The notes beneath the pieces are model-generated. The model saw only the letters and a list, made by a program, of their open reading frames with translations. It was not told where the DNA came from and made no database searches. From the NCBI GenBank assembly GCA_003211135.1, contig QCTN01000005.1:1-64000 (forward strand): 64,000 nt of DNA. Reading direction: 5' to 3'. This DNA is from Prochlorococcus sp. AG-673-L20. Lineage in GTDB: Bacteria; Cyanobacteriota; Cyanobacteriia; PCC-6307; Cyanobiaceae. The position numbers were made by a program, and so were the translations under genes. This document shows, one piece after another, positions 1 through 64,000 of this stretch (position 1 is its first letter; the number at the start of each line of letters is the position of its first letter).

Positions 1-583
1 TGCGAAAAGCGGATTGCAAGGAGGTGAATGGGCTGTGGGTATTCCAGGCACAATAGGTGGTTCGATTTATATGAATGCAGGTTCAAAAAAATTATCATTG
101 GCAAATAATCTTTTATCAGTTCAAGTTATTGATACTAAAACACTTAAGACATTTGAAATTAAGAAAAAGGATATCAATTTTCAATACAGATTCAGTCCAT
201 TTCAGCAAAATAATCTCCTAATTATAAGTGCAAAACTACGATTTAAGCCAAAAGGGAATATTAAACAATTATTAGAAACTACAAAAAACAATCTTAAAAA
301 AAAGACCAATACGCAACCATATGATTTACCAAGCTTTGGAAGCGTCTTTAAAAATCCAACTAATACTTATGCAGGTAAATTAATTGAAGAATTAGGATTA
401 AAAGGTTTTAAAATAGGCGGCGCAGAAATATCAACTATGCATGGAAATTTCATTATTAACAATTCTTCTGCTAGTTCAAAAGATATTTTAGATTTAATAA
501 CAGTAATTCAACAAAAAGTACTACAAAAGAAAGGGATTTTTCTTCAACCGGAAGTAAGAATGATAGGTTTTGACTATCCTTAA
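1..583 (+). CDS. murB: UDP-N-acetylenolpyruvoylglucosamine reductase, 3' part
   Basis: MurB is the FAD enzyme that reduces UDP-GlcNAc-enolpyruvate to UDP-MurNAc in cytoplasmic peptidoglycan precursor synthesis. The reading frame is open at the left edge, so the N-terminal part of the FAD domain lies outside the window. Visible are the flavin-binding stretch [15 protein letters not shown] near the edge, SFGSVFKNP in the substrate domain, and the C-terminal [14 protein letters not shown] and HGNFIIN blocks carrying the conserved catalytic region. It stops at TAA, 20 bases before the ebfC-like gene on the same strand, so the two are probably cotranscribed. The family assignment is secure. Confidence 0.95.
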
Positions 584-603
584 TTAAGAAACATTTTTAT
601 CAA

Positions 604-954
604 ATGGCAGGTTTTGGACTTCCAAATTTTGGACAACTAACAGAAGCTTTTAAAAAAGCTAAAGAAATTCAACAAAATGCTCAAAAATTACAAGATGAAC
701 TTGAAGGCATGGAAATAGAAGGTAAAAGTGATGATGAAATGATAAAAGTATGGATTAGTGGAAACCAACTCCCTCTCAGAGTTGAAGTAAATGAAAAGAT
801 TACAACTGCTAATAAAGAAGAAATAGAAAAAAATATACTAGAAGCTATTACTAAAGCTCATGAAAGTTCAACTTCAACAATGAAAGAGAGAATGAATGAC
901 TTAACTGGCGGCTTAAATCTTAATCTTCCTGGATTAGACAATAGTGACTCTTAG
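604..954 (+). CDS. ebfC: YbaB/EbfC family nucleoid-associated protein
   Basis: Small DNA-binding protein of 116 residues in the YbaB/EbfC family, which forms dimers with helical pincers and binds DNA around the nucleoid. Seen are an N-terminal helix rich in K, Q and E (about residues 10-40), a central beta section ([14 protein letters not shown]), and a second helix ending near LTGGLNL; length is normal for the family. It follows murB by 20 bases. Its last 35 bases overlap the end of rsgA on the opposite strand, so both C-termini are encoded by the same DNA. The precise cellular role in cyanobacteria is not known. Confidence 0.9.
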
Positions 955-1837
955 ATGATTCAATCATTTCTTTATAAAAAGTATACCTTTCGAAATTTTT
1001 ATTTAACTTACAGCCCTGATCATTGACGTGTAGACAATTGCGAAATTTGCAAGTTATACCTTCATTAACAACTTGTTTATAAATTTCTGGATATAAATTA
1101 GGCAATTCGCGAATATTTATTTCTAGTGATTGCAAATTAAAACCAGGAGTGTCCACAATATAACTTTTACTTGATAAAGAAAATAGCTCAACGTTTCTCG
1201 TCGTATTTTTTCCACGTTTTATTTTGCTTGATACAGGTGCAGTTATGTTATTTAGTCCTGGAATAATCATATTTAATAAAGTAGTTTTACCAACACCAGA
1301 TGGTCCCATAAATATTGAGCATTTTTTTTCCTTTAACTCATTCAATAAATTTTTAAAATTTGATGGATTATTAACATTTAAAGAAATAGCTTGATATCCC
1401 CACTGCTGAAATTTATCAATTAACAAAACTCGTTTTTGTTCTGTTATCAAATCACATTTCGTAAGAACCAACGAAACCTCTACGCCCAGTTTTTCAGCAG
1501 ATATTAAAAACTTATTTACTTGAGATAAATTCAATTTTGGCTCTTCAACAGAGCAAATAACATATATATTTGAAATATTAGCAACGGATGGTCTTTCTAA
1601 AAGATTATTCCTTTTGACTAAGCTTTCAATTGTTGCTCTTTTAGTTTGTAAGTCAATTTGATAAACAATCACTTTATCTCCGACAAAGACAAATTGATTA
1701 TGAAAATTTACAGACTTCCTGATTTTGCATAGATATTTTTGATTAACCTCTGAGGTCTCATCATTATCTAGTTCAACAAGATAAAATTCATTAAATTTTT
1801 TTGTGACAAGACCTTTATATTTTTTATCAACTTTCAT
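920..1837 (-). CDS. rsgA: Small ribosomal subunit biogenesis GTPase RsgA
   Basis: Circularly permuted GTPase that acts late in 30S subunit maturation. The 305-residue protein has an N-terminal OB-fold region (about 1-70), then GTPase motifs in permuted order: TKCD (G4) at 126-129, GPSGVGKTT (P-loop) at 178-186 and DTPG (G3) at 229-232. A C-terminal zinc site has C263, C268, H270 and C276 in the usual C-x4-C-x-H-x5-C spacing. ATG overlaps the end of the upstream TusA-like gene by 11 bases, so it is probably the last gene of the grpE/dnaJ run. Its tail is convergent with and overlaps the ebfC-like gene. Confidence 0.96.
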
Positions 1838-2060
1838 AAAAAATTATTAACTTTATTATTTTCTGATTTTCGTCAATAGTTTTAAAACAATATTTCATTT
1901 CTTTTAATGCTCTTTTAACCATTATTTCTGGTTCTCCTTTATCTAAATGAACTACTAAAGTTTCATTTATCGATAATTTCTCTAATGCTAATTTACATTT
2001 CACGACATTCAAAGGGCAAGGAACAGCTTCTAAATCCAATACCTTTGAAACTTCCTTCAA
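1827..2060 (-). CDS. TusA/SirA-like sulfur-carrier family protein
   Basis: A 77-residue protein of the TusA/YeeD/SirA fold. Members carry sulfur as persulfide on a conserved cysteine in a CPxP motif and serve tRNA thiolation or cofactor synthesis. Here the motif is C15-P-L-N: the cysteine and first proline are kept and the second proline is replaced by asparagine. The start is TTG at 2060, overlapping the dnaJ stop as TTGA, which suggests translational coupling; the end overlaps rsgA by 11 bases. No partner tus genes are seen nearby. Family assignment is good; the exact sulfur acceptor is unknown. Confidence 0.8.
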
Positions 2061-3181
2061 GATTCCTTTCCAAATAATTTGCTGAATAATCCACTATTAG
2101 AATGAGAATTTTGATCAGAGTATTTTGATGCTAAATTCTCAAGAAGATTTCTCTCATCTTCCGTAATGCGAGTTGGAAGTTTGACCTTTACTAAAACCTG
2201 ATGATTACCTCTAGCAACTGGATTACCCAATCGAGGCACGCCTTTATTCTCTAATGATAAAGTGCTATTTGGTTGGGTCCCGCTTGGAATTTTTAAATTG
2301 ACTTTCCCATCAACGGTGACTATATCAACAGAATCTCCAAGAATAGCTTGTAGATAACTCACTGAAATTTCGGAGTAAATATTAATACCATCTCTCTTTA
2401 GATTTGGGTCATTTTTAACTTTTATAAAAACGTAAAGATCACCTGGTGGACCACCTTTTAAACCAACATTGCCTTCTCCAGAAACTCTTAATTTAGTTCC
2501 TGTATCAACTCCTGCAGGAATATTTATACGTAACTTTTTTCTAACTTGTTTAACACCATTTCCACCACAATTTGAACATGGATCTGCAATAATTTGGCCA
2601 ACTCCATTACAAGTTGGACATTCAGCAACTTGAGTAAAATTACCAAACGGAGTTCTTGTGGCCCTTCTAACCTGTCCACTTCCTCCACATGTTGTACACG
2701 TTATTGGTCCTGTCCCTTTTTTTGCTCCGGTTCCTCTACATACTTCACAAGTTTCTAAATGAGGTATATTTATTTCTCTTTGTTGTCCAAAAATAGCATC
2801 TTTAAAATCAATATTTAAGTCATACCTTAAGTCATCACCTTGTTGTGGCCCTCTTCTTTGTGATCTACCTCCTTGAGAAGATTGACCACCAAAACCATTA
2901 AAAAAAGTTTCAAACAAGTCTCCAAAACCACCCATATCACCCATATCTGGCATGCCAGCTGCTCCTCCTATTCCAGCCTCTCCAAACTGATCATATCTAG
3001 CTCTTGTTTCGGGGTCAGCTAAAGCCTCATAAGCCTTACCTATCTCCTTAAATTTATCTTCAGCACCTGGATCTTTATTAACGTCAGGATGATATTGTCT
3101 TGCTAACTTTCTATAAGCGCTTTTTAAAGTATTAGCATCAGCATCTCTTGTAACGCCAAGTATTTGATAAAAGTCAGCCAT
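2057..3181 (-). CDS. dnaJ: Chaperone DnaJ (type I Hsp40)
   Basis: Co-chaperone that delivers substrates to DnaK and stimulates its ATPase. The 374-residue protein has the full type I layout: J domain with HPD at 31-33, a Gly/Phe-rich linker with GGFGDLF and FNGFGGQ (about 70-105), four CxxCxGxG zinc repeats starting at cysteines 145, 162, 188 and 202, and a C-terminal substrate-binding region. It lies 30 bases downstream of grpE on the same strand and its TGA overlaps the TTG of the TusA-like gene. The dnaK gene in this window is more than 30 kb away, so the trio is split. Confidence 0.97.
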
Positions 3182-3211
3182 TAATAATACTCAACTATTC
3201 ATAAAAAGGTT

Positions 3212-3931
3212 TTAATTTTCTTCAGAAATAGAACTTTCTGAATCAACATCTTCCTCAACTTTATCCTTTTCTTCAGGTTCTTGTGAATTTTGTTGACCAG
3301 GACCCATTGAAACTTTAACTAATGCATGTCTTAAAACCTTACCTTCTAAATGATATCCACGCTGCAATTCTTCAGTAATTATATCCTCATTAAACTCTTG
3401 ACTTGGTTCTCTTAAAACCGCTTCATGTAAGTTAGGGTCAAATTGTTGCGCAACTACCCTCATTGGGGAGACTCCTTGCTGTTTTAAAACTTCAACTAAT
3501 TGTTTATATAGTCCTTGATAACTTCTGTGCAATGTTTGAGCTTCCTCACTTTCGGGTTTTAGTTGTTGTCTTGCTCTTTCAAAATTATCAACAATAGGCA
3601 ATATTGCTGTTAAAGCTTTAGAGACAAGTTGAACTTTTAAATCATCTTGGTCTCGAGACTGTCTTTTTCTAAAATTATCGAAATCTGCAGCAATTCTTAC
3701 ATACTGGCTTTTTAAAGTTTCGTGCTCTTTTTCTAGTTGCTCTAATCTTGCATCGTTATTAGTAATAGTATTTTTTAAATCTTCTGCATCAATTTTTTCA
3801 TCGTTTAACTCAGGTGACTGATTATTTTCACTGATCTGATTTTCAATTTCAGAAGACTCGTCATTAATATTGATCTCTTCAGAAACATTCTCTTCTAGAT
3901 TTTCGACATTATCTGATTGCTTTTCAATCAT
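3212..3931 (-). CDS. grpE: Nucleotide exchange factor GrpE
   Basis: GrpE releases ADP from DnaK. The 239-residue protein begins with an acidic, Asn/Ser-rich disordered tail (about 1-55), then a long coiled coil around [20 protein letters not shown], and the conserved C-terminal head with [17 protein letters not shown]. The C-terminus is again acidic. It heads a run grpE, dnaJ, TusA-like, rsgA. The 76-base spacer upstream shows no CIRCE inverted repeat (TTAGCACTC-N9-GAGTGCTAA), so HrcA control is not supported here. Confidence 0.96.
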
Positions 3932-3985
3932 TACTCTAAAATTTGTTTAAAACTATTGTGAATGAGATTGACGCACAAAACAAGT

Positions 3986-3999
3986 TGCGGAAGGCCGCA
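3986..3999. terminator. Short GC-rich hairpin between msrB and grpE
   Basis: TGCGG and CCGCA form a 5-bp stem with an AAGG loop, an unusually GC-rich hairpin for this AT-rich spacer. On the minus strand it lies 8 bases beyond the msrB stop and upstream of grpE, so it could end msrB transcripts or sit in the grpE promoter region. No long T-run follows, so the terminator call is weak. Confidence 0.3.
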
Positions 4000-4007
4000 C
4001 TAATTAG

Positions 4008-4502
4008 TTATTCAGCTATAAACTTCAAAGCAAGTCCATTATTACAATATCTTTTACCTGTTGGCATAGGACCGTCATTAAAAACATGACCTTGATGGCC
4101 TCCGCATCTAGAGCAATGATATTCTGTTCTTGGAACTATTAATTTAAAATCTACCTTCGTAGCTACAGAACCTTGAATTGGATCCCAAAAGCTAGGCCAT
4201 CCAGTGCCACTATCAAATTTAGTATTAGAGGTAAAAAGAGGCTGATTACATCCAGCACAATAAAAAATACCTTTCCTCTTCTCATTGTTTAACTGACTAC
4301 TAAATGCTCTTTCGGTACCCTCTTCACGCAAAATATAATAAGATTCTGGACTAAGTTTATTTTTCCACTCCTCTTTTGATAAATTCCAGTCTTTATCCGA
4401 AGCAGCAGATGCTGCTAATACTTTCTTTGGTTTGAGAATAAATTTCAAAATTGACATGGTAGGAATTAAAATAAAGGATCTTCTAGATAAAAATTGATTC
4501 AT
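4008..4502 (-). CDS. msrB: Peptide-methionine (R)-S-oxide reductase with export signal
   Basis: MsrB repairs methionine-R-sulfoxide in proteins. The 164-residue protein carries structural zinc cysteines C82/C85 and C130/C133 and the catalytic cysteine C153 in RYCNNGLALKF, with GTGWPSFW and HCSRCGGHQGHVF typical of the family. The first 35 residues are an extension with SRRSFIL, then a hydrophobic stretch and an Ala-rich end (VLAASAAS). This resembles a twin-arginine signal peptide, suggesting action in the periplasm or thylakoid lumen. That location is inferred. It is divergent from dusA with only 27 bases between the starts. Confidence 0.93.
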   Translation of the reverse strand: MNQFLSRRSFILIPTMSILKFILKPKKVLAASAASDKDWNLSKEEWKNKLSPESYYILREEGTERAFSSQLNNEKRKGIFYCAGCNQPLFTSNTKFDSGTGWPSFWDPIQGSVATKVDFKLIVPRTEYHCSRCGGHQGHVFNDGPMPTGKRYCNNGLALKFIAE

Positions 4503-4529
4503 ATTTTCAAATATATCGAATAAGATTTA

Positions 4530-5534
4530 ATGAAAAACTATCAGATTAACACTATAAACAATCTACACAAAATAAGTGTTGCTCCAATGATGGATTGTAC
4601 TGACAAGCACTTTAGGATGATAATTAGAAAAATAAGCTCTAAAGCGCTCTTATATACTGAAATGATAGTAGCTCATAGTTTAATTTATACAGACAATAAA
4701 AAGCGGTTTTTAGACTTTAATTCAGAAGAACATCCATTATCAATTCAATTTGGGGGAGACAACCCAAAAATGCTTGAAGAGGCAGCAAAAATGGCTCAGG
4801 ATTGGGGATATGATGAAATTAATTTCAATGTAGGATGTCCAAGCCCAAGAGTATGTTCGGGAAACTTTGGTGCTTCACTAATGAAAGACCCTACCAAAGT
4901 AGCAAAATGTATAGAAGCCCTAAAAAATAATTGTAATATGCCCGTTACTATCAAACATAGAATTGGCGTTGATGATGAAGATAGTTTTGATAAATTAGAT
5001 AGTTTCGTAAAAGAAGTTGCAAATGCTGGAGCAGACAGATTTACGGTTCATGCAAGAAAAGCGATATTAAAAGGCTTAAATCCCAAACAAAATAGAAACA
5101 TTCCCCCACTTAGATATGATGTAGTTCAGAAATTAAAGAAAAACAATCCTAATCTAGTTATTGAAATAAATGGAGGTTTTACGAATATTGATCAATGCAT
5201 AAAAGCACTTAATGATTTGGATGGGGTAATGATTGGAAGATCAGTTTATAAATATCCCTTAAGATGGTCTGAAATTGATCAAAAAATCTATGGAGAAAAT
5301 ACTAAAAGCAAAAAAGCATCCGAAATAATACTTTCATTAATACCTTACATTGAAAAACATTTAAAAGATGGAGGAAAAACTTGGAATATATGTAAACATC
5401 TTATAAATCTTGTAGAAGGTATACCAAACGCAAAAATCTGGAGAAATGAAATTTCTAACAGATCAATTAAAGAAGAATTAAGTATTGAATACTTAAGCAA
5501 AAATGCTTCAGAGCTGCAAACAATGGGTTTTTAA
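4530..5534 (+). CDS. dusA: tRNA-dihydrouridine synthase, DusA type
   Basis: FMN enzyme that reduces uridine to dihydrouridine in the tRNA D-loop. The 334-residue protein starts its barrel with ISVAPMMDCTDKHFR, has the catalytic cysteine C103 in NVGCPSPRV, the FMN/tRNA loop VTIKHRIGVDD, and HARKAILKGLNPKQNR, which is specific to the DusA subgroup. ATG at 4530 is the only reasonable start; it leaves 27 bases to the divergent msrB start, so its promoter must be very close or lie inside msrB. It ends tail to tail with the RNA-binding protein, sharing TTAA. Confidence 0.95.
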   Translation: MKNYQINTINNLHKISVAPMMDCTDKHFRMIIRKISSKALLYTEMIVAHSLIYTDNKKRFLDFNSEEHPLSIQFGGDNPKMLEEAAKMAQDWGYDEINFNVGCPSPRVCSGNFGASLMKDPTKVAKCIEALKNNCNMPVTIKHRIGVDDEDSFDKLDSFVKEVANAGADRFTVHARKAILKGLNPKQNRNIPPLRYDVVQKLKKNNPNLVIEINGGFTNIDQCIKALNDLDGVMIGRSVYKYPLRWSEIDQKIYGENTKSKKASEIILSLIPYIEKHLKDGGKTWNICKHLINLVEGIPNAKIWRNEISNRSIKEELSIEYLSKNASELQTMGF

Positions 5535-5998
5535 TTCCCTTCTTGAGAGATTTCAGAATTGCTTACAACACTTCTTTTTCTTCTACTTCTGCCATTTTCA
5601 AATTCGGTATTTTCAGAAGAGTTTCCATAACTTCTATCTTCCCAACCTTCTGCTCCAGAAGATTTATTAGCGTAAGAAGAAGCAGGTTCAGAATAATTAC
5701 CGCCACCGCCATAACCGCCTCTACCGCCGCCGCCGCCTCTTCGAGGACCGCCGCCACCTCTTGGTTCAGCTTTATTGATTCTTAAAGGCCTTCCCATAAG
5801 CTCAGTTCCTTGAAGACCATCAATAGCAGATGTCTCAAGTGCTTCATCTGCCATTTCGACAAAAGCAAAACCTCTTTTTCTTCCTGTATCTCTCTCTAAA
5901 GGGAGAGAACAATTCATAACTTCACCGTAAGGTGTAAATAATTCTAAGATGTCTTCTCGCTCTGCGCGGAAAGGCAAATTGCCAACAAAAATACTCAC
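5531..5998 (-). CDS. Glycine-rich RRM RNA-binding protein (cyanobacterial Rbp type)
   Basis: Single RRM domain followed by a Gly/Arg-rich tail, the layout of cyanobacterial Rbp proteins, which bind RNA and are often cold-responsive. With a GTG start at 5998 the protein has 155 residues: RNP2 (IFVGNL) at 3-8, RNP1 (KRGFAFVE) at 41-48, a glycine-rich run at about 80-102, then a Ser/Asn-rich tail ending in a basic RSRRKR patch. GTG is preferred because Rbp proteins normally begin directly at SIFVGNLPF. An in-frame ATG at 6061 would add a hydrophobic, unlikely N-terminus. The Gly stretch uses GC-rich GGC codons, unlike its surroundings. Confidence 0.88.
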   Translation of the reverse strand: MSIFVGNLPFRAEREDILELFTPYGEVMNCSLPLERDTGRKRGFAFVEMADEALETSAIDGLQGTELMGRPLRINKAEPRGGGGPRRGGGGGRGGYGGGGNYSEPASSYANKSSGAEGWEDRSYGNSSENTEFENGRSRRKRSVVSNSEISQEGN

Positions 5999-6114
5999 TT
6001 GAGACTCAACTTTAAAATAATAACCAAGATAAAAACTACTAATTAAGTAGCTTATATACATTACTATATTATTCTACTTCAATACATCCTTTGTTGTAGA
6101 AAATTAATTGAGAT

Positions 6115-7494
6115 TTAGGTGAATAATCTTTTCTTCCAATTATTTAACTCAATTTTCACTTGATCAAATCCTGTGCCTCCTACACTATTTCTAGACTTGA
6201 CTACGTTAATAGGATTAAGATTTTCAAAAATATCTTCTTTAAATTCGTTATGAAATGTTTGAAATTCTTCTAATTTTAAATCTTTAAATAATAAATTTTT
6301 TCTTAAACAATACTTCACAATATTTCCAACGACTTGATAAGCCTCTCTGAATGGAACCTTCTTAAATACTAAATAATCTGCCAAGTCAGTTGCATTAGAA
6401 AAATCATTATGAACAGTATCCATTAGCTTTTCAACATTAAACTCTATTCCTTCATTTAATAAAATTGTCATAGCTTTTAGGCATGAAGAAATAGTATCGA
6501 CCATATCAAATATTGGCTCTTTATCCTCTTGAAAATCTTTATTATATGATAAGGGTACTCCTTTTATAATTGTTAATAAAGATTGAAGATGTCCATAAAC
6601 CCGACCAGTTTTACCTCTTATTAATTCGGGAACATCTGGATTCTTCTTCTGAGGCATTAAGCTGCTTCCAGTAGCGCACTTATCAGTTAATTTTGCAAAA
6701 GAAAACTCATCAGTAACCCACAATATTATTTCTTCTGAAATTCTACTTAAGTGCGACATTATTAAAGCAGAACTTGAAGCAAATTCAATACAAAAATCTC
6801 TATCACTTACAGCATCAATACTATTTTTATAAATACTTTCAAACCCTAATTCTTCAGCAGTATAGACTCTGTCTATTTTGATTTTAGTACCCGCTAAAGC
6901 TGCTGCTCCTAATGGGGAAATATTAACCCTAGCTCTAACTTCTTTAAGCCTTTCACGGTCTCTTTGAAACATTTCAAGATACGCCAAAAAATGATGAGCC
7001 AAAGATAGAGGTTGAGCTCTTTGCATATGGGTATAACCAGGTATTAATGTATAAATATTTGATTCAGCAATTGAAAATAAAGAATTTTGTAATTCGACTA
7101 ATAAGAAATCAATATTATCAATTTTTTTCCTCAACCATAATCTAATATCTGTGCCTACCTGATCATTTCTACTTCTACCAGTATGTAATTTTTTTCCAGT
7201 TTCACCAATTAAATTAATTAGTTTTTCTTCAATACAATAATGAATATCCTCAGATGGAGCACCCGGGCAAAATTTACCTTCAGAATAATCTTTTCTTATA
7301 GATTCTAAACCTTTAATAATCTTTAAAGACTCATCAGTCGACAAGACCTTAGTTTTACTTAGCATTTTTGCGTGAGCAATAGAACACTCTATATCTTCAA
7401 AAATTAATGTTTTATCAAAACTAATTGATGCATTAAACTCTTCAATAAAAGGATTCAAACTACTATCAAACCTATTACTCCAAACTTTAGACAT
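6115..7494 (-). CDS. argH: Argininosuccinate lyase
   Basis: Final step of arginine synthesis: argininosuccinate to arginine plus fumarate. The 459-residue length is normal. The fumarase-superfamily signature [12 protein letters not shown] is at about 278-289 and holds the flexible catalytic serine loop; [10 protein letters not shown] near 102-111 and [12 protein letters not shown]-like residues ([12 protein letters not shown]) near 155 carry the substrate-binding Asn and catalytic His. The partner argG is in the same window at 33.9 kb. It lies 58 bases downstream of the phosphatase gene on the same strand. Confidence 0.97.
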
Positions 7495-7552
7495 ATTGAT
7501 TAAACTTTAGTTACTACTAATAAAGCATTTTTTTTTATATGTGACAAAGAAT

Positions 7553-8896
7553 CTAATCTAACTGAAAGACTACGATGGAAGCGTCATCTTCTAATTGTCT
7601 ATTTTTACCAGTGAAATTATCTAATATCTTATAAATTTTACTTATAATATCTTTGGATTTAAGTGATTGCTGACATAATTTTGAGAAAGATTTAATTAGT
7701 CGTTCTTCATCAAATCTTTCGCCTAAGGTATTAGAAGTTTCAGTTACTCCATCTGTGTAATAAAGAATTACATCTTTTTTATTAAGCTGTATTTGACCGC
7801 ATTGATATTCAGCATCATTTTGCAAACCAAGAACAAAACCTTCTGCATCTAATTTGATAATTTTTTTCTCAGAACTTTTCCAAAGCAAAGGTGGATTATG
7901 TGCTGCATTTGCGAATCGTAATTTTTTTGTTCTGGGGTCATAATCCGAATAAAATAAAGTAATAAATCTATGCGATTGGTCCAAATCATAAATAGCTAAC
8001 TGATTTAAATCATGCAAAATTCTATCTGGAGGTAACCCAGTCAAAACCTCTGCTCTTAGCATTCCTCTTAACATCGTCATCAAAAGACCTGCAGGAAGGC
8101 CCTTCCCCATGACGTCTCCAATAACTAAAGCCCACCTAGCTTTTTCCCGCATCTTTTCAGAAATATTTGTTTTTAAAGACATAAAGTCGTAATAATCTCC
8201 TCCTAATTGAAGTGCTGGTCTGCAATGTGCAGCTAAATCAACTCCATAAATAATTGGACAATAATCAGGTAAAAGTTGCGATTGGATTTCTGCTCCAATA
8301 GAAATTTCTCTATCTACATTTTCATGCTTCTTTTTTGTTTTAATTAACGAATAATTTTCTAAACCAATCGCTAAACAACTAATAATAAAGTTTAGATTAC
8401 GTTCATTTGTTAAAGAATCATTTAAAAAATCTTGTTTAAAGGTATAAACAAATCCTCTACATTTTCCCCGTGATAAAACTTTATAAGACTTAATTACATA
8501 TTCTTTAAATTTATTATTTAAAACTTTTTCAAAAGAGCTACTTTTTTTTAGTTTAAAATTTTTAGAAAAATCAAAATTGTTAAAAAAACTTTTAATTTCA
8601 CTATCCATTTTTAAATTTTTTGTTACTCCAGCAAACTTGATATTTTCTTTCCAAATTTCTCCCTTTTCATTCAAAGGAATAACAAGACTTAATTGTTGAT
8701 TAAAAGTGTGTTTTAAAACTAAAGATATATAATCCAGAAATCTATTAATATTTGCAAAAGATTTTAAATAATAAGATAATGAAGATATTATTTCTATAAA
8801 TTTATCATTCTCATCAAGAGGAAGTGTATGATCGTTTTCTAAAAATTCTTGTATTACTTCTTTAGACAAGAGTTTTTCTTTTTGGTTTTTAGACAA
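7553..8896 (-). CDS. RsbU/SpoIIE-type PP2C serine phosphatase
   Basis: Predicted Mn/Mg-dependent serine phosphatase of the RsbU/SpoIIE group, which usually dephosphorylates anti-sigma antagonists or other partner-switching proteins. The 447-residue protein has an N-terminal region of about 190 residues that may be a weak GAF-like sensor, then the phosphatase domain with GGDYYDF near 233, GDVMGKGLPAG near 257, NAAHNPPLLW, DGVTE near 375 and the terminal DDASIVVF, which supply the metal-binding aspartates. The start is TTG at 8896 with an in-frame stop just upstream. No STAS or anti-sigma kinase gene is adjacent, so its substrate is unknown. Confidence 0.85.
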   Translation of the reverse strand: MSKNQKEKLLSKEVIQEFLENDHTLPLDENDKFIEIISSLSYYLKSFANINRFLDYISLVLKHTFNQQLSLVIPLNEKGEIWKENIKFAGVTKNLKMDSEIKSFFNNFDFSKNFKLKKSSSFEKVLNNKFKEYVIKSYKVLSRGKCRGFVYTFKQDFLNDSLTNERNLNFIISCLAIGLENYSLIKTKKKHENVDREISIGAEIQSQLLPDYCPIIYGVDLAAHCRPALQLGGDYYDFMSLKTNISEKMREKARWALVIGDVMGKGLPAGLLMTMLRGMLRAEVLTGLPPDRILHDLNQLAIYDLDQSHRFITLFYSDYDPRTKKLRFANAAHNPPLLWKSSEKKIIKLDAEGFVLGLQNDAEYQCGQIQLNKKDVILYYTDGVTETSNTLGERFDEERLIKSFSKLCQQSLKSKDIISKIYKILDNFTGKNRQLEDDASIVVFQLD

Positions 8897-8963
8897 AACA
8901 AATAGAAATCATAAGTATGTTTTAACACTAAAAATGCGTTTTTAAAAAAAATTAATTAAATTT

Positions 8964-10226
8964 TTATCTGTCAGCAAGCAATGCCTCAACAAACTCGAAG
9001 CTATTAAAAGGTCTTAAATCTTTAATCCCCTCTCCAGCACCGATAAATCTTATCGGCAAATTGACTTCTGCAGAAACGGCAAGAGAAACTCCGCCTCTTG
9101 AAGAGCCATCTAATTTAGTAATAATTGCACCACTTAAATTTGCAGATTTTGCAAAACTTTTTGCTTGCTTTAATCCATTTTGTCCTTGACTAGCATCTAA
9201 AACTAATAAAGATTCAATGATTGCATCAGGAACTTTTTTATCGATAATTTTCTTTATTTTTGATAATTCATCCATAAGATTATTTTTATTTTGCAGTCTT
9301 CCTGCAGTATCTACAAGTAATAAGTCACTTTTACGTTTAATTGCCGCATTAATAGCATCAAAAACTACTGCTGCTGGATCTGCATTCTTTGATTGATTTG
9401 AAATAACATCAACTTTACTTCTATCACCCCATACCTGTAATTGTTCTACAGCAGCAGCTCTAAAAGTATCCGCTGCAGCTATTAAGGTTTTATAATTACT
9501 TCTGGAAGATAAATAAGCAAGTTTCCCCAAAGTTGTAGTTTTGCCCACTCCATTAACTCCTACGATTAACCAAACATTCAACTTATCTTTTTGTGGTACA
9601 AGAATATTTGTTCCTGAATTTTTTATTGGTTTATCAATGATTTCTCTTAATTCATCTTTTAAAAATTTTATTCCTTCTTCTCCTCCAACAACTTCTTCAT
9701 TTAATTTTTTCCTAAGTAAATTAATTACTTTATCTGTTGAATTAATGCCAACGTCAGCTCTTATTAATAGCGTTTCTAAATCATCTAAAGATTCTGGTGT
9801 AAGTGGATCATCTCCTAATTTATCTAATAATTCTGATACAAAACCTTTTCTTGTTTCTTCTAATCCTCTTCGTAGTTTGCTCAACCAATCTATTTCATCA
9901 ATTGAAATTTCATTTACTTTTTTGCCCTGCGCAGCCAACACCATTGCTGACCAAGTAAAATCATCGTCAAATTCTCCTAATTTAACATCACTATCATCTT
10001 TTAAGTTAGGAAAAGCCTCTTTATTAATTTCTACCTTTAATTGCTTAACTTTTAGTTCTTCTGCTTTTAGTTCTTCTGCTTTTAGTTCTTCTGCTTTTAG
10101 TTCTTCTGCTTTTAATTCCTCTATTTTTACTTGATCTTCTTGTTTTTTTAATTCTTGTTTTTGTTTTAATAAAGCATAGGCTTGCGAAGCCCATTCACGA
10201 GAACTATCAGATTGATTATTAATCAT
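8964..10226 (-). CDS. ftsY: Signal recognition particle receptor FtsY
   Basis: SRP receptor GTPase that docks ribosome-SRP complexes at the membrane. The 420-residue protein has a charged N-terminal region (about 1-110), a helical N domain, and the G domain with P-loop GVNGVGKTTT near 227, DTAGR near 305 and TKLDG near 369. The N-terminal region contains a pentapeptide repeat, LKAEE, encoded by 15-bp direct repeats at 10050-10109. It is followed on the same strand by the phosphatase gene and preceded by nusB. Confidence 0.97.
   Translation of the reverse strand: MINNQSDSSREWASQAYALLKQKQELKKQEDQVKIEELKAEELKAEELKAEELKAEELKVKQLKVEINKEAFPNLKDDSDVKLGEFDDDFTWSAMVLAAQGKKVNEISIDEIDWLSKLRRGLEETRKGFVSELLDKLGDDPLTPESLDDLETLLIRADVGINSTDKVINLLRKKLNEEVVGGEEGIKFLKDELREIIDKPIKNSGTNILVPQKDKLNVWLIVGVNGVGKTTTLGKLAYLSSRSNYKTLIAAADTFRAAAVEQLQVWGDRSKVDVISNQSKNADPAAVVFDAINAAIKRKSDLLLVDTAGRLQNKNNLMDELSKIKKIIDKKVPDAIIESLLVLDASQGQNGLKQAKSFAKSANLSGAIITKLDGSSRGGVSLAVSAEVNLPIRFIGAGEGIKDLRPFNSFEFVEALLADR
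10050..10109. repeat. 15-bp tandem repeat inside ftsY
   Basis: Four perfect head-to-tail copies of TTTTAGTTCTTCTGC on the plus strand, followed by a degenerate fifth (to 10124). On the coding strand each copy encodes the pentapeptide phase KAEEL, so copy number can change without breaking the frame. It lies in the hydrophilic N-terminal region of FtsY and is probably variable between strains. Confidence 0.97.
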
Positions 10227-10284
10227 AAATATTTTAAATCGTATTTAATTAAATTATAAAAAATTATTGATTTATATCAAATAA

Positions 10285-10911
10285 TTACTTCACCTTAACT
10301 CTTTGCAATCTCCTTAAAACCCCGTTGATCATCTTTCTACCTTGTGTATCGCAATATTTATTCGCTAAATTTACAGCCTCATCACATGCAACTGCAACAG
10401 GAGTGTCTAAAAAATGAATATCAACATAAGCTAAGCGTAAAATATCACGATCAATCCTAGGCAACCTTTTTAATCTCCATCCGTCCATTACTTCGTCAAT
10501 GTCAGAATCTATAGACTGTAAATTATTAATTATGCTTAAAATTCTATGATTTACATCTTCTCTCATATCATTTTGATTACTTGAAACGATCAATTTTGGA
10601 AAATCTAAAGTAACTGAAAGTGAGTTCATTACTAATTCGATTTTATAAAAAGCTTTTTTGAGTTCTTCTCGAACATCTGCAAAAGAAGAATTACTGCCTT
10701 CTTTTAATTCACTATCTAAAATATGATGCGATACATTTTCTAAATCTGCTTCGCAATCATCTAACTCATCTCTACAGTGATTTAATAAAGAATCCAAAGC
10801 TGATTCAAAAATTTCATCGATTTGAACTTTATTTAATTCTAAATCTCCGATATCTTTAATAAGACCTAATGAGATTAGAGACAATTCTCGTGATAGCGAT
10901 CTATTATGCAT
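10285..10911 (-). CDS. nusB: Transcription antitermination factor NusB
   Basis: NusB binds boxA RNA with S10 in rRNA antitermination complexes. The protein has 208 residues, clearly longer than the roughly 140 of E. coli; the extra length is an acidic insert at about 40-110, which I believe is common in cyanobacteria. Family hallmarks are the N-terminal SRELSLISLGLI and the C-terminal LPRIDRDILRLAYVDI, VAVACDEAVNLANKY and INGVLRRL. ATG at 10911 follows the DUF502 gene stop by 3 bases, so the two are cotranscribed. Confidence 0.93.
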   Translation of the reverse strand: MHNRSLSRELSLISLGLIKDIGDLELNKVQIDEIFESALDSLLNHCRDELDDCEADLENVSHHILDSELKEGSNSSFADVREELKKAFYKIELVMNSLSVTLDFPKLIVSSNQNDMREDVNHRILSIINNLQSIDSDIDEVMDGWRLKRLPRIDRDILRLAYVDIHFLDTPVAVACDEAVNLANKYCDTQGRKMINGVLRRLQRVKVK

Positions 10912-10914
10912 CGA

Positions 10915-11652
10915 TTAAGTAGAGGGAGTATTTGTAGAGGCTCTTAATTGGGAAAATAATTTCGAGAAAGTTGGATTTGAAGAGTTATCTTTTTCATCAG
11001 GATTAACAATACCAACTGAAATAATTGTTTTAAAAGCATCTTCTACTGAAATAGCAAGATCTTTAACAGACGATTCAGGAACTAATGTATACCAGCCAGT
11101 CGTTGGGTTAGGAGCAGTAGGTATAAAAACACTTAATAATTTCTCATCCAATTCTGATTGAAGTGATGGGCCAACATCCCCAGTTACAAAACCAACACTA
11201 AATAAACCCTCTCGTGGATACTCTACTAAAACAACTCTTCTAAATCTATTAGATTTATTACTTAAAAAAGTTTCAAGTAATTGTTTTAAAGTTTTATAAA
11301 CTGCCCCTGCAACTGGGATCTTTGATAAAGTTCCTTCTCCAAATTCTAACAACCACCTCCCAACAAAATTTCTTGCCATCAGGCCAATAAGCAAAATTGC
11401 CAATAAAGGTACTGTTAAACCTAAGGATAAGTTAATTAAATCTTGTAAAAGGGGGTTTAAGGTGATAAATGGATTTAACTGTTTAGGGACTGAAGTTACT
11501 AATGTAAGAACAAATTTACTAACAATAGAAGAAAGCCAAATAGTGGTTGCCAATGGAATAACAACTAACAAACCTGCTATCAAATCATTTTTTAAATCTT
11601 GTTGGAGCCTAGTTCCTAGGTTCGAATCTTGACTTTGAGTAGATTCAACCAA
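10915..11652 (-). CDS. DUF502 family membrane protein
   Basis: Conserved bacterial inner-membrane protein of unknown function (245 residues). Two hydrophobic segments are visible at about 25-52 (LIAGLLVVIPLATTIWL) and 65-95 (LTVPLLAILLIGLMARNFVG). They are followed by a soluble C-terminal half with family motifs, GAVYKTLKQL, VGFVTGD and PTAPNPTTGWYTLVP. The start is TTG at 11652, since no in-frame ATG lies near. It is divergent from queG across about 150 AT-rich bases and leads into nusB with a 3-base gap. Confidence 0.85.
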   Translation of the reverse strand: MVESTQSQDSNLGTRLQQDLKNDLIAGLLVVIPLATTIWLSSIVSKFVLTLVTSVPKQLNPFITLNPLLQDLINLSLGLTVPLLAILLIGLMARNFVGRWLLEFGEGTLSKIPVAGAVYKTLKQLLETFLSNKSNRFRRVVLVEYPREGLFSVGFVTGDVGPSLQSELDEKLLSVFIPTAPNPTTGWYTLVPESSVKDLAISVEDAFKTIISVGIVNPDEKDNSSNPTFSKLFSQLRASTNTPST

Positions 11653-11799
11653 AATTAAAGTTCCTAATTTTATTCATTTTACTAACAATTTAGCTAGTTT
11701 TCCTTCATAGGGATATATTTATTTTTAATAAATTTAAATTATTTATTAGTTTCTTAGTTTAATAACACCATTTATTGCAATTTGATTCATAATATAGTC

Positions 11800-12744
11800 A
11801 TGAAAAATTTGATTCAAAATAAAGAAGAATTCAGTAATAAGCTTAAAAAAAGAGCAATATTCGAAGGTTTTGCTGTATCTGGAATAGCATCAATACCAGG
11901 AAGTTCACGTTTAAAATTAAGAACTAAATCATTAGAAAGGTGGTTAGCAAATAATTATCATTCTGAAATGAAATGGATGGAAGCCGAAAGAAGAAAAAGT
12001 ATAGAATCTCTCTTAAATGGAGCGAAAAGTGTTTTAACTGTTGGTTTTAATTATCTACATGAAGAACACAAAAAAAGAGCAAAATACAAGATTGGAAAAT
12101 TTGCCCAAGGAGAAGATTATCACAAAATTATCAATAAAAAGTTAAAAAAAATAGGTAAATGGATTAATACTGAAGTTCCAAATTGCAAGTGGAAAATTTG
12201 CGTTGACACATCTCCTCTTCTAGAAAAAGCATGGGCAGAAGAAGCAGGTATTGGTTGGATAGGCAAAAATAGTAATATTATTAATAGAGATTTTGGATCA
12301 TGGCTTACCTTAGGTTTTATGATTCTTTCAGAAGATTTTGCACCTAACAATTCATCCCAATCTTTATGTGGCGCATGTGAAAAATGTATTGAAAAATGCC
12401 CAACAAATGCAATAACAGAACCTTTTGTTATTAATTCTGAACTATGTATTGCTTACCATACTATAGAAAATAGAAATCCAACTTTTCCAGAAAATATAGA
12501 AAAACATTTGAATGGATGGATTGCTGGATGCGATATTTGCCAAGATGTATGTCCTTGGAATAAAAAAGTACCTTTCAATAAGAGTATTGAAGCTTATCCA
12601 AAATCATGGGTAAAAAATCTTAATATTGAATCATTAAGTTGGGATGAAAAAAAATGGAAAGAAAAACTTCAAGGATCCACATTAAAAAGAATAAAACCAT
12701 GGATGTGGAAAAGAAACATACAAGCAATGCTAAAAAATACATAA
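11800..12744 (+). CDS. queG: Epoxyqueuosine reductase QueG
   Basis: Last enzyme of queuosine synthesis; reduces epoxyqueuosine to queuosine in the tRNA wobble position using a cobamide and two [4Fe-4S] clusters. With ATG at 11800 the protein has 314 residues. The putative catalytic aspartate is D136 in VDTSPLLEKAWAE, and cluster cysteines are C190, C193, C196, C200, C244, C247 and C251 plus C216. A TTG six codons upstream is possible but less likely. The TPR gene follows after 4 bases. Upstream steps queC and queE are at 54 kb. Confidence 0.95.
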   Translation: MKNLIQNKEEFSNKLKKRAIFEGFAVSGIASIPGSSRLKLRTKSLERWLANNYHSEMKWMEAERRKSIESLLNGAKSVLTVGFNYLHEEHKKRAKYKIGKFAQGEDYHKIINKKLKKIGKWINTEVPNCKWKICVDTSPLLEKAWAEEAGIGWIGKNSNIINRDFGSWLTLGFMILSEDFAPNNSSQSLCGACEKCIEKCPTNAITEPFVINSELCIAYHTIENRNPTFPENIEKHLNGWIAGCDICQDVCPWNKKVPFNKSIEAYPKSWVKNLNIESLSWDEKKWKEKLQGSTLKRIKPWMWKRNIQAMLKNT

Positions 12745-12748
12745 GAAT

Positions 12749-13603
12749 ATGAAAAAATCATTTTTAAAAATATTATTATTTTCAATAATAAGCAGCAATA
12801 TTTTTATTGCTGAAAGTTTGAAAGCTCTCATTCCATATTATTATTTCCCAGAAGCGAAAAACTTGCAAAAAGAAGGTTTATCACTTGGAAAGCAAGCTTA
12901 TCAACTTCTCTATTTTGGACAAGTCAAAGATAGTCTCCATTTAGCAAAATTAGCTACAGAGATTAATAATACAAATGAAACATTATGGATTATTCTTGCT
13001 GAAACACAAATAGCCAACAAATTATATGATGATGCATTGATTTCGCTAGATAATGCTCAGAAAATAAACCCCAAAAAAGGTGAAGTTTATTTTGCAAAAA
13101 GTACTATATATTTAAAACAATCAAAACTAAATAAAGCAAAAATTACTTTACTATCAGGAATAAAAATCCTACCTGAAAATTTTAAAGCAATTTTTCAATT
13201 AGGAAATATATATTTAATGGAAAAAAATTATGAAAAAGCTATAGAAGAATTTGATAAAGCAATAAAAATTAAAATAGATTTTTGGCAGGCAATTAACAAC
13301 AAAGGGTTAGCGTATTTTGAACAGAATAAAATTGATCTTTCTATTAGCACTTTCAAAAAAGCTATTGATTTAGAGGAAAACGCTGAACCACTATTGGCAC
13401 TTGCTTCATGTTTACAAAATAAGGATATTAATAAAGCAATAGTTTTCGCAAGAAAAGCTTTAAATAAAGATCCAAATTATGTTGATTTTAATTATAGAAA
13501 AGATCAGCTTTGGGGAGAAAAACTACAAATATCTACTGAAAAACTTTTTGAAAATCCTCAACTGAAACAAGAAGTATTATTTGCAAAAACAAAAATTAAA
13601 TAA
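12749..13603 (+). CDS. Secreted or lumenal TPR-repeat protein
   Basis: A 284-residue protein with an N-terminal signal sequence (charged KKSFLK, then a hydrophobic run to about residue 22) and several tetratricopeptide repeats between about 45 and 240. Repeat landmarks include DDALISLDNAQKINP, KAKITLLSGIKILPEN, EKAIEEFDKAIKI and SISTFKKAIDLEE. TPRs bind other proteins; the partner is unknown. It begins 4 bases after queG, so it is cotranscribed, but no functional link to queuosine is known to me. Location in periplasm or lumen is inferred from the signal. Confidence 0.85.
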   Translation: MKKSFLKILLFSIISSNIFIAESLKALIPYYYFPEAKNLQKEGLSLGKQAYQLLYFGQVKDSLHLAKLATEINNTNETLWIILAETQIANKLYDDALISLDNAQKINPKKGEVYFAKSTIYLKQSKLNKAKITLLSGIKILPENFKAIFQLGNIYLMEKNYEKAIEEFDKAIKIKIDFWQAINNKGLAYFEQNKIDLSISTFKKAIDLEENAEPLLALASCLQNKDINKAIVFARKALNKDPNYVDFNYRKDQLWGEKLQISTEKLFENPQLKQEVLFAKTKIK

Positions 13604-13689
13604 ATTTCTCAATTATTAATGGTGGTAAAAATTTATTTACCTATTAATCTTAATTTAGTTTATGAAAGCTTACTATAAATTTCTTTTAA

Positions 13690-16131
13690 ATGACTAAGGA
13701 AAAATTCACTTCTATATCGTTGCAAGAAGAAATGCAACGTTCCTATTTGGAATACGCAATGAGCGTGATAGTAGGACGTGCTTTACCTGATGCTAGAGAT
13801 GGCCTTAAACCAGTCCAAAGAAGGATACTTTTCGCAATGCATGAATTAGGACTTACTCCAGATAGGCCATTCAGAAAATGTGCCAGAGTGGTTGGCGATG
13901 TACTAGGAAAATACCATCCTCATGGAGATCAAGCAGTCTACGAAGCACTGGTAAGATTAGTTCAAGATTTTTCTACAAAATATCCAACTCTTGATGGTCA
14001 TGGGAATTTTGGATCGGTTGATAATGATCCGCCAGCTGCAATGAGATATACAGAGACACGTCTAGCGCCTATAGCTAATGAATGTTTTCTTCAAGAAATA
14101 GGATCTGAAACGGTAAGTTACTCAGATAATTTTGACGCTTCACAACAAGAACCAGATATATTGCCAGCACAGTTACCCTTTTTATTATTAAATGGTTCCT
14201 CAGGAATTGCTGTTGGTATGGCAACAAATATTCCTCCACACAATTTAGGTGAAATAGTTGATGGTTTAATTGCTCTAATAAACGATAAAGAAATAAGCGA
14301 CTTAAGATTATCAAAAATAATATTAGGACCTGATTTTCCAACTGGAGGAGAATTAATTAGCAATGATGCAATGAAAGAAGTGTACCAACGCGGAAAAGGA
14401 TCTGTAACGATAAGGGGTGTAATTAAAAATGAAGAGATTAATTTGGGAAAAGGGAAGCACAAAAGAAATGCGCTTATAATTTCGGAACTTCCTTATCAAA
14501 TAAGTAAAGCTGGATGGATAGAGAAGCTTGCAGAATTAGTAAATCTAGGAAAAATTGAAGGTATATCTGATATTAGAGATGAAAGTGATAGAGAAGGTAT
14601 GAGGATAGTAATTGAATTAAAAAAAGATTCAAATCCTGAAATTATAATATCAAATTTGTTCAAAAAAACGGCATTACAATCGAATTTTGGTGCAATATTT
14701 TTAGCTTTAGTTAATGGTAAACCTGTTCAACTTACTTTACGAAATTATTTAAATTATTTTCTAGAATTTAGAGAAGAAACTATTCGAAGAAGAACAAATT
14801 ATTTTTTAAAAATTGCATCAGAAAAACTTACAATTTTAGAAGGTTTTTCAATAGCAACTAAAAATATAAAATATATTATTGAGATTATTCAAAAATCAGA
14901 AAATGTAACTGAAGCCAAATCAATATTAATGCCCAAACTAAACCTGAGTAATAAACAAGCAGATGCAGTTTTAAGTATGCCTCTAAAAAAATTAACAAAT
15001 TTAGAAAGGAAGCAAATAGAAATTGACATGAAAGAATTACTCGAGAAGAAGAAATATTTTAATAATCTACTAAATAACAGGAGATTATTGCTTGAAACTT
15101 TAATTGAAGAATTGAAGCATTTAAAGAAAAAGTTTCATGTAAAAAGAAAAACAAAAATCTTGAAAGATATCAATCAAGCAAAAGAGTTAGATACTATAAA
15201 TAATCAAATTTTGGAAGATCTTATAAATAAAGAAACAAAAATATCAATAGATAATAGGTTTTATTTGAAAAAAATAATTATAAATAATTATAAAAAATTA
15301 TTAGATCATGAAAATAAATTTATAGATAATAAAAATGTTCAAAAGTTTGTATGTAAAATCTATAAAAGTTTAAAAATTATTGGAATTACGTCTTCCGGAA
15401 AAATTCTACAGATTAATTGGAAATTAAATATAAATACTGACTATAAACTGGATAAAAAAGTTTTAGGAAATATAGATCCACTAGAAATAATAAATTTTCA
15501 TGATCTAGATAGTAATCTAAGAAATTATTTATGCATTTTGAGTTCAGATGGAAGATTTAAAAAAGTATTATTTGATGAAGATATGATAAAGAGTACTAGG
15601 ATATTTTCAATTGCAAAATTAAAAAATTCTACAAATATTATTGATTCATTTATTTACAGCGAAGGGCAACAATTAATTGTATTAACTTCTATTGGTAGGC
15701 TCTTTAAATTTGATTTATCTAATAAATACTTAAACCCAAGTACAAAACAATCATTAGGACTATTATTGGTTAATCTTTTACCTACAGAAAAAATAGTTTC
15801 TTGTTGTAAAAGCAAAGGTAAAGATATCCTTTATTTAGTTTCTAAAAAAGGGAGGTTTTTTAAATTGAAAGTTGATGAAATTTATGATTCTTATAATTCT
15901 AAATTAGGTTATGTAAATGAGCGAATTCAGCTTAAAAATGACTATTTTATGAAAGTTTTTTCTAATAATCAATATATTGATATTGAGACAAATAAAAATA
16001 AATCTGCAAGATTAAACTTAAACAAATTAACAACTAATTCTGGCAAAAATATTCTTAAAGTAGATTTTTTGAATCTAGAAAAAGATGAATATCTTGAAAA
16101 TTGTTCACGACTAGAAAATTATATAAATTAA
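13690..16131 (+). CDS. gyrA: Type II DNA topoisomerase subunit A (gyrase or topoisomerase IV)
   Basis: Breakage-reunion subunit of an ATP-dependent type II topoisomerase (813 residues). The N-terminal half is typical: [36 protein letters not shown] (residues equivalent to E. coli S83 and D87 are Q81 and E85) and active-site tyrosine Y120 in AAMRYTE. The C-terminal half is Lys/Asn-rich and divergent. It has beta-pinwheel-like repeats such as [11 protein letters not shown] and [10 protein letters not shown], but I see no GyrA box (QRRGGKG-like), so wrapping gyrase activity is uncertain and it could be ParC-like. It ends tail to tail with purF, sharing TTAA. Confidence 0.85.
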
Positions 16132-17588
16132 GAGTTATATTCACTTTCTACCCATTGTAAATACTCTTGACTTACCGTTCCAGTTACATAAGAACCAGTA
16201 AAACAACTCATTTCTAATTCTTGAATGGGAGAATCATGTATTATAGATTTTCTTAAGTTATCAACACTTTGATAAACGAGGTTATCTATTTCAAGCTTTT
16301 CTGCTATTTCAATTATTGTTCTGTCATGAGCTATTAATTCGTCCCTGTTAGGCATATTAATTCCATAAACATGAGGATATCTAACTGGGGGTGCTGCTGA
16401 TGTAAAAAAAACTTTATTTGCACCAGCATCTTTTGCCATTTGCACTATTTGTTTTGATGTCGTACCTCTAACTATAGAATCATCAACTATTAATACATTT
16501 TTATTTTTAAACTCTGTACTCATCGCATTCAACTTCTGCCTTACAGATTGTTTCCGTTTTTGATGACCGGGCATTATAAAAGTTCTACCAACATATCTAT
16601 TCTTAAAAAATCCTTCTCTATACTCTATACCCAACTGCCTAGCAACTTGCATTGCCGCAGGACGTGAAGAATCAGGAATAGGCATGACAACATCTACCTC
16701 CCCAGACTTGATTGTTTGTTTAATTGTTTCAGCTAAATAATCTCCCATTTTCAAACGTGCCTGATAAACGGAGATTCCATTCATCACTGAATCGGGTCTA
16801 GCTAAATAGACATATTCAAATGCACAAGGAAATAACCTTGGGTTTTCTGAGCATTGCCTTGAAAAGAACTCACCATTATGGGTTATAAAAATTGCCTCAC
16901 CAGGATCAACATCTCTGACAACTTGATAATCATTATTTTCTAATACTAAAGACTCGCTTGCTACCATCCACTCTTCTTTTTGAGTAGTAACTGAAATTCT
17001 TTTTCCAATTACTAAAGGTCTTATACCAAAAGGATCTCTAAAAGCTAATAAGCCATGCCCCGAAATTAATGCAATTGATGCATATGAACCTTGAATTCTT
17101 TTGTGAAGAGTTTTAACTGCATTAAAAATTATTTCTGGCTGTAAGTCTTGACTATGAATCTGTTCTTGTAATTCAGTTGCAAATATATTTAACAACATTT
17201 CGGTATCACTTGATGAGTTTGTATGACGTTTATCTACATTAAATAATTGTTTCTCTAGATCTCTTGTATTAGTAAGATTTCCATTATGAATTAAAACTAT
17301 TCCATAAGGAGCATTAACATAAAAGGGTTGTGCTTCTTCAACACTTTCTGCTGAGCCTTTAGTTGCATACCTAACATGTCCTAAACCAATTTTCCCTATT
17401 AAATTCCTCATATCTCTTGTTCTGTAAGCAGTATTTACTTGTCCTTTAGCCTTATGTATATGAAAAACAGTATTTTCCATTGTAGCTATTCCGGTAGAAT
17501 CTTGACCTCTATGCTGAAGTAGCAAAAGACTGTCATAAATTTGTTGATTTACATCATCAGAAGAAACAATTCCAACAATTCCACACAT
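16128..17588 (-). CDS. purF: Amidophosphoribosyltransferase
   Basis: First committed step of purine synthesis: PRPP plus glutamine to phosphoribosylamine. The 486-residue protein starts MCGIVGI, so Cys2 becomes the N-terminal glutaminase nucleophile after removal of Met or a short propeptide. The PRPP-binding motif [13 protein letters not shown] lies at about 365-377. It is 48 bases downstream of purL on the same strand, a purine pair typical of this origin-proximal block. The stop overlaps that of the topoisomerase gene by 4 bases. Confidence 0.97.
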
Positions 17589-17636
17589 AGTTTAATTACC
17601 TAATTTAATGAAGAATTGCATAGTTATATTCATTAC

Positions 17637-19976
17637 TTAAAAACAACTAGAAATACTATTATTAAATTTTTCGGTTAATTCATCAACCCTTAGATTGCAA
17701 ATTTTTTTCCCTTGGACGGTTATATCAAGATTTTCTTCAGAAACAAATCCAATTTTTTTTACGTATACGTTTTGTCCAAAATCTTTCCTATTAACTTTAA
17801 GAAAATTCAAAAAGTTTGATTCTTCATTTTTGTTGATTGAAAATATTATTCTTGACCCTCCCTCGCTAAAAAATATATTATCAATACGAAAATTTTTTTC
17901 TTTTATTTGAATATTTGCTCCCTTAAAAGACAAAATACAACATTCTGATAAAGCGACAGCTAAACCCCCGTCACTTACATCATGAGAAGAAGCAATATAA
18001 TTTTTAGAAATTGCTTCTCTTAAAAAACTTTGACAATATTTTTCATCTTGTAGATTAATTTTAGGAGGTCTTCCCGTCACTAAACCATGAAAATACTCTA
18101 AATAAGAACTTGCTCCAATTAAAGATTCAGAAGCGTTTGAGCCAATTATCCAAATTTGATCATTTATATTCTTCCATCCTGAACTTATAGCTTTATCTAC
18201 ATTTTTTATTACTCCTACCATTCCAATAACAGGAGTAGGATTAATAGGAGTTATCTGATTATTTTGATTTTTTGATTCGTTATATAAAGAGACATTTCCT
18301 CCTGTTACAGGAGTTTCTAAAGCAATACAAGCCTTAGAGATCCCATCACATGCTGATGATAGTTGCCAATATCCTATTTCAGTATCAGGCGATGAAAAAT
18401 TTAAGTTATTTGTTATAGCTATTGGCTCAGCACCAACACAACTTACATTTCTTGCAGATTCTGCAACTGCTGCAATACTTCCTCTATATGGATCTAATAA
18501 AACCCATCTACTATTGCAATCTACAGAAGCTGCAACACCAGAAAATTTATTATTTTTGTTTTTCTCGTCTTGAGGTCTAAGTCTTATTAAAGCTGCATCT
18601 GCCTCTCCTGGCTTAAATACAGTGTTTGACTGTACTTGAGAATCATATTGTCGATACACCCAACTTTTAGAAGCAATTGAAGGATTAGATAAAAGTTTTA
18701 AAATAATTTCAGGAAAAGAATATTTTTTTTTGTCTTTTAAAGAAAGAATTGTATTTTCACTGATAACTGGCAATTTATCTTCTGTCCATTCCCATTTCTT
18801 TAATAAATAATTAGGAGGCTCTTTAATAATATTATGTTTATTAATTGGAGTTTCGTCAGACAAAGCAGAAGTAGGAATTTGAGCAACTATTTGATTATTT
18901 TGAGAGATAATAACCTCTTTTGTTGATATTACTTCACCTATAACATTTGCAAAAAGTCCCCATTTTTTAAATTGATTAATGAGATTATTTAACTTTTCTT
19001 CTTTAACAACCATCAACATTCTCTCTTGGGATTCAGATAACAAATATTGGTAAGCAGACATATCATTCTCTCTTGCAGGCACTAAATCTAAGTTAATCGA
19101 AATACCTAAACCTCCATTTGCAGCCATTTCAGCACTACTACATGTTAATCCCGCAGCTCCCATATCTTGAGCAGCAAGTACATCACCTGTTTTGAAAGCA
19201 TCTAGACAAGCCTCAATAAGACTTTTTTCAATAAATGGATCACCAACTTGTACTGCAGGTCTATTGTCTAAAGAGTTAGAAGTTAGTTCCGAACTAGCAA
19301 AACTGGCACCTCCTACTCCATCCTTTCCTGTAGTATTTCCTACATATAAAACAGGAGAACCTATTTCTTTTGCTCCTGAACAAACAATTTGATCAGTTTC
19401 TAATAAACCTAAAGCCATAACATTAACTAAAGGGTTTCCAGAATAACTATCATCAAAATCTATTTCACCTCCAACAGTAGGTACGCCAACACAATTACCA
19501 TAATGAGATATCCCCGCAACTACACCTCTAAGTAGAGAAATATTAGATGGTTTATCAAGATTACCAAATCTTAAAGAGTTTAAAACTGCTATAGGTCTGG
19601 CACCCATAGTAAAAATATCTCTTAAAATACCCCCTACTCCTGTTGCAGCTCCTTGAAAAGGTTCAATAGCAGAAGGATGATTGTGACTTTCAATTTTAAA
19701 AACAAGTTTCTGATCGTTTCCTACGTCAATAACGCCTGCATTCTCTCCTGGACCAACTAATACGTTTTTTCCAGTAATAGGAAAATTAGCTAATAATGGT
19801 TTTGAGTTTCTATAACAACAATGCTCAGACCACATTACTCCAAACATTCCCAATTCTGTTCTGTTAGGTTTTCTTCCTAATCTTTTACATATCTCTTCAT
19901 AATCATCACAGGTTAAGTTTTCAACTTTAAGTGATTTATTAACATCATAAGTATTGTTATTTAAAGAATTTATCAT
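17637..19976 (-). CDS. purL: Phosphoribosylformylglycinamidine synthase, PurL subunit
   Basis: ATP-dependent amidation of FGAR to FGAM in purine synthesis. The 779 residues match the small PurL type, which works with separate PurQ and PurS, not seen in this window. Landmarks are [18 protein letters not shown] near the start, the [15 protein letters not shown] block with [35 protein letters not shown], and the second half with [11 protein letters not shown] and [16 protein letters not shown]. It starts 3 bases after the PRC-barrel gene and leads into purF. Confidence 0.97.
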
Positions 19977-19979
19977 TAG

Positions 19980-20687
19980 TCAAATCCAAGGGTCATCTTC
20001 TCTTTTATTTCTGAAAGATCTTACTTCTTCCTCTTCATTATAAAAACTATTTTGATTATATTCTGATTTTTGGTTTATATCTTCATCTTCTTCAAGCCAA
20101 TCTTCTAGTTTATTTGTTGCAGTATTTTTCATATCATCAAAACGATCAATTATTTTCTTTCCTTTTTTTAAAAATTCATGTTTAATACTTGATCTTATTA
20201 AAGGAAAATCATCTAAAGAAAGACAAGAACAAAAAACTAAACCAGGTTGCTGATCAACAATATTCTCTATGTTTAATTTCCATCTACTTGATCCTGGAAT
20301 TCTTGGGTTAGAACGAGAAATTAAATAAAATTTTATGTTACCAGTTTTCATTTCGAATAAGAAATCTGCTATAACTCCTATCTTTGAGCCTTCTGAATTA
20401 ACTAAAGTAGCTTCTATTAAGTTAGGAAATCTATTTAATGTCGCAAGATCTGAAATAGCAGGATCACCTTTTACGAAAATATCATTATCAACTATTTGAC
20501 TGATTTGATTTAATTTCCATACATTTCTTTTTAAATCGAAATTCGAAGGTCGTGAATACCAACCTAAAATTCTGTGAACAGGCGGATGCATCCAAACATT
20601 TTCACCGTTACCATAATTTAAAGTAGCATTACCTTTTACATTATGTCTTAATAATTCACTTAATAAAAATTCTTTTGGTAATTTCAA
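19980..20687 (-). CDS. Conserved cyanobacterial PRC-barrel-like protein next to dnaN
   Basis: A 235-residue soluble protein of unknown function, always found by me beside dnaN in remembered Prochlorococcus gene order. The central part (about 60-165: ATLVNSEGSKIGVIADFLFE, then IKFYLISRSNPRIPGSSRW) looks like one or two PRC-barrel strands. The C-terminal 70 residues are acidic and disordered and end in DDPWI. The start is TTG at 20687, one base after the dnaN stop, and purL follows by 3 bases, so it is tightly embedded in a dnaN operon. A role in RNA or photosystem work is not supported by the sequence. Confidence 0.75.
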   Translation of the reverse strand: MKLPKEFLLSELLRHNVKGNATLNYGNGENVWMHPPVHRILGWYSRPSNFDLKRNVWKLNQISQIVDNDIFVKGDPAISDLATLNRFPNLIEATLVNSEGSKIGVIADFLFEMKTGNIKFYLISRSNPRIPGSSRWKLNIENIVDQQPGLVFCSCLSLDDFPLIRSSIKHEFLKKGKKIIDRFDDMKNTATNKLEDWLEEDEDINQKSEYNQNSFYNEEEEVRSFRNKREDDPWI

Positions 20688-20688
20688 A

Positions 20689-21846
20689 TTAAGAACGAAC
20701 TTGAACGGGCATAACTAAATATGTAAAAGAATTAATATTATCTTCTGGAACTAAAACAGCTGGAGTAGTAGCAAGATTACATTTAAAAATCACATTTTCA
20801 CTTGATATAACTTTTAAACCTTCTAATAAATACCTTACATTAAAAGCTATATCAAATTGATCAAAATCAAAAGATACAGGAACTAATTCACTGGCGTTTC
20901 CTATATCTTGAGCATCGGCACTAACCAAAGCTAAATCCTTTTCCTCTAGCTTAATCTTAACAACACTACTTTGTTGGTCTGCTAAAACTGCTATTCTTTC
21001 AAGCGACTCGATAATTTTTTTTGTGTTAAAAGTAAAAAGTTTCGTAAAATTATCAGGTATTAATTGAGCATAATTTGGATAAGAACCTTCAAGAGTTCTA
21101 GTAGTAATTATTTGATTAGAAGAAATAAATACAACTTGACCTTTATCATAAAAAAGTTTAATTGAATTTTCAGAACTTTTAAGGCTAACAAGCTTTTCAA
21201 TTTCTCTTAAAGATCTTGTTGGAATAGTAACTGATAAGTTTTCTTCATTAGGAATAATATCTTCTTTTTCATCAAAATTTTCTTTATTATCAACTAAGAC
21301 AACAGCCAATCTATGACCATCTGTAGCAGCTGACTCCAAATATTTTAAATTAAATGTAAAATTGACACCCGTAAGTAATTGCTTTGAATCATCACTACTA
21401 CTAGCAAATATAGTTAATTTTAAAGCTTTTAAGAAAGAACTTGGATCAATATTCAAAGAAGTACCACTTTCAACAAACGGTAAGCTGGGGTAATCGTCTG
21501 ATGGAATACCTTTAATGTTAAAAGAACCTCTATCACTTTTAATTAAAATATTATCAGAACTCTCATCGACATTAAGAGAAACAGGAGTTTCACTTGGTAA
21601 CTTATTAACTATTTCAGATAAAAGTTTTGATGGAACAGTAATTGCACCACTTTTTTTTACAGTTGCATCAAATGAAGTTTGTATTCCTAAATTCAAATCA
21701 AATCCAGTTAAACTAATTTTGTTAGTACCTTGATCAGCTGTGAGAAGTAAATTTGCAAGGATTGGATGCGTAGGCCTTGAAGCAACTGCCTTACTAACTA
21801 ATTGAATAGCATAATTAAATTCATTTTGATTACAAGCAATCTCCAT
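20689..21846 (-). CDS. dnaN: DNA polymerase III beta subunit (sliding clamp)
   Basis: Ring-shaped processivity clamp of the replicase. The 385-residue protein has the three-domain clamp layout, with ASRPTHPILANLLLTA in domain 1, FASSSDDSKQLLTGVNF in domain 2, and ending in TYLVMPVQVR at the hydrophobic groove that binds replication partners. It is transcribed leftward, away from the AT-rich gap at 21847-22191. dnaA is not adjacent, which is common in Prochlorococcus. It heads the run dnaN, PRC-barrel protein, purL, purF. Confidence 0.97.
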   Translation of the reverse strand: MEIACNQNEFNYAIQLVSKAVASRPTHPILANLLLTADQGTNKISLTGFDLNLGIQTSFDATVKKSGAITVPSKLLSEIVNKLPSETPVSLNVDESSDNILIKSDRGSFNIKGIPSDDYPSLPFVESGTSLNIDPSSFLKALKLTIFASSSDDSKQLLTGVNFTFNLKYLESAATDGHRLAVVLVDNKENFDEKEDIIPNEENLSVTIPTRSLREIEKLVSLKSSENSIKLFYDKGQVVFISSNQIITTRTLEGSYPNYAQLIPDNFTKLFTFNTKKIIESLERIAVLADQQSSVVKIKLEEKDLALVSADAQDIGNASELVPVSFDFDQFDIAFNVRYLLEGLKVISSENVIFKCNLATTPAVLVPEDNINSFTYLVMPVQVRS

Positions 21847-21978
21847 CTAAATTCATAACTTTATTTACATACTAGAGCCATTTTCTTAATTATTGCAATT
21901 TAAAAAAATTTTTTAAATGTTCTATTCTTCTAATAGATATTCTTTCTTATTAAAAATTTATCTAGTAGTAGTAGTGTC

Positions 21979-21996
21979 TGTGGAAACTGTGGAAAA
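21979..21996 (-). promoter_or_regulatory. Two abutting DnaA-box-like 9-mers
   Basis: TGTGGAAAC (21979-21987) and TGTGGAAAA (21988-21996) are direct repeats with no spacer; read on the minus strand they are GTTTCCACA and TTTTCCACA. The second matches the box usually given for cyanobacterial DnaA. They flank the most AT-rich part of the gap. Confidence 0.65.
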
Positions 21997-22041
21997 AAGC
22001 CAATATAGATTGTTTTATTTGATGATTAACAAAAATAAGTT

Positions 22042-22050
22042 GGTGGAAAA
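22042..22050 (-). promoter_or_regulatory. DnaA-box-like 9-mer
   Basis: GGTGGAAAA on the plus strand, TTTTCCACC on the minus strand: one mismatch to TTTTCCACA. Same orientation as the pair at 21979-21996. Confidence 0.45.
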
Positions 22051-22160
22051 AAAATCGTGAATGTTGATTATTTTGAAATAATAAAAATTTTCCCTAAAAC
22101 TATTAACATTTTTGTTGTATTTTAGACAGTTATTCAACAGTTTTATGCTTGTTTTAAACT

Positions 22161-22169
22161 GTTTCCACA
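22161..22169 (+). promoter_or_regulatory. DnaA-box-like 9-mer, opposite orientation
   Basis: GTTTCCACA on the plus strand, identical to the minus-strand reading of the copy at 21979-21987 and so inverted relative to it. It lies 22 bases from the thrC stop. Confidence 0.55.
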
Positions 22170-22191
22170 GTCACTTTTATTTTTGGTTTGG

Positions 22192-23295
22192 TCAGTAGCC
22201 CAAGATTTTTGATATGTTTTTTAACGAAGGTTCAATATTTTTTTGGAATATAGCATCATTATTCTTAATTGCACAATCTGGATCTTTTAATCCATTACCT
22301 GTTAAAACACAAACTATTATTGATTCTTTTTTTATTCTGTTTTTATTTTTAACAAGTCCTGCTACTGATGCTGCGCTTGCCGGTTCACAAAAAATACCTT
22401 CATTTGCAAGCATCTTATAAGCTTTAATAATTTCTTCGTCAGTTACAGACTGAAAATCCCCTTTACTTTCTTTCTTAACCTTTTTTGCCTTATCTCTATT
22501 TACAGGATTTCCAATTCGAATAGCTGTCGCAATCGTTTCGGGATTCTGAACTATAATATTTTTTACTAAAGGTGCAGATCCCTCAGATTGGAATCCCATC
22601 ATGATTGGTAATTCTAAATTTTTTATTATTTTTGAATATTCTTTAAAACCTAACCAATAAGCTGTTATGTTACCGGCATTGCCCATTGGTATGCAAAGCC
22701 AGTCAGGTGCAAAGCCTAAGTCATCTACTATTTCAAAGGCCGCAGTTTTTTGACCTTGTATACGGTAAGGATTAATAGAATTTACAAGATTTATTGGATA
22801 TTCTGAAGATAACTCTCTAACAATTTCTAAAGCTTTATCAAAATTGCCCTGTATAGAAACGATCTCTGCTCCATACATTAGAGCTTGAGCAAGTTTACCT
22901 TGAGCTACATATCCATCTGGAATGAGTACATAAGATTTTAAACCACCTCTTGAAGCATAAGCAGCCGCAGCTGCAGAAGTATTTCCTGTACTAGCGCATA
23001 TTACTGCTTCACTTCCTTCTTCTTTTGCTTTACTTATTGCCATTGTCATTCCTCTGTCTTTGAAAGAACCTGTAGGATTAAGACCGTCATATTTTAAATA
23101 AACTTTTGAATCGTTTCCAATTAGGTTACTTATTGAATTACTGAAAATAAGAGGAGTATTCCCTTCATTCAAAGTTACAATGGGAGTTTTAGATGACACA
23201 GGAAGATGCTGCTTATATGCATTGATTAATCCTGGCCATCTTTTTTTTCTATAGTTAAAAGAAAATTTGTTTTTAATTCTATTTAATATAGACAT
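22192..23295 (-). CDS. thrC: Threonine synthase
   Basis: PLP enzyme converting O-phosphohomoserine to threonine. The 367 residues match the short bacterial type. The PLP lysine is K79 in TGSFKDRGM; other fold-type II marks are [18 protein letters not shown] and the phosphate-binding [23 protein letters not shown] lies near the C-terminus. It follows the DUF1400-like gene by 6 bases on the same strand, so the order ABC1 kinase, DUF1400-like protein, thrC may form one transcript heading toward the origin. Confidence 0.96.
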
Positions 23296-23301
23296 AATAA
23301 A

Positions 23302-23874
23302 TTAATTGTTTTTGATTTTTTCTAAGGGCTTGCTAGTGAAAAATTCTAATAATTCAGTTATTGATTCTACTTTATTCATTACTTTACTTAAAGCGTTTAC
23401 GTTTAAAATAACTGTTTTAGTTGGATAACTTTCAAAAAAACTTACAAGATTTATCTTACCGTTCCCAGTATATAAACTTTTTATCAGACTCGATCTTAGG
23501 GCTAACATACCTGTTCTTTCGTCATTTGTTCTAGGGGTATGAATTATAGATGATAGTCTACTTAAAATGACATTACCTATCTCCGAATATACCAAGTTAC
23601 TTGCGATAGTTATGGGCACTTCAAAATTTCTATTTAATACTGATCGTATTTCATCATCGGAAGATCCAGTTGCTTTTAAAATTCTTTTTAACGTCTTTGA
23701 TGAGTTACCACCTTCAGCGAAATTTTTTAAAGAATCGACTTTTATTGTTCTTGAAAATATACTGTATATAATTTTTATTTCTTCTGCAGATTGAGCTTTA
23801 GGGGTATTAAAAAAAATTTGATTAGTAAATAATATTAAAACTATTTTAGGGATTAAAATTTTCGAAAACTTCAT
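23302..23874 (-). CDS. Secreted DUF1400-domain-like protein without hydrolase domain
   Basis: A 190-residue protein with an N-terminal signal peptide (KFSKILIPKIVLILFTNQIFF, cleaved near residue 28). The rest resembles the DUF1400 module that precedes an alpha/beta hydrolase in larger cyanobacterial proteins: IIYSIFSRTIKVDSLKNFAEGG, then LNRNFEVPITIASNLVYSEIG and IIHTPRTNDERTGMLALRSSL. No GxSxG nucleophile elbow or hydrolase half is present. It starts directly after the ABC1 kinase stop with no gap. Function is unknown; the domain call is from memory and moderate. Confidence 0.7.
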   Translation of the reverse strand: MKFSKILIPKIVLILFTNQIFFNTPKAQSAEEIKIIYSIFSRTIKVDSLKNFAEGGNSSKTLKRILKATGSSDDEIRSVLNRNFEVPITIASNLVYSEIGNVILSRLSSIIHTPRTNDERTGMLALRSSLIKSLYTGNGKINLVSFFESYPTKTVILNVNALSKVMNKVESITELLEFFTSKPLEKIKNN

Positions 23875-25731
23875 TTATATTGTTGCGCCAGCAGCAATTT
23901 TTACTAGTCTTACTACGCTTTTTTCTGTAACTTTTTTCACTATTTTAAAACTCATTTCTTTTGTATAGGGTTCGTTTATAAGTCTTGGAACTCTTTTCAG
24001 AAAGATATCAATAGAATAACCTGGTATTTTTTGTATGATTTCTAAAAAGTTTTTGAATGGTTCAATAGATAAGATTAAATTATTTATATTATTATTTTCT
24101 TTAGAAATATTTAATTTTATTGATTTTGGAAGGTAATTATTGACGCTCTTTAATACTTTTAAACCTATCAAATCTATTTGATTAGTTAAACCATTAATAA
24201 TTTCATTTCTCAGAAATCCACCTTTTTGGGAAAAAAGAAGATTTATAACTTCATCAAGAAGCTTTTCTAAATCAAGATTCGTTTGTTTTGCCGCATTAGA
24301 AAGCAAATCTTCTAATCTATCCCATTTAAATTGTTTTTTATCAAAAAGCATTTCTTTTAAACTTTCTCTTAGTTGAGGATCAGGGTCTTCCATTAACCTT
24401 CTTGCAAAATATGGATAAGCTGCACCAAGTATTTTAAAGTCAGGATCTACGCTTAAAGCAATTCCTTCTAAAGTCAGTAAAGATCTAATTATTAGAGCAT
24501 AATATGGAGGTAACTGAAAGGGAAATTTATACATCACACCTGACATGTCGTCAGTTACACTTTTAAAATCCATTTTTGATACACCAAGTTCTACTGCATT
24601 TACAAATACTTCCTGGAAAGCTGGGACAATTGGTTCAAGATTAACTTCTTTTGAAAGGAAACCTAACTTAACAAAATCTTGAGATAACTTATCAAAATTT
24701 TTATTTACAAGATGAACTACTGCTTGAATTAAACCAGATCTTGAGGTTCTAGTAACTTCACTCATCATACCGAAATCTAAATAACATAATCTTCCATCCT
24801 CTAAAGCTAATAAATTTCCTGGGTGTGGGTCAGCATGAAAAAAACCATGTTCTAACAACTGCTCTAAACTGCATTGCACTCCAATTTCTATCATTTTATC
24901 AGGATCAATACCTAATTTTTTAACACCATCAAGATTTGTTAGCTTTGTTCCATCTATCCATTCCATAGTTAATACTCTTCGCGACGTAGTTTCTTTATAA
25001 ATTTTTGGCACAGCAATTTTTGAGTTATGTAGATGTAAACTTCTAAATTTTTCAGCATTTTCAGCTTCATTTAAATAATCCATTTCTTCAAATACTCTCT
25101 TTCCTAATTCATCAATCAAAGCAACAAGATCACTTCTTATGAGGCCAATATTGTTTTTTAACCAATTAGCAATATTCCTTACTATGTACAAGTCAAGTGT
25201 GATTTGTTCTCTTAAACCTGGTCTTTGAACTTTTACAGCTACAATTTCATTATTTTTAAGGACCGCTTTATGAACTTGTCCTAAAGAGGCTGCAGAAATG
25301 GGCTCTTTATCGATAGTCAAAAAAATCTCATCAATTTTTTTGTTTAAATCTTCTTCTATTAATTCCATAGCTTTATTTCCATCAAATCCTGGTAATTGAT
25401 CTTGAAGTTCAGATAGCTCCTCAAGAAGAACAACAGGAATGATGTCTGGTCTAGTGGATAAAGCTTGCCCTGCTTTAACGAATGCAGGCCCTAATTTAAC
25501 TAACAAATTTGTTAGTTGTTTTGCCCTAAATCTCGCTTTTGATTCTTTTTTTAATTGTCCTGTTAACTTATCCCAACCAACTGAAATAATATATATAAGT
25601 ATCGGGATTAGTGTTTGCCAAAGTCTTTTGAATAGTCGTTTAGGATTTTTTTGATAAATTTTTGAAATTATTTCAGGATCGTATTTTAGTAATCCTGATG
25701 CTTCTATAAAATCTGTATAGTCTTCATTCAT
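23875..25731 (-). CDS. ABC1/UbiB family protein kinase-like protein
   Basis: Atypical kinase of the UbiB/COQ8 group (618 residues), linked in cyanobacteria and plastids to prenylquinone and thylakoid lipid metabolism. Diagnostic motifs are KAGQ at 86-89 (VKAGQALSTRPD), the Ala-rich loop SAASLGQVHKA at 146-156, nucleotide lysine K167 in AVKVQRPG, HGFFHADPHPGNLL near 295 and the metal-binding LDFGMM. A hydrophobic patch near 41-52 may touch the membrane. It is divergent from recN across about 70 bases. The physiological substrate is not known. Confidence 0.9.
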   Translation of the reverse strand: MNEDYTDFIEASGLLKYDPEIISKIYQKNPKRLFKRLWQTLIPILIYIISVGWDKLTGQLKKESKARFRAKQLTNLLVKLGPAFVKAGQALSTRPDIIPVVLLEELSELQDQLPGFDGNKAMELIEEDLNKKIDEIFLTIDKEPISAASLGQVHKAVLKNNEIVAVKVQRPGLREQITLDLYIVRNIANWLKNNIGLIRSDLVALIDELGKRVFEEMDYLNEAENAEKFRSLHLHNSKIAVPKIYKETTSRRVLTMEWIDGTKLTNLDGVKKLGIDPDKMIEIGVQCSLEQLLEHGFFHADPHPGNLLALEDGRLCYLDFGMMSEVTRTSRSGLIQAVVHLVNKNFDKLSQDFVKLGFLSKEVNLEPIVPAFQEVFVNAVELGVSKMDFKSVTDDMSGVMYKFPFQLPPYYALIIRSLLTLEGIALSVDPDFKILGAAYPYFARRLMEDPDPQLRESLKEMLFDKKQFKWDRLEDLLSNAAKQTNLDLEKLLDEVINLLFSQKGGFLRNEIINGLTNQIDLIGLKVLKSVNNYLPKSIKLNISKENNNINNLILSIEPFKNFLEIIQKIPGYSIDIFLKRVPRLINEPYTKEMSFKIVKKVTEKSVVRLVKIAAGATI

Positions 25732-25800
25732 AACTTTATTTATTAAAACCCTTTTATTTTCTTCAAAAAGAAGTTAATTTTTTTGTATGAAAGAATTATC

Positions 25801-27480
25801 ATGTTAATACAATTAACTTTAAAAAATATTGCCTTAATAGAGATTATAGAAATTAATTTCGAAAAAGGTTTGAATATTTTTACTGGAGATTCAGGATCAG
25901 GAAAATCACTGATTTTAGATTCTTTAAATGTTTTATTCGGTGGATCTAATATACCTTTAAATCACTTAATACGTCCAGGAAAAGAAGAATGTTTAATTGA
26001 GGCGAAATTTTCAAATTCTTCTCAAGTTACTGATTGGTTCTCGAGAAATAATTTTTACAAAATTTCAGGTGAAATCTTCGTAAAAAGAAAATCCTATATA
26101 AAAAATAATAAAATACTTTCAAAATACACGATAAATAATTTTTCTATTAGTAAAAAGCTTTTAGAAGAGTTAGGTTTATTATTAGTAGATTTTGTTGGTC
26201 AATCTGATAGCGTTTTATATGATAATCAAGACTACAGAAGATCAATAATTGATGATTTAGGTCCTAGAAAATTAAAGACGATAAATTTTCAAATTAAGAA
26301 TATATGGCAAGAATTCCAGAATCTTAGAAAAAAAAGAGAAGACATGATCCAATCATATAAACAGAAAGAAGAAAATAATTTTGCAATTAAAGAGATGTAT
26401 AAATTATTGCAAGAAGCTAATTTAAATTCAGGTGATGAAATTTTTGAATTACAATCAAAGGAATTGCGACTTTCGAATAATTTTGACATCAATAACTCTA
26501 TACAATTATCACTTGATAATTTAAATAGCTTTAATAATGAAGCTCCATCAGTAAGTTATTTAATTGCTCAATCAATTAAACAATTAAGTAAAGTTATTCA
26601 ATTTGATTCCAAGATTAAGGATTTAAATGAAAATTTAATAAATATTCAAAGTGATGTAGAAAATTTAATTTTTGCTTTAACAGAATATTCGGAAGAACTT
26701 GAGAATGAGGATATCGGTTTGGAAGATATTCAAAAAAGATTATTTTATTTGCAAAACTTAGAGCGAACTTTTTCTTTAGATCTTCCAAAATTGATTTTGA
26801 AGAAAGACGAATTAAAAACATTTATAGATACAAATTTATTTGAGGAAGAGATTAAGAAGTTGGATATTCAAATTAATAATTCGCAAGCTAATTTAAATAC
26901 TCTTTTTGAGATTCAGTCTTTTCAAAGAAGAGAAACTGCTAAAAAGCTTCAAGATTCTGTAATTTCTATTTTGAAAAATTTAGGTTTAGAAAATGCTGAT
27001 TTTGCAATTGACTTCTCAAAAGTTACACCTACTTCAGAAGGCAACGAAAATATAGACTTCCTTTTTTCTGCAAATCCTGATCAAAAGTTAGCTCCATTAT
27101 CTAAAGTTATTTCTGGTGGAGAAATGTCAAGATTTTTATTAGCCATAAAATCTAGCATTTCTCAAAAACCTAACACTTTTTTCTTAGATGAAATCGATAA
27201 TGGTTTAAGTGGAAAATCATTACATGCTTTAGTAGATTTAATAAAATTGACTGCACGAGAAAGGCAGGTTCTGTGTATTACTCATCAGCCTTTTTTAGCA
27301 GCAACTGGAAATAATCATTTTAAAGTAAAGAAAAATGTTATTAATGGTATAACTTTTACTTCTATTTCGAAATTAATTACAAAAAAAGAAAGACAAAATG
27401 AGTTAATTGAACTCATAGGCGGTGGTTTTAGTGAAGCAAATAATTATGCATCGACACTTATAGATAGAGCAGCCGCATAA
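25801..27480 (+). CDS. recN: DNA repair protein RecN
   Basis: SMC-like ATPase acting in double-strand-break repair. With ATG at 25801 it has 559 residues; a TTG six codons upstream is less likely because family members begin at the first beta strand. Walker A GDSGSGKS is at 29-36, a coiled-coil middle spans about 150-370, and the C-terminal ATPase half has the signature ISGGEMSRFLLAIK, Walker B TFFLDEIDNGLSG and CITHQPFLAA. It is followed by uvrA after 54 bases, making a small repair pair. Confidence 0.95.
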   Translation: MLIQLTLKNIALIEIIEINFEKGLNIFTGDSGSGKSLILDSLNVLFGGSNIPLNHLIRPGKEECLIEAKFSNSSQVTDWFSRNNFYKISGEIFVKRKSYIKNNKILSKYTINNFSISKKLLEELGLLLVDFVGQSDSVLYDNQDYRRSIIDDLGPRKLKTINFQIKNIWQEFQNLRKKREDMIQSYKQKEENNFAIKEMYKLLQEANLNSGDEIFELQSKELRLSNNFDINNSIQLSLDNLNSFNNEAPSVSYLIAQSIKQLSKVIQFDSKIKDLNENLINIQSDVENLIFALTEYSEELENEDIGLEDIQKRLFYLQNLERTFSLDLPKLILKKDELKTFIDTNLFEEEIKKLDIQINNSQANLNTLFEIQSFQRRETAKKLQDSVISILKNLGLENADFAIDFSKVTPTSEGNENIDFLFSANPDQKLAPLSKVISGGEMSRFLLAIKSSISQKPNTFFLDEIDNGLSGKSLHALVDLIKLTARERQVLCITHQPFLAATGNNHFKVKKNVINGITFTSISKLITKKERQNELIELIGGGFSEANNYASTLIDRAAA

Positions 27481-27534
27481 ATAAAAACATTTGCACTATA
27501 ATAGGAGTTCTTTAAATCATTTTAAGATTTAAGC

Positions 27535-30435
27535 ATGGTTAAAAAAAATATTGGTATTAATGAAGATAATTCAATAAAGATTCGAGGTGCTCGACAGCAT
27601 AATTTAAAAAATATAGATCTAACTCTTCCAAGAAATAAATTTATTGTTTTTACAGGTGTGAGCGGTAGTGGTAAGAGCTCTTTGGCTTTTGACACTATTT
27701 TTGCTGAAGGTCAAAGAAGATATGTAGAAAGTTTGTCTGCTTACGCAAGACAATTTTTAGGTCAAGTTGATAAACCAGATGTAGACAATATTGAAGGATT
27801 ATCCCCTGCTATATCCATAGATCAAAAATCAACGAGTCATAATCCACGATCAACTGTTGGAACTGTAACTGAGATACAAGATTATTTAAGATTATTATTT
27901 GGGCGAGCTGGAGAACCTCATTGTCACCATTGTGGTTTACCCATAGCTCCACAAACAATTGATGAAATGGTTGATCAAATAGTTTTGCTGCCTGAAGGAA
28001 CAAGATATCAATTACTTGCACCTGTTGTAAGAGGTAAAAAAGGAACTCATGCAAAATTACTTAGTGGATTAGCAGCAGAAGGTTTTGCTAGAGTAAGAAT
28101 TAATGGTGAAGTAAGGGAACTTGCAGATAGTATTGAATTAGATAAAAATCATACCCATAATATTGAGGTCGTAGTTGACCGATTGATTGCGAGAGAGGGA
28201 ATCCAGGAAAGATTGAATGATTCTTTACAAACTTGTCTTAAAAGAGGTGATGGACTTTCTATCGTAGAAGTTGTTCCAAAAAAAGGCGAAACTCTACCTC
28301 CGACTTTAGATAAAGAAAAGTTATATTCAGAGAATTATGCATGTCCAATTCACGGATCTATTGTTGAAGAGTTGTCTCCAAGACTATTTTCTTTTAACAG
28401 TCCCTACGGCGCCTGCCCAGATTGCCATGGTATTGGATATTTAAAAAAATTTACTGCAGATAGAGTAATACCTGACCCCTCTTTACCTGTTTATGCGGCT
28501 ATAGCTCCTTGGAGTGAAAAAGATAATACTTATTATTTTTCATTACTTTATTCAGTTGGTCAAGCCTATGGTTTTGAATTAAAAACCCCATGGAAAGATT
28601 TGAGTGATTTACAAAAAAATGTATTACTTTCTGGATCTGATAAGCCAATTGTAATTCAAGCTGATAGTCGTTTTAAGGGTTCTAGTGGTTTCGAAAGACC
28701 TTTTGAAGGAATCTTGCCAATTTTGGAAAGGCAATTAACCGAAACTAATGGAGAATCAGTTAAGCAAAAGCTTGAAAAATATTTAGAATTAGTGCCTTGT
28801 AAAACATGTTCTGGTAAAAGATTAAAACCAGAAGCACTTGCCGTTAAGATTGGACCTTACAGTATTACTGATTTGACCTCTATTAGTGTCTCAGATACTT
28901 TATGTCATATTGAAAAGATAATGGGGTTAAGCAAAAATATAAAAGACAATATTTCTTTATCTGAGAAACAAAAACAAATAGGTGAATTAGTTTTAAAAGA
29001 AATTCGACTGCGTTTAAAGTTTCTAATTAATGTTGGTTTAGATTATTTAACTTTAGATAGACCAGCAATGACTCTATCTGGAGGAGAAGCACAACGTATA
29101 AGATTAGCAACTCAAATTGGAGCTGGCTTAACTGGTGTTCTATATGTATTGGATGAACCCAGTATTGGTTTACACCAAAGGGATAATGATAGATTGCTGG
29201 AAACTTTAAAAGATCTCAGAGATTTGGGAAATACTCTTGTTGTTGTTGAACATGATGAAGATACTATGAAATCAGCTGATTACTTAGTGGATATTGGACC
29301 AGGTGCAGGAGTTTATGGAGGGGAAATTATTGCAAAAGGTTCATTTGAAGATGTTTTAAATTCAAAGAAGTCATTAACTGGAGCATATCTTAGTGGAAGA
29401 AAATCGATTCCTACTCCCAAAGAACGTAGATCTTCAGTCAAGAAAAGTTTAATTCTAAATAACTGCGTTAAAAATAATTTAAAAGATATATCTGTTGAAT
29501 TTCCTTTAGGCAGATTAGTTTCCGTAACCGGAGTGAGTGGAAGTGGAAAAAGTACATTAGTTAATGAATTATTACATCCTGCGCTTAGTCATTCCCTTGG
29601 TTTAAAAGTACCTTTCCCTAAAGGTGTTAAAGAATTAAAAGGGATAAAAGCTATAGATAAGGTAATTGTTATTGATCAATCTCCTATTGGAAGAACGCCT
29701 AGATCAAACCCTGCAACTTATACAGGGGCTTTTGATCCAATTAGACAGTTATTTACTGCGACAGTAGAAGCTAAAGCCAGAGGTTATCAAGCTGGGCAAT
29801 TCAGTTTTAATGTAAAAGGTGGTAGATGTGAAGCTTGTCGAGGACAAGGAGTAAATGTAATTGAAATGAATTTTTTACCTGATGTCTATGTTCAATGCGA
29901 TGTATGTAAGGGAGCTCGTTTTAATAGAGAAACTCTTCAAGTTAAATACAAAGGCTTTAATATTTCTGATGTTTTAGAAATGACTGTTGAGCAGGCTGCA
30001 GAAACTTTTTCCGCAATCCCGCAAGCAGCTGATAGATTATCTACATTAGTGGATGTAGGGCTTGGTTACGTGAAGTTGGGCCAGCCAGCTCCAACATTAT
30101 CTGGTGGTGAAGCACAAAGAGTAAAATTAGCAACTGAATTATCTAAAAGAGCTACTGGAAAAACTTTGTATTTAATTGATGAGCCAACAACTGGGTTAAG
30201 TTTTTATGATGTTCATAAATTAATGGATGTTATTCAACGTTTAGTAGATAAAGGTAATTCCGTAGTTGTTATAGAGCATAATTTGGATGTTATTAGATGT
30301 TCAGACTGGATAATTGATCTTGGGCCTGATGGAGGTGATAAAGGTGGAGAGATTATAGTCGAGGGTACACCTGAAGATGTTGCAAAGCATTCAACAAGTT
30401 ATACAGCCAAATATTTAAAAGAAGCTCTAAATTAA
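27535..30435 (+). CDS. uvrA: Excinuclease ABC subunit A
   Basis: Damage-recognition ATPase of nucleotide excision repair (966 residues, usual size about 940-970). Two ABC modules are seen: Walker A GVSGSGKSS at 41-49 and GVSGSGKST near 665, each with an LSGGEAQR signature. The zinc module CEACRGQGVNV with CDVCKGARFN lies near 765-795; an earlier cysteine pair is in CHHCGLP and CPDCHGIGY. It is downstream of recN on the same strand, directed away from the origin candidate. Confidence 0.98.
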   Translation: MVKKNIGINEDNSIKIRGARQHNLKNIDLTLPRNKFIVFTGVSGSGKSSLAFDTIFAEGQRRYVESLSAYARQFLGQVDKPDVDNIEGLSPAISIDQKSTSHNPRSTVGTVTEIQDYLRLLFGRAGEPHCHHCGLPIAPQTIDEMVDQIVLLPEGTRYQLLAPVVRGKKGTHAKLLSGLAAEGFARVRINGEVRELADSIELDKNHTHNIEVVVDRLIAREGIQERLNDSLQTCLKRGDGLSIVEVVPKKGETLPPTLDKEKLYSENYACPIHGSIVEELSPRLFSFNSPYGACPDCHGIGYLKKFTADRVIPDPSLPVYAAIAPWSEKDNTYYFSLLYSVGQAYGFELKTPWKDLSDLQKNVLLSGSDKPIVIQADSRFKGSSGFERPFEGILPILERQLTETNGESVKQKLEKYLELVPCKTCSGKRLKPEALAVKIGPYSITDLTSISVSDTLCHIEKIMGLSKNIKDNISLSEKQKQIGELVLKEIRLRLKFLINVGLDYLTLDRPAMTLSGGEAQRIRLATQIGAGLTGVLYVLDEPSIGLHQRDNDRLLETLKDLRDLGNTLVVVEHDEDTMKSADYLVDIGPGAGVYGGEIIAKGSFEDVLNSKKSLTGAYLSGRKSIPTPKERRSSVKKSLILNNCVKNNLKDISVEFPLGRLVSVTGVSGSGKSTLVNELLHPALSHSLGLKVPFPKGVKELKGIKAIDKVIVIDQSPIGRTPRSNPATYTGAFDPIRQLFTATVEAKARGYQAGQFSFNVKGGRCEACRGQGVNVIEMNFLPDVYVQCDVCKGARFNRETLQVKYKGFNISDVLEMTVEQAAETFSAIPQAADRLSTLVDVGLGYVKLGQPAPTLSGGEAQRVKLATELSKRATGKTLYLIDEPTTGLSFYDVHKLMDVIQRLVDKGNSVVVIEHNLDVIRCSDWIIDLGPDGGDKGGEIIVEGTPEDVAKHSTSYTAKYLKEALN

Positions 30436-30582
30436 GTTTTTAACCAGTTATATTTCTTCGCATTGTTAACATATAATTTGTAAAATTATCTTTTTATTAA
30501 ATTGTAAGAAATCAATCATAGTTTCACTTTTGATAGTTATAACTTTTTTAAAATAATAAATCATAATGCTTTCTTAATATTT

Positions 30583-30598
30583 CTACGTTTAAATGTAG
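30583..30598 (+). promoter_or_regulatory. Small inverted repeat upstream of sucrose-phosphate synthase
   Basis: CTACGT and ATGTAG pair as a 6-bp stem (one G-T pair) around TTAA, 32 bases before the synthase start in a 195-base spacer. A CATAAT hexamer 15 bases upstream could be a -10 element. It might be an operator or leader hairpin; either role is inference. Confidence 0.25.
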
Positions 30599-30630
30599 CT
30601 TATTAGTCATAAGGTAAATGGAAATCCTAA

Positions 30631-32043
30631 ATGAGTTTGAAATTTTTATATTTACATTTGCATGGTTTAATACGTTCTAATAGTCTTGAATTAGGTAGAG
30701 ATTCGGATACTGGTGGTCAAACGCAATATGTTTTTGAATTGGTAAAAAGCTTGGCTAATACCTCAGAGGTTGATCAAGTTGATTTAGTTACTCGTCTTAT
30801 TAAAGATAGTAAAATTGATAGTTCTTATTCAAAAGAGCAAGAATTTATTGCACCGGGAGCACGAATTTTAAGATTTCAATTTGGACCCAATAAGTATTTA
30901 AGAAAAGAATTATTTTGGCCTTATTTAGACGAACTAACTCAAAATCTTATTCAGTATTATCAAAAACGCGAAAATAAGCCAAGCTTTATCCATGCTCATT
31001 ATGCAGATGCTGGCTATGTGGGAGTTAGATTAAGCAAAGCTTTAAAAGTACCTTTTATCTTCACAGGGCATTCTTTAGGAAGAGAGAAAAAAAGAAAATT
31101 ACTTGAGGCTGGTTTAAAAATTAATCAAATTGAAAAACTTTACTGTATTAGCGAAAGAATTAATGCAGAAGAAGAGTCTTTAAAATATGCGGATATCGTT
31201 GTGACAAGCACTAAACAAGAATCTGTATATCAATATTCTCAATATCACTCTTTTTCATCTGAAAAATCAAAAGTTATTGCTCCTGGAGTTGATCATACTA
31301 AATTTCATCATATTCATTCAACAACAGAGACATCTGAAATTGATAATATGATGCTTCCTTTTTTGAAAGACTTAAGAAAGCCTCCTATATTGGCTATTTC
31401 TAGAGCAGTAAGAAGAAAAAATATTCCTTCTTTAGTAGAAGCTTATGGACGATCAGAAAAATTAAAAAGAAAAACTAACTTAATTTTAGTTTTAGGTTGT
31501 AGAGACAATACATCTAAACTTGATTCTCAACAAAGAGATGTTTTTCAAAAGATTTTTGAAATGATAGACAAATATAATTTATATGGAAAAGTCGCTTATC
31601 CCAAAAAACATTCTCCAGCAAATATTCCTTCTTTATATAGATGGGCAGCTTGTAGGGGAGGACTTTTTGTCAATCCTGCCCTAACAGAACCTTTTGGCTT
31701 AACATTGCTGGAAGCTTCTTCATGTGGTTTACCGATTATTGCCACAGATGATGGAGGTCCTAAAGAAATTCATGCAAAATGTGAAAATGGTTTATTAGTA
31801 GATGTAACTGATATTAATAAGTTGAAAATTGCTCTTGAAAAAGGTATTTCAAACAGTTCTCAATGGAAGTTATGGAGTAGAAATGGAATCGAAGGAGTTC
31901 ATAGACATTTTAGTTGGAATACTCATGTCGGAAAGTATTTATCAATCTTGCAAGGTCAATATCAAAAATCGACTATGGTCTCATCATCTGGAATCAATGA
32001 AAGTTGTTTGAAAGGCAATTCTTCACTTATAAAACCCCATTGA
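30631..32043 (+). CDS. spsA: Sucrose-phosphate synthase, glycosyltransferase domain only
   Basis: GT4 glycosyltransferase of 470 residues that should make sucrose-6-phosphate from a nucleotide glucose and fructose-6-phosphate, an osmolyte route in marine cyanobacteria. HLHGLIRSNSLELGRDSDTG at 9-28 is the sucrose-synthesis signature; GHSLGREKKR, a KVIAPGVD block and ALTEPFGLTLLEA near 349-361 complete the two Rossmann halves. There is no C-terminal HAD-type sucrose-phosphatase domain, so a separate phosphatase would be needed. The last 27 codons (Ser-rich) overlap a small gene on the other strand. Confidence 0.88.
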   Translation: MSLKFLYLHLHGLIRSNSLELGRDSDTGGQTQYVFELVKSLANTSEVDQVDLVTRLIKDSKIDSSYSKEQEFIAPGARILRFQFGPNKYLRKELFWPYLDELTQNLIQYYQKRENKPSFIHAHYADAGYVGVRLSKALKVPFIFTGHSLGREKKRKLLEAGLKINQIEKLYCISERINAEEESLKYADIVVTSTKQESVYQYSQYHSFSSEKSKVIAPGVDHTKFHHIHSTTETSEIDNMMLPFLKDLRKPPILAISRAVRRKNIPSLVEAYGRSEKLKRKTNLILVLGCRDNTSKLDSQQRDVFQKIFEMIDKYNLYGKVAYPKKHSPANIPSLYRWAACRGGLFVNPALTEPFGLTLLEASSCGLPIIATDDGGPKEIHAKCENGLLVDVTDINKLKIALEKGISNSSQWKLWSRNGIEGVHRHFSWNTHVGKYLSILQGQYQKSTMVSSSGINESCLKGNSSLIKPH

Positions 32044-32222
32044 TCAAATATTTGTGGATCAGAATGAATGATTAATTGATTTTTTTGCGTTTTTTTTAAT
32101 TTAAACCCTTTTTCAGATAATTTTTTTATTAGCTTAGCTGTTTCTTCAAACCGAGAGGCCATTGCATCTAGACTGGCACAGTCACTTGTTAAGCCATCAT
32201 CCTTCCAAGTAAAGAAACTCAT
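31962..32222 (-). CDS. Small conserved-looking hypothetical protein antisense to the spsA end
   Basis: An 86-residue soluble protein starting at ATG 32222, 10 bases after the mraY stop on the same strand. The composition is balanced: MSFFTWKDDGL, a helix around ASRFEETAKLIKKLSEKG, then a beta-like QNQLIIHSDPQIFDQWG-type segment. This looks like a real gene, not an antisense shadow, and it fills what would otherwise be a gap. Its last 82 bases are antisense to spsA. I recognise no family, and no function can be given. Confidence 0.68.
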   Translation of the reverse strand: MSFFTWKDDGLTSDCASLDAMASRFEETAKLIKKLSEKGFKLKKTQKNQLIIHSDPQIFDQWGFISEELPFKQLSLIPDDETIVDF

Positions 32223-32232
32223 ATTTAATAAT

Positions 32233-33309
32233 TCAAAGATTTATTTTTAAAACTATACCTAAAACAACAAGTAAAATGTTTACTTTCCAGAAGTTTTCAA
32301 CTATTTTTTCTTCCTTGACACCCTTTAGTTCAAAATGATGATGAATTGGTGTCATTAAAAAGACTCTTTTCCCATTTTTAAATACTTTTTTGGTGATTTT
32401 AAAAAAACTTACTTGGATTATTACTGATAGAGCTTCAATAATAAATATTCCTGAGATAATAAATAACGTAAATAAACTATTAGTTAATATTGATATTGAT
32501 GCCAAGGTCGCACCAATTGTTAATGATCCGGTATCTCCCATAAATATCTTCGCAGGATATTTGTTGTATTTTAGAAAACCTATACATAAACCTGACATTG
32601 CATAGGAAATAAGACCATAAATTATCAATTCCTCTTGACTTTTAATAAATATCTCAGTACCAAGTCCAAAAAAAACTATTGCACTGCATCCAGAGGCTAA
32701 GCCGTCTAAGCCGTCAGTTAAATTTACTGCGTTACTTAAGCCTACTAAGGTTAAAAAACAGATTGGAAAAATTATTATATTAGTATCTATACTCCAATTA
32801 TTAGATAAAATGATCAAAGGATTAATATAATTGCTTTGACTCGCTAATATAATAAATATTATTGAAACTAAAGCCTGCAATATAAATTTTTCTTTAGATT
32901 TTAAACCTATATTTTTTTTGTTTGTAATACTTAAATAATCGTCTAAAAATCCTATAATAAAAAAACTAATAGTACAAAAAAATAATAAAGATATACCAAT
33001 GGAATGAAAGTTATTATTAACTATTAAAAGAAGTAATAATAATGGTAAAATAATAAATATTCCGCCCATCGTGGGAGTATTTTTTTTATTAAAATGAGTC
33101 TTTGGACCCTCATCCCTTATTTGTTGAATTAAATGTAATTGTTTAATTATTTTTAAACCGTATTTTGTTACTACTATAGAAATTAAACTAAATATAAGAA
33201 AAATATTAATTATTAGTGAACTATTAAAAAGGTAAGAATTTACTATTAATGAGATTAATATTAAAAAAAATAATGATGTAAAGGTTAGTGATTTAGTCTT
33301 CCCAATCAT
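32233..33309 (-). CDS. mraY: Phospho-N-acetylmuramoyl-pentapeptide transferase
   Basis: Integral membrane enzyme that moves phospho-MurNAc-pentapeptide onto undecaprenyl phosphate to give lipid I. About 358 residues with around ten membrane segments. Catalytic motifs are FLDDYLSI (Asp pair), NAVNLTDGLDGLA, FMGDTGSL and MTPIHHHFELKG. The ATG at 33309 is preferred to a GTG one codon upstream. It overlaps the end of the DUF3134 gene by 17 bases. Lys/Asn- and Ile-rich composition fits the AT-rich genome. Confidence 0.95.
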   Translation of the reverse strand: MIGKTKSLTFTSLFFLILISLIVNSYLFNSSLIINIFLIFSLISIVVTKYGLKIIKQLHLIQQIRDEGPKTHFNKKNTPTMGGIFIILPLLLLLLIVNNNFHSIGISLLFFCTISFFIIGFLDDYLSITNKKNIGLKSKEKFILQALVSIIFIILASQSNYINPLIILSNNWSIDTNIIIFPICFLTLVGLSNAVNLTDGLDGLASGCSAIVFFGLGTEIFIKSQEELIIYGLISYAMSGLCIGFLKYNKYPAKIFMGDTGSLTIGATLASISILTNSLFTLFIISGIFIIEALSVIIQVSFFKITKKVFKNGKRVFLMTPIHHHFELKGVKEEKIVENFWKVNILLVVLGIVLKINL

Positions 33310-33571
33310 CACTTGACGAATCTTCTTCAGTTTTATAATCCTCTTTTTCTCCCATTAAAGCTGAAAGTTCTTCTTCCTCAATTGTACTGATCTCTTGAGA
33401 ATCTCCATCTTTTTCATTTACAAGTCTGCCTGTTTCTTCTAGCCAAGATAGTAAATCAGGTTCTTCTCTTAACGGCAACACAGGGGCAGGATCTTGTCTG
33501 TGATAGCAAGTTAAAGCTGGATTGACTTCAGCAATTTCATTTAATCTAATTTTGAGTTTATTAGAATCCAT
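33293..33571 (-). CDS. DUF3134 family protein
   Basis: A 92-residue protein seen across cyanobacteria. The conserved N-terminal half runs IRLNEIAEVNPALTCYHRQD, then PAPVLPLREEPDLLSWLEETGRL; the C-terminal half is acidic and disordered (EEEELSAL, EDSSSDDWED). It overlaps mraY by 17 bases, implying coupled expression. The name comes from remembered similarity to DUF3134; the function is unknown. Confidence 0.78.
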   Translation of the reverse strand: MDSNKLKIRLNEIAEVNPALTCYHRQDPAPVLPLREEPDLLSWLEETGRLVNEKDGDSQEISTIEEEELSALMGEKEDYKTEEDSSSDDWED

Positions 33572-33625
33572 TTAAAAAAATCTTGATCTATATACCATAA
33601 TACATAAACATGCACTTGAAAAATT

Positions 33626-33829
33626 TTGTTTGATAAAGAAAATTTAAAATATTTTTTTATTTGGCCAATTTCAGTTTTGTTAGCTTTTGCTTTTAAATAC
33701 TATGGCTTTTTAAAGCCAGATGTTTTATTAATTAATAATTATCTTGTACTTTTACTAGTTTTTGGTCCATCACTTGTAGTTACAATAATATTAGTTTTTA
33801 ATAAAATTTTGAAAGTTGAAAGTAATTAA
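33626..33829 (+). CDS. Small two-helix membrane protein upstream of argG
   Basis: A 67-residue reading frame beginning with TTG at 33626. Two hydrophobic segments are seen, about 11-28 (FFIWPISVLLAFAFKYYG) and 38-60 (YLVLLLVFGPSLVVTIILVF), with short charged ends. There is no in-frame ATG. It sits in the gap between the divergent DUF3134 gene and argG, 33 bases before argG. Clean membrane topology argues for a real gene; the unusual start argues against. Function unknown. Confidence 0.5.
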   Translation: MFDKENLKYFFIWPISVLLAFAFKYYGFLKPDVLLINNYLVLLLVFGPSLVVTIILVFNKILKVESN

Positions 33830-33862
33830 GATTTCAGCTTTCTTTACTAGAGGTAAATTTTA

Positions 33863-35074
33863 ATGCAGCAGGTAAAAAAAATCGTCCTTGCCTATTCAGG
33901 AGGGGTTGATACTAGTGTTTGTATTCCATATTTAAAACATGAATATGGAATTTCAGAAGTCGTAACTTTTGTCGCTGATCTTGGCCAAGGGGATGACTTA
34001 GAGAGTGTTAGACAAAAAGCCTTAAAATCAGGTGCGACAAAATCTGTGATTGGAAAATTAGTAGATAATTTTGTAGAAAAGTATGCTTTTCCTGCTATTA
34101 GAGCGAATGCACTTTATGGAGAAAAGTATCCTTTATCAACAGCTTTGGCTAGGCCCTTGATAGCCGAAAATCTTGTAAATTTGGCAAGAGAATTAAATGC
34201 TGATGCAGTTGCGCACGGTTGTACAGGAAAAGGTAATGATCAAGTAAGATTTGATTTGGCTATTCATGCTTTAGGACCTGATTTAAAGATAATTACACCC
34301 GCTAGAGAATGGAAGATGAGTAGAGAAGAAGCAATTCTGTACGGAGAAAAATTCGGAATTCCTGCGCCTGTTTCTAAGAAGTCACCTTACTCGATTGATG
34401 TAAATCTTCTTGGACGTAGTATTGAAGCTGGTCTATTGGAAGATCCAATGCAAGAACCAAATGAAGATGTTTTTTCTATGACTTCATCTATTAATGAGGC
34501 ACCAAATGCTCCAAAAGACATAGAAATTGTATTTCAAAATGGATTTCCTGTTGGAATAGGAAATGAATTTTTAAGCCCTGTAGAGATTATTCAAAAGGCT
34601 AATTATTTAGCAGGAGAACATGGCTTTGGAAGAATAGATATGATCGAAGATAGAGTTGTTGGTATTAAGAGCAGAGAAATCTATGAGGCGCCTGGCCTTT
34701 TACTTCTTATAAAAGCTCACAAAGAATTGGAAAGCATAACATTAAATCCAGATGTATTAGATTTTAAAAATTTAGTAGAAAAAAAATGGGGTCAATTAGT
34801 TTATCAAGGATTTTGGTTTGGACCTCTTAAGAAAGCATTAGATGGTTTTATTGATTCTACTCAAGCGTCTGTAAATGGTAAGGTGAAAATAAGATTACAC
34901 AAGGGCAATGCAATAGTAATTGGTCGTTTTTCTGAAAATAATTCTCTCTACAGGGAAGACCTGGCAACATATAGTAAAGATGATATTTTTAATCACAAGC
35001 AAGCTGAAGGATTTATTTATATGTGGGGAATGTCTAATAAAATATGGGCAGAATTAAATTCAAAAAATGAATAA
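33863..35074 (+). CDS. argG: Argininosuccinate synthase
   Basis: ATP-dependent joining of citrulline and aspartate, the step before ArgH. The 403-residue protein has the PP-loop [10 protein letters not shown] at 9-18, [14 protein letters not shown] for citrulline/aspartate binding, [16 protein letters not shown] and GAPGLLLL-type [16 protein letters not shown]. An AGAGG sequence about 12 bases before ATG is a possible ribosome site. It converges with rpsF with 7 bases between the stops. Confidence 0.97.
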
Positions 35075-35081
35075 CTAAGAT

Positions 35082-35549
35082 TCAAGATTCTTGAGACTCT
35101 TTAACTTGAGAAGACGGATATTCAGAAGTTGTTGTTTTTTTATTATTAGTTTCCTCTTCTTTAGATTCTGATTTAATAGTTGAGTCAGTATTATCAATTT
35201 CTTTTTTTTCTGATTGGTTAGATCCTTTACTTGAAGATCTTGGCGTTGGTAAAGGTCCTTCTTGTTTAACTGTCAAATACCTAATAACATCTTCACTTAA
35301 ACGCATCGCTTTTTCTATTTTGAAAATATGTTGACCATCACCTTGATGACTTAATTGAACATAAATCCCTTCTCTATGTTTTGCTATTTGATAAGCTAAT
35401 CTTCTTTTACCGCGCATTTGACTGTCGAGGATTTTACCCCCAACTTCCTCAAGAAGTTTATTATATTTATCTATATGATTAGTTACTTCATCCTCCGCTA
35501 TATCAGGGCGAAGAATGTACATTGTTTCGTAATAAATTTGATCAGTCAT
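35082..35549 (-). CDS. rpsF: 30S ribosomal protein S6 with long acidic tail
   Basis: S6 binds the 30S platform beside S18. Residues 1-95 are the S6 fold ([11 protein letters not shown] at the start, [20 protein letters not shown] in the middle, [11 protein letters not shown] at the end). The remaining 55-60 residues are a disordered tail rich in Ser, Thr, Lys and Glu, longer than in most bacteria. It is monocistronic here, without rpsR or ssb next to it. Assignment is firm; the role of the tail is unknown. Confidence 0.95.
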
Positions 35550-35658
35550 AATTTCAGACGAGGTCTTTGGCTCAGAATTTACTTAATGAGCGTCTGTTCA
35601 TTACTTACGATACATTATCAAGGTCAAATTCTTAAATTAATAGCATTTATTTATTTGA

Positions 35659-36516
35659 TTAAAGATATTGTTTTAGTGCATCATGCATAACCTCAAAAGG
35701 TACTTCTAATCCGTTTGTCCAGAATGATAATGATTTAGCTCCTTGAGCAATTAGCATCTGTGTACCATCTATAGTCATGCATCCTTTTTTATCGCAAAAT
35801 TTCAAGAACGGAGTAGGAGAAGGATTGTAAATTAGATCATAAACAATTGTCGTCGAGTTTATAGAATCCCAAAAACTTTGACCAAAAGGTATTACATCAT
35901 CATTTGACGTATTGCTCATACCTACTGGAGTTGTATTAATTATTAAATCAGTTTCATGAATTAAATTATCAATTTCGTTATTAGAACTCAGTAAACCTTC
36001 TATTTTGATGTCATTTTTAAAATTGGTGATTAATTCATTTAAAGAATTTTTTTTTCGTGAAATAACGGTAATTTTTGAAAATTTTAATTCTATTAGACCT
36101 TGGATTACTGATCTTGCTGCTCCTCCAGAACCTAAAATTAATGAACTCTTTTTTACTAAATTAAGATTTTTTAAAGGATGGATAAATCCTTCAATATCGG
36201 TATTTGTTCCAATCCAATCTTTATTTTCTGTCAATTTAAGTGTATTTATAGCCTTTACTTTTTTTGCAACTGGAGATATTTCACTACAAATATCAAATAC
36301 TCTTTGTTTAAAAGGAATTGTAATGTTCAGGCCTTTACAATTCATTTTTTTTAAAGAATTAACAACTATTTCTAAGTCTTCATTTTTACAAGGAATAGCC
36401 ATATAAATTAAATCAAGGCCTAAATATTGAATAGCTGCATTCTGCATAATTGGAGATAAAGAATGACTTACAGGGTTTCCAATTAAAGCAAGAAATGATG
36501 TTTTACTTGTAATCAT
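35659..36516 (-). CDS. aroE: Shikimate dehydrogenase
   Basis: NADPH-dependent reduction of 3-dehydroshikimate to shikimate. From ATG at 36516 the protein has 285 residues. Shikimate site: SHSLSP at 17-22, catalytic K70 in NITIPFKQRV and D107 in NTDIEGF. The cofactor site is GSGGAA at 129-134, and the C-terminal GTQMLIAQGAKSLSFWTG-like block is present. A GTG 16 codons further upstream would add an atypical MWFPNRSQFF segment running into the dnaK promoter region and is rejected. It is divergent from dnaK. Confidence 0.95.
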   Translation of the reverse strand: MITSKTSFLALIGNPVSHSLSPIMQNAAIQYLGLDLIYMAIPCKNEDLEIVVNSLKKMNCKGLNITIPFKQRVFDICSEISPVAKKVKAINTLKLTENKDWIGTNTDIEGFIHPLKNLNLVKKSSLILGSGGAARSVIQGLIELKFSKITVISRKKNSLNELITNFKNDIKIEGLLSSNNEIDNLIHETDLIINTTPVGMSNTSNDDVIPFGQSFWDSINSTTIVYDLIYNPSPTPFLKFCDKKGCMTIDGTQMLIAQGAKSLSFWTNGLEVPFEVMHDALKQYL

Positions 36517-36632
36517 TATTAAAAAATTTTTGCAGAAAAATTGTGATCTGTTCGGGAACCACACCTCGTTTCAGAGTAACAATAATGTCGTCAATGACCG
36601 ATTATGGAGAATATTAAATAGAGTATCTACCC

Positions 36633-38537
36633 ATGGGGAAGGTTGTTGGAATCGATTTAGGGACAACTAATAGTTGTGTTGCTGTTATGGAAGGTGGTAA
36701 ACCCACTGTAATAGCAAATGCAGAGGGTTTCAGAACAACTCCATCTGTTGTTGCATATACAAAGAATCAAGATCAGCTTGTTGGCCAGATCGCAAAGCGA
36801 CAAGCTGTTATGAATCCTGAAAATACTTTTTACTCGGCCAAGCGTTTCGTTGGTAGGAGAGTAGACGAGGTTAACGAGGAATCAAAAGATGTCAGTTATG
36901 GTATTGAAAAGGCTGGTTCTAATGTGAAATTAAAATGTCCAGTCTTAGATAAACAATTTTCTCCTGAAGAAGTAAGTGCACAGGTTTTAAGAAAGCTTTC
37001 AGAAGATGCAGGTAAATATTTAGGAGAAAATATCACCCAAGCTGTTATAACCGTTCCTGCTTATTTTAATGACTCTCAAAGACAGGCTACAAAAGATGCA
37101 GGAAAGATAGCAGGCCTTGAAGTTTTAAGGATAATAAATGAGCCTACAGCTGCTGCATTAGCTTACGGATTAGACAAAAAAAGTAATGAAAGAATACTTG
37201 TTTTTGATTTAGGCGGTGGAACTTTTGATGTATCAGTTTTAGAAGTCGGAGATGGTGTTTTCGAAGTTCTATCAACTTCTGGAGATACTCATTTAGGAGG
37301 CGATGATTTTGATAGATGTATTGTGGACCATTTAGCAAGTATTTTTAAAAGTAATGAAGGAATTGATTTAAGGCAGGACAAACAAGCTTTGCAACGTCTT
37401 ACCGAGGCGGCTGAAAAGGCAAAAATTGAACTTTCAAATGCTACTCAAAGTGAAATTAATTTACCATTCATAACTGCTACTCCAGAAGGTCCGAAACATT
37501 TAGATTTAAATTTGACTAGAGCTAATTTTGAAGAGCTTGCTTCTAAATTAATTGATAGATGTAGAGTTCCTGTAGAACAAGCTCTTAAAGATGCCAAGCT
37601 ATCTACAGGAGAGATTGATGAAATAGTAATGGTTGGTGGCTCAACTAGAATGCCAGCCGTTCAAGAATTAGTTAAGAGAGTCACTGGTAAAGATCCTAAT
37701 CAAACTGTAAATCCAGATGAAGTTGTCGCTGTAGGTGCAGCTATTCAAGGAGGAGTTTTAGCCGGTGAAGTCAAAGATATCTTATTGTTAGACGTTACTC
37801 CGTTATCTCTTGGTGTAGAGACACTGGGTGGAGTAATGACAAAAATGATTACTCGAAATACAACAGTGCCAACAAAGAAGTCTGAGACTTATTCAACTGC
37901 TGTGGATGGTCAAACTAATGTCGAGATTCATGTTTTGCAGGGAGAAAGAGAAATGGCATCAGATAACAAAAGCTTAGGCACCTTTAGACTTGATGGTATT
38001 CCTTCTGCTCCTAGAGGCGTTCCGCAAATAGAAGTAACGTTTGATATTGATGCAAATGGAATTTTAAGTGTTACTGCGAAAGATAAAGGAAGTGGTAAGG
38101 AACAGTCTATTTCCATAACAGGTGCTTCAACCCTTTCAGATAATGAAGTTGATAAAATGGTTAAAGATGCAGAATCAAATGCTTCTGTTGACAAAGAAAA
38201 AAGAGAGAAAATTGATTTAAAGAATCAAGCGGAAACACTTGTTTATCAGACAGAAAAACAGTTAGGAGAACTTGGTGATAAAGTTGATGCTTCTGCTAAA
38301 GCTAAGGTAGAAGAAAAAAGTAAAGCATTAAAAGAAGCGACAACAAAAGAAGATTATGATTCTATGAAGAAATTGTTAGAAGAACTTCAACAAGAGCTTT
38401 ATGCAATTGGTTCTTCTGTGTATCAACAGCCAGGAAATCAACCTCCATCTCCTGGTAGTCCAGATTCAGCTGAACCAAATGCAAAAGGTGGGGATGACGA
38501 TGTTATAGATGCAGATTTTACAGAGACTAAAGATTAA
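36633..38537 (+). CDS. dnaK: Chaperone DnaK (Hsp70)
   Basis: ATP-driven Hsp70 chaperone (634 residues). The ATPase domain starts [13 protein letters not shown] at 5-17, with [20 protein letters not shown] and [11 protein letters not shown]. The substrate domain includes [17 protein letters not shown], and the C-terminus ends in a Pro/Gly linker and [13 protein letters not shown], close to the general EEVD/VIDA type tail. Cyanobacteria have several DnaK paralogs; this has the general housekeeping type tail. No CIRCE element is seen in the 116-base upstream spacer. It shares a TTAA with the convergent oxidoreductase gene. Confidence 0.97.
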
Positions 38538-39616
38538 AGGATATGTTTTTCAATTTCATTTGAAATCCAATTAGAGCAAGCAGGGGCAAGTAATATTCCA
38601 TTTTTATAAAAACCGCTACATAAAATTAATCCTTTATCTAAACTTTTTAATATTGGTGATGGCTCATCTTGTGGGCGAGATCTTATACCAAACCATTTAT
38701 TGGTGATATTGTTTCTATTTAACCATGGTGGTTTATTTTTTATGATATCTGTAAGCTCTTCAAATATGTTTTCTATGGGTTCCGTATCATATTCATCGCT
38801 GGAACCAATAATTATTTTGTTTTTATCTTTTGGAAGAAAATTTTTACTATTTATGCTGAAATGCTTAGGGAGAGAAAGGAAATTAATTTCTTTTTCATTA
38901 ATGGAAATTTCTATGGCCTGACCTAAAACAGGTTTTAATTTTATGTTGTGACTATTTAAGTCGATTAATTTAATAGCATCAAGAGAGTTACATAATATAA
39001 TTACATCACTTTTAATTTCAAATCTATTACTGCACGTAGAAATCCATTGATTGTTAAAGTTTTTTATTTTTATAATTTCTTCATTTATACAATTTATATT
39101 TTTATTTTTAAGGTAAATATTTAAAGTTTTTAGTAATGAAATAGGATCTATCCTGCCATCTTGATAAGAGATGATACCTTTTAGATTATTTATATTAAAT
39201 ATTTTATTAATATTTTTAATAGCGGTAGAGTCTTTCTCTAAGACTTGTAAATCACGATTGGGATTATCAGAAATAAACTTAATTAGCTTTTCATATTTTG
39301 ATTCGTCTGTAGTTAGTTGGATTAATGGTTTGTTAATATTTAAATCTTTATTGTATTGCTGAAGAAATTTTATCCATTTTGGCCATAATTCATTACTTTT
39401 TTTTCTAAGTTCCCAACTTCTCCCTTTGCTTTTTTGATACATATGACTTATTAGCAGACCTAATGCAGCAGTGCTACTATTTTTACTTTCGTGAGGATCT
39501 GCAATAGTTATTTTAAAACCTTGTTCAGATAGTTCTAAGGCGTTAAATTTGCCTATAATTCCTGATCCAATAATTAATATATGAGACTTCTCATAATTCT
39601 TTTTTGATCTTTCCAT
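38534..39616 (-). CDS. FAD-dependent oxidoreductase, DAAO/glycine oxidase-like
   Basis: A flavoprotein of the D-amino-acid oxidase superfamily (360 residues from ATG 39616). The FAD Rossmann motif [20 protein letters not shown] is near the N-terminus with IADPHE at the ribose-binding strand end. SSTAALGLL, a [10 protein letters not shown] segment and the C-terminal [17 protein letters not shown] fit the ThiO/glycine-oxidase-like group. The substrate cannot be set by reading. ATG 39616 is chosen over a start at 39679 that would overlap the divergent purU. Starts are 47 bases apart. Confidence 0.8.
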
Positions 39617-39663
39617 TGGTATATTATAAATAATTACCCATAAGATTAAATTATTTAGATTTT

Positions 39664-40518
39664 TTGGAACAACCATCAATTATTTTAAGAACTGTATGTC
39701 CTGATCGTCCTGGATTAGTTAGTCAATTAACAAGTTGGATATCTAATTGTGGTGGCAATATAAAGCATTCAGATCATCATACAGATCAAGATGCAGGATT
39801 ATTTTTAAGTAGAATTGAATGGAGTAAAAGTGATTTACTAATTAATAAAGCTGAAATTAATAAAGAATTTGAAAAAATTGCAATAGATATAAATGGTCAA
39901 TTTAATATTAATTATTCAGATGAGATACCAAATGTTGGAATTTTTGTAAGCAAACAAAACCATTGTTTAATAGATTTGCTTTGGCGAGTAAGAAATGGTG
40001 AATTAAAAATGAAAGTCCCATTAATAATTTCTAATCATCCTGATCTTGAAGATATCGCTAAAGATTTTGATGCTAAATTTTTTTATATCAATACTTCTAA
40101 TCGTTCTAAGCCTAATGTAGAAAAACAGATTTTAACTTTGTTAAAAGATTTTGATATTGAACTTGTTGTACTAGCCAAATATATGCAAATATTAAGTGAT
40201 TCTTTCTTGAAAAACTGTTCTTCAATTATTAACATACATCATTCCTTTTTGCCTGCATTTAAAGGAGCACAGCCTTATCATCGAGCATGGAAGAGAGGTG
40301 TGAAATTAATTGGTGCGACTGCACATTATGTCACTGAAGATTTAGATGAAGGACCAATAATTGAGCAATGTACTGTCAATGTAAGTCATAGAGATGAGGT
40401 TGCTGATTTGATTAGAAAAGGACGAGATATTGAAAGGATAGCGCTTGCTCGTGCAGTTAGATTACATTTAAATCATCAGATTTTTGTATACGATAGTAAA
40501 ACTGCTGTTTTTGATTGA
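39664..40518 (+). CDS. purU: Formyltetrahydrofolate deformylase
   Basis: Hydrolyses 10-formyl-THF to formate and THF, balancing one-carbon pools with the glycine cleavage system (gcvT is in this window). The 284-residue protein has an N-terminal ACT domain (RTVCPDRPGLVSQLTSWI, 1-85) and a formyltransferase-like domain with N190, H192 in NIHHSFLPAFKGAQPYHRA and D228 in EDLDEGPI. The start is TTG at 39664; no usable ATG exists nearby. No glycinamide substrate motif of PurN is combined with the ACT domain, so PurU is favoured. Confidence 0.94.
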   Translation: MEQPSIILRTVCPDRPGLVSQLTSWISNCGGNIKHSDHHTDQDAGLFLSRIEWSKSDLLINKAEINKEFEKIAIDINGQFNINYSDEIPNVGIFVSKQNHCLIDLLWRVRNGELKMKVPLIISNHPDLEDIAKDFDAKFFYINTSNRSKPNVEKQILTLLKDFDIELVVLAKYMQILSDSFLKNCSSIINIHHSFLPAFKGAQPYHRAWKRGVKLIGATAHYVTEDLDEGPIIEQCTVNVSHRDEVADLIRKGRDIERIALARAVRLHLNHQIFVYDSKTAVFD

Positions 40519-40530
40519 AAATTAATTTTT

Positions 40531-41889
40531 TTACTCTTCTAATTCGATTTGTATTTGTCTCTCATAAATAGATTTTTCATTAAAAGCTCTTGCTACTAAA
40601 AAACTTGTAATACAACTAATAAGAACTGGTTTCATTATTAATAAATTTTTTGTTAGTGCAAAAGCTAAAAACATTGCTGTTATTGGTGTTCTGGAACATC
40701 CAGCTACAAATGCCCCCATGCCAGCAAAGATATATGTGCTTGGGGCATGCCCTGTAGCTATTTCCACCCAGTTTCCCATTATTAATCCTATAGCTCCACC
40801 CAAAGTAAGCATGGGATAGAATAATCCCCCAGGTGCTCCTGATGCGGCTGCTAATCCAGTTGTTATAAAAAGTATAAATACTGCTAAAAGAGCTATTTCA
40901 ATACTAGTATTTTTTTCAGCTATTATTTTCTGTAACTCATCTAGATTGTGAAAAGAGCTAGGTAAAAAAGAATAAATACTCCCAAGTAAAAGTCCACAAA
41001 TACTCATTTTTAAAACAAATTTATTTTTATACCATTTCTTCCCAAGATCTTGCATAACAAGAACATACTTGCTGTAAAGTTCTGCAAATAATCCAACAAT
41101 AACTCCTAGTAAAACAAGATAAATTAAATCTATTGGTAAGAAAAAGACAGATGGATCATATTCTTTTTGGATTAAAAATCCTAGGTTGAAGTCAAACCCT
41201 CCTGCTTTGGGGTCTAAACCCAAGGCTTGAATAATATCTGCAGAAGAATCTGCTATGAAAGTTGTTATTACAACTAATAATAAGATTATAGGTCTTGCAG
41301 AATTTAATAATTCTTCAATCGCGTAAATGAAACCACCTAAAGGAGCACTAAATACCGCGGCGATCCCAGCACCTCCTCCGGCAGCAACAAGCACCCTTCT
41401 AAATGCAAGAGGAGCTTTCAGCCATCTTGCCATTTGCCAAGCTACTGAACCCCCCATTTGAACTGATGGACCTTCAGGACCTAAAGGGAATCCACTGCCA
41501 ATTGCAATTATTCCAGATATTAATTTAACTAATCCAACTTTTAGATTCATGGGCACTTTTTTATGCCTCAAGAATCCCATGATTTGACTTACTCCAGAAC
41601 CTTTGGCTGCAGGGGCTAAGTTTTTAATTAAAAATCCCGCTATTGCGCCACCAACGGCACCAAATGCTGGCAAAACTGCAATGGATGGGAAATGACCTAA
41701 AAGTTCTAATCTCCAACTATTTATAAAATAAATACCAGTTTTAAAAAAAATACTAGTTATTGATGCTCCTAATCCTGTAAATAGAATTGATATGACTACA
41801 ACAAAAGATCTTTGTTTAAGTAATTTTTTAATGCTACGAGATGACTTACTACTTGTTCTTTGAATATTTTCTTTTATTAGCTTTTGCAT
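40531..41889 (-). CDS. ClC-type chloride/proton antiporter
   Basis: Membrane ClC protein (452 residues, about ten or more helices). Selectivity motifs are GSGVS at 97-101, GPEGP at 137-141 with gating glutamate E139, and GLFYP at 355-359. E193 in FIYAIEELL matches the internal proton glutamate (E203 in E. coli ClC-ec1), so an H+/Cl- exchanger is more likely than a channel. No CBS domains follow. It lies 9 bases downstream of acnB on the same strand. The physiological anion is inferred. Confidence 0.92.
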   Translation of the reverse strand: MQKLIKENIQRTSSKSSRSIKKLLKQRSFVVVISILFTGLGASITSIFFKTGIYFINSWRLELLGHFPSIAVLPAFGAVGGAIAGFLIKNLAPAAKGSGVSQIMGFLRHKKVPMNLKVGLVKLISGIIAIGSGFPLGPEGPSVQMGGSVAWQMARWLKAPLAFRRVLVAAGGGAGIAAVFSAPLGGFIYAIEELLNSARPIILLLVVITTFIADSSADIIQALGLDPKAGGFDFNLGFLIQKEYDPSVFFLPIDLIYLVLLGVIVGLFAELYSKYVLVMQDLGKKWYKNKFVLKMSICGLLLGSIYSFLPSSFHNLDELQKIIAEKNTSIEIALLAVFILFITTGLAAASGAPGGLFYPMLTLGGAIGLIMGNWVEIATGHAPSTYIFAGMGAFVAGCSRTPITAMFLAFALTKNLLIMKPVLISCITSFLVARAFNEKSIYERQIQIELEE

Positions 41890-41898
41890 AATTCATTA

Positions 41899-44472
41899 TC
41901 ATTTTGACAAACTAAAATTTTTAATTTCGTCAAATTGAAGATAACGGTAAAGTTCATCAGAGTATGGATTTATTTTGTTTTTAGTAATATCTTGATACTC
42001 ACTTACTGTGGGTATTTTTCCTAGAAGAGCACAAACTGCTGCTAATTCAGCACTTCCTAAAAATACCTGAGCATTTTTGCCAAGTCTATTATCAAAATTT
42101 CTAGTGCTGGTTGAGAAGACAACAGAACCTTCATCTACTCTTGCTTGATTACCCATGCATAATGAACAACCTGGCAACTCTAATCTTGCCCCGCATTTTT
42201 TAAATATTTCATAGTAACCTTCTGCTTTTAGTGTTTCCTCATCCATTTTTGTAGGAGGACAAATCCATAGTTTTGCATTTAATTTTTTTATTCCCTCAAG
42301 AACCTTAGCAGCAGCTCTGTAATGTCCGATATTAGTCATGCAGGAGCCTATAAAAACCTCATCAATTTCTGTATTTTCTACATCTTTTATTTCTTTTACA
42401 TTATCTGGATCATTTGGGCAAGCTACTATCGGTTGCGTAACTTTGGCTAGATCAATTTCTATTATCTCTTCATAAGAGGCATTTTCGTCTGGCTGAATTA
42501 ATTCAGGCTTTTTTAACCAAGTTTTCATATCAATGATTCTTCTTGATATCGACTTTGCATCTTTATAATCGCTCTCAATCATTTTCTCTAAAAGGCAAAT
42601 ATTACTTTTTAAATATTCTTTTACAGTGTTATGTGATAAGAGTATTGTGCTTCCAGCGCACGAGCGTTCAGCTGTTGCATCAGTCAATTCAAATGCTTGT
42701 TCAAGTTTTAAATCAGGTAAACCCTCTATTTCCATAATTTTCCCGTTAAATATATTTTTTTTATTTGCTTTTGCAACGGTTAATAGACCTTTTTTTATTG
42801 CAAAGAGTGGAATTGCATTTACGAGATCTCTTAGAGTTATTCCTGGCAGTAAACTTCCTGTGAATTTTACCAATACTGATTCTGGCATATTTAATGGTAA
42901 TGATCCTATTGCAGCAGCAAAAGCAACAATACCTGAGCCTCCTGGGAAGGAAATCCCAAGAGGGAATCTTGTATGACTATCACCACCTGTTCCTACAGTG
43001 TCTGGAAGAAGCATTCTATTAAGCCAACTATGGATAATACCGTCTCCAGGTTTAAGAGCTACACCACCTCTTTGTGAAATGAAATCAGGTAATTCTTTAT
43101 GTGTAACTAAATCAACTGGTTTAGGATATGCAGCTGTGTGACAAAAACTTTGCATTACTAAATCTGCAGTAAAACCTAAACAAGCTAGCTCTTTAAGTTC
43201 ATCTCTAGTCATTGGACCAGTAGTATCTTGACTACCAACAGTCGTCATAATGGGTTCACATGTCATGCCAGGAAGAACTCCTTTTAATCCACATGCTTTA
43301 CCTACTATTTTTTGTGCTTGAGTAAATCCAGTATTAATTTTTTTTGGACTTTTTGGACGGATAAATATTTCACTGGCCTCTAATTCAAGTTTTTTTCTGA
43401 TTTTATCTGTAAGAGATCTCCCAATCATAAGATTTATTCTTCCGCCAGCTTGAATTTCATCTGTAAGTGTTGATGGGTTCAATTTGAAATGACTTATTAC
43501 TAATTCAGTATTTGAAATTTTATCTATTTTTTTAATGACACCTTCATAGGGCAATATTTTTAGTAAATCACCAGTCTTTATTTCGGAGACATCAGTTTCA
43601 ATTGGAAGAGCCCCTGAATCTTGGGCGGTATTAAAGAAAATTGGTGCTATTTTGTTCCCTATAATTATCCCACCAGTTTTTTTATTAGGAACAAAGGGAA
43701 TATTTTCGCCTAAATGCCAAATTAGAGAATTAATGGCAGATTTTCTTGAACTTCCTGTACCAACAACATCTCCAACATAAGCTATTTGTATCTTTTGTTT
43801 TTTAAGATCATCAAGAATTTTTAGTCCATCTTGCTTCTTGAATTCAAGCATGGACAATGAGTGTAGTGGTATATCTGGACGGGTTGTAGCATGAACTGCC
43901 GGAGATAAGTCATCAGTATTTGTTTCCCCATCAATTTTGAATGCTAAACATGTAAGTTCTCTTGGAAGTGAGTTTTTAGTTGTAAACCATTCTGCATTCG
44001 CCCAACTATTTACAACCTCTTTTGCATAAATATTATTTTGAGATAAATCAAAAATATCATTTGCTGCATCGTAAACAAGGATAATATTCTTTAAAACTTG
44101 TGCTGCTTCTTTGGCAAGTAAATTGTTTTTACTTTTGAGTATTTCAATAAGCGAGTTAACGTTATATCCTCCAATCATTGTTCCAAGTATTTGTATTGCT
44201 TTTTGGGAATTGATGAATTTGCAATGTTTTTCTCCATTAACAATCGCTGTAAGCCAACTTGCTTTTATATATGCTGCTTCATCCACCCCTGGCGGTACTC
44301 TATTTATAAGTAAATCCAGTAAATAGTCACTTTCGGGATTATTTTCTCTTTCTAATTGTTTTGTAACACAGTTTATCTGCTCTGCATTGAGAGGTAATGG
44401 AGGTATGCCTTGAGCTGCTCTTTCAGCTACGTGGTTTGCATAATCTTTGAGCAATGTTTCCAATTTCTTCAT
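41899..44472 (-). CDS. acnB: Aconitate hydratase B
   Basis: TCA-cycle aconitase of the bacterial B type: citrate to isocitrate through cis-aconitate. 857 residues against about 865 in E. coli. It has the N-terminal HEAT-like region and swivel domain (GDVVGTGSSRKSAINSLIWH), then the catalytic part with MTRDELKELACLGF and GGDSHTRFPLGISFP. Cluster cysteines are in GSCMTNIG near 710 and in PGCSLCMGNQAR near 768. It is divergent from DAHP synthase across 97 bases. Confidence 0.97.
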   Translation of the reverse strand: MKKLETLLKDYANHVAERAAQGIPPLPLNAEQINCVTKQLERENNPESDYLLDLLINRVPPGVDEAAYIKASWLTAIVNGEKHCKFINSQKAIQILGTMIGGYNVNSLIEILKSKNNLLAKEAAQVLKNIILVYDAANDIFDLSQNNIYAKEVVNSWANAEWFTTKNSLPRELTCLAFKIDGETNTDDLSPAVHATTRPDIPLHSLSMLEFKKQDGLKILDDLKKQKIQIAYVGDVVGTGSSRKSAINSLIWHLGENIPFVPNKKTGGIIIGNKIAPIFFNTAQDSGALPIETDVSEIKTGDLLKILPYEGVIKKIDKISNTELVISHFKLNPSTLTDEIQAGGRINLMIGRSLTDKIRKKLELEASEIFIRPKSPKKINTGFTQAQKIVGKACGLKGVLPGMTCEPIMTTVGSQDTTGPMTRDELKELACLGFTADLVMQSFCHTAAYPKPVDLVTHKELPDFISQRGGVALKPGDGIIHSWLNRMLLPDTVGTGGDSHTRFPLGISFPGGSGIVAFAAAIGSLPLNMPESVLVKFTGSLLPGITLRDLVNAIPLFAIKKGLLTVAKANKKNIFNGKIMEIEGLPDLKLEQAFELTDATAERSCAGSTILLSHNTVKEYLKSNICLLEKMIESDYKDAKSISRRIIDMKTWLKKPELIQPDENASYEEIIEIDLAKVTQPIVACPNDPDNVKEIKDVENTEIDEVFIGSCMTNIGHYRAAAKVLEGIKKLNAKLWICPPTKMDEETLKAEGYYEIFKKCGARLELPGCSLCMGNQARVDEGSVVFSTSTRNFDNRLGKNAQVFLGSAELAAVCALLGKIPTVSEYQDITKNKINPYSDELYRYLQFDEIKNFSLSK

Positions 44473-44569
44473 TTGTAAGGTTTAATGCCTAATCTATTGT
44501 TATTTTTAATATTGATAAGGAGAGTATTCATCAATGCTTTTTTAAATATTCAAATTTCTTAATTAATTA

Positions 44570-45637
44570 ATGACGACTTCATCAAATAATCAATCTTTGG
44601 AAAAAACATCTGATTTGCATGTTGTTGAAACACGTCCATTAATACCCCCAGTCAAACTTCATAATGATATACCTCTAGATTATACCTCCGCTGATACTGT
44701 CTCAAATACTAGAAGATCGATACAAAATATTTTGCATAACAATGATCCTAGGCTTTTAGTCATAGTAGGACCATGCTCGATTCACGATATTGAAGCTGCT
44801 AAAGAATATGCAGAATATATTCAGGAATTTAGAAAAATTTATAATGATAAATTGGAAATAGTAATGAGAGTATATTTTGAAAAACCAAGAACCACAATTG
44901 GATGGAAAGGATTGATAAACGATCCGCATCTAGATGGATCATATGATATTAATACAGGTTTACGTAGAGCTAGAAGTTTACTCTCTTATCTTGCAACTCG
45001 CGGAATTCCTTCAGCGACTGAGTTGCTAGATCCAATTGTTCCACAATATATCGCTGATTTAATAAGCTGGACAGCAATTGGCGCAAGGACTACTGAAAGT
45101 CAAACTCATAGAGAAATGGCTTCAGGATTATCCATGCCTATCGGTTTTAAAAATGGCACGGATGGTTCTTTCGGCACAGCTATTAATGCTATGCAGTCTG
45201 CTTCAAAATCTCATCATTTCTTAGGTGTTAACGATCAAGGTTATGCTTCTATAGTAAATACAACCGGCAATCCAGATGGACATATAGTTTTAAGGGGAGG
45301 TTCTAAAGGAGTTAATTTTGAAAATCAACATGTAAAAAGTATTTCTTCTGAATTAAAAGCAGGTAATCTTCCTTACAAAGTTATGATTGATTGTAGTCAT
45401 GGAAATTCTAATAAAGATTTCAGGAAGCAATCTGAAGTTCTAGAAAATGTCGCAAATCAAATTAGGAATGGTGAAAAAAATATTTTAGGAATTATGCTTG
45501 AAAGTCACCTTAAGGAAGGTAATCAAAAACTTTCAAATAGCAAAGATCTTGAGTACGGAAGAAGTATTACTGACGCTTGTATAAATATCGATACGACAAA
45601 AAATTTGATCGCCAGTTTATATGATTCAATTTTGTAA
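44570..45637 (+). CDS. aroG: 3-deoxy-7-phosphoheptulonate (DAHP) synthase, class I
   Basis: First step of the shikimate pathway: phosphoenolpyruvate plus erythrose-4-phosphate. The 355-residue protein is the E. coli AroF/G/H type: VGPCSIHD at 67-74, MRVYFEKPRTTIGWKGLINDP, ATELLDPIVPQY, GARTTESQTHREMASG, KNGTDG and MIDCSHGNSNKD with metal ligands. Which aromatic amino acid inhibits it cannot be read, so the symbol is by family. aroE is 8 kb away. It converges with the phytol-kinase-like gene with one base between the stops. Confidence 0.94.
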   Translation: MTTSSNNQSLEKTSDLHVVETRPLIPPVKLHNDIPLDYTSADTVSNTRRSIQNILHNNDPRLLVIVGPCSIHDIEAAKEYAEYIQEFRKIYNDKLEIVMRVYFEKPRTTIGWKGLINDPHLDGSYDINTGLRRARSLLSYLATRGIPSATELLDPIVPQYIADLISWTAIGARTTESQTHREMASGLSMPIGFKNGTDGSFGTAINAMQSASKSHHFLGVNDQGYASIVNTTGNPDGHIVLRGGSKGVNFENQHVKSISSELKAGNLPYKVMIDCSHGNSNKDFRKQSEVLENVANQIRNGEKNILGIMLESHLKEGNQKLSNSKDLEYGRSITDACINIDTTKNLIASLYDSIL

Positions 45638-45638
45638 T

Positions 45639-46283
45639 TTATAAACCTGTAATAAAATAGTTAAAGAAAAATGCTGCTGAAATTGGTACAAAAAAATTAT
45701 CTATTCCAAAAATACTAAATTGTTCAATAACAGTAGAAATAAAAGCAATGGTAAAAATATTTATATTCAAAGAATATTTTTGAAAAAAACTTAACCCAAA
45801 AACAACTATTAAGCTTGTAATGAACATAGTCATTGTTCCAAAAAAGGATTTTTTTTGGTTTAAAAAAACCCAACTTTTGGATTGAAAGTTTTTACCTATT
45901 AATCCCGCAAATCCATCCCCAAATGTCATTATAAAAAACCCAACAATGAGTGAAGTAGGATCTTTATTCCAATAAAGGTAAATTAAAATAAATAAACTGA
46001 GACAATAAAATAATGTCCCATAGCTTTTTCTGTCTACATCTTCAATAGTTGGTAATAATTTAGATTGGTAATTTATGAAAATTAATAGCGAAAAAAGCCC
46101 TGTGAAATATAGAGCAGAAGCTTGATCTATATCTAAAAATTTAGCGAGAGGAATTAAAGGTCCTATTCCAATATGTATGATCTTTCTAAGTGCTTCTTTA
46201 TTATTCGGATTAAACCTTTGATATATTAGTGATATGAAAAAGATAATAAATATATAAATTAAAATAAAAACAAAATTTAACAA
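45639..46283 (-). CDS. Phytol/dolichol kinase-like membrane protein
   Basis: Polytopic membrane protein of 214 residues with about six hydrophobic segments. It belongs to the CTP-dependent lipid kinase/cytidylyltransferase group (VTE5/VTE6/SEC59-like). Marks are NKEALRKIIHIGIGP near the start and the nucleotide/metal motif TFGDGFAGLIGKNFQ followed by KKSFFGTMTMF. In phototrophs such enzymes recycle phytol for tocopherol and chlorophyll. The exact substrate is inferred. The start is TTG at 46283, 5 bases after the sigma factor stop. Confidence 0.75.
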   Translation of the reverse strand: MLNFVFILIYIFIIFFISLIYQRFNPNNKEALRKIIHIGIGPLIPLAKFLDIDQASALYFTGLFSLLIFINYQSKLLPTIEDVDRKSYGTLFYCLSLFILIYLYWNKDPTSLIVGFFIMTFGDGFAGLIGKNFQSKSWVFLNQKKSFFGTMTMFITSLIVVFGLSFFQKYSLNINIFTIAFISTVIEQFSIFGIDNFFVPISAAFFFNYFITGL

Positions 46284-46288
46284 CTTAA

Positions 46289-47308
46289 TTATGCTGCTTT
46301 TTGATGAGTGGTCATTACTCTAAGTTTTAATATTGCCTTTGCTTCTAGTTGCCTAACTCTTTCTCGAGACACATTTATTTGTCTTCCGATTTCAGCTAGT
46401 GTAAGAGGCTCTTCCCCGTCTAAGCCGAATCTAAGCTTCATGATTTTTTGTTCTCTTTCATTTAGTTGTGTAAGCCAAGTTCCTAAATGTTCTTTTTGGA
46501 TAGTTCTATCCATTCCTTCCATAGGCTCTTCTCCATTCGGATCGGGAATAAGTTCACCTAGAGTACTACGATCTTCTTCTCCTCTAGCGTGAGCATCAAG
46601 AGATGCGCATGGAGCACTTTGAGAGATTAAGTCTTCTAAATCTTTTTGTTCAATTCCCATTGCATTTGCCATTTCTAATCTGGTTGGCTGCCTTCCAGAT
46701 TTTTGAGATAATTCTCTAGAAACTCTCCTCATTTTGGATAGCTTTTCACTGATATGAATTGGCAATCGGATTGTTCTAGCACTGTTATCAATAGCTCTTG
46801 TCATTCCTTGTCTAATCCACCAATAAGCATAAGTTGAAAATTTATATCCCATCGCAGGATCAAATTTATCAACAGCTCTTTCTAAGCCTATGGCACCTTC
46901 CTGTACCAAGTCTAATAACTCTAAACCTTGATTTTGATACTTCTTGGCAACAGACACTACAAGCCTTAAATTGGCTGACATCATTCTATCTCTAGCTCTT
47001 TTCCCAATTTTAATTAGGCGAAGATTTTGTGATGATCTTTCTATTTCAGGAATATCTAGCATTTTTTTCATGTTTTGAACATGATGTGCTAGCTCTATTT
47101 CTTCTGCTGCTGTAAGAAGAGGAACTCTTCCAATACTGCTTAGGTAATAACCTATAGAATCTGAAGCGAGTCTTGCAGATTTTTTTTGGCTTTGTTTAGC
47201 AGTTAAGCTCGATTTTGTCTTGCGAGTCTTGCCCGCAGTGTTTGGTAATCTAGGTTCTTCATTTTTCTTTTTTGAAGAACTATTTCCAGATTCCAGAAGG
47301 ATCCCCAT
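46289..47308 (-). CDS. RNA polymerase sigma factor, sigma-70 group 2-like
   Basis: A 339-residue sigma factor with a basic N-terminal tail of about 50 residues in place of a long region 1.1. Region 1.2 starts SIGYYLSSIGRVPLLT; region 2 has RMMSANLRLVVSVAKKY, DLVQEGAIGLERAVDKFD and FSTYAYWWIRQGMTRAI for -10 binding and melting. Region 3 and region 4 with helix-turn-helix LTLAEIGRQINVSRERVRQL for -35 contact follow. It is a cyanobacterial alternative (group 2) factor rather than the principal one, by size. ATG 47308 is preferred to GTG one codon upstream. Confidence 0.88.
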   Translation of the reverse strand: MGILLESGNSSSKKKNEEPRLPNTAGKTRKTKSSLTAKQSQKKSARLASDSIGYYLSSIGRVPLLTAAEEIELAHHVQNMKKMLDIPEIERSSQNLRLIKIGKRARDRMMSANLRLVVSVAKKYQNQGLELLDLVQEGAIGLERAVDKFDPAMGYKFSTYAYWWIRQGMTRAIDNSARTIRLPIHISEKLSKMRRVSRELSQKSGRQPTRLEMANAMGIEQKDLEDLISQSAPCASLDAHARGEEDRSTLGELIPDPNGEEPMEGMDRTIQKEHLGTWLTQLNEREQKIMKLRFGLDGEEPLTLAEIGRQINVSRERVRQLEAKAILKLRVMTTHQKAA

Positions 47309-47514
47309 CACCCTGGCCTCTTTAAATGGATTTTTTAGAAAGCTAGCACTGAAATCAAGATAAAAACTACTTTTGCGTTGAAACTTTAAAGACCAAACAA
47401 AGGAATTTTATTAATATTTCTCTAAAACAACTGATATGATTGGATTTTATGCAAATATAAAATATTTAACAATATTAAGTAATTTTTTTAAATGTTATAA
47501 AAATCAATTATTTT
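47309..47514. other. 206-base spacer between ppk and the sigma gene
   Basis: Very AT-rich spacer. It must hold the sigma gene promoter and the ppk transcript end. I see no clear hairpin-plus-T terminator, no RNA gene and no convincing short reading frame; a plus-strand frame beginning at 47436 runs antisense through the ppk end and is not credible. Confidence 0.5.
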
Positions 47515-49602
47515 TTAATCTTTTATTAGATCAAGTTGAGAGCGATTTGAGTCTGATTGTTCTCTTTTTTTTTGATAAATCCCATCTTTATTCATTATCC
47601 AGGAGTAATAATTATCACCAATGTATGTTTGTAAAAGATCATATAACTGAGATTTTAATTTTAGGTCTTCTATTGGTGTAACGGCTTCTATTCTTCTGTC
47701 TAAATTTCTTCTCATCCAGTCTGCACTGCCAATAAAAACTTCCGTATTATTGTTATTGTAAAACCAAAAAATTCTAGAATGTTCAAGAAAATGTCCAATA
47801 ATGCTTGTAACCGTAATATTTTCACTCAAATTCCTTCTTTGAGGATATAAACAACAAATCCCTCTTATAATTAAGTGAATTTTTACTCCTGCTTGAGAAG
47901 CTAAATAAAGTAATTCAATAATTTCTGGATCTACTAATGAATTCATTTTTGCAATAATTTCCCCTTTTTTACCTTTTTTTGCATTTTCAATTTCTCTATT
48001 TATTAAAAAGACAAATTTTTTTCTTAATGATGTTGGGGATACTAATAATTTCTGATAAGTTTTTTGTTTTGAGAACCCTGATAAGTAATTAAATAGTTCA
48101 ATCAAATCAGATGAGATATCAGGATCCGTTGAAAGAAGTCCTATATCTGTATAAAAGCGAGAAGTATTTGAATTGTAATTTCCAGTTCCGATATGAAAAT
48201 AATTTCTTAATCTTCCTTTTTCTTTTCTAACCACTAACGCAATCTTTGTATGTGTTTTAAAACCTAGTATTCCATAAACGACATGAACACCAGCCTGCTC
48301 AAGCTGTTTTGCCCATTGGATGTTGTTATCTTCATCAAATCTTGCTTTGAGCTCAACAAGAGTCATTACCTCTTTCCCATTTTCTGCTGCTCTCATTAAA
48401 GCTTCAATAATTGGAGAATCCTTTGAAACTCTATAAAGAGTAATTTTAATAGCTAATACCAGGGGGTCGTCAGCAGCTTTATTGATAAATTCTTCGACAG
48501 AGGTCTTGAATAAGTCATATGGGTGATGAAGAAGTATATTCTGTTTCCTAAGAATGCTGAAAATAGAGTTAAAGTTTTGAACCTTTGGAGAATCTAATGA
48601 TTTTAATAACGGATGTGTTTCTCCAATTAATAAATTTTTTTTTAAATCCTCGCGATTAATTTTTGTGAGATAATTTAAATCATCAAGTCCTAATAAGCTT
48701 TTGCAAAAATAAATGTATTCTTCTGTTATTTCAATGCTTTCGATTAGTAACTTTAAAATGTTATTTGGTATATTTTCCTCTACTTCTAATCTAACTACAT
48801 CTCCCCCTAATCTTCTTTTTTGCAAGCTTTGTTCTACGGCAAGAAGTAAGTCGTCAGCTTCAAGTTCTTTTAACTCTAAATCTGCGTCTCTTGTTACTCT
48901 AAAAAAAGAATAATTTAAGCATTCCATCCCATTAAATAAGCTATTGATATTGTTTCCAATTAAGTCTTCAACAGTTATAAAAAAATGATTCTTTTCATCG
49001 TCATTTTCAATAATTTCATTGGGAATGAGAATAAATCTGCCGATATTTTTTGTCGGGATTTTAATTCTTACAAATTGATTTTTAGACTCTTCTCCATCAT
49101 TAATTAGAGCAGCTAAGTTAAGACTTAGATTACTTATAAAGGGGAATGGGTGTGCAGGATCAACAACTAATGGAGTTAATAATGGAAAAATTGACGATAG
49201 AAAATAGTTATTACACCAATTTTTTTGATTTTCATTAAGTTCCCGATGCTGTTTTATGAAAATTCCTTTTTTTCTAAGCTCATCTTTTAATTCATTATTA
49301 ACAAAGTTTTCTTGTAGGGTTGTGAGGTTTTTTACTTCTTTGTTTATTTTTTTAAGTTGTTCTTTAGGAGTTAATCCATCAATACTTTTTTTTCTAATTC
49401 CAGCTTCAACTTGGGCTTTTAATGATGCAACTCTAACCATAAAAAATTCATCAAGATTATTACTAAAAATTGAAAAAAATTTAATTTTATCTAGTACTTT
49501 ATAATCTTTTTCCATTCCAGTAAGAAGAACTCTTTTATTAAAGTCAATCCAACTTAATTCTCTATTAATAAATTTATTTTGATCAAATCTTTTATTATTC
49601 AT
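47515..49602 (-). CDS. ppk: Polyphosphate kinase 1
   Basis: Reversible synthesis of polyphosphate from ATP, relevant to phosphate storage in oligotrophic seas. 695 residues, normal for PPK1. The N-terminal domain starts NRELSWIDFNKRVL. The PLD-like core has the autophosphorylated His in AGVHVVYGILGFKTHTK, HIGTGNYNSNTSRFYTD, the second His region HLEHSRIFWF and GSADWMRRNLDRRIE. It follows the MFS gene by 6 bases on the same strand. Confidence 0.97.
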   Translation of the reverse strand: MNNKRFDQNKFINRELSWIDFNKRVLLTGMEKDYKVLDKIKFFSIFSNNLDEFFMVRVASLKAQVEAGIRKKSIDGLTPKEQLKKINKEVKNLTTLQENFVNNELKDELRKKGIFIKQHRELNENQKNWCNNYFLSSIFPLLTPLVVDPAHPFPFISNLSLNLAALINDGEESKNQFVRIKIPTKNIGRFILIPNEIIENDDEKNHFFITVEDLIGNNINSLFNGMECLNYSFFRVTRDADLELKELEADDLLLAVEQSLQKRRLGGDVVRLEVEENIPNNILKLLIESIEITEEYIYFCKSLLGLDDLNYLTKINREDLKKNLLIGETHPLLKSLDSPKVQNFNSIFSILRKQNILLHHPYDLFKTSVEEFINKAADDPLVLAIKITLYRVSKDSPIIEALMRAAENGKEVMTLVELKARFDEDNNIQWAKQLEQAGVHVVYGILGFKTHTKIALVVRKEKGRLRNYFHIGTGNYNSNTSRFYTDIGLLSTDPDISSDLIELFNYLSGFSKQKTYQKLLVSPTSLRKKFVFLINREIENAKKGKKGEIIAKMNSLVDPEIIELLYLASQAGVKIHLIIRGICCLYPQRRNLSENITVTSIIGHFLEHSRIFWFYNNNNTEVFIGSADWMRRNLDRRIEAVTPIEDLKLKSQLYDLLQTYIGDNYYSWIMNKDGIYQKKREQSDSNRSQLDLIKD

Positions 49603-49608
49603 ACGAAT

Positions 49609-50895
49609 TTATAAATTTCTTTGTACTACTTTAACTTTTTTTGGAATGTCGCTTCCTGCTATAAGCCAAATCATTAAAGATAATATTAAACCTCCTGCAA
49701 CAAAGGGACTCCTAGGACCAAAATATTCGTATACATTCCCCGCTAAAATATACCCTAATACGCTACCAAGGCTTTGCAATCCTTGAAGGTTACTTAGTAT
49801 GGATCCTTGATTGTTCATATCAATTTTTTTTGAAATTAGCGCTCGAATTGTAGGAGTTATTAAGCCTGCTCCTATAGCTAGAAATGAGACAGCTAAGTAT
49901 ATATAAGCACCTGAATTTTTTTCTGGAAATGTAATGAGAAGGAAACATGCAGAAAGGATAAAACCACTTCCCATAAGTGTTAATTTTAATTCTCCAAATT
50001 TCTTTACTAAGGGTCCAATTAAACCACCTTGAACAATAATCGCTATTATGCCAACAACAACTAATGGTCCATTTGAGGCTTTAATAGTCCATTCTTGTGA
50101 GTCTTGTAAAAAAAATACAAGAATGGTTGTTAATCCAGTGAATGCGATGAAGTATATGAAGAATGCAAGTGAAAGTCTTTTGATTTTATTATCTTTGAAA
50201 ACCTTAAAAAGACCTTTAAGTGGATTTGATCTAGATTTGTTATTTAAATTGAAAGAAGTAGTCTGTGGTTTAGTCTCGGGTAAATAAAATATAACTAGTA
50301 ATAAGTTAATAAACGGAATAATAGTCGCTATTAAAACAGGAATTAAATAACCATTATTTGAATTTGTCGTAAATATTAAAACAGCTGACGGTCCCAGAAG
50401 AAAACTTAACCCAAAAGCAACACCTATTAAACCGAAAGTTTTTGCTCTGTTTTCAGGAGTGGAAATATCTGCAAGGACAGTTGTTGCAGTTGCAACAGTA
50501 CCTCCACTTATTCCATCAATTAATCTCGCTGTGAATAGTAAATATATAGGTAGTAGTGATGATGTGCCTAGAAGAATATAACTTTTTGACCAATCAAAAA
50601 GAACAGTGAAGGAAAGTATAGAAATACCAAGAATTGATCCTAAAATGCAGGTTATCATTACAGGTCTTCTTCCGAATTTATCACTAAAGAGACCTATCGA
50701 AGGTGATGCTATAAATTGAGCTAGTGAATATGTACAAGATATGTAAGCAAATATGCTCGCGCTGCTAATATACTGCCTTACAAATCCTGGTAGAAGGCCA
50801 AGAAGTATACTTTCACTCATTCTGTCATTGAGGAGAGTGAAAAAAGAGGCTAAAAGAATCCGTTTTTGACCTTTGTTTTCAGAATTTTTTTTCAA
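49609..50895 (-). CDS. MFS transporter, drug-efflux-like
   Basis: Major facilitator protein of 428 residues with about twelve hydrophobic helices. The loop 2-3 motif reads IGLFSDKFGRRPVM near 70, as in DHA1-type antiporters; LIDGISGGTVATATTVLADI and FGLIGVAFGLSFLLGP resemble the TetA group. The substrate is not known. The start is TTG at 50895; no in-frame ATG precedes it. It is divergent from cobA by 46 bases and runs into ppk with a 6-base gap. Confidence 0.85.
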   Translation of the reverse strand: MKKNSENKGQKRILLASFFTLLNDRMSESILLGLLPGFVRQYISSASIFAYISCTYSLAQFIASPSIGLFSDKFGRRPVMITCILGSILGISILSFTVLFDWSKSYILLGTSSLLPIYLLFTARLIDGISGGTVATATTVLADISTPENRAKTFGLIGVAFGLSFLLGPSAVLIFTTNSNNGYLIPVLIATIIPFINLLLVIFYLPETKPQTTSFNLNNKSRSNPLKGLFKVFKDNKIKRLSLAFFIYFIAFTGLTTILVFFLQDSQEWTIKASNGPLVVVGIIAIIVQGGLIGPLVKKFGELKLTLMGSGFILSACFLLITFPEKNSGAYIYLAVSFLAIGAGLITPTIRALISKKIDMNNQGSILSNLQGLQSLGSVLGYILAGNVYEYFGPRSPFVAGGLILSLMIWLIAGSDIPKKVKVVQRNL

Positions 50896-50941
50896 GATAA
50901 ATATAGCAACTTCATAGGTACATCTATTACCATACTCTTTA

Positions 50942-51727
50942 ATGGAGATTAACGTGCCCGGTATAGTTTATTTAGTTGGAGCAGGTCCTGGTGACCCTGA
51001 GCTTCTAACTTTAAAAGCTTTACGACTTATCAAAAGTTGTGATGCTTTGGTTCATGATGCGTTAGTTTCTGCTGAAATAATAAAGGAAATTAATAAGAAT
51101 ACTGAAATATTTAATGTAGGCAAAAGAGCTGGGTTGTGTTCCGTTCCTCAAGCTGATACTAATTCCCTTATTGTAAAATTAGCAAAAGAAGGAAAGAATG
51201 TTGTAAGACTGAAAGGAGGTGATCCTTTTGTTTTTTCACGAGGTGGTGAAGAAGTATCTTTTTTAGAAAAAAATGGAATTTCAGTTGAAATTGTGCCTGG
51301 GATAACTTCAGGAATAGCTGCTCCTTCAAATTTTGGGATCCCATTAACTCATCGAGAAGCAGGTAGCTCTATAACTTTTGTCACTGGACATGAAGATATT
51401 AATAAAAACAAAAAGACTGTTAATTGGAAAATGTTAGCTAAATCATCTGACGGTTTAGTAATTTATATGGGTATGAGAAATATAGAATTTATTGTCAACG
51501 AATTACTTATAGGCGGTTTGGATGAGAATACTAAATGTGCTGTTATTCAAGAAGCAACTTTGCATAATCAAAAATGTTTAATTTCAGAATTAAAGAATTT
51601 AGTAGAGACAATTAGTAATAAAGGTTTCACTTCACCATCAATTGTTGTAATTGGAAGTATCGTTGATTTTAAAGTTAATAACTATATCAATAATCTATCT
51701 GATGCTTCTTTGCCATACAAAAAATAA
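50942..51727 (+). CDS. cobA: Uroporphyrinogen-III C-methyltransferase
   Basis: SAM-dependent double methylation of uroporphyrinogen III to precorrin-2, the branch toward siroheme and cobamides. The 261-residue protein has YLVGAGPGDPELLTLKALR at 9-27, then RLKGGDPFVFSRGGEE, the VPGITSGIAAPSNFGIPLTHR loop and YMGMRN. It is a stand-alone methyltransferase without CysG-type fused domains. It converges with pabC with two bases between the stops. The product supports the cobamide used by QueG. Confidence 0.95.
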   Translation: MEINVPGIVYLVGAGPGDPELLTLKALRLIKSCDALVHDALVSAEIIKEINKNTEIFNVGKRAGLCSVPQADTNSLIVKLAKEGKNVVRLKGGDPFVFSRGGEEVSFLEKNGISVEIVPGITSGIAAPSNFGIPLTHREAGSSITFVTGHEDINKNKKTVNWKMLAKSSDGLVIYMGMRNIEFIVNELLIGGLDENTKCAVIQEATLHNQKCLISELKNLVETISNKGFTSPSIVVIGSIVDFKVNNYINNLSDASLPYKK

Positions 51728-51729
51728 TC

Positions 51730-52557
51730 TTACTTATATAACAATTTCCAGAAATACTTTGGATTAAAAGTTGTTATAAATTCTATATTATTTACTCTAT
51801 TAATTTGCCTGCAAGATAAGCTATTAATTGCAATTAAAATATCATCTTTATAAAATTTAGGTAAGATTAATTCCTCTTTTATTATTTCTAATTTTAATGC
51901 TTTTTTAACCATAATTCCCTGAAGACATCCACTCTCTTTTCTTGGTGTTATCCATCTATTATTTCTTTTAAGTAAGATGTTAAAAGTACTGCCGCAACAT
52001 AATTCATTAGCTGTATTTAACATTAAACAGTCATCAAATAATTTTTTATTAGCTTCTATTAGTACTTGTATTGATTGATTATATGAAAAAGTTTTACATT
52101 GATTAATTAAACTATATTGATTTCTTTTTTCTGTTTTACTAATAAATGCACTTATTGGAGAAAAATTAGGTGTGATAAGATAAAATTCAATCCATAAATT
52201 ATTTTTATAATTCTCCTGTTGATTTTTATTAACTCTAATTGATCTGTCTGTATTCAAACCTCTGCTGTAATTTATTCTAATTGATCCTAATTGATGGTCT
52301 TTAAGAGATAATTTTTTAATACCTAGACTAATAACCTCTTTTAAATATGATTTATTAATATTCAAACTCATATTTAAAATATTACTGCTATTTTCTAGTC
52401 TTTGAATATGATCGTCTATCAAAATAGCATTATTATTTTTTATTAAAACAGTTTCGAATATTCCATCTCCAAACTTTAGACCTCTATCATTTGCTGGTAT
52501 ATAAATATTTTCTATATCTAGCCATTTATCTTTATGCCAACCTATACTCAGTTTCAT
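51730..52557 (-). CDS. pabC: Aminodeoxychorismate lyase-like class IV aminotransferase
   Basis: PLP lyase releasing p-aminobenzoate and pyruvate from aminodeoxychorismate for folate. From ATG 52557 it has 275 residues: KFGDGIFETVLI near 28-39, PLP lysine K155 in QCKTFSYNQ, and an LNTANELCCGSTFNI turn for cofactor phosphate. The ATG overlaps the pabB stop as ATGA, a strong functional hint. A branched-chain or D-alanine aminotransferase is possible by fold but unlikely given this neighbour. Confidence 0.88.
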   Translation of the reverse strand: MKLSIGWHKDKWLDIENIYIPANDRGLKFGDGIFETVLIKNNNAILIDDHIQRLENSSNILNMSLNINKSYLKEVISLGIKKLSLKDHQLGSIRINYSRGLNTDRSIRVNKNQQENYKNNLWIEFYLITPNFSPISAFISKTEKRNQYSLINQCKTFSYNQSIQVLIEANKKLFDDCLMLNTANELCCGSTFNILLKRNNRWITPRKESGCLQGIMVKKALKLEIIKEELILPKFYKDDILIAINSLSCRQINRVNNIEFITTFNPKYFWKLLYK

Positions 52558-53873
52558 TTTAATGAATCTATTAAAGGCAAAAGTTTCCACTTTAGTTCTT
52601 CTGTTTCATTTTGAAGATCAGAATCACTAACTATTCCGCAACCAGCAGATATATTTATTTTTTTATTTTTGACTATAAATGATCTTATCAATATATTACT
52701 ATCAAACTCTCCATTCCAGTCAACTTTGATGAAGGATCCACAGTAAGCCTCTCTTCCGTATTTTTCTACTTCATATAGCCTTTGGCACGAACGTAATTTT
52801 GGAGCCCCAGTTATTGAGCCTCCTGGCCAGCAAGCAATTAGCAAGTCAACCCAACTTTTATCCTTTTTTAGTTTTCCTCTAATTACGGATGTAAGATGAT
52901 GTACTTTTAAGTAACTCTCAAGTTTTAATATTTGTGGAACCTCAATACTTCCTATTTCGCATACTTTGCTTAAATCGTTTCTTAAGAGGTCCACAATCAT
53001 AATATTTTCAGCTCTATCTTTTTCATTAGTTATTAAATCTATGGCATTTAATGCATCTTGATTTTTATCTTGGTGCCTGCATCTTGTGCCTTTGATAGGT
53101 CTTGATTCGACATATCCTTCTTTGTCTATTTTTAAAAATCTTTCTGGTGAAGTTGATAAAACTGCTTCATTGATTCCTTTTGAGTTATTTATTATTATCC
53201 CTCCAAAAGGGGCTTGCAATTTCCTTCTTATTTTTGAGTATATGCTTAAAGAACTATAAGTTTCTAAAGCTTTAACCTCACATTGTGTTGTTAGATTTGC
53301 TTGAAAAATGTCCCCTATAGATATTAATTTTTTAATTTTTAAAATATTTTCTTGAAATTCGTTGGTTATTTCTTTTAAATTAATTTTCGAAAAATCAAAT
53401 TTCAGATTATTTTTAATTAAATTCTTTTCTGTTTCACCATTAATATTAAAAATTATTTTTTCAAATTTATTTAATTCATCAGAACTAGTTCCCTCAAGAA
53501 TTATTTCATTAGAAACTAGATTAAATTTAATAATTGGATCATATGATGCAATCCATAAGGTCGATATTTCATTATTCTTCCACGGATTTTTTGGCTCGAT
53601 GTAAGCACCCGCCTCAAAGTTTAACCATCCAATCCAAAATCCTTTATCAATGTTTTTTAATTTAAAAAATGGATTATTATCGATATTTAAATTATTTATA
53701 TCTCTTGAGCAAATAATTTCTTTTGGGTTTACTCCTAAAATTGACCATTTTCCATTATCTTTTCCATCACTATCTAACCAAGATAATCCATGGTCTCCAA
53801 ATTTTAATGCAAAATGATTAGCTATTAATTCTGGGTCAATCCACTTAGATAATTTTTTTGTCTTAATTCTCAT
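52554..53873 (-). CDS. pabB: Aminodeoxychorismate synthase component I
   Basis: Converts chorismate and ammonia to 4-amino-4-deoxychorismate. The 439-residue chorismate-binding protein has ISIGDIFQANLTTQ, catalytic lysine in ESRPIKGTRCRH, AENIMIVDLLRNDLSKVC, VHHLTSVIRG and WPGGSITGAPKLRSCQ. PIKGT and the missing glutaminase domain favour PabB over TrpE. It overlaps pabC by 4 bases and queC by 11 bases. The partner PabA is not in the window. Confidence 0.92.
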   Translation of the reverse strand: MRIKTKKLSKWIDPELIANHFALKFGDHGLSWLDSDGKDNGKWSILGVNPKEIICSRDINNLNIDNNPFFKLKNIDKGFWIGWLNFEAGAYIEPKNPWKNNEISTLWIASYDPIIKFNLVSNEIILEGTSSDELNKFEKIIFNINGETEKNLIKNNLKFDFSKINLKEITNEFQENILKIKKLISIGDIFQANLTTQCEVKALETYSSLSIYSKIRRKLQAPFGGIIINNSKGINEAVLSTSPERFLKIDKEGYVESRPIKGTRCRHQDKNQDALNAIDLITNEKDRAENIMIVDLLRNDLSKVCEIGSIEVPQILKLESYLKVHHLTSVIRGKLKKDKSWVDLLIACWPGGSITGAPKLRSCQRLYEVEKYGREAYCGSFIKVDWNGEFDSNILIRSFIVKNKKINISAGCGIVSDSDLQNETEELKWKLLPLIDSLK

Positions 53874-54537
53874 TTTTTTTTATTTGCCATTTCTTGTAGG
53901 CTGATTGTCTAATTCTGCAACTATCACATTTTCCACATGGCTCTAAATTTCCTGAATAACAACTCCATGTTTTTTCTAGAGGAACATTATTATCAAAAGC
54001 TAATTGAATAATATCTTCTTTATTTAAATCTAGTAAAGGTGTCCAAAGTTTAATTGGATTTTTTTCTCTTCCACGTTTGTTAGCAAGATTAGCTAATTCT
54101 TGAAACTTTTTAATATAATCAGGTCTGCAATCAGGATAACCAGAATAATCTAATGCATTAACTCCTAAACCTATTAAATCAGCATTTATTGCTTCAGCAT
54201 AACTTAACGCAACAGAAATAAAGATTGTATTTCTTCCAGGTACATAGGTGTTGGGAATTGTATTTTGCTGTATACCATCAATAGGTAAATCTTTTTTTAT
54301 ATCTGTAAGAGAAGATCCGCCCCACAATGATAAATCAAGCTTTACTATTTTGAATTCCTCTATTTCAAAGTGCTTGGCTATTGTTAACGCGTAATCTAAT
54401 TCTTTTTTATGTCTTTGTCCGTAATCGAAAGATAAGCCAAATATTTTAGCTTTGGACGCTTTTGCTAAGCCTGTAACAGTAGAAGAATCTAACCCTCCTG
54501 ATAATAAAATTACTGCAGATTTATTTTTTAAATTCAT
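53863..54537 (-). CDS. queC: 7-cyano-7-deazaguanine synthase
   Basis: Turns 7-carboxy-7-deazaguanine into preQ0 with ATP and ammonia in queuosine synthesis. 224 residues. The ATP PP-loop is SGGLDSS at 13-19; the zinc site has C193, C201, C204 and C207 in CYSGNLEPCGKCDSC. It lies 5 bases downstream of queE on the same strand and overlaps pabB by 11 bases. Confidence 0.96.
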   Translation of the reverse strand: MNLKNKSAVILLSGGLDSSTVTGLAKASKAKIFGLSFDYGQRHKKELDYALTIAKHFEIEEFKIVKLDLSLWGGSSLTDIKKDLPIDGIQQNTIPNTYVPGRNTIFISVALSYAEAINADLIGLGVNALDYSGYPDCRPDYIKKFQELANLANKRGREKNPIKLWTPLLDLNKEDIIQLAFDNNVPLEKTWSCYSGNLEPCGKCDSCRIRQSAYKKWQIKKNEN

Positions 54538-54542
54538 ATAAA

Positions 54543-55214
54543 CTATCTAATCTTTAAGTATTTATGTGTTTGAAGACTTAAGTTCCATTCAGGATTTTTT
54601 TTAACAAAATCAATTGTAAGTGAAAACCCATTAATGTTTTGCCATGCGGGTTGTAAATAATATTTTTTATCTAATTTATAAAAGTTACCTTTTGATGATA
54701 TTTTTTTATATATGTTCATTATTTCTTGCTTTATATCAATTGCAAAATCAATATCTTTTTGATCGTTGATAATTATTTTTAATTCATTACAATTTTTCAA
54801 AAAATAAGTTTTGGGGGGTAAATGTCTTTTTGGAGATAAAGTAATCCAATCATAATTACCTGACATTTTGTTTACGCCACTTGTTTCAATATGAATCTTG
54901 ATTGGGTTTAGATTTTTTGCGGAAGTTTCTTTATTTATAGCTTGGCACAAATTATCTAAATTATGATGTAAAGGCTCACCACCAGTGATAACTAAAAAAG
55001 ATGCTCCTTTTTTTCGAGCCTCTTTTAATTCATCTATTATCTCTTTGATTGGTATTAGAGGGTATTTTTCTTTATTCCAAGAATGTTTAGTATCGCACCA
55101 TGAACATCCAACATTACAGCCAGCTAGTCTTACAAAAAAAGCACTTTGGCCTGTGTGATAACCCTCTCCTTGTAATGAATGAAATTTTTCTACTATTGGT
55201 AAGAAATTTGTCAT
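54543..55214 (-). CDS. queE: 7-carboxy-7-deazaguanine synthase
   Basis: Radical-SAM enzyme that contracts carboxy-tetrahydropterin to 7-carboxy-7-deazaguanine. From ATG 55214 it has 223 residues. The cluster motif CNVGCSWC (C33, C37, C40) is the CxxxCxxC pattern, preceded by FHSLQGEGYHTG; VITGGEPLHH binds SAM. An upstream TTG at 55226 is less likely. It leads queC, pabB and pabC in one overlapping run. Confidence 0.95.
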   Translation of the reverse strand: MTNFLPIVEKFHSLQGEGYHTGQSAFFVRLAGCNVGCSWCDTKHSWNKEKYPLIPIKEIIDELKEARKKGASFLVITGGEPLHHNLDNLCQAINKETSAKNLNPIKIHIETSGVNKMSGNYDWITLSPKRHLPPKTYFLKNCNELKIIINDQKDIDFAIDIKQEIMNIYKKISSKGNFYKLDKKYYLQPAWQNINGFSLTIDFVKKNPEWNLSLQTHKYLKIR

Positions 55215-55241
55215 TATTTCATTCAAGAAAAATAAATAATA

Positions 55242-56852
55242 TTAATTTGATTGCTTTAATTTTTTCTGCGATGCTTTGATCAACCCTTTAAATAATGGAT
55301 GTGGCTTCCCTGGCCTTGATAAGAATTCAGGATGGTATTGGCATGCTAAAAAATATGGATGATCAACTAATTCAATTAACTCTACTAATCTTCCATCTGG
55401 AGATGTACCACTGATTTTGTATCCAGAATCTAAGAAACTTTGTTTGTAGTAATTATTAAATTCATATCTATGCCGATGTCTCTCATAAATAACATCTTCG
55501 TTATACAACTCTTTACCCGTTGTATTTTTTTGAAGTCTGCAAGGATAAACTCCCAATCTCATAGTTCCTCCTAGATCAACAATGTCTTCTTGTTCAGGTA
55601 ATAAATGTATAACAGGGTTTGGAGAGTCTGGGTTTAATTCCGAGCTAGATGCACCCGGTAATTGGGCTAGATTTCTTGCCCATTCTATTACTGCGCATTG
55701 CATACCTAAACATAAACCTAGGAAAGGAATCTTCTGTTCTCTTGCAAATTTTATTGCTGCAATTTTTCCATTTACGCCTCTATTTCCAAATCCTCCTGGA
55801 ACGACAATTGCATCAACATCATTTAAATACTCTTCGGCTGATTTATCCTCGATCATTTCAGCACTTACCCAATACAAATCTAATAAAGCTTTTTGTTCAA
55901 TGCAAGCATGGCGTAATGCTTCCACTACTGAAAGATATGCATCACCAAGTTCTATATATTTTCCAACTAAAGCAACTTTTATAGGGTTACCGGGATTTCT
56001 AAGATTATGAATTATTTTTTCCCAATTTTCTAAATCGCATTCTTTATCTTCGAGTTCTAGACATTTTAAAGTCTCTTTACATAAACCTTCATTCTTTAAA
56101 GAAAGCGGAACTGAATAAATACTATCAGCATCTAATGCTTCAATTACGCAATCAAGATTAACTCCGCAGAAACCACTGAGTTTTCTTTTGAGCCCTTCAT
56201 TAATTTCTTTATCACTCCTGCATACAAGTAAATCTGGTTGTATGCCGATGGATCTTAACTCTTTAACAGAATGTTGAGTGGGTTTAGTTTTTATTTCACC
56301 AGAAGTTTTGATGTAAGGTAGCAAAGTTACGTGGATATAAGCCACATCATTTTTGTTAACATCATTTTTAAATTCTCTTATTGCCTCTAAAAATGGTAAG
56401 GATTCAATATCTCCGACTGTTCCACCAATCTCAGTTATAACAATATCAGCATTACTATTGGCTGCTACTCTATGAATCCTTTCTCTTATTTCTCCTGTAA
56501 TGTGAGGAATAACTTGTACTGTACCTCCGTTATAACTTCCTCTTCTTTCTTTATTAATGACTGCTTGGTAGATAGACCCTGTTGTGACACTATTCAAACG
56601 AGTCATTGCAGTGTCAGTAAATCTTTCATAGTGACCTAAATCTAAATCCGTTTCAGCTCCGTCTTCGGTAACGAAAACTTCGCCATGTTGAAATGGGCTC
56701 ATGGTTCCAGGGTCAACATTTAGATAAGGGTCTAGTTTAAGTATTGAAACGCTATATCCTCTTGATTTTAATAATCTTCCTAAGCTTGCGGCAACAATAC
56801 CTTTACCAATGCTAGAAACAACTCCTCCAGTAACAAAAACAAATTTTGACAT
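55242..56852 (-). CDS. pyrG: CTP synthase
   Basis: Glutamine-dependent amination of UTP to CTP. 536 residues: synthetase domain ([21 protein letters not shown], then [20 protein letters not shown]) to about 270, then a class I glutaminase with nucleophile Cys near 380 in [15 protein letters not shown] and the His-Glu pair in [10 protein letters not shown]. It lies 27 bases upstream of queE and 74 bases downstream of aspS. Confidence 0.97.
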
Positions 56853-56926
56853 TAAATATTTTTAATTAAGCACAACCTCCTTATATTTTATTTAAACAAA
56901 AAATTTATTGATCATCCATAAATAGT

Positions 56927-58723
56927 TTATTCATCAATTGTTATTTCAATATCTAATTCTTTTAATTGGGATTTGGAGACATTTGAAGGTGCATTAGTTA
57001 GTAGACATTTTGCTTGTTGATTTTTTGGAAAAGCGATTGTTTCTCTAATTGAATCTTCCCCTAAAATAAGCATTGTTATCCGATCTACCCCGAATGCTAT
57101 TCCCCCATGAGGTGGAGCACCCATTTCAAGAGCTTCAATTAAAAAACCAAATTTTTCATCAATTTGATTATCGGTTAATCCAACGGTTCTAAGAACTTCT
57201 CTTTGCAGCTCGGCTTGATGGATACGCAGAGAACCACCTCCTAACTCTAATCCATTTAGTACTAGGTCATAAGCATGTGCTGTTGAGCCTTCTATTTGTT
57301 CTTTTAATTCTTTTGAATCTTCAAGCTTAATATTTTTAGGAGAACAAAAAGGATGGTGTAAAGCTTCAAATCTTTTTTCTTCTTCATTCATTTCAAACAT
57401 AGGAAAATCTGTGACCCACAAAAAGTTCCATTTGACTTTCTCTACTAGCTTTAAATCTTTTGCAATATATTGTCTGACTCTATCTAATGATTGATTAACA
57501 ATTTGAGTATCTCCTGCTCCTAAAAGAATTAAGTCCCCATCTTCTGCTTCTGTTATTTTTAATATCTTAGAAATATGATCTTGATTTAAATTATTTTTTA
57601 TTGCGCCAATTGTTTCAAGTTCATCTCCTTTTACTCTTATAAATGCTAAACCTCCAGCTCCTGCATCTTGGGCAACTTTAAATATATCTCCACCAGGTTT
57701 GATACGAACGTTACTAATACTTGTGTTGCCATCTTTAATAGTTATGGATTTAATTGCTCCCCCCATCTGAATTGCTTTGGTGAAAATGTTAAAACCAATA
57801 TTGCCAAGTATTTCTCCTAAATTTTTAAGTAACATTCCATATCTTGTATCTGGTCTGTCTGTTCCATAGTTGTCCATGGCTTCCTGCCAAGTCATTCTTG
57901 GAAACTTCTCATTGAAATTAATATTTAGTACACTTTCCCATATATTTTTTATTAGTTTTTCATTGAAAGAAATGATTTCTTCTTCACTTACAAAACTCAT
58001 TTCAATATCAAGCTGAGTAAATTCTGGTTGTCTATCAGCTCTTAGGTCTTCATCACGGAAACATTTTGCGATTTGATAGTACTTGTCTAACCCTCCTACC
58101 ATTAAAAGTTGTTTAAATAATTGTGGAGATTGTGGTAAAGCAAAAAACTCACCGTTTGAAAGCCTAGCCGGAACTAAAAAATCTCTAGCTCCTTCTGGAG
58201 TTGATTTTGTAAGTAAAGGTGTTTCAACCTCTGTAAATCCAGAATTATCAAGATACTCTCTTACTGCTTTAATAATCTTATGTCTTGTTTTTAAATTTTT
58301 GAGTAATTTTCCTCTTCTAAGATCTAAATATCTATATTTTAATCTAAGTTCTTCTTTTGTATTTTCATAATCATGAACTGAGACAGGAAATGGTAAATTA
58401 TTTTTAATTTGATTAAGAATTTGTAGATCTTGAACTTTTAGTTCTAACTCTCCAGTGAGAATATTTTTATTTACTGAATCCTTTGGTCTTTCATTAACAA
58501 TTCCATTAACCATTATCACAGTCTCATTTCTTAGTATCTCAGCCTGTTTAAAAAGAGTTTCACCATCTTCAGGATTAATAGTAATTTGCATAAATCCACT
58601 ATGATCACGCAAATCTATAAAAATTACCCCACCATGATCTCTTCTTCGATCAACCCATCCACATAAATTAACTACTTTCCCAATATCTGACTTATTGAGT
58701 TCTTCACAAATTTTGTTTCGCAT
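56927..58723 (-). CDS. aspS: Aspartyl-tRNA synthetase
   Basis: Class II synthetase charging tRNA-Asp (598 residues, bacterial size). It has an N-terminal OB fold ([24 protein letters not shown]), motif 2 region with [21 protein letters not shown], the bacterial GAD insertion with [15 protein letters not shown], and motif 3 [13 protein letters not shown]. Whether it also charges tRNA-Asn cannot be judged by eye. It lies 58 bases downstream of gcvT. Confidence 0.97.
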
Positions 58724-58781
58724 CTAGAAATGACTTATTGAGCAATAATTAACAATAATAATTCTTCAAGGGTAAATTTAG

Positions 58782-59894
58782 TTAAATATCTTTTTTATAA
58801 AAAGCTCTTTTCGTTATGGTCCCTTTGAATGTTTTACCTCTGATTGAAATTTCAACAACATTATTTAAAGTAGCGTAAGAATTTTGAATATAAGCAAAAG
58901 CTATTGCCTTTTGCTTAGTAGGGGACCAACTACCGCTAGTTATAGTTCCAATATTTTCTCCATTTTTAAATACTTCGCATCCTTTTCTTCCAATAGCTCT
59001 CCCTTCAATATTTAGACCAACTAACTTTTTATTAATACCGAATCTTGATTGTTTTTCAAGAAACTCTCTTCCAAAAAATTCATGATTATTTTCTAAATGT
59101 ACTAGCCAACCTAATCCTGCTTCATATGGTGTAGTTGTTTCATCTAAATCTTGTCCATATAAGTGCATTCCTGCTTCAAGTCTTAAGGTATCTCTAGCAC
59201 CTAAACCACAAGGCTTAATATTTTTTGAAACTAAGAAATCCCATAAATTAATTGCTGCTTTTGCGGATAATAGGATTTCTAAACCGTTTTCACCTGTATA
59301 GCCTGTTTTCGAAAAGAAAATCTTTTCTTTGGACGAAATATGTTTAAAGATTTTATATTCACAACCAAAGTAAGGGATATGTGAAATCGATGATTTAATC
59401 CATTCTTCGAATAATTTAAAGGAATTTTTGCCTTGTAGTGCAAAGAGGACCTTATCTTTTTTTGCATTTGATATTGAAATATTATTGGTATTTAAATTAT
59501 TTTTAATCCAAGAGAAATCAATTTGGTATCTGCTCGCATTTACTATTAAAAAAATTTCTGAGATATCCTCTTCTTGTTGACCAAGGTCATAAATTATTAG
59601 GTCATCTATTATTCCTCCCTTTTCATTCAGCATTAATGTATACAGCCCTTGTCCTTCTGAAAACGAATATAAATTAGTAGGAAAAAATTTTTGAATATAT
59701 TCTTTTGGATTAATTCCTCTAAGAGAAATGACACCCATGTGGGAAATATCAAAGAATCCTGCTGATGTTCTTACTGATTCATGTTCGTTTATTAATCCCG
59801 AAAAGGATATGGGCATTTCCCAACCTGCAAAATTTACTAATTTTGCATTTGACTCAATATATTTTGAATAAAGTGGACTTTTAAGCAAATCCAT
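58782..59894 (-). CDS. gcvT: Glycine cleavage system T protein (aminomethyltransferase)
   Basis: Transfers the aminomethyl carbon to THF, giving methylene-THF and ammonia; relevant to photorespiratory glycine. The 370-residue protein has [17 protein letters not shown], the FFDISHMGV-type [15 protein letters not shown] and [16 protein letters not shown] motifs, then [18 protein letters not shown] and [11 protein letters not shown]. gcvP and gcvH are not in the window. It starts 50 bases after the speB stop on the same strand. Confidence 0.96.
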
Positions 59895-59944
59895 GAAACA
59901 TTTAATGAGTTATTTAGCTTTTCATACTCTAGTTTAGAAATTTC

Positions 59945-60829
59945 TTATTGCATATTTTGTACTGACATAATTAAGCTTCTCAGTACTTTTGCGGCAACTA
60001 TACTACTAACTCCGCTATTATCAATTTCTGGAGATAATTCCACAATATCTGAAGCGACAATTCTAAATTCTTTTAGAGTTTCAAGAATTACTTCAAAGTC
60101 ATTCCAAAAAAAACCTCCTGGTTCTGGAGTTCCCGTACCAGGTAATAAACTTGGATCAAACCAATCCAAATCTATTGTTAAATATATTGGAGAATTAGAG
60201 TAAGGAAGAAGGGCTTTTTTAAGTTCTTGAGCATTCCCTCCTGGCAAGAATTTTACTAATTGTTTTTTTCGACTCATAAATTTAAACTCTTCTTTGGTTC
60301 CACTTCTTATTCCGACTTGCAAAATCTTTTTTTCAGGTAAAATATCTAAGCATCTTTGCATTGCACAAGCATGACTATGTTCATTCCCCATATATGAGGT
60401 TCTTAGATCTGCATGAGCATCTAGTTGAATTAAAATCAGATCTGGATATTTATTTACTAACGCCTCAATAGCACCACTAGTAATAGAGTGCTCACCTCCA
60501 AGCATAATGGGAGTAAGCTTGCTACTCATAATGAAATCTGTTGCTGATTTGACTGCTTTAATGACAGACTTTGAGTCATTTTTATCTATTTCTAGTGAAC
60601 CAAAATCAACATAATTAAAATCTTCTAAATCTTTTCCTAATCTTGGACAAAATGTCTCTAAACATGTGCTTACTAGCCTTATGGCATTTGGACCAAATCT
60701 AGTCCCTGACTTATAAGAGCATGTACCGTCATAATTGACTCCAAATATTCCAATTGAACAATCATCTGGATTTCTTTTGGCTCCCATAAAAATTCCACTT
60801 TCATTATCAAATAAATTTTTATTGATCAT
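59945..60829 (-). CDS. speB: Agmatinase/arginase family ureohydrolase
   Basis: Mn-dependent ureohydrolase (294 residues), most likely agmatine to putrescine given the adjacent spermidine synthase. Metal motifs are GGEHSIT near 116, QLDAHADLR near 138 and TIDLDWFDPSLLPGTGTPEPGG-type residues near 217 (TIDLDWFDPS), with the second aspartate pair there. The gap to speE is one base. Arginase activity is possible. No decarboxylase gene is nearby. Confidence 0.92.
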   Translation of the reverse strand: MINKNLFDNESGIFMGAKRNPDDCSIGIFGVNYDGTCSYKSGTRFGPNAIRLVSTCLETFCPRLGKDLEDFNYVDFGSLEIDKNDSKSVIKAVKSATDFIMSSKLTPIMLGGEHSITSGAIEALVNKYPDLILIQLDAHADLRTSYMGNEHSHACAMQRCLDILPEKKILQVGIRSGTKEEFKFMSRKKQLVKFLPGGNAQELKKALLPYSNSPIYLTIDLDWFDPSLLPGTGTPEPGGFFWNDFEVILETLKEFRIVASDIVELSPEIDNSGVSSIVAAKVLRSLIMSVQNMQ

Positions 60830-60830
60830 T

Positions 60831-61682
60831 TTACGAATTGAGTTTTTTTACAATTTTATTTGGCATCATTTTGAATGCAGCATTTTGAAAATTTAAATTC
60901 CAAACATCACAATTATTTTCTATTTCCATGACTTCTTTGTAATTGACTTTTGATAAATTTAATTCTTCATCTGAAGCGAATGTCCAACTCCAAATACCAC
61001 TTGGATATATTGGCACAAATGAATACATAGTTTCAGATAATTTGAATATTTTATTGAGTGATTTCAAAATATGTATATGAATATTTTCGAATGATTCAGG
61101 TGATTCGCTTTGAGTCGCTAATATTCCCTTTTTCGTGAGTATTCTTTTACATTCTTTATAAAAGGAATCTGTGAATAATAAATTAGAAAATTCTGATGGA
61201 TCTGAACAATCGATAAAAATAACATCATAAGAATTATCTTTAGTTTTTTCCACCCATTTAACTCCATCATCAATATGAATAGCTAATCTTTTATCACTCC
61301 ACGCTCTACCTCCAATTTCTTTTAAAAATGTTTTAGATACTTTGATGACTTCTTCATCAATTTCTACCAAATCAATTTTTGAAACTTGAGAGTATTTTAA
61401 GCATTCTCTTGCAGTTCCACCATCACCTCCTCCAATAATCAGTATGTGAGATTTCTTATCAATGCTACTTAACGCTGGATGGACAAGACATTCATGATAA
61501 TATTTTTCGTCTCTCAATGACGTCATCCAACATCCATCTAACATTAAAGCTTTACCATAAAAATCAGTCTCTATAATCAGAATTTCTTGATATTTAGAAT
61601 TTTTTTTAAGTAATACTTTCCCATTGAGTCCAAATCTTGAGCCTTTGTGGTACTCATCTATCCAAGTTGGCATATCTTTCAT
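60831..61682 (-). CDS. speE: Spermidine synthase
   Basis: Transfers aminopropyl groups from decarboxylated SAM to putrescine. The 283-residue protein has YHECLVHPALSS, the nucleotide glycine loop IIGGGDGGTAREC, VEIDEEV and the catalytic DCSDPSEFSNLLFT. The ATG overlaps the mazG stop as ATGA and the stop is one base from speB, so mazG, speE and speB are read as a coupled set. Confidence 0.95.
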   Translation of the reverse strand: MKDMPTWIDEYHKGSRFGLNGKVLLKKNSKYQEILIIETDFYGKALMLDGCWMTSLRDEKYYHECLVHPALSSIDKKSHILIIGGGDGGTARECLKYSQVSKIDLVEIDEEVIKVSKTFLKEIGGRAWSDKRLAIHIDDGVKWVEKTKDNSYDVIFIDCSDPSEFSNLLFTDSFYKECKRILTKKGILATQSESPESFENIHIHILKSLNKIFKLSETMYSFVPIYPSGIWSWTFASDEELNLSKVNYKEVMEIENNCDVWNLNFQNAAFKMMPNKIVKKLNS

Positions 61683-62533
61683 TTTTTTTTCAATTTTTCT
61701 CTCATTAGTGTTTTTTTAGCAACTTCCCAAAGCCGCTGAAAATCTTTTGGGTTTTGTTTTCTAATATTATCTCCTACCTGATCTTCCATTATTGCAAATC
61801 TGTCTAAAAATTTTTTATTAGTTTTTTGAAGAGATGATTCTGGATTTATTTTTAGAAAGTTTGAAAGACTTATCAAAGTAAAGTAAACATCTCCAAATTC
61901 ATCTTTGATTTCATGTACCTTTTTGCTTTTTATTGCTTCTTTTAATTCGCATATTTCTTCATCTAATTTATCAAAAATCTTTTTACTACTTTCCCATTTA
62001 AAACCGTATTCTTTAACAGTATTAGTAATCTGGTTTGATCCTATAGTTGCAGGTAAACTTTTTACTTTTGAATTTAATTGTCTACTAATTGATGATTTCT
62101 TATAGAATGTCTTATTTTCAGAATTTTTAATATTTCTCCAAATTTCTTGTGACTTTTTTAATGATACTTTTTCTTTTTTTTTAAAAATATAGGGATGTCT
62201 ATTAATAATTTTTTTATTTAAATTTTCAATAACATCTTTTAATTCAAATTGTTTTTCTTCAAAGCCAATTTCCGAATGAAGCATTATTTGTAATAGGAGA
62301 TCCCCTAATTCTTCACAAATATTATTCGCGTTTTTTTCATATATTGCATCAATCAATTCACTACTTTCTTCATTTAAAAATGGTATCAAGGATTTATGTG
62401 ACTGTATTTTTTGCCATGGGCAGCCCCATGTTTTATCTTTTAAATATTTAATATTTGATATTAAAATCTTGAAACTTTCTAAAGTGTTTTGATCACTATC
62501 TTTCTGATTGTTATATCCATTGTTTAAGTTCAT
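61679..62533 (-). CDS. mazG: Nucleoside triphosphate pyrophosphohydrolase MazG
   Basis: House-cleaning enzyme hydrolysing (d)NTPs to NMP and PPi. The 284-residue protein has two MazG modules: the first with CPWQKIQSHKSLIPFLNEES and NICEELGDLLLQIMLHSEI, the second with EEICELKEAI and IKDEFGDVYFTLISLSNF; the EExxE-type and ExxD residues bind magnesium. This is the chromosomal bacterial form, larger than the phage MazG of cyanophages. It heads the polyamine set and is divergent from tRNA-Val. Confidence 0.93.
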   Translation of the reverse strand: MNLNNGYNNQKDSDQNTLESFKILISNIKYLKDKTWGCPWQKIQSHKSLIPFLNEESSELIDAIYEKNANNICEELGDLLLQIMLHSEIGFEEKQFELKDVIENLNKKIINRHPYIFKKKEKVSLKKSQEIWRNIKNSENKTFYKKSSISRQLNSKVKSLPATIGSNQITNTVKEYGFKWESSKKIFDKLDEEICELKEAIKSKKVHEIKDEFGDVYFTLISLSNFLKINPESSLQKTNKKFLDRFAIMEDQVGDNIRKQNPKDFQRLWEVAKKTLMREKLKKK

Positions 62534-62614
62534 AAAGCTGTATCTTATTTATTCAATTTTGACTTAATCATGAAATTTTTAAAGACTAAGTATAAAATTT
62601 TCAACTTCATCTAC

Positions 62615-62620
62615 TAGAAT
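62615..62620 (+). promoter_or_regulatory. Possible -10 element for tRNA-Val
   Basis: TAGAAT lies 11 bases before the mature tRNA start in the AT-rich mazG/tRNA spacer. Spacing fits a short leader. No good -35 hexamer is found at the right distance, as is common in this lineage, so support is weak. Confidence 0.3.
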
Positions 62621-62631
62621 GGATAATTATA

Positions 62632-62703
<72 letters not shown>

Positions 62704-62719
62704 TTTTCTTTTTATAACA

Positions 62720-63052
62720 ATGACTGAGATCGTTAATCTTTCAATCAGTCAAACTGCAGCATCAGAGCTTTCAAGGCAAGCATCTTTTGGAGGATCGCCG
62801 GGTGAAATGTCCATTGCTTTAATTAGTGATGAAGAAGGTTGGATGCATATTAAATTAAAACCAGGTACATTTAATGGATCTCCAATATCCAGAACTGAAG
62901 GCATAACTTTATATGCTGATACTAAAAAATTTTCCTTGTTAAAAGATTTAAAACTTGATTATTACAGCGATTTAAGTGGTGGAGGTTTTCTTATCTCAAC
63001 TCCTAAAAATGCCAAGAGGTGTGCTTGCGGTTCTGGTTTTAAACTCTTGTAG
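62720..63052 (+). CDS. HesB/IscA (A-type carrier)-like protein with two cysteines only
   Basis: A 110-residue protein that resembles the A-type Fe-S carrier fold: NLSISQTAASELSRQ helix, beta segments with GWMHIKLKPGT, and the C-terminal CACGSGFKL, matching the CxCGxxF end of IscA. The usual first cysteine, in a GCSG-type loop, is replaced by GGSPGEMS, so only two of the three ligands remain. It may be a divergent member with a changed role. It follows tRNA-Val and precedes valS by 93 bases. Confidence 0.75.
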   Translation: MTEIVNLSISQTAASELSRQASFGGSPGEMSIALISDEEGWMHIKLKPGTFNGSPISRTEGITLYADTKKFSLLKDLKLDYYSDLSGGGFLISTPKNAKRCACGSGFKLL

Positions 63053-63145
63053 TTTTACATATATTTTGCAAACTGATATTTTTTTTAAATTATTTGCTTC
63101 TATCAATATAAAATAAATAAAAAGCTAATGAAATAACTATTGCAA

Positions 63146-64000
63146 ATGAATGAGTCGAATGATGAACCTACATTAAATAATTATTTGCCTTCACAGGTAG
63201 AACAAAAATGGCAAAAGCAATGGGATAGTTTAAGAGCATTTAGTCCTAATCCTAGTGATAAAGGGGATCCTTTTTGTATAGTTATTCCGCCTCCAAATGT
63301 CACAGGGTCTTTGCATATGGGCCATGCTTTCAATACTGCATTAATAGACGTGATTATTCGTTTTCAAAGACTTCTTGGTAAAAATGTTTTATGTTTACCT
63401 GGTACCGATCATGCTTCAATAGCCGTTCAAACTATTCTTGAAAAACAATTAAAAACTGAGGGTAAAAATAGCGAAGATATTGGCAGAGAGGAATTTTTAA
63501 AAAGAGCCTGGATTTGGAAAGAGCAAAGTGGGGGTAAAATAATATCCCAATTAAAGAGGATTGGATATTCCGTAGACTGGGAGAGGGAACGATTTACTTT
63601 AGATGAAAAATTGAATGAAGCAGTTGTTGAAGCCTTTAATATTTTGCATGAGAAAAAACTGATTTATAGAGGTGAATATTTAGTTAATTGGTGTCCAGCA
63701 TCTCAATCAGCAGTTAGTGATCTTGAAGTTGAAATGCAAGAGGTTAATGGATACTTATGGCATTTTAAATATCCACTAATTTCTGATCAGGGTCAAATCT
63801 TAGATGAATTTTTAGAGGTTGCAACAACTCGACCTGAAACCTTATTGGGAGATACCGCTTTAGCTGTAAATCCAAACGATGAAAGATATAAAAAATATAT
63901 TGATAAAAAAGTGAAAGTACCTTTTGTTAATAGAGAAATACCTGTTATTTCTGACATACATGTTGATAAGGATTTTGGTACAGGTTGTGTAAAGGTTACC
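63146..64000 (+). CDS. valS: Valyl-tRNA synthetase, 5' part
   Basis: Class I synthetase charging tRNA-Val. The frame starts at ATG 63146 ([19 protein letters not shown]) and is open to the right edge, giving 285 of perhaps 900 residues. The HIGH motif is HMGH in [23 protein letters not shown] and [15 protein letters not shown] are typical of ValRS, as is the editing-domain start [17 protein letters not shown] tRNA-Val lies 0.4 kb upstream. Confidence 0.97.

Follow-up and report, generated by a model that had tools for sequence, protein, structure and literature searches.

In a study of twelve Prochlorococcus strains, the replication origins identified lie between the genes for the polymerase III beta subunit and threonine synthase and have DnaA boxes close by (PMC2836286, published in 2010), and adjacency to dnaN together with the box TTTTCCACA has been reported for cyanobacteria (PMC6323995, PMC4674748). 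The origins of S. elongatus PCC 7942 and Cyanothece 51142 lie beside dnaN and carry the same box, and in both organisms dnaA and dnaN are encoded separately (PMC4674748, PMC6323995, PMC7198777). PCC 7942 is credited in these sources with eleven repeats and Cyanothece with three boxes; the locus described here has four boxes with at most one mismatch.

The basal unwinding system (BUS), a DNA-opening module, has been searched for in origins as a DnaA box with no more than two mismatches, separated by 16 bp or less from three or more DnaA-trios; candidate modules were reported in 1755 of 2070 origins, with 13 bp as the commonest spacer length (PMC8287927). According to the same work, opening of the S. 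elongatus module by that organism's purified DnaA depends on both boxes and trios, and ATP was not required in that assay; the B. subtilis model uses ATP-DnaA. The B. subtilis module, formed by DnaA-boxes 6 and 7 and the DnaA-trios, is described as two co-oriented boxes, a short spacer, consecutive 3'-GAT-5' trios and an AT-rich region beyond (PMC8287927, PMC10721633).

The window analysed here is a stretch of 64,000 nucleotides, bases 1-64000 of a 76,888-base contig, in a 1.42-Mb assembly of 54 contigs that is 83.8% complete. In it, the spacer between dnaN and thrC is very probably the chromosomal oriC, with a BUS at its core, of a Prochlorococcus-like genome. The original prediction had placed an origin at this position from the letters of the DNA, and it is supported by the boxes, the trios, their conservation and the strand-corrected skew. 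The location is already known for Prochlorococcus; the DNA-opening module is the added detail. The features are as follows:

20689..21846, minus strand: dnaN, DNA polymerase III beta clamp (TIGR00663, 318.3 bits, cut-off 137.65)
21847..22191, no strand assigned: dnaN-thrC intergenic spacer, the whole probable oriC, 345 bp with 80 of 345 bases G/C
21901..21962, no strand assigned: AT-rich stretch after the trios, proposed DNA unwinding element
21963..21974, plus strand: four perfect DnaA-trios, 5'-TAGTAGTAGTAG-3' (3'-GATGATGATGAT-5'), conserved
21975..21978, minus strand: 4-nt spacer GACA between box and trios
21979..21987, minus strand: DnaA box, trio-proximal member of the tandem pair, GTTTCCACA, 1 mismatch, conserved
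21988..21996, minus strand: DnaA box, distal member of the tandem pair, TTTTCCACA, 0 mismatches, conserved
22042..22052, minus strand: single conserved box-like element TTTTTCCAC, with the box TTTTCCACC at 22042-22050, putative role
22130..22140, minus strand: weak box-like element, conserved, CTGTTGAATAA (plus strand TTATTCAACAG), putative role
22161..22175, plus strand: conserved inverted DnaA box adjoining the thrC stop, GTTTCCACA at 22161-22169, putative role
22192..23295, minus strand: thrC, threonine synthase, on the same strand as dnaN and upstream of it (TIGR00260, 318 bits, cut-off 167.1)

The spacer is the longest gap between open reading frames of at least 80 amino acids, although to call it the only long gene-free stretch, as had been done, was too strong, as positions 33572-33862 (291 nt) are also long. 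Profiles confirmed dnaN and thrC, and the view that the dnaN start stands without dnaA was correct: DnaA is encoded on contig C13 (TIGR00362, 527.1 bits), away from the contig of dnaN. Its domains (Bac_DnaA, Bac_DnaA_C and DnaA_N in Pfam) comprise the N-terminal, ATPase and DNA-binding parts, so the genome encodes the ATPase- and DNA-binding-domain DnaA expected where there is an oriC. Just past thrC, positions 23302-23874 encode a DUF1400 alpha/beta hydrolase and 23875-25731 a UbiB-like kinase that scores under the UbiB cut-off. Close to the origin lies also a gyrA/parC-type topoisomerase gene (13690-16131), under both curated GyrA cut-offs and over the general-subfamily cut-off. A search for RNA families across the window gave nothing beyond one tRNA at 62632-62703.

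Read on the minus strand toward dnaN, the module runs TTTTCCACA (21996-21988), GTTTCCACA (21987-21979), GACA, CTACTACTACTA (21974-21963) and then AT-rich DNA, and the plus strand, complementary to CTACTACTACTA, carries 3'-GAT-5' four times. These 12 bases occur in the window only at 21963-21974. The abutting boxes have 0 and 1 mismatch to TTTTCCACA, the first trio stands 4 bp from the proximal box and 13 bp from the distal perfect one, and all four trios follow the 3'-GAT-5' consensus. By sequence criteria, this arrangement of box, box, 4 nt, trios and AT-rich DNA matches the published BUS. It resembles the B. subtilis module in its two co-oriented boxes, short spacer, consecutive trios and AT-rich flank, and differs from it in that the boxes are of the cyanobacterial type, that all four trios are perfect GAT and that activity is predicted. 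Relative to the boxes, we take the trios to be on the side where B. subtilis has them. The predicted P. marinus origin has the same flanking genes and close DnaA boxes and was located by G/C skew; the passages of PMC2836286 that deal with it contain neither trios nor a BUS, whereas trios are described here. None of the papers searched joined Prochlorococcus with the DnaA-trio; the supplementary tables of PMC8287927 may include Prochlorococcus origins.

Four TTTTCCACA-like boxes, each with at most one mismatch, lie within the 345 bp of the spacer; dinucleotide shuffles gave a mean of 0.24, and none of 2000 reached four. This is the intergenic cluster characteristic of a DnaA-dependent bacterial oriC, and together with the adjacent dnaN and the box TTTTCCACA it corresponds to the dnaN-type origin of cyanobacteria. 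The spacer contains 4 of the 32 one-mismatch sites in the window, and no other stretch of 345 bp has four; its box density is therefore higher than anywhere else in the window, as the prediction of an origin required, and the initial count of at least four box-like 9-mers, with two exactly abutting at 21979-21996, was accurate. The motif shows no excess in the window as a whole (32 one-mismatch sites against 33.8 expected), and the proposed comparison with the genome showed none either, with 19 exact sites against 16 for the reversed control. What stands out is the clustering of the boxes and not their total number. The 60-base block at 21901-21960 does have 7 G/C, exactly as first counted, but this means little taken alone, because it is among 22 clusters of equally AT-rich 60-mers in the window. 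The trio array and its conservation are stronger evidence for an origin than the boxes.

Conservation was assessed by searching 400 genomes of the family for the pattern TTCCACARTTTCCACANNNNCTACTACTA with at most three mismatches. A match, one being listed per genome, was obtained in 130 of the 400 genomes, against 1 of 400 for the reversed pattern used as control, and 270 had none. Within the same genus (68 genomes searched, the source genome counted in), the module was present in 61 of the 63 genomes in which dnaN was hit and in none of the other 5. In one of the two misses (G386) the contig stops 28 bases short of the dnaN start, and in the other (G321) it starts within the module. In all 61 genomes the module lies upstream of dnaN on the dnaN strand, 107-132 bp from the ATG (median 113). 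It was seen in all 30 same-genus loci fetched and was recognisable in all 21 named Prochlorococcus loci, which were found through the window's dnaN at 87-97% identity; in both sets some copies have one or two base changes. An alignment of 22 same-genus spacers showed further conserved blocks at 22161-22175 and 22042-22052 (TTTTTCCAC), TTGTTGAA-like elements at about 22130-22140 and at 22103-22108, and conservation between the module and the dnaN ATG. Five same-genus genomes listed as 93-99% complete (G282, G306, G384, G388 and G399) have neither dnaN nor the origin module, and it may be that assemblies are prone to fragment or lose sequence there.

In other genera, 59 regions upstream of dnaN were picked by dnaN position, and 58 of them carry an element of box, box, 4 nt and CTN scoring at least 26.8 of 35, the maximum among 177 shuffled sequences being 24.4. 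The exception is L173, whose contig starts within the first box; the genome it comes from, G071, matches TTCCACARTTTCCACANNNNCTACTACTA. Of the 59 regions, 36 come from genomes without a match to TTCCACARTTTCCACANNNNCTACTACTA, and all 36 carry a divergent module that scores above all 177 shuffles. Trios such as CTACGACGGCTG are frequent in the GC-richer relatives, with the box-proximal trio retained. In many GC-richer genera, among them those of L054-L062 and L068-L070, the trios become CTACTACGGCTG or CTACGACGGCTG and the boxes TTTCCCCA; the 4-nt spacing is constant there and the box-proximal CTA mostly so.

Strand asymmetry gives a further line of evidence. A plain cumulative G/C skew had been suggested as a check and did not point to the spacer: its minimum in the window lies near 63 kb, because gene orientation dominates the raw skew. 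Third-position skew was therefore computed with gene orientation separated, by regression on the transcription strand, using gene models from a simple longest-ORF choice and, for the source genome, a single contig of the 54-contig assembly. Left of the spacer the plus-strand T/A skew was -0.096 in plus-strand and -0.064 in minus-strand genes, and right of it +0.063 and +0.057; the corresponding G/C values were 0.111 and -0.174 on the left and 0.171 and 0.029 on the right. The suspected plus-strand shift toward G and T on the right is thus real once gene orientation is separated. For third-position T/A the best single break on the contig was at 22006, inside the spacer (0 of 500 gene permutations), which is the change of sign in strand composition expected at an oriC. 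For third-position G/C a break at 32054 (residual 70.1) was marginally better than one at 22006 (70.2), and 0 of 500 permutations reached the best.

The same analysis was extended to three relatives, G152 (the nearest single-contig relative, 1,657,990 bases), G368 and G359, each sampled as twenty 20-kb stretches; because these are about 85 kb apart, the resolution of the fitted origin is also about 85 kb. With third-position G/C, third-position T/A and four-fold T/A, the fitted origin coincided with the module in G152 (0 kb) and fell 14 kb from it in G368 and 10 kb in G359, distances that this resolution allows for. When the order of the stretches was permuted 1000 times, with permuted and observed fits on the same grid, the observed fit was reached, for these three measures in turn, by 1, 12 and 0 permutations in G152, by 0, 0 and 1 in G368 and by 25, 9 and 25 in G359. 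With four-fold G/C sites the fitted origin lay 100 kb from the module in G152 (equalled by 132 of 1000 permutations), 34 kb from it in G368 (0 of 1000) and 10 kb from it in G359, where the fit was not significant (311 of 1000). The fits in G368 and G359 are independent of deposition convention, because these sequences are not rotated to dnaN.

In the three relatives, whose G/C is 0.296-0.315, a replication term of 0.069-0.086 for third-position G/C and of 0.033-0.051 for third-position T/A was found beside the transcription term. From their G/C content, we take these genomes to be probably HL. A weak replication-strand asymmetry is seen in AT-rich, probably HL Prochlorococcus, namely in the window and in G152, G368 and G359. 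PMC2836286 reports that six HL strains show no perceivable strand asymmetry in synonymous codon usage and proposes loss of mutY as a contributor; in contrast, a weak asymmetry was measurable here in AT-rich relatives, correspondence analysis having been used there and regression here.

These data bear on other explanations of the locus. Chance, that is, an AT-rich spacer with fortuitous boxes, might be favored by the lack of a window-wide motif excess and by the abundance of equally AT-rich 60-mers, but no shuffle reproduced the four boxes, and the conservation of the module, with one match listed per matching genome, refutes this explanation, to which we give practically no credence. It is also known that DnaA boxes can regulate transcription. 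The boxes might then belong to a DnaA-responsive dnaN promoter region and the spacer be conserved for transcription control and not as a replication start, as would suit the 107-132 bp that separate the module from the dnaN ATG in every one of the 61 genomes and the additional conservation within that interval. However, DnaA-trios are not required in a promoter, and the switch in strand asymmetry is centred at the spacer on the contig and in three relatives, which makes this explanation very improbable.

Just as improbable, in our view, is that the spacer is a relic or shares its role with other origins, and that replication begins mainly elsewhere. Synechocystis and Nostoc are reported to replicate asynchronously from multiple origins (PMC7198777), and dnaA is here on a different contig. 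Nevertheless, fits of a single origin to third-position skew fell close to the module in all three relatives, and the module is missing from only two of the 63 same-genus genomes that have a dnaN hit and from none of the 21 named loci. A single oriC in the dnaN-thrC spacer remains by far the most probable reading.

If this oriC works as in S. elongatus and B. subtilis, from which we carry the mechanism over to Prochlorococcus, DnaA encoded elsewhere in the genome would bind the tandem boxes at 21979-21996 through its domain IV. A DnaA filament would then grow over the 4-nt spacer onto the plus-strand trios at 21963-21974 and stretch the plus strand, the AT-rich stretch would melt in the direction of dnaN as far as about position 21901, the replicative helicase would be loaded around 21901-21962 and two forks would depart bidirectionally. 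The single boxes at 22042 and 22161, with the weak elements that lie between, likely act as accessory DnaA sites for affinity or timing. Whether the opening step needs ATP is uncertain, because S. elongatus DnaA opened its module without ATP in the published assay (PMC8287927).

A possible further element concerns the unwinding stretch itself. In picocyanobacterial origins a dyad may enclose the AT-rich stretch, with arm 1 overlapping the last trios and arm 2 about 12-40 nt further on. Its pairing would persist although the bases differ from genus to genus, as in a hairpin or an opposed-trio element; the genus of the window would have lost it or would hide it in low complexity. We consider this rather unlikely and treat the dyad as a lead. 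Examples of the arms are CGGCTGTTT/AAACAGCCG in L058 and CTACTAGTTTATTT/AAATAAACTAGTAG in L195, and a dyad can be seen in other-genus regions such as L054-L059, L062, L068, L069, L071, L154, L157, L171, L183, L184, L193, L195 and L196. The tests drew on 130 module-scored sequences, of which 20 were selected as existing pattern matches, while 40 and 19 other-genus regions were selected by dnaN position; L173 was left out, since its contig start led the scorer to misplace the module. In the window's genus (51 sequences, with at least four duplicate records, L080, L081, L094 and L096 being the same records as L003, L004, L006 and L007) own arms paired with a mean of 14.0, against 14.2 for shuffled and 14.3 for swapped arms. 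In other genera (78 sequences) the values were 15.8, 12.4 and 13.9. With one sequence per genus in 33 genera, pairing was stronger between own than between swapped arms (z 3.0, median p 0.01), also with a shorter first arm (z 2.35, p 0.02) and without g5 and g34 (z 2.1, p 0.03); a control pairing the boxes against the AT-stretch gave z 0.37. Base composition shared within a genome could explain part of this signal.

For an abundant marine lineage whose assemblies are mostly incomplete, the origin is here fixed at single-base precision, and its exact coordinates are usable for peak-to-trough estimates of growth, for studies of gene orientation and for origin plasmids. Moreover, as the module of box, box, 4 nt and trios is found once per matching genome, it could serve to tag origins in fragmented single-cell genomes.
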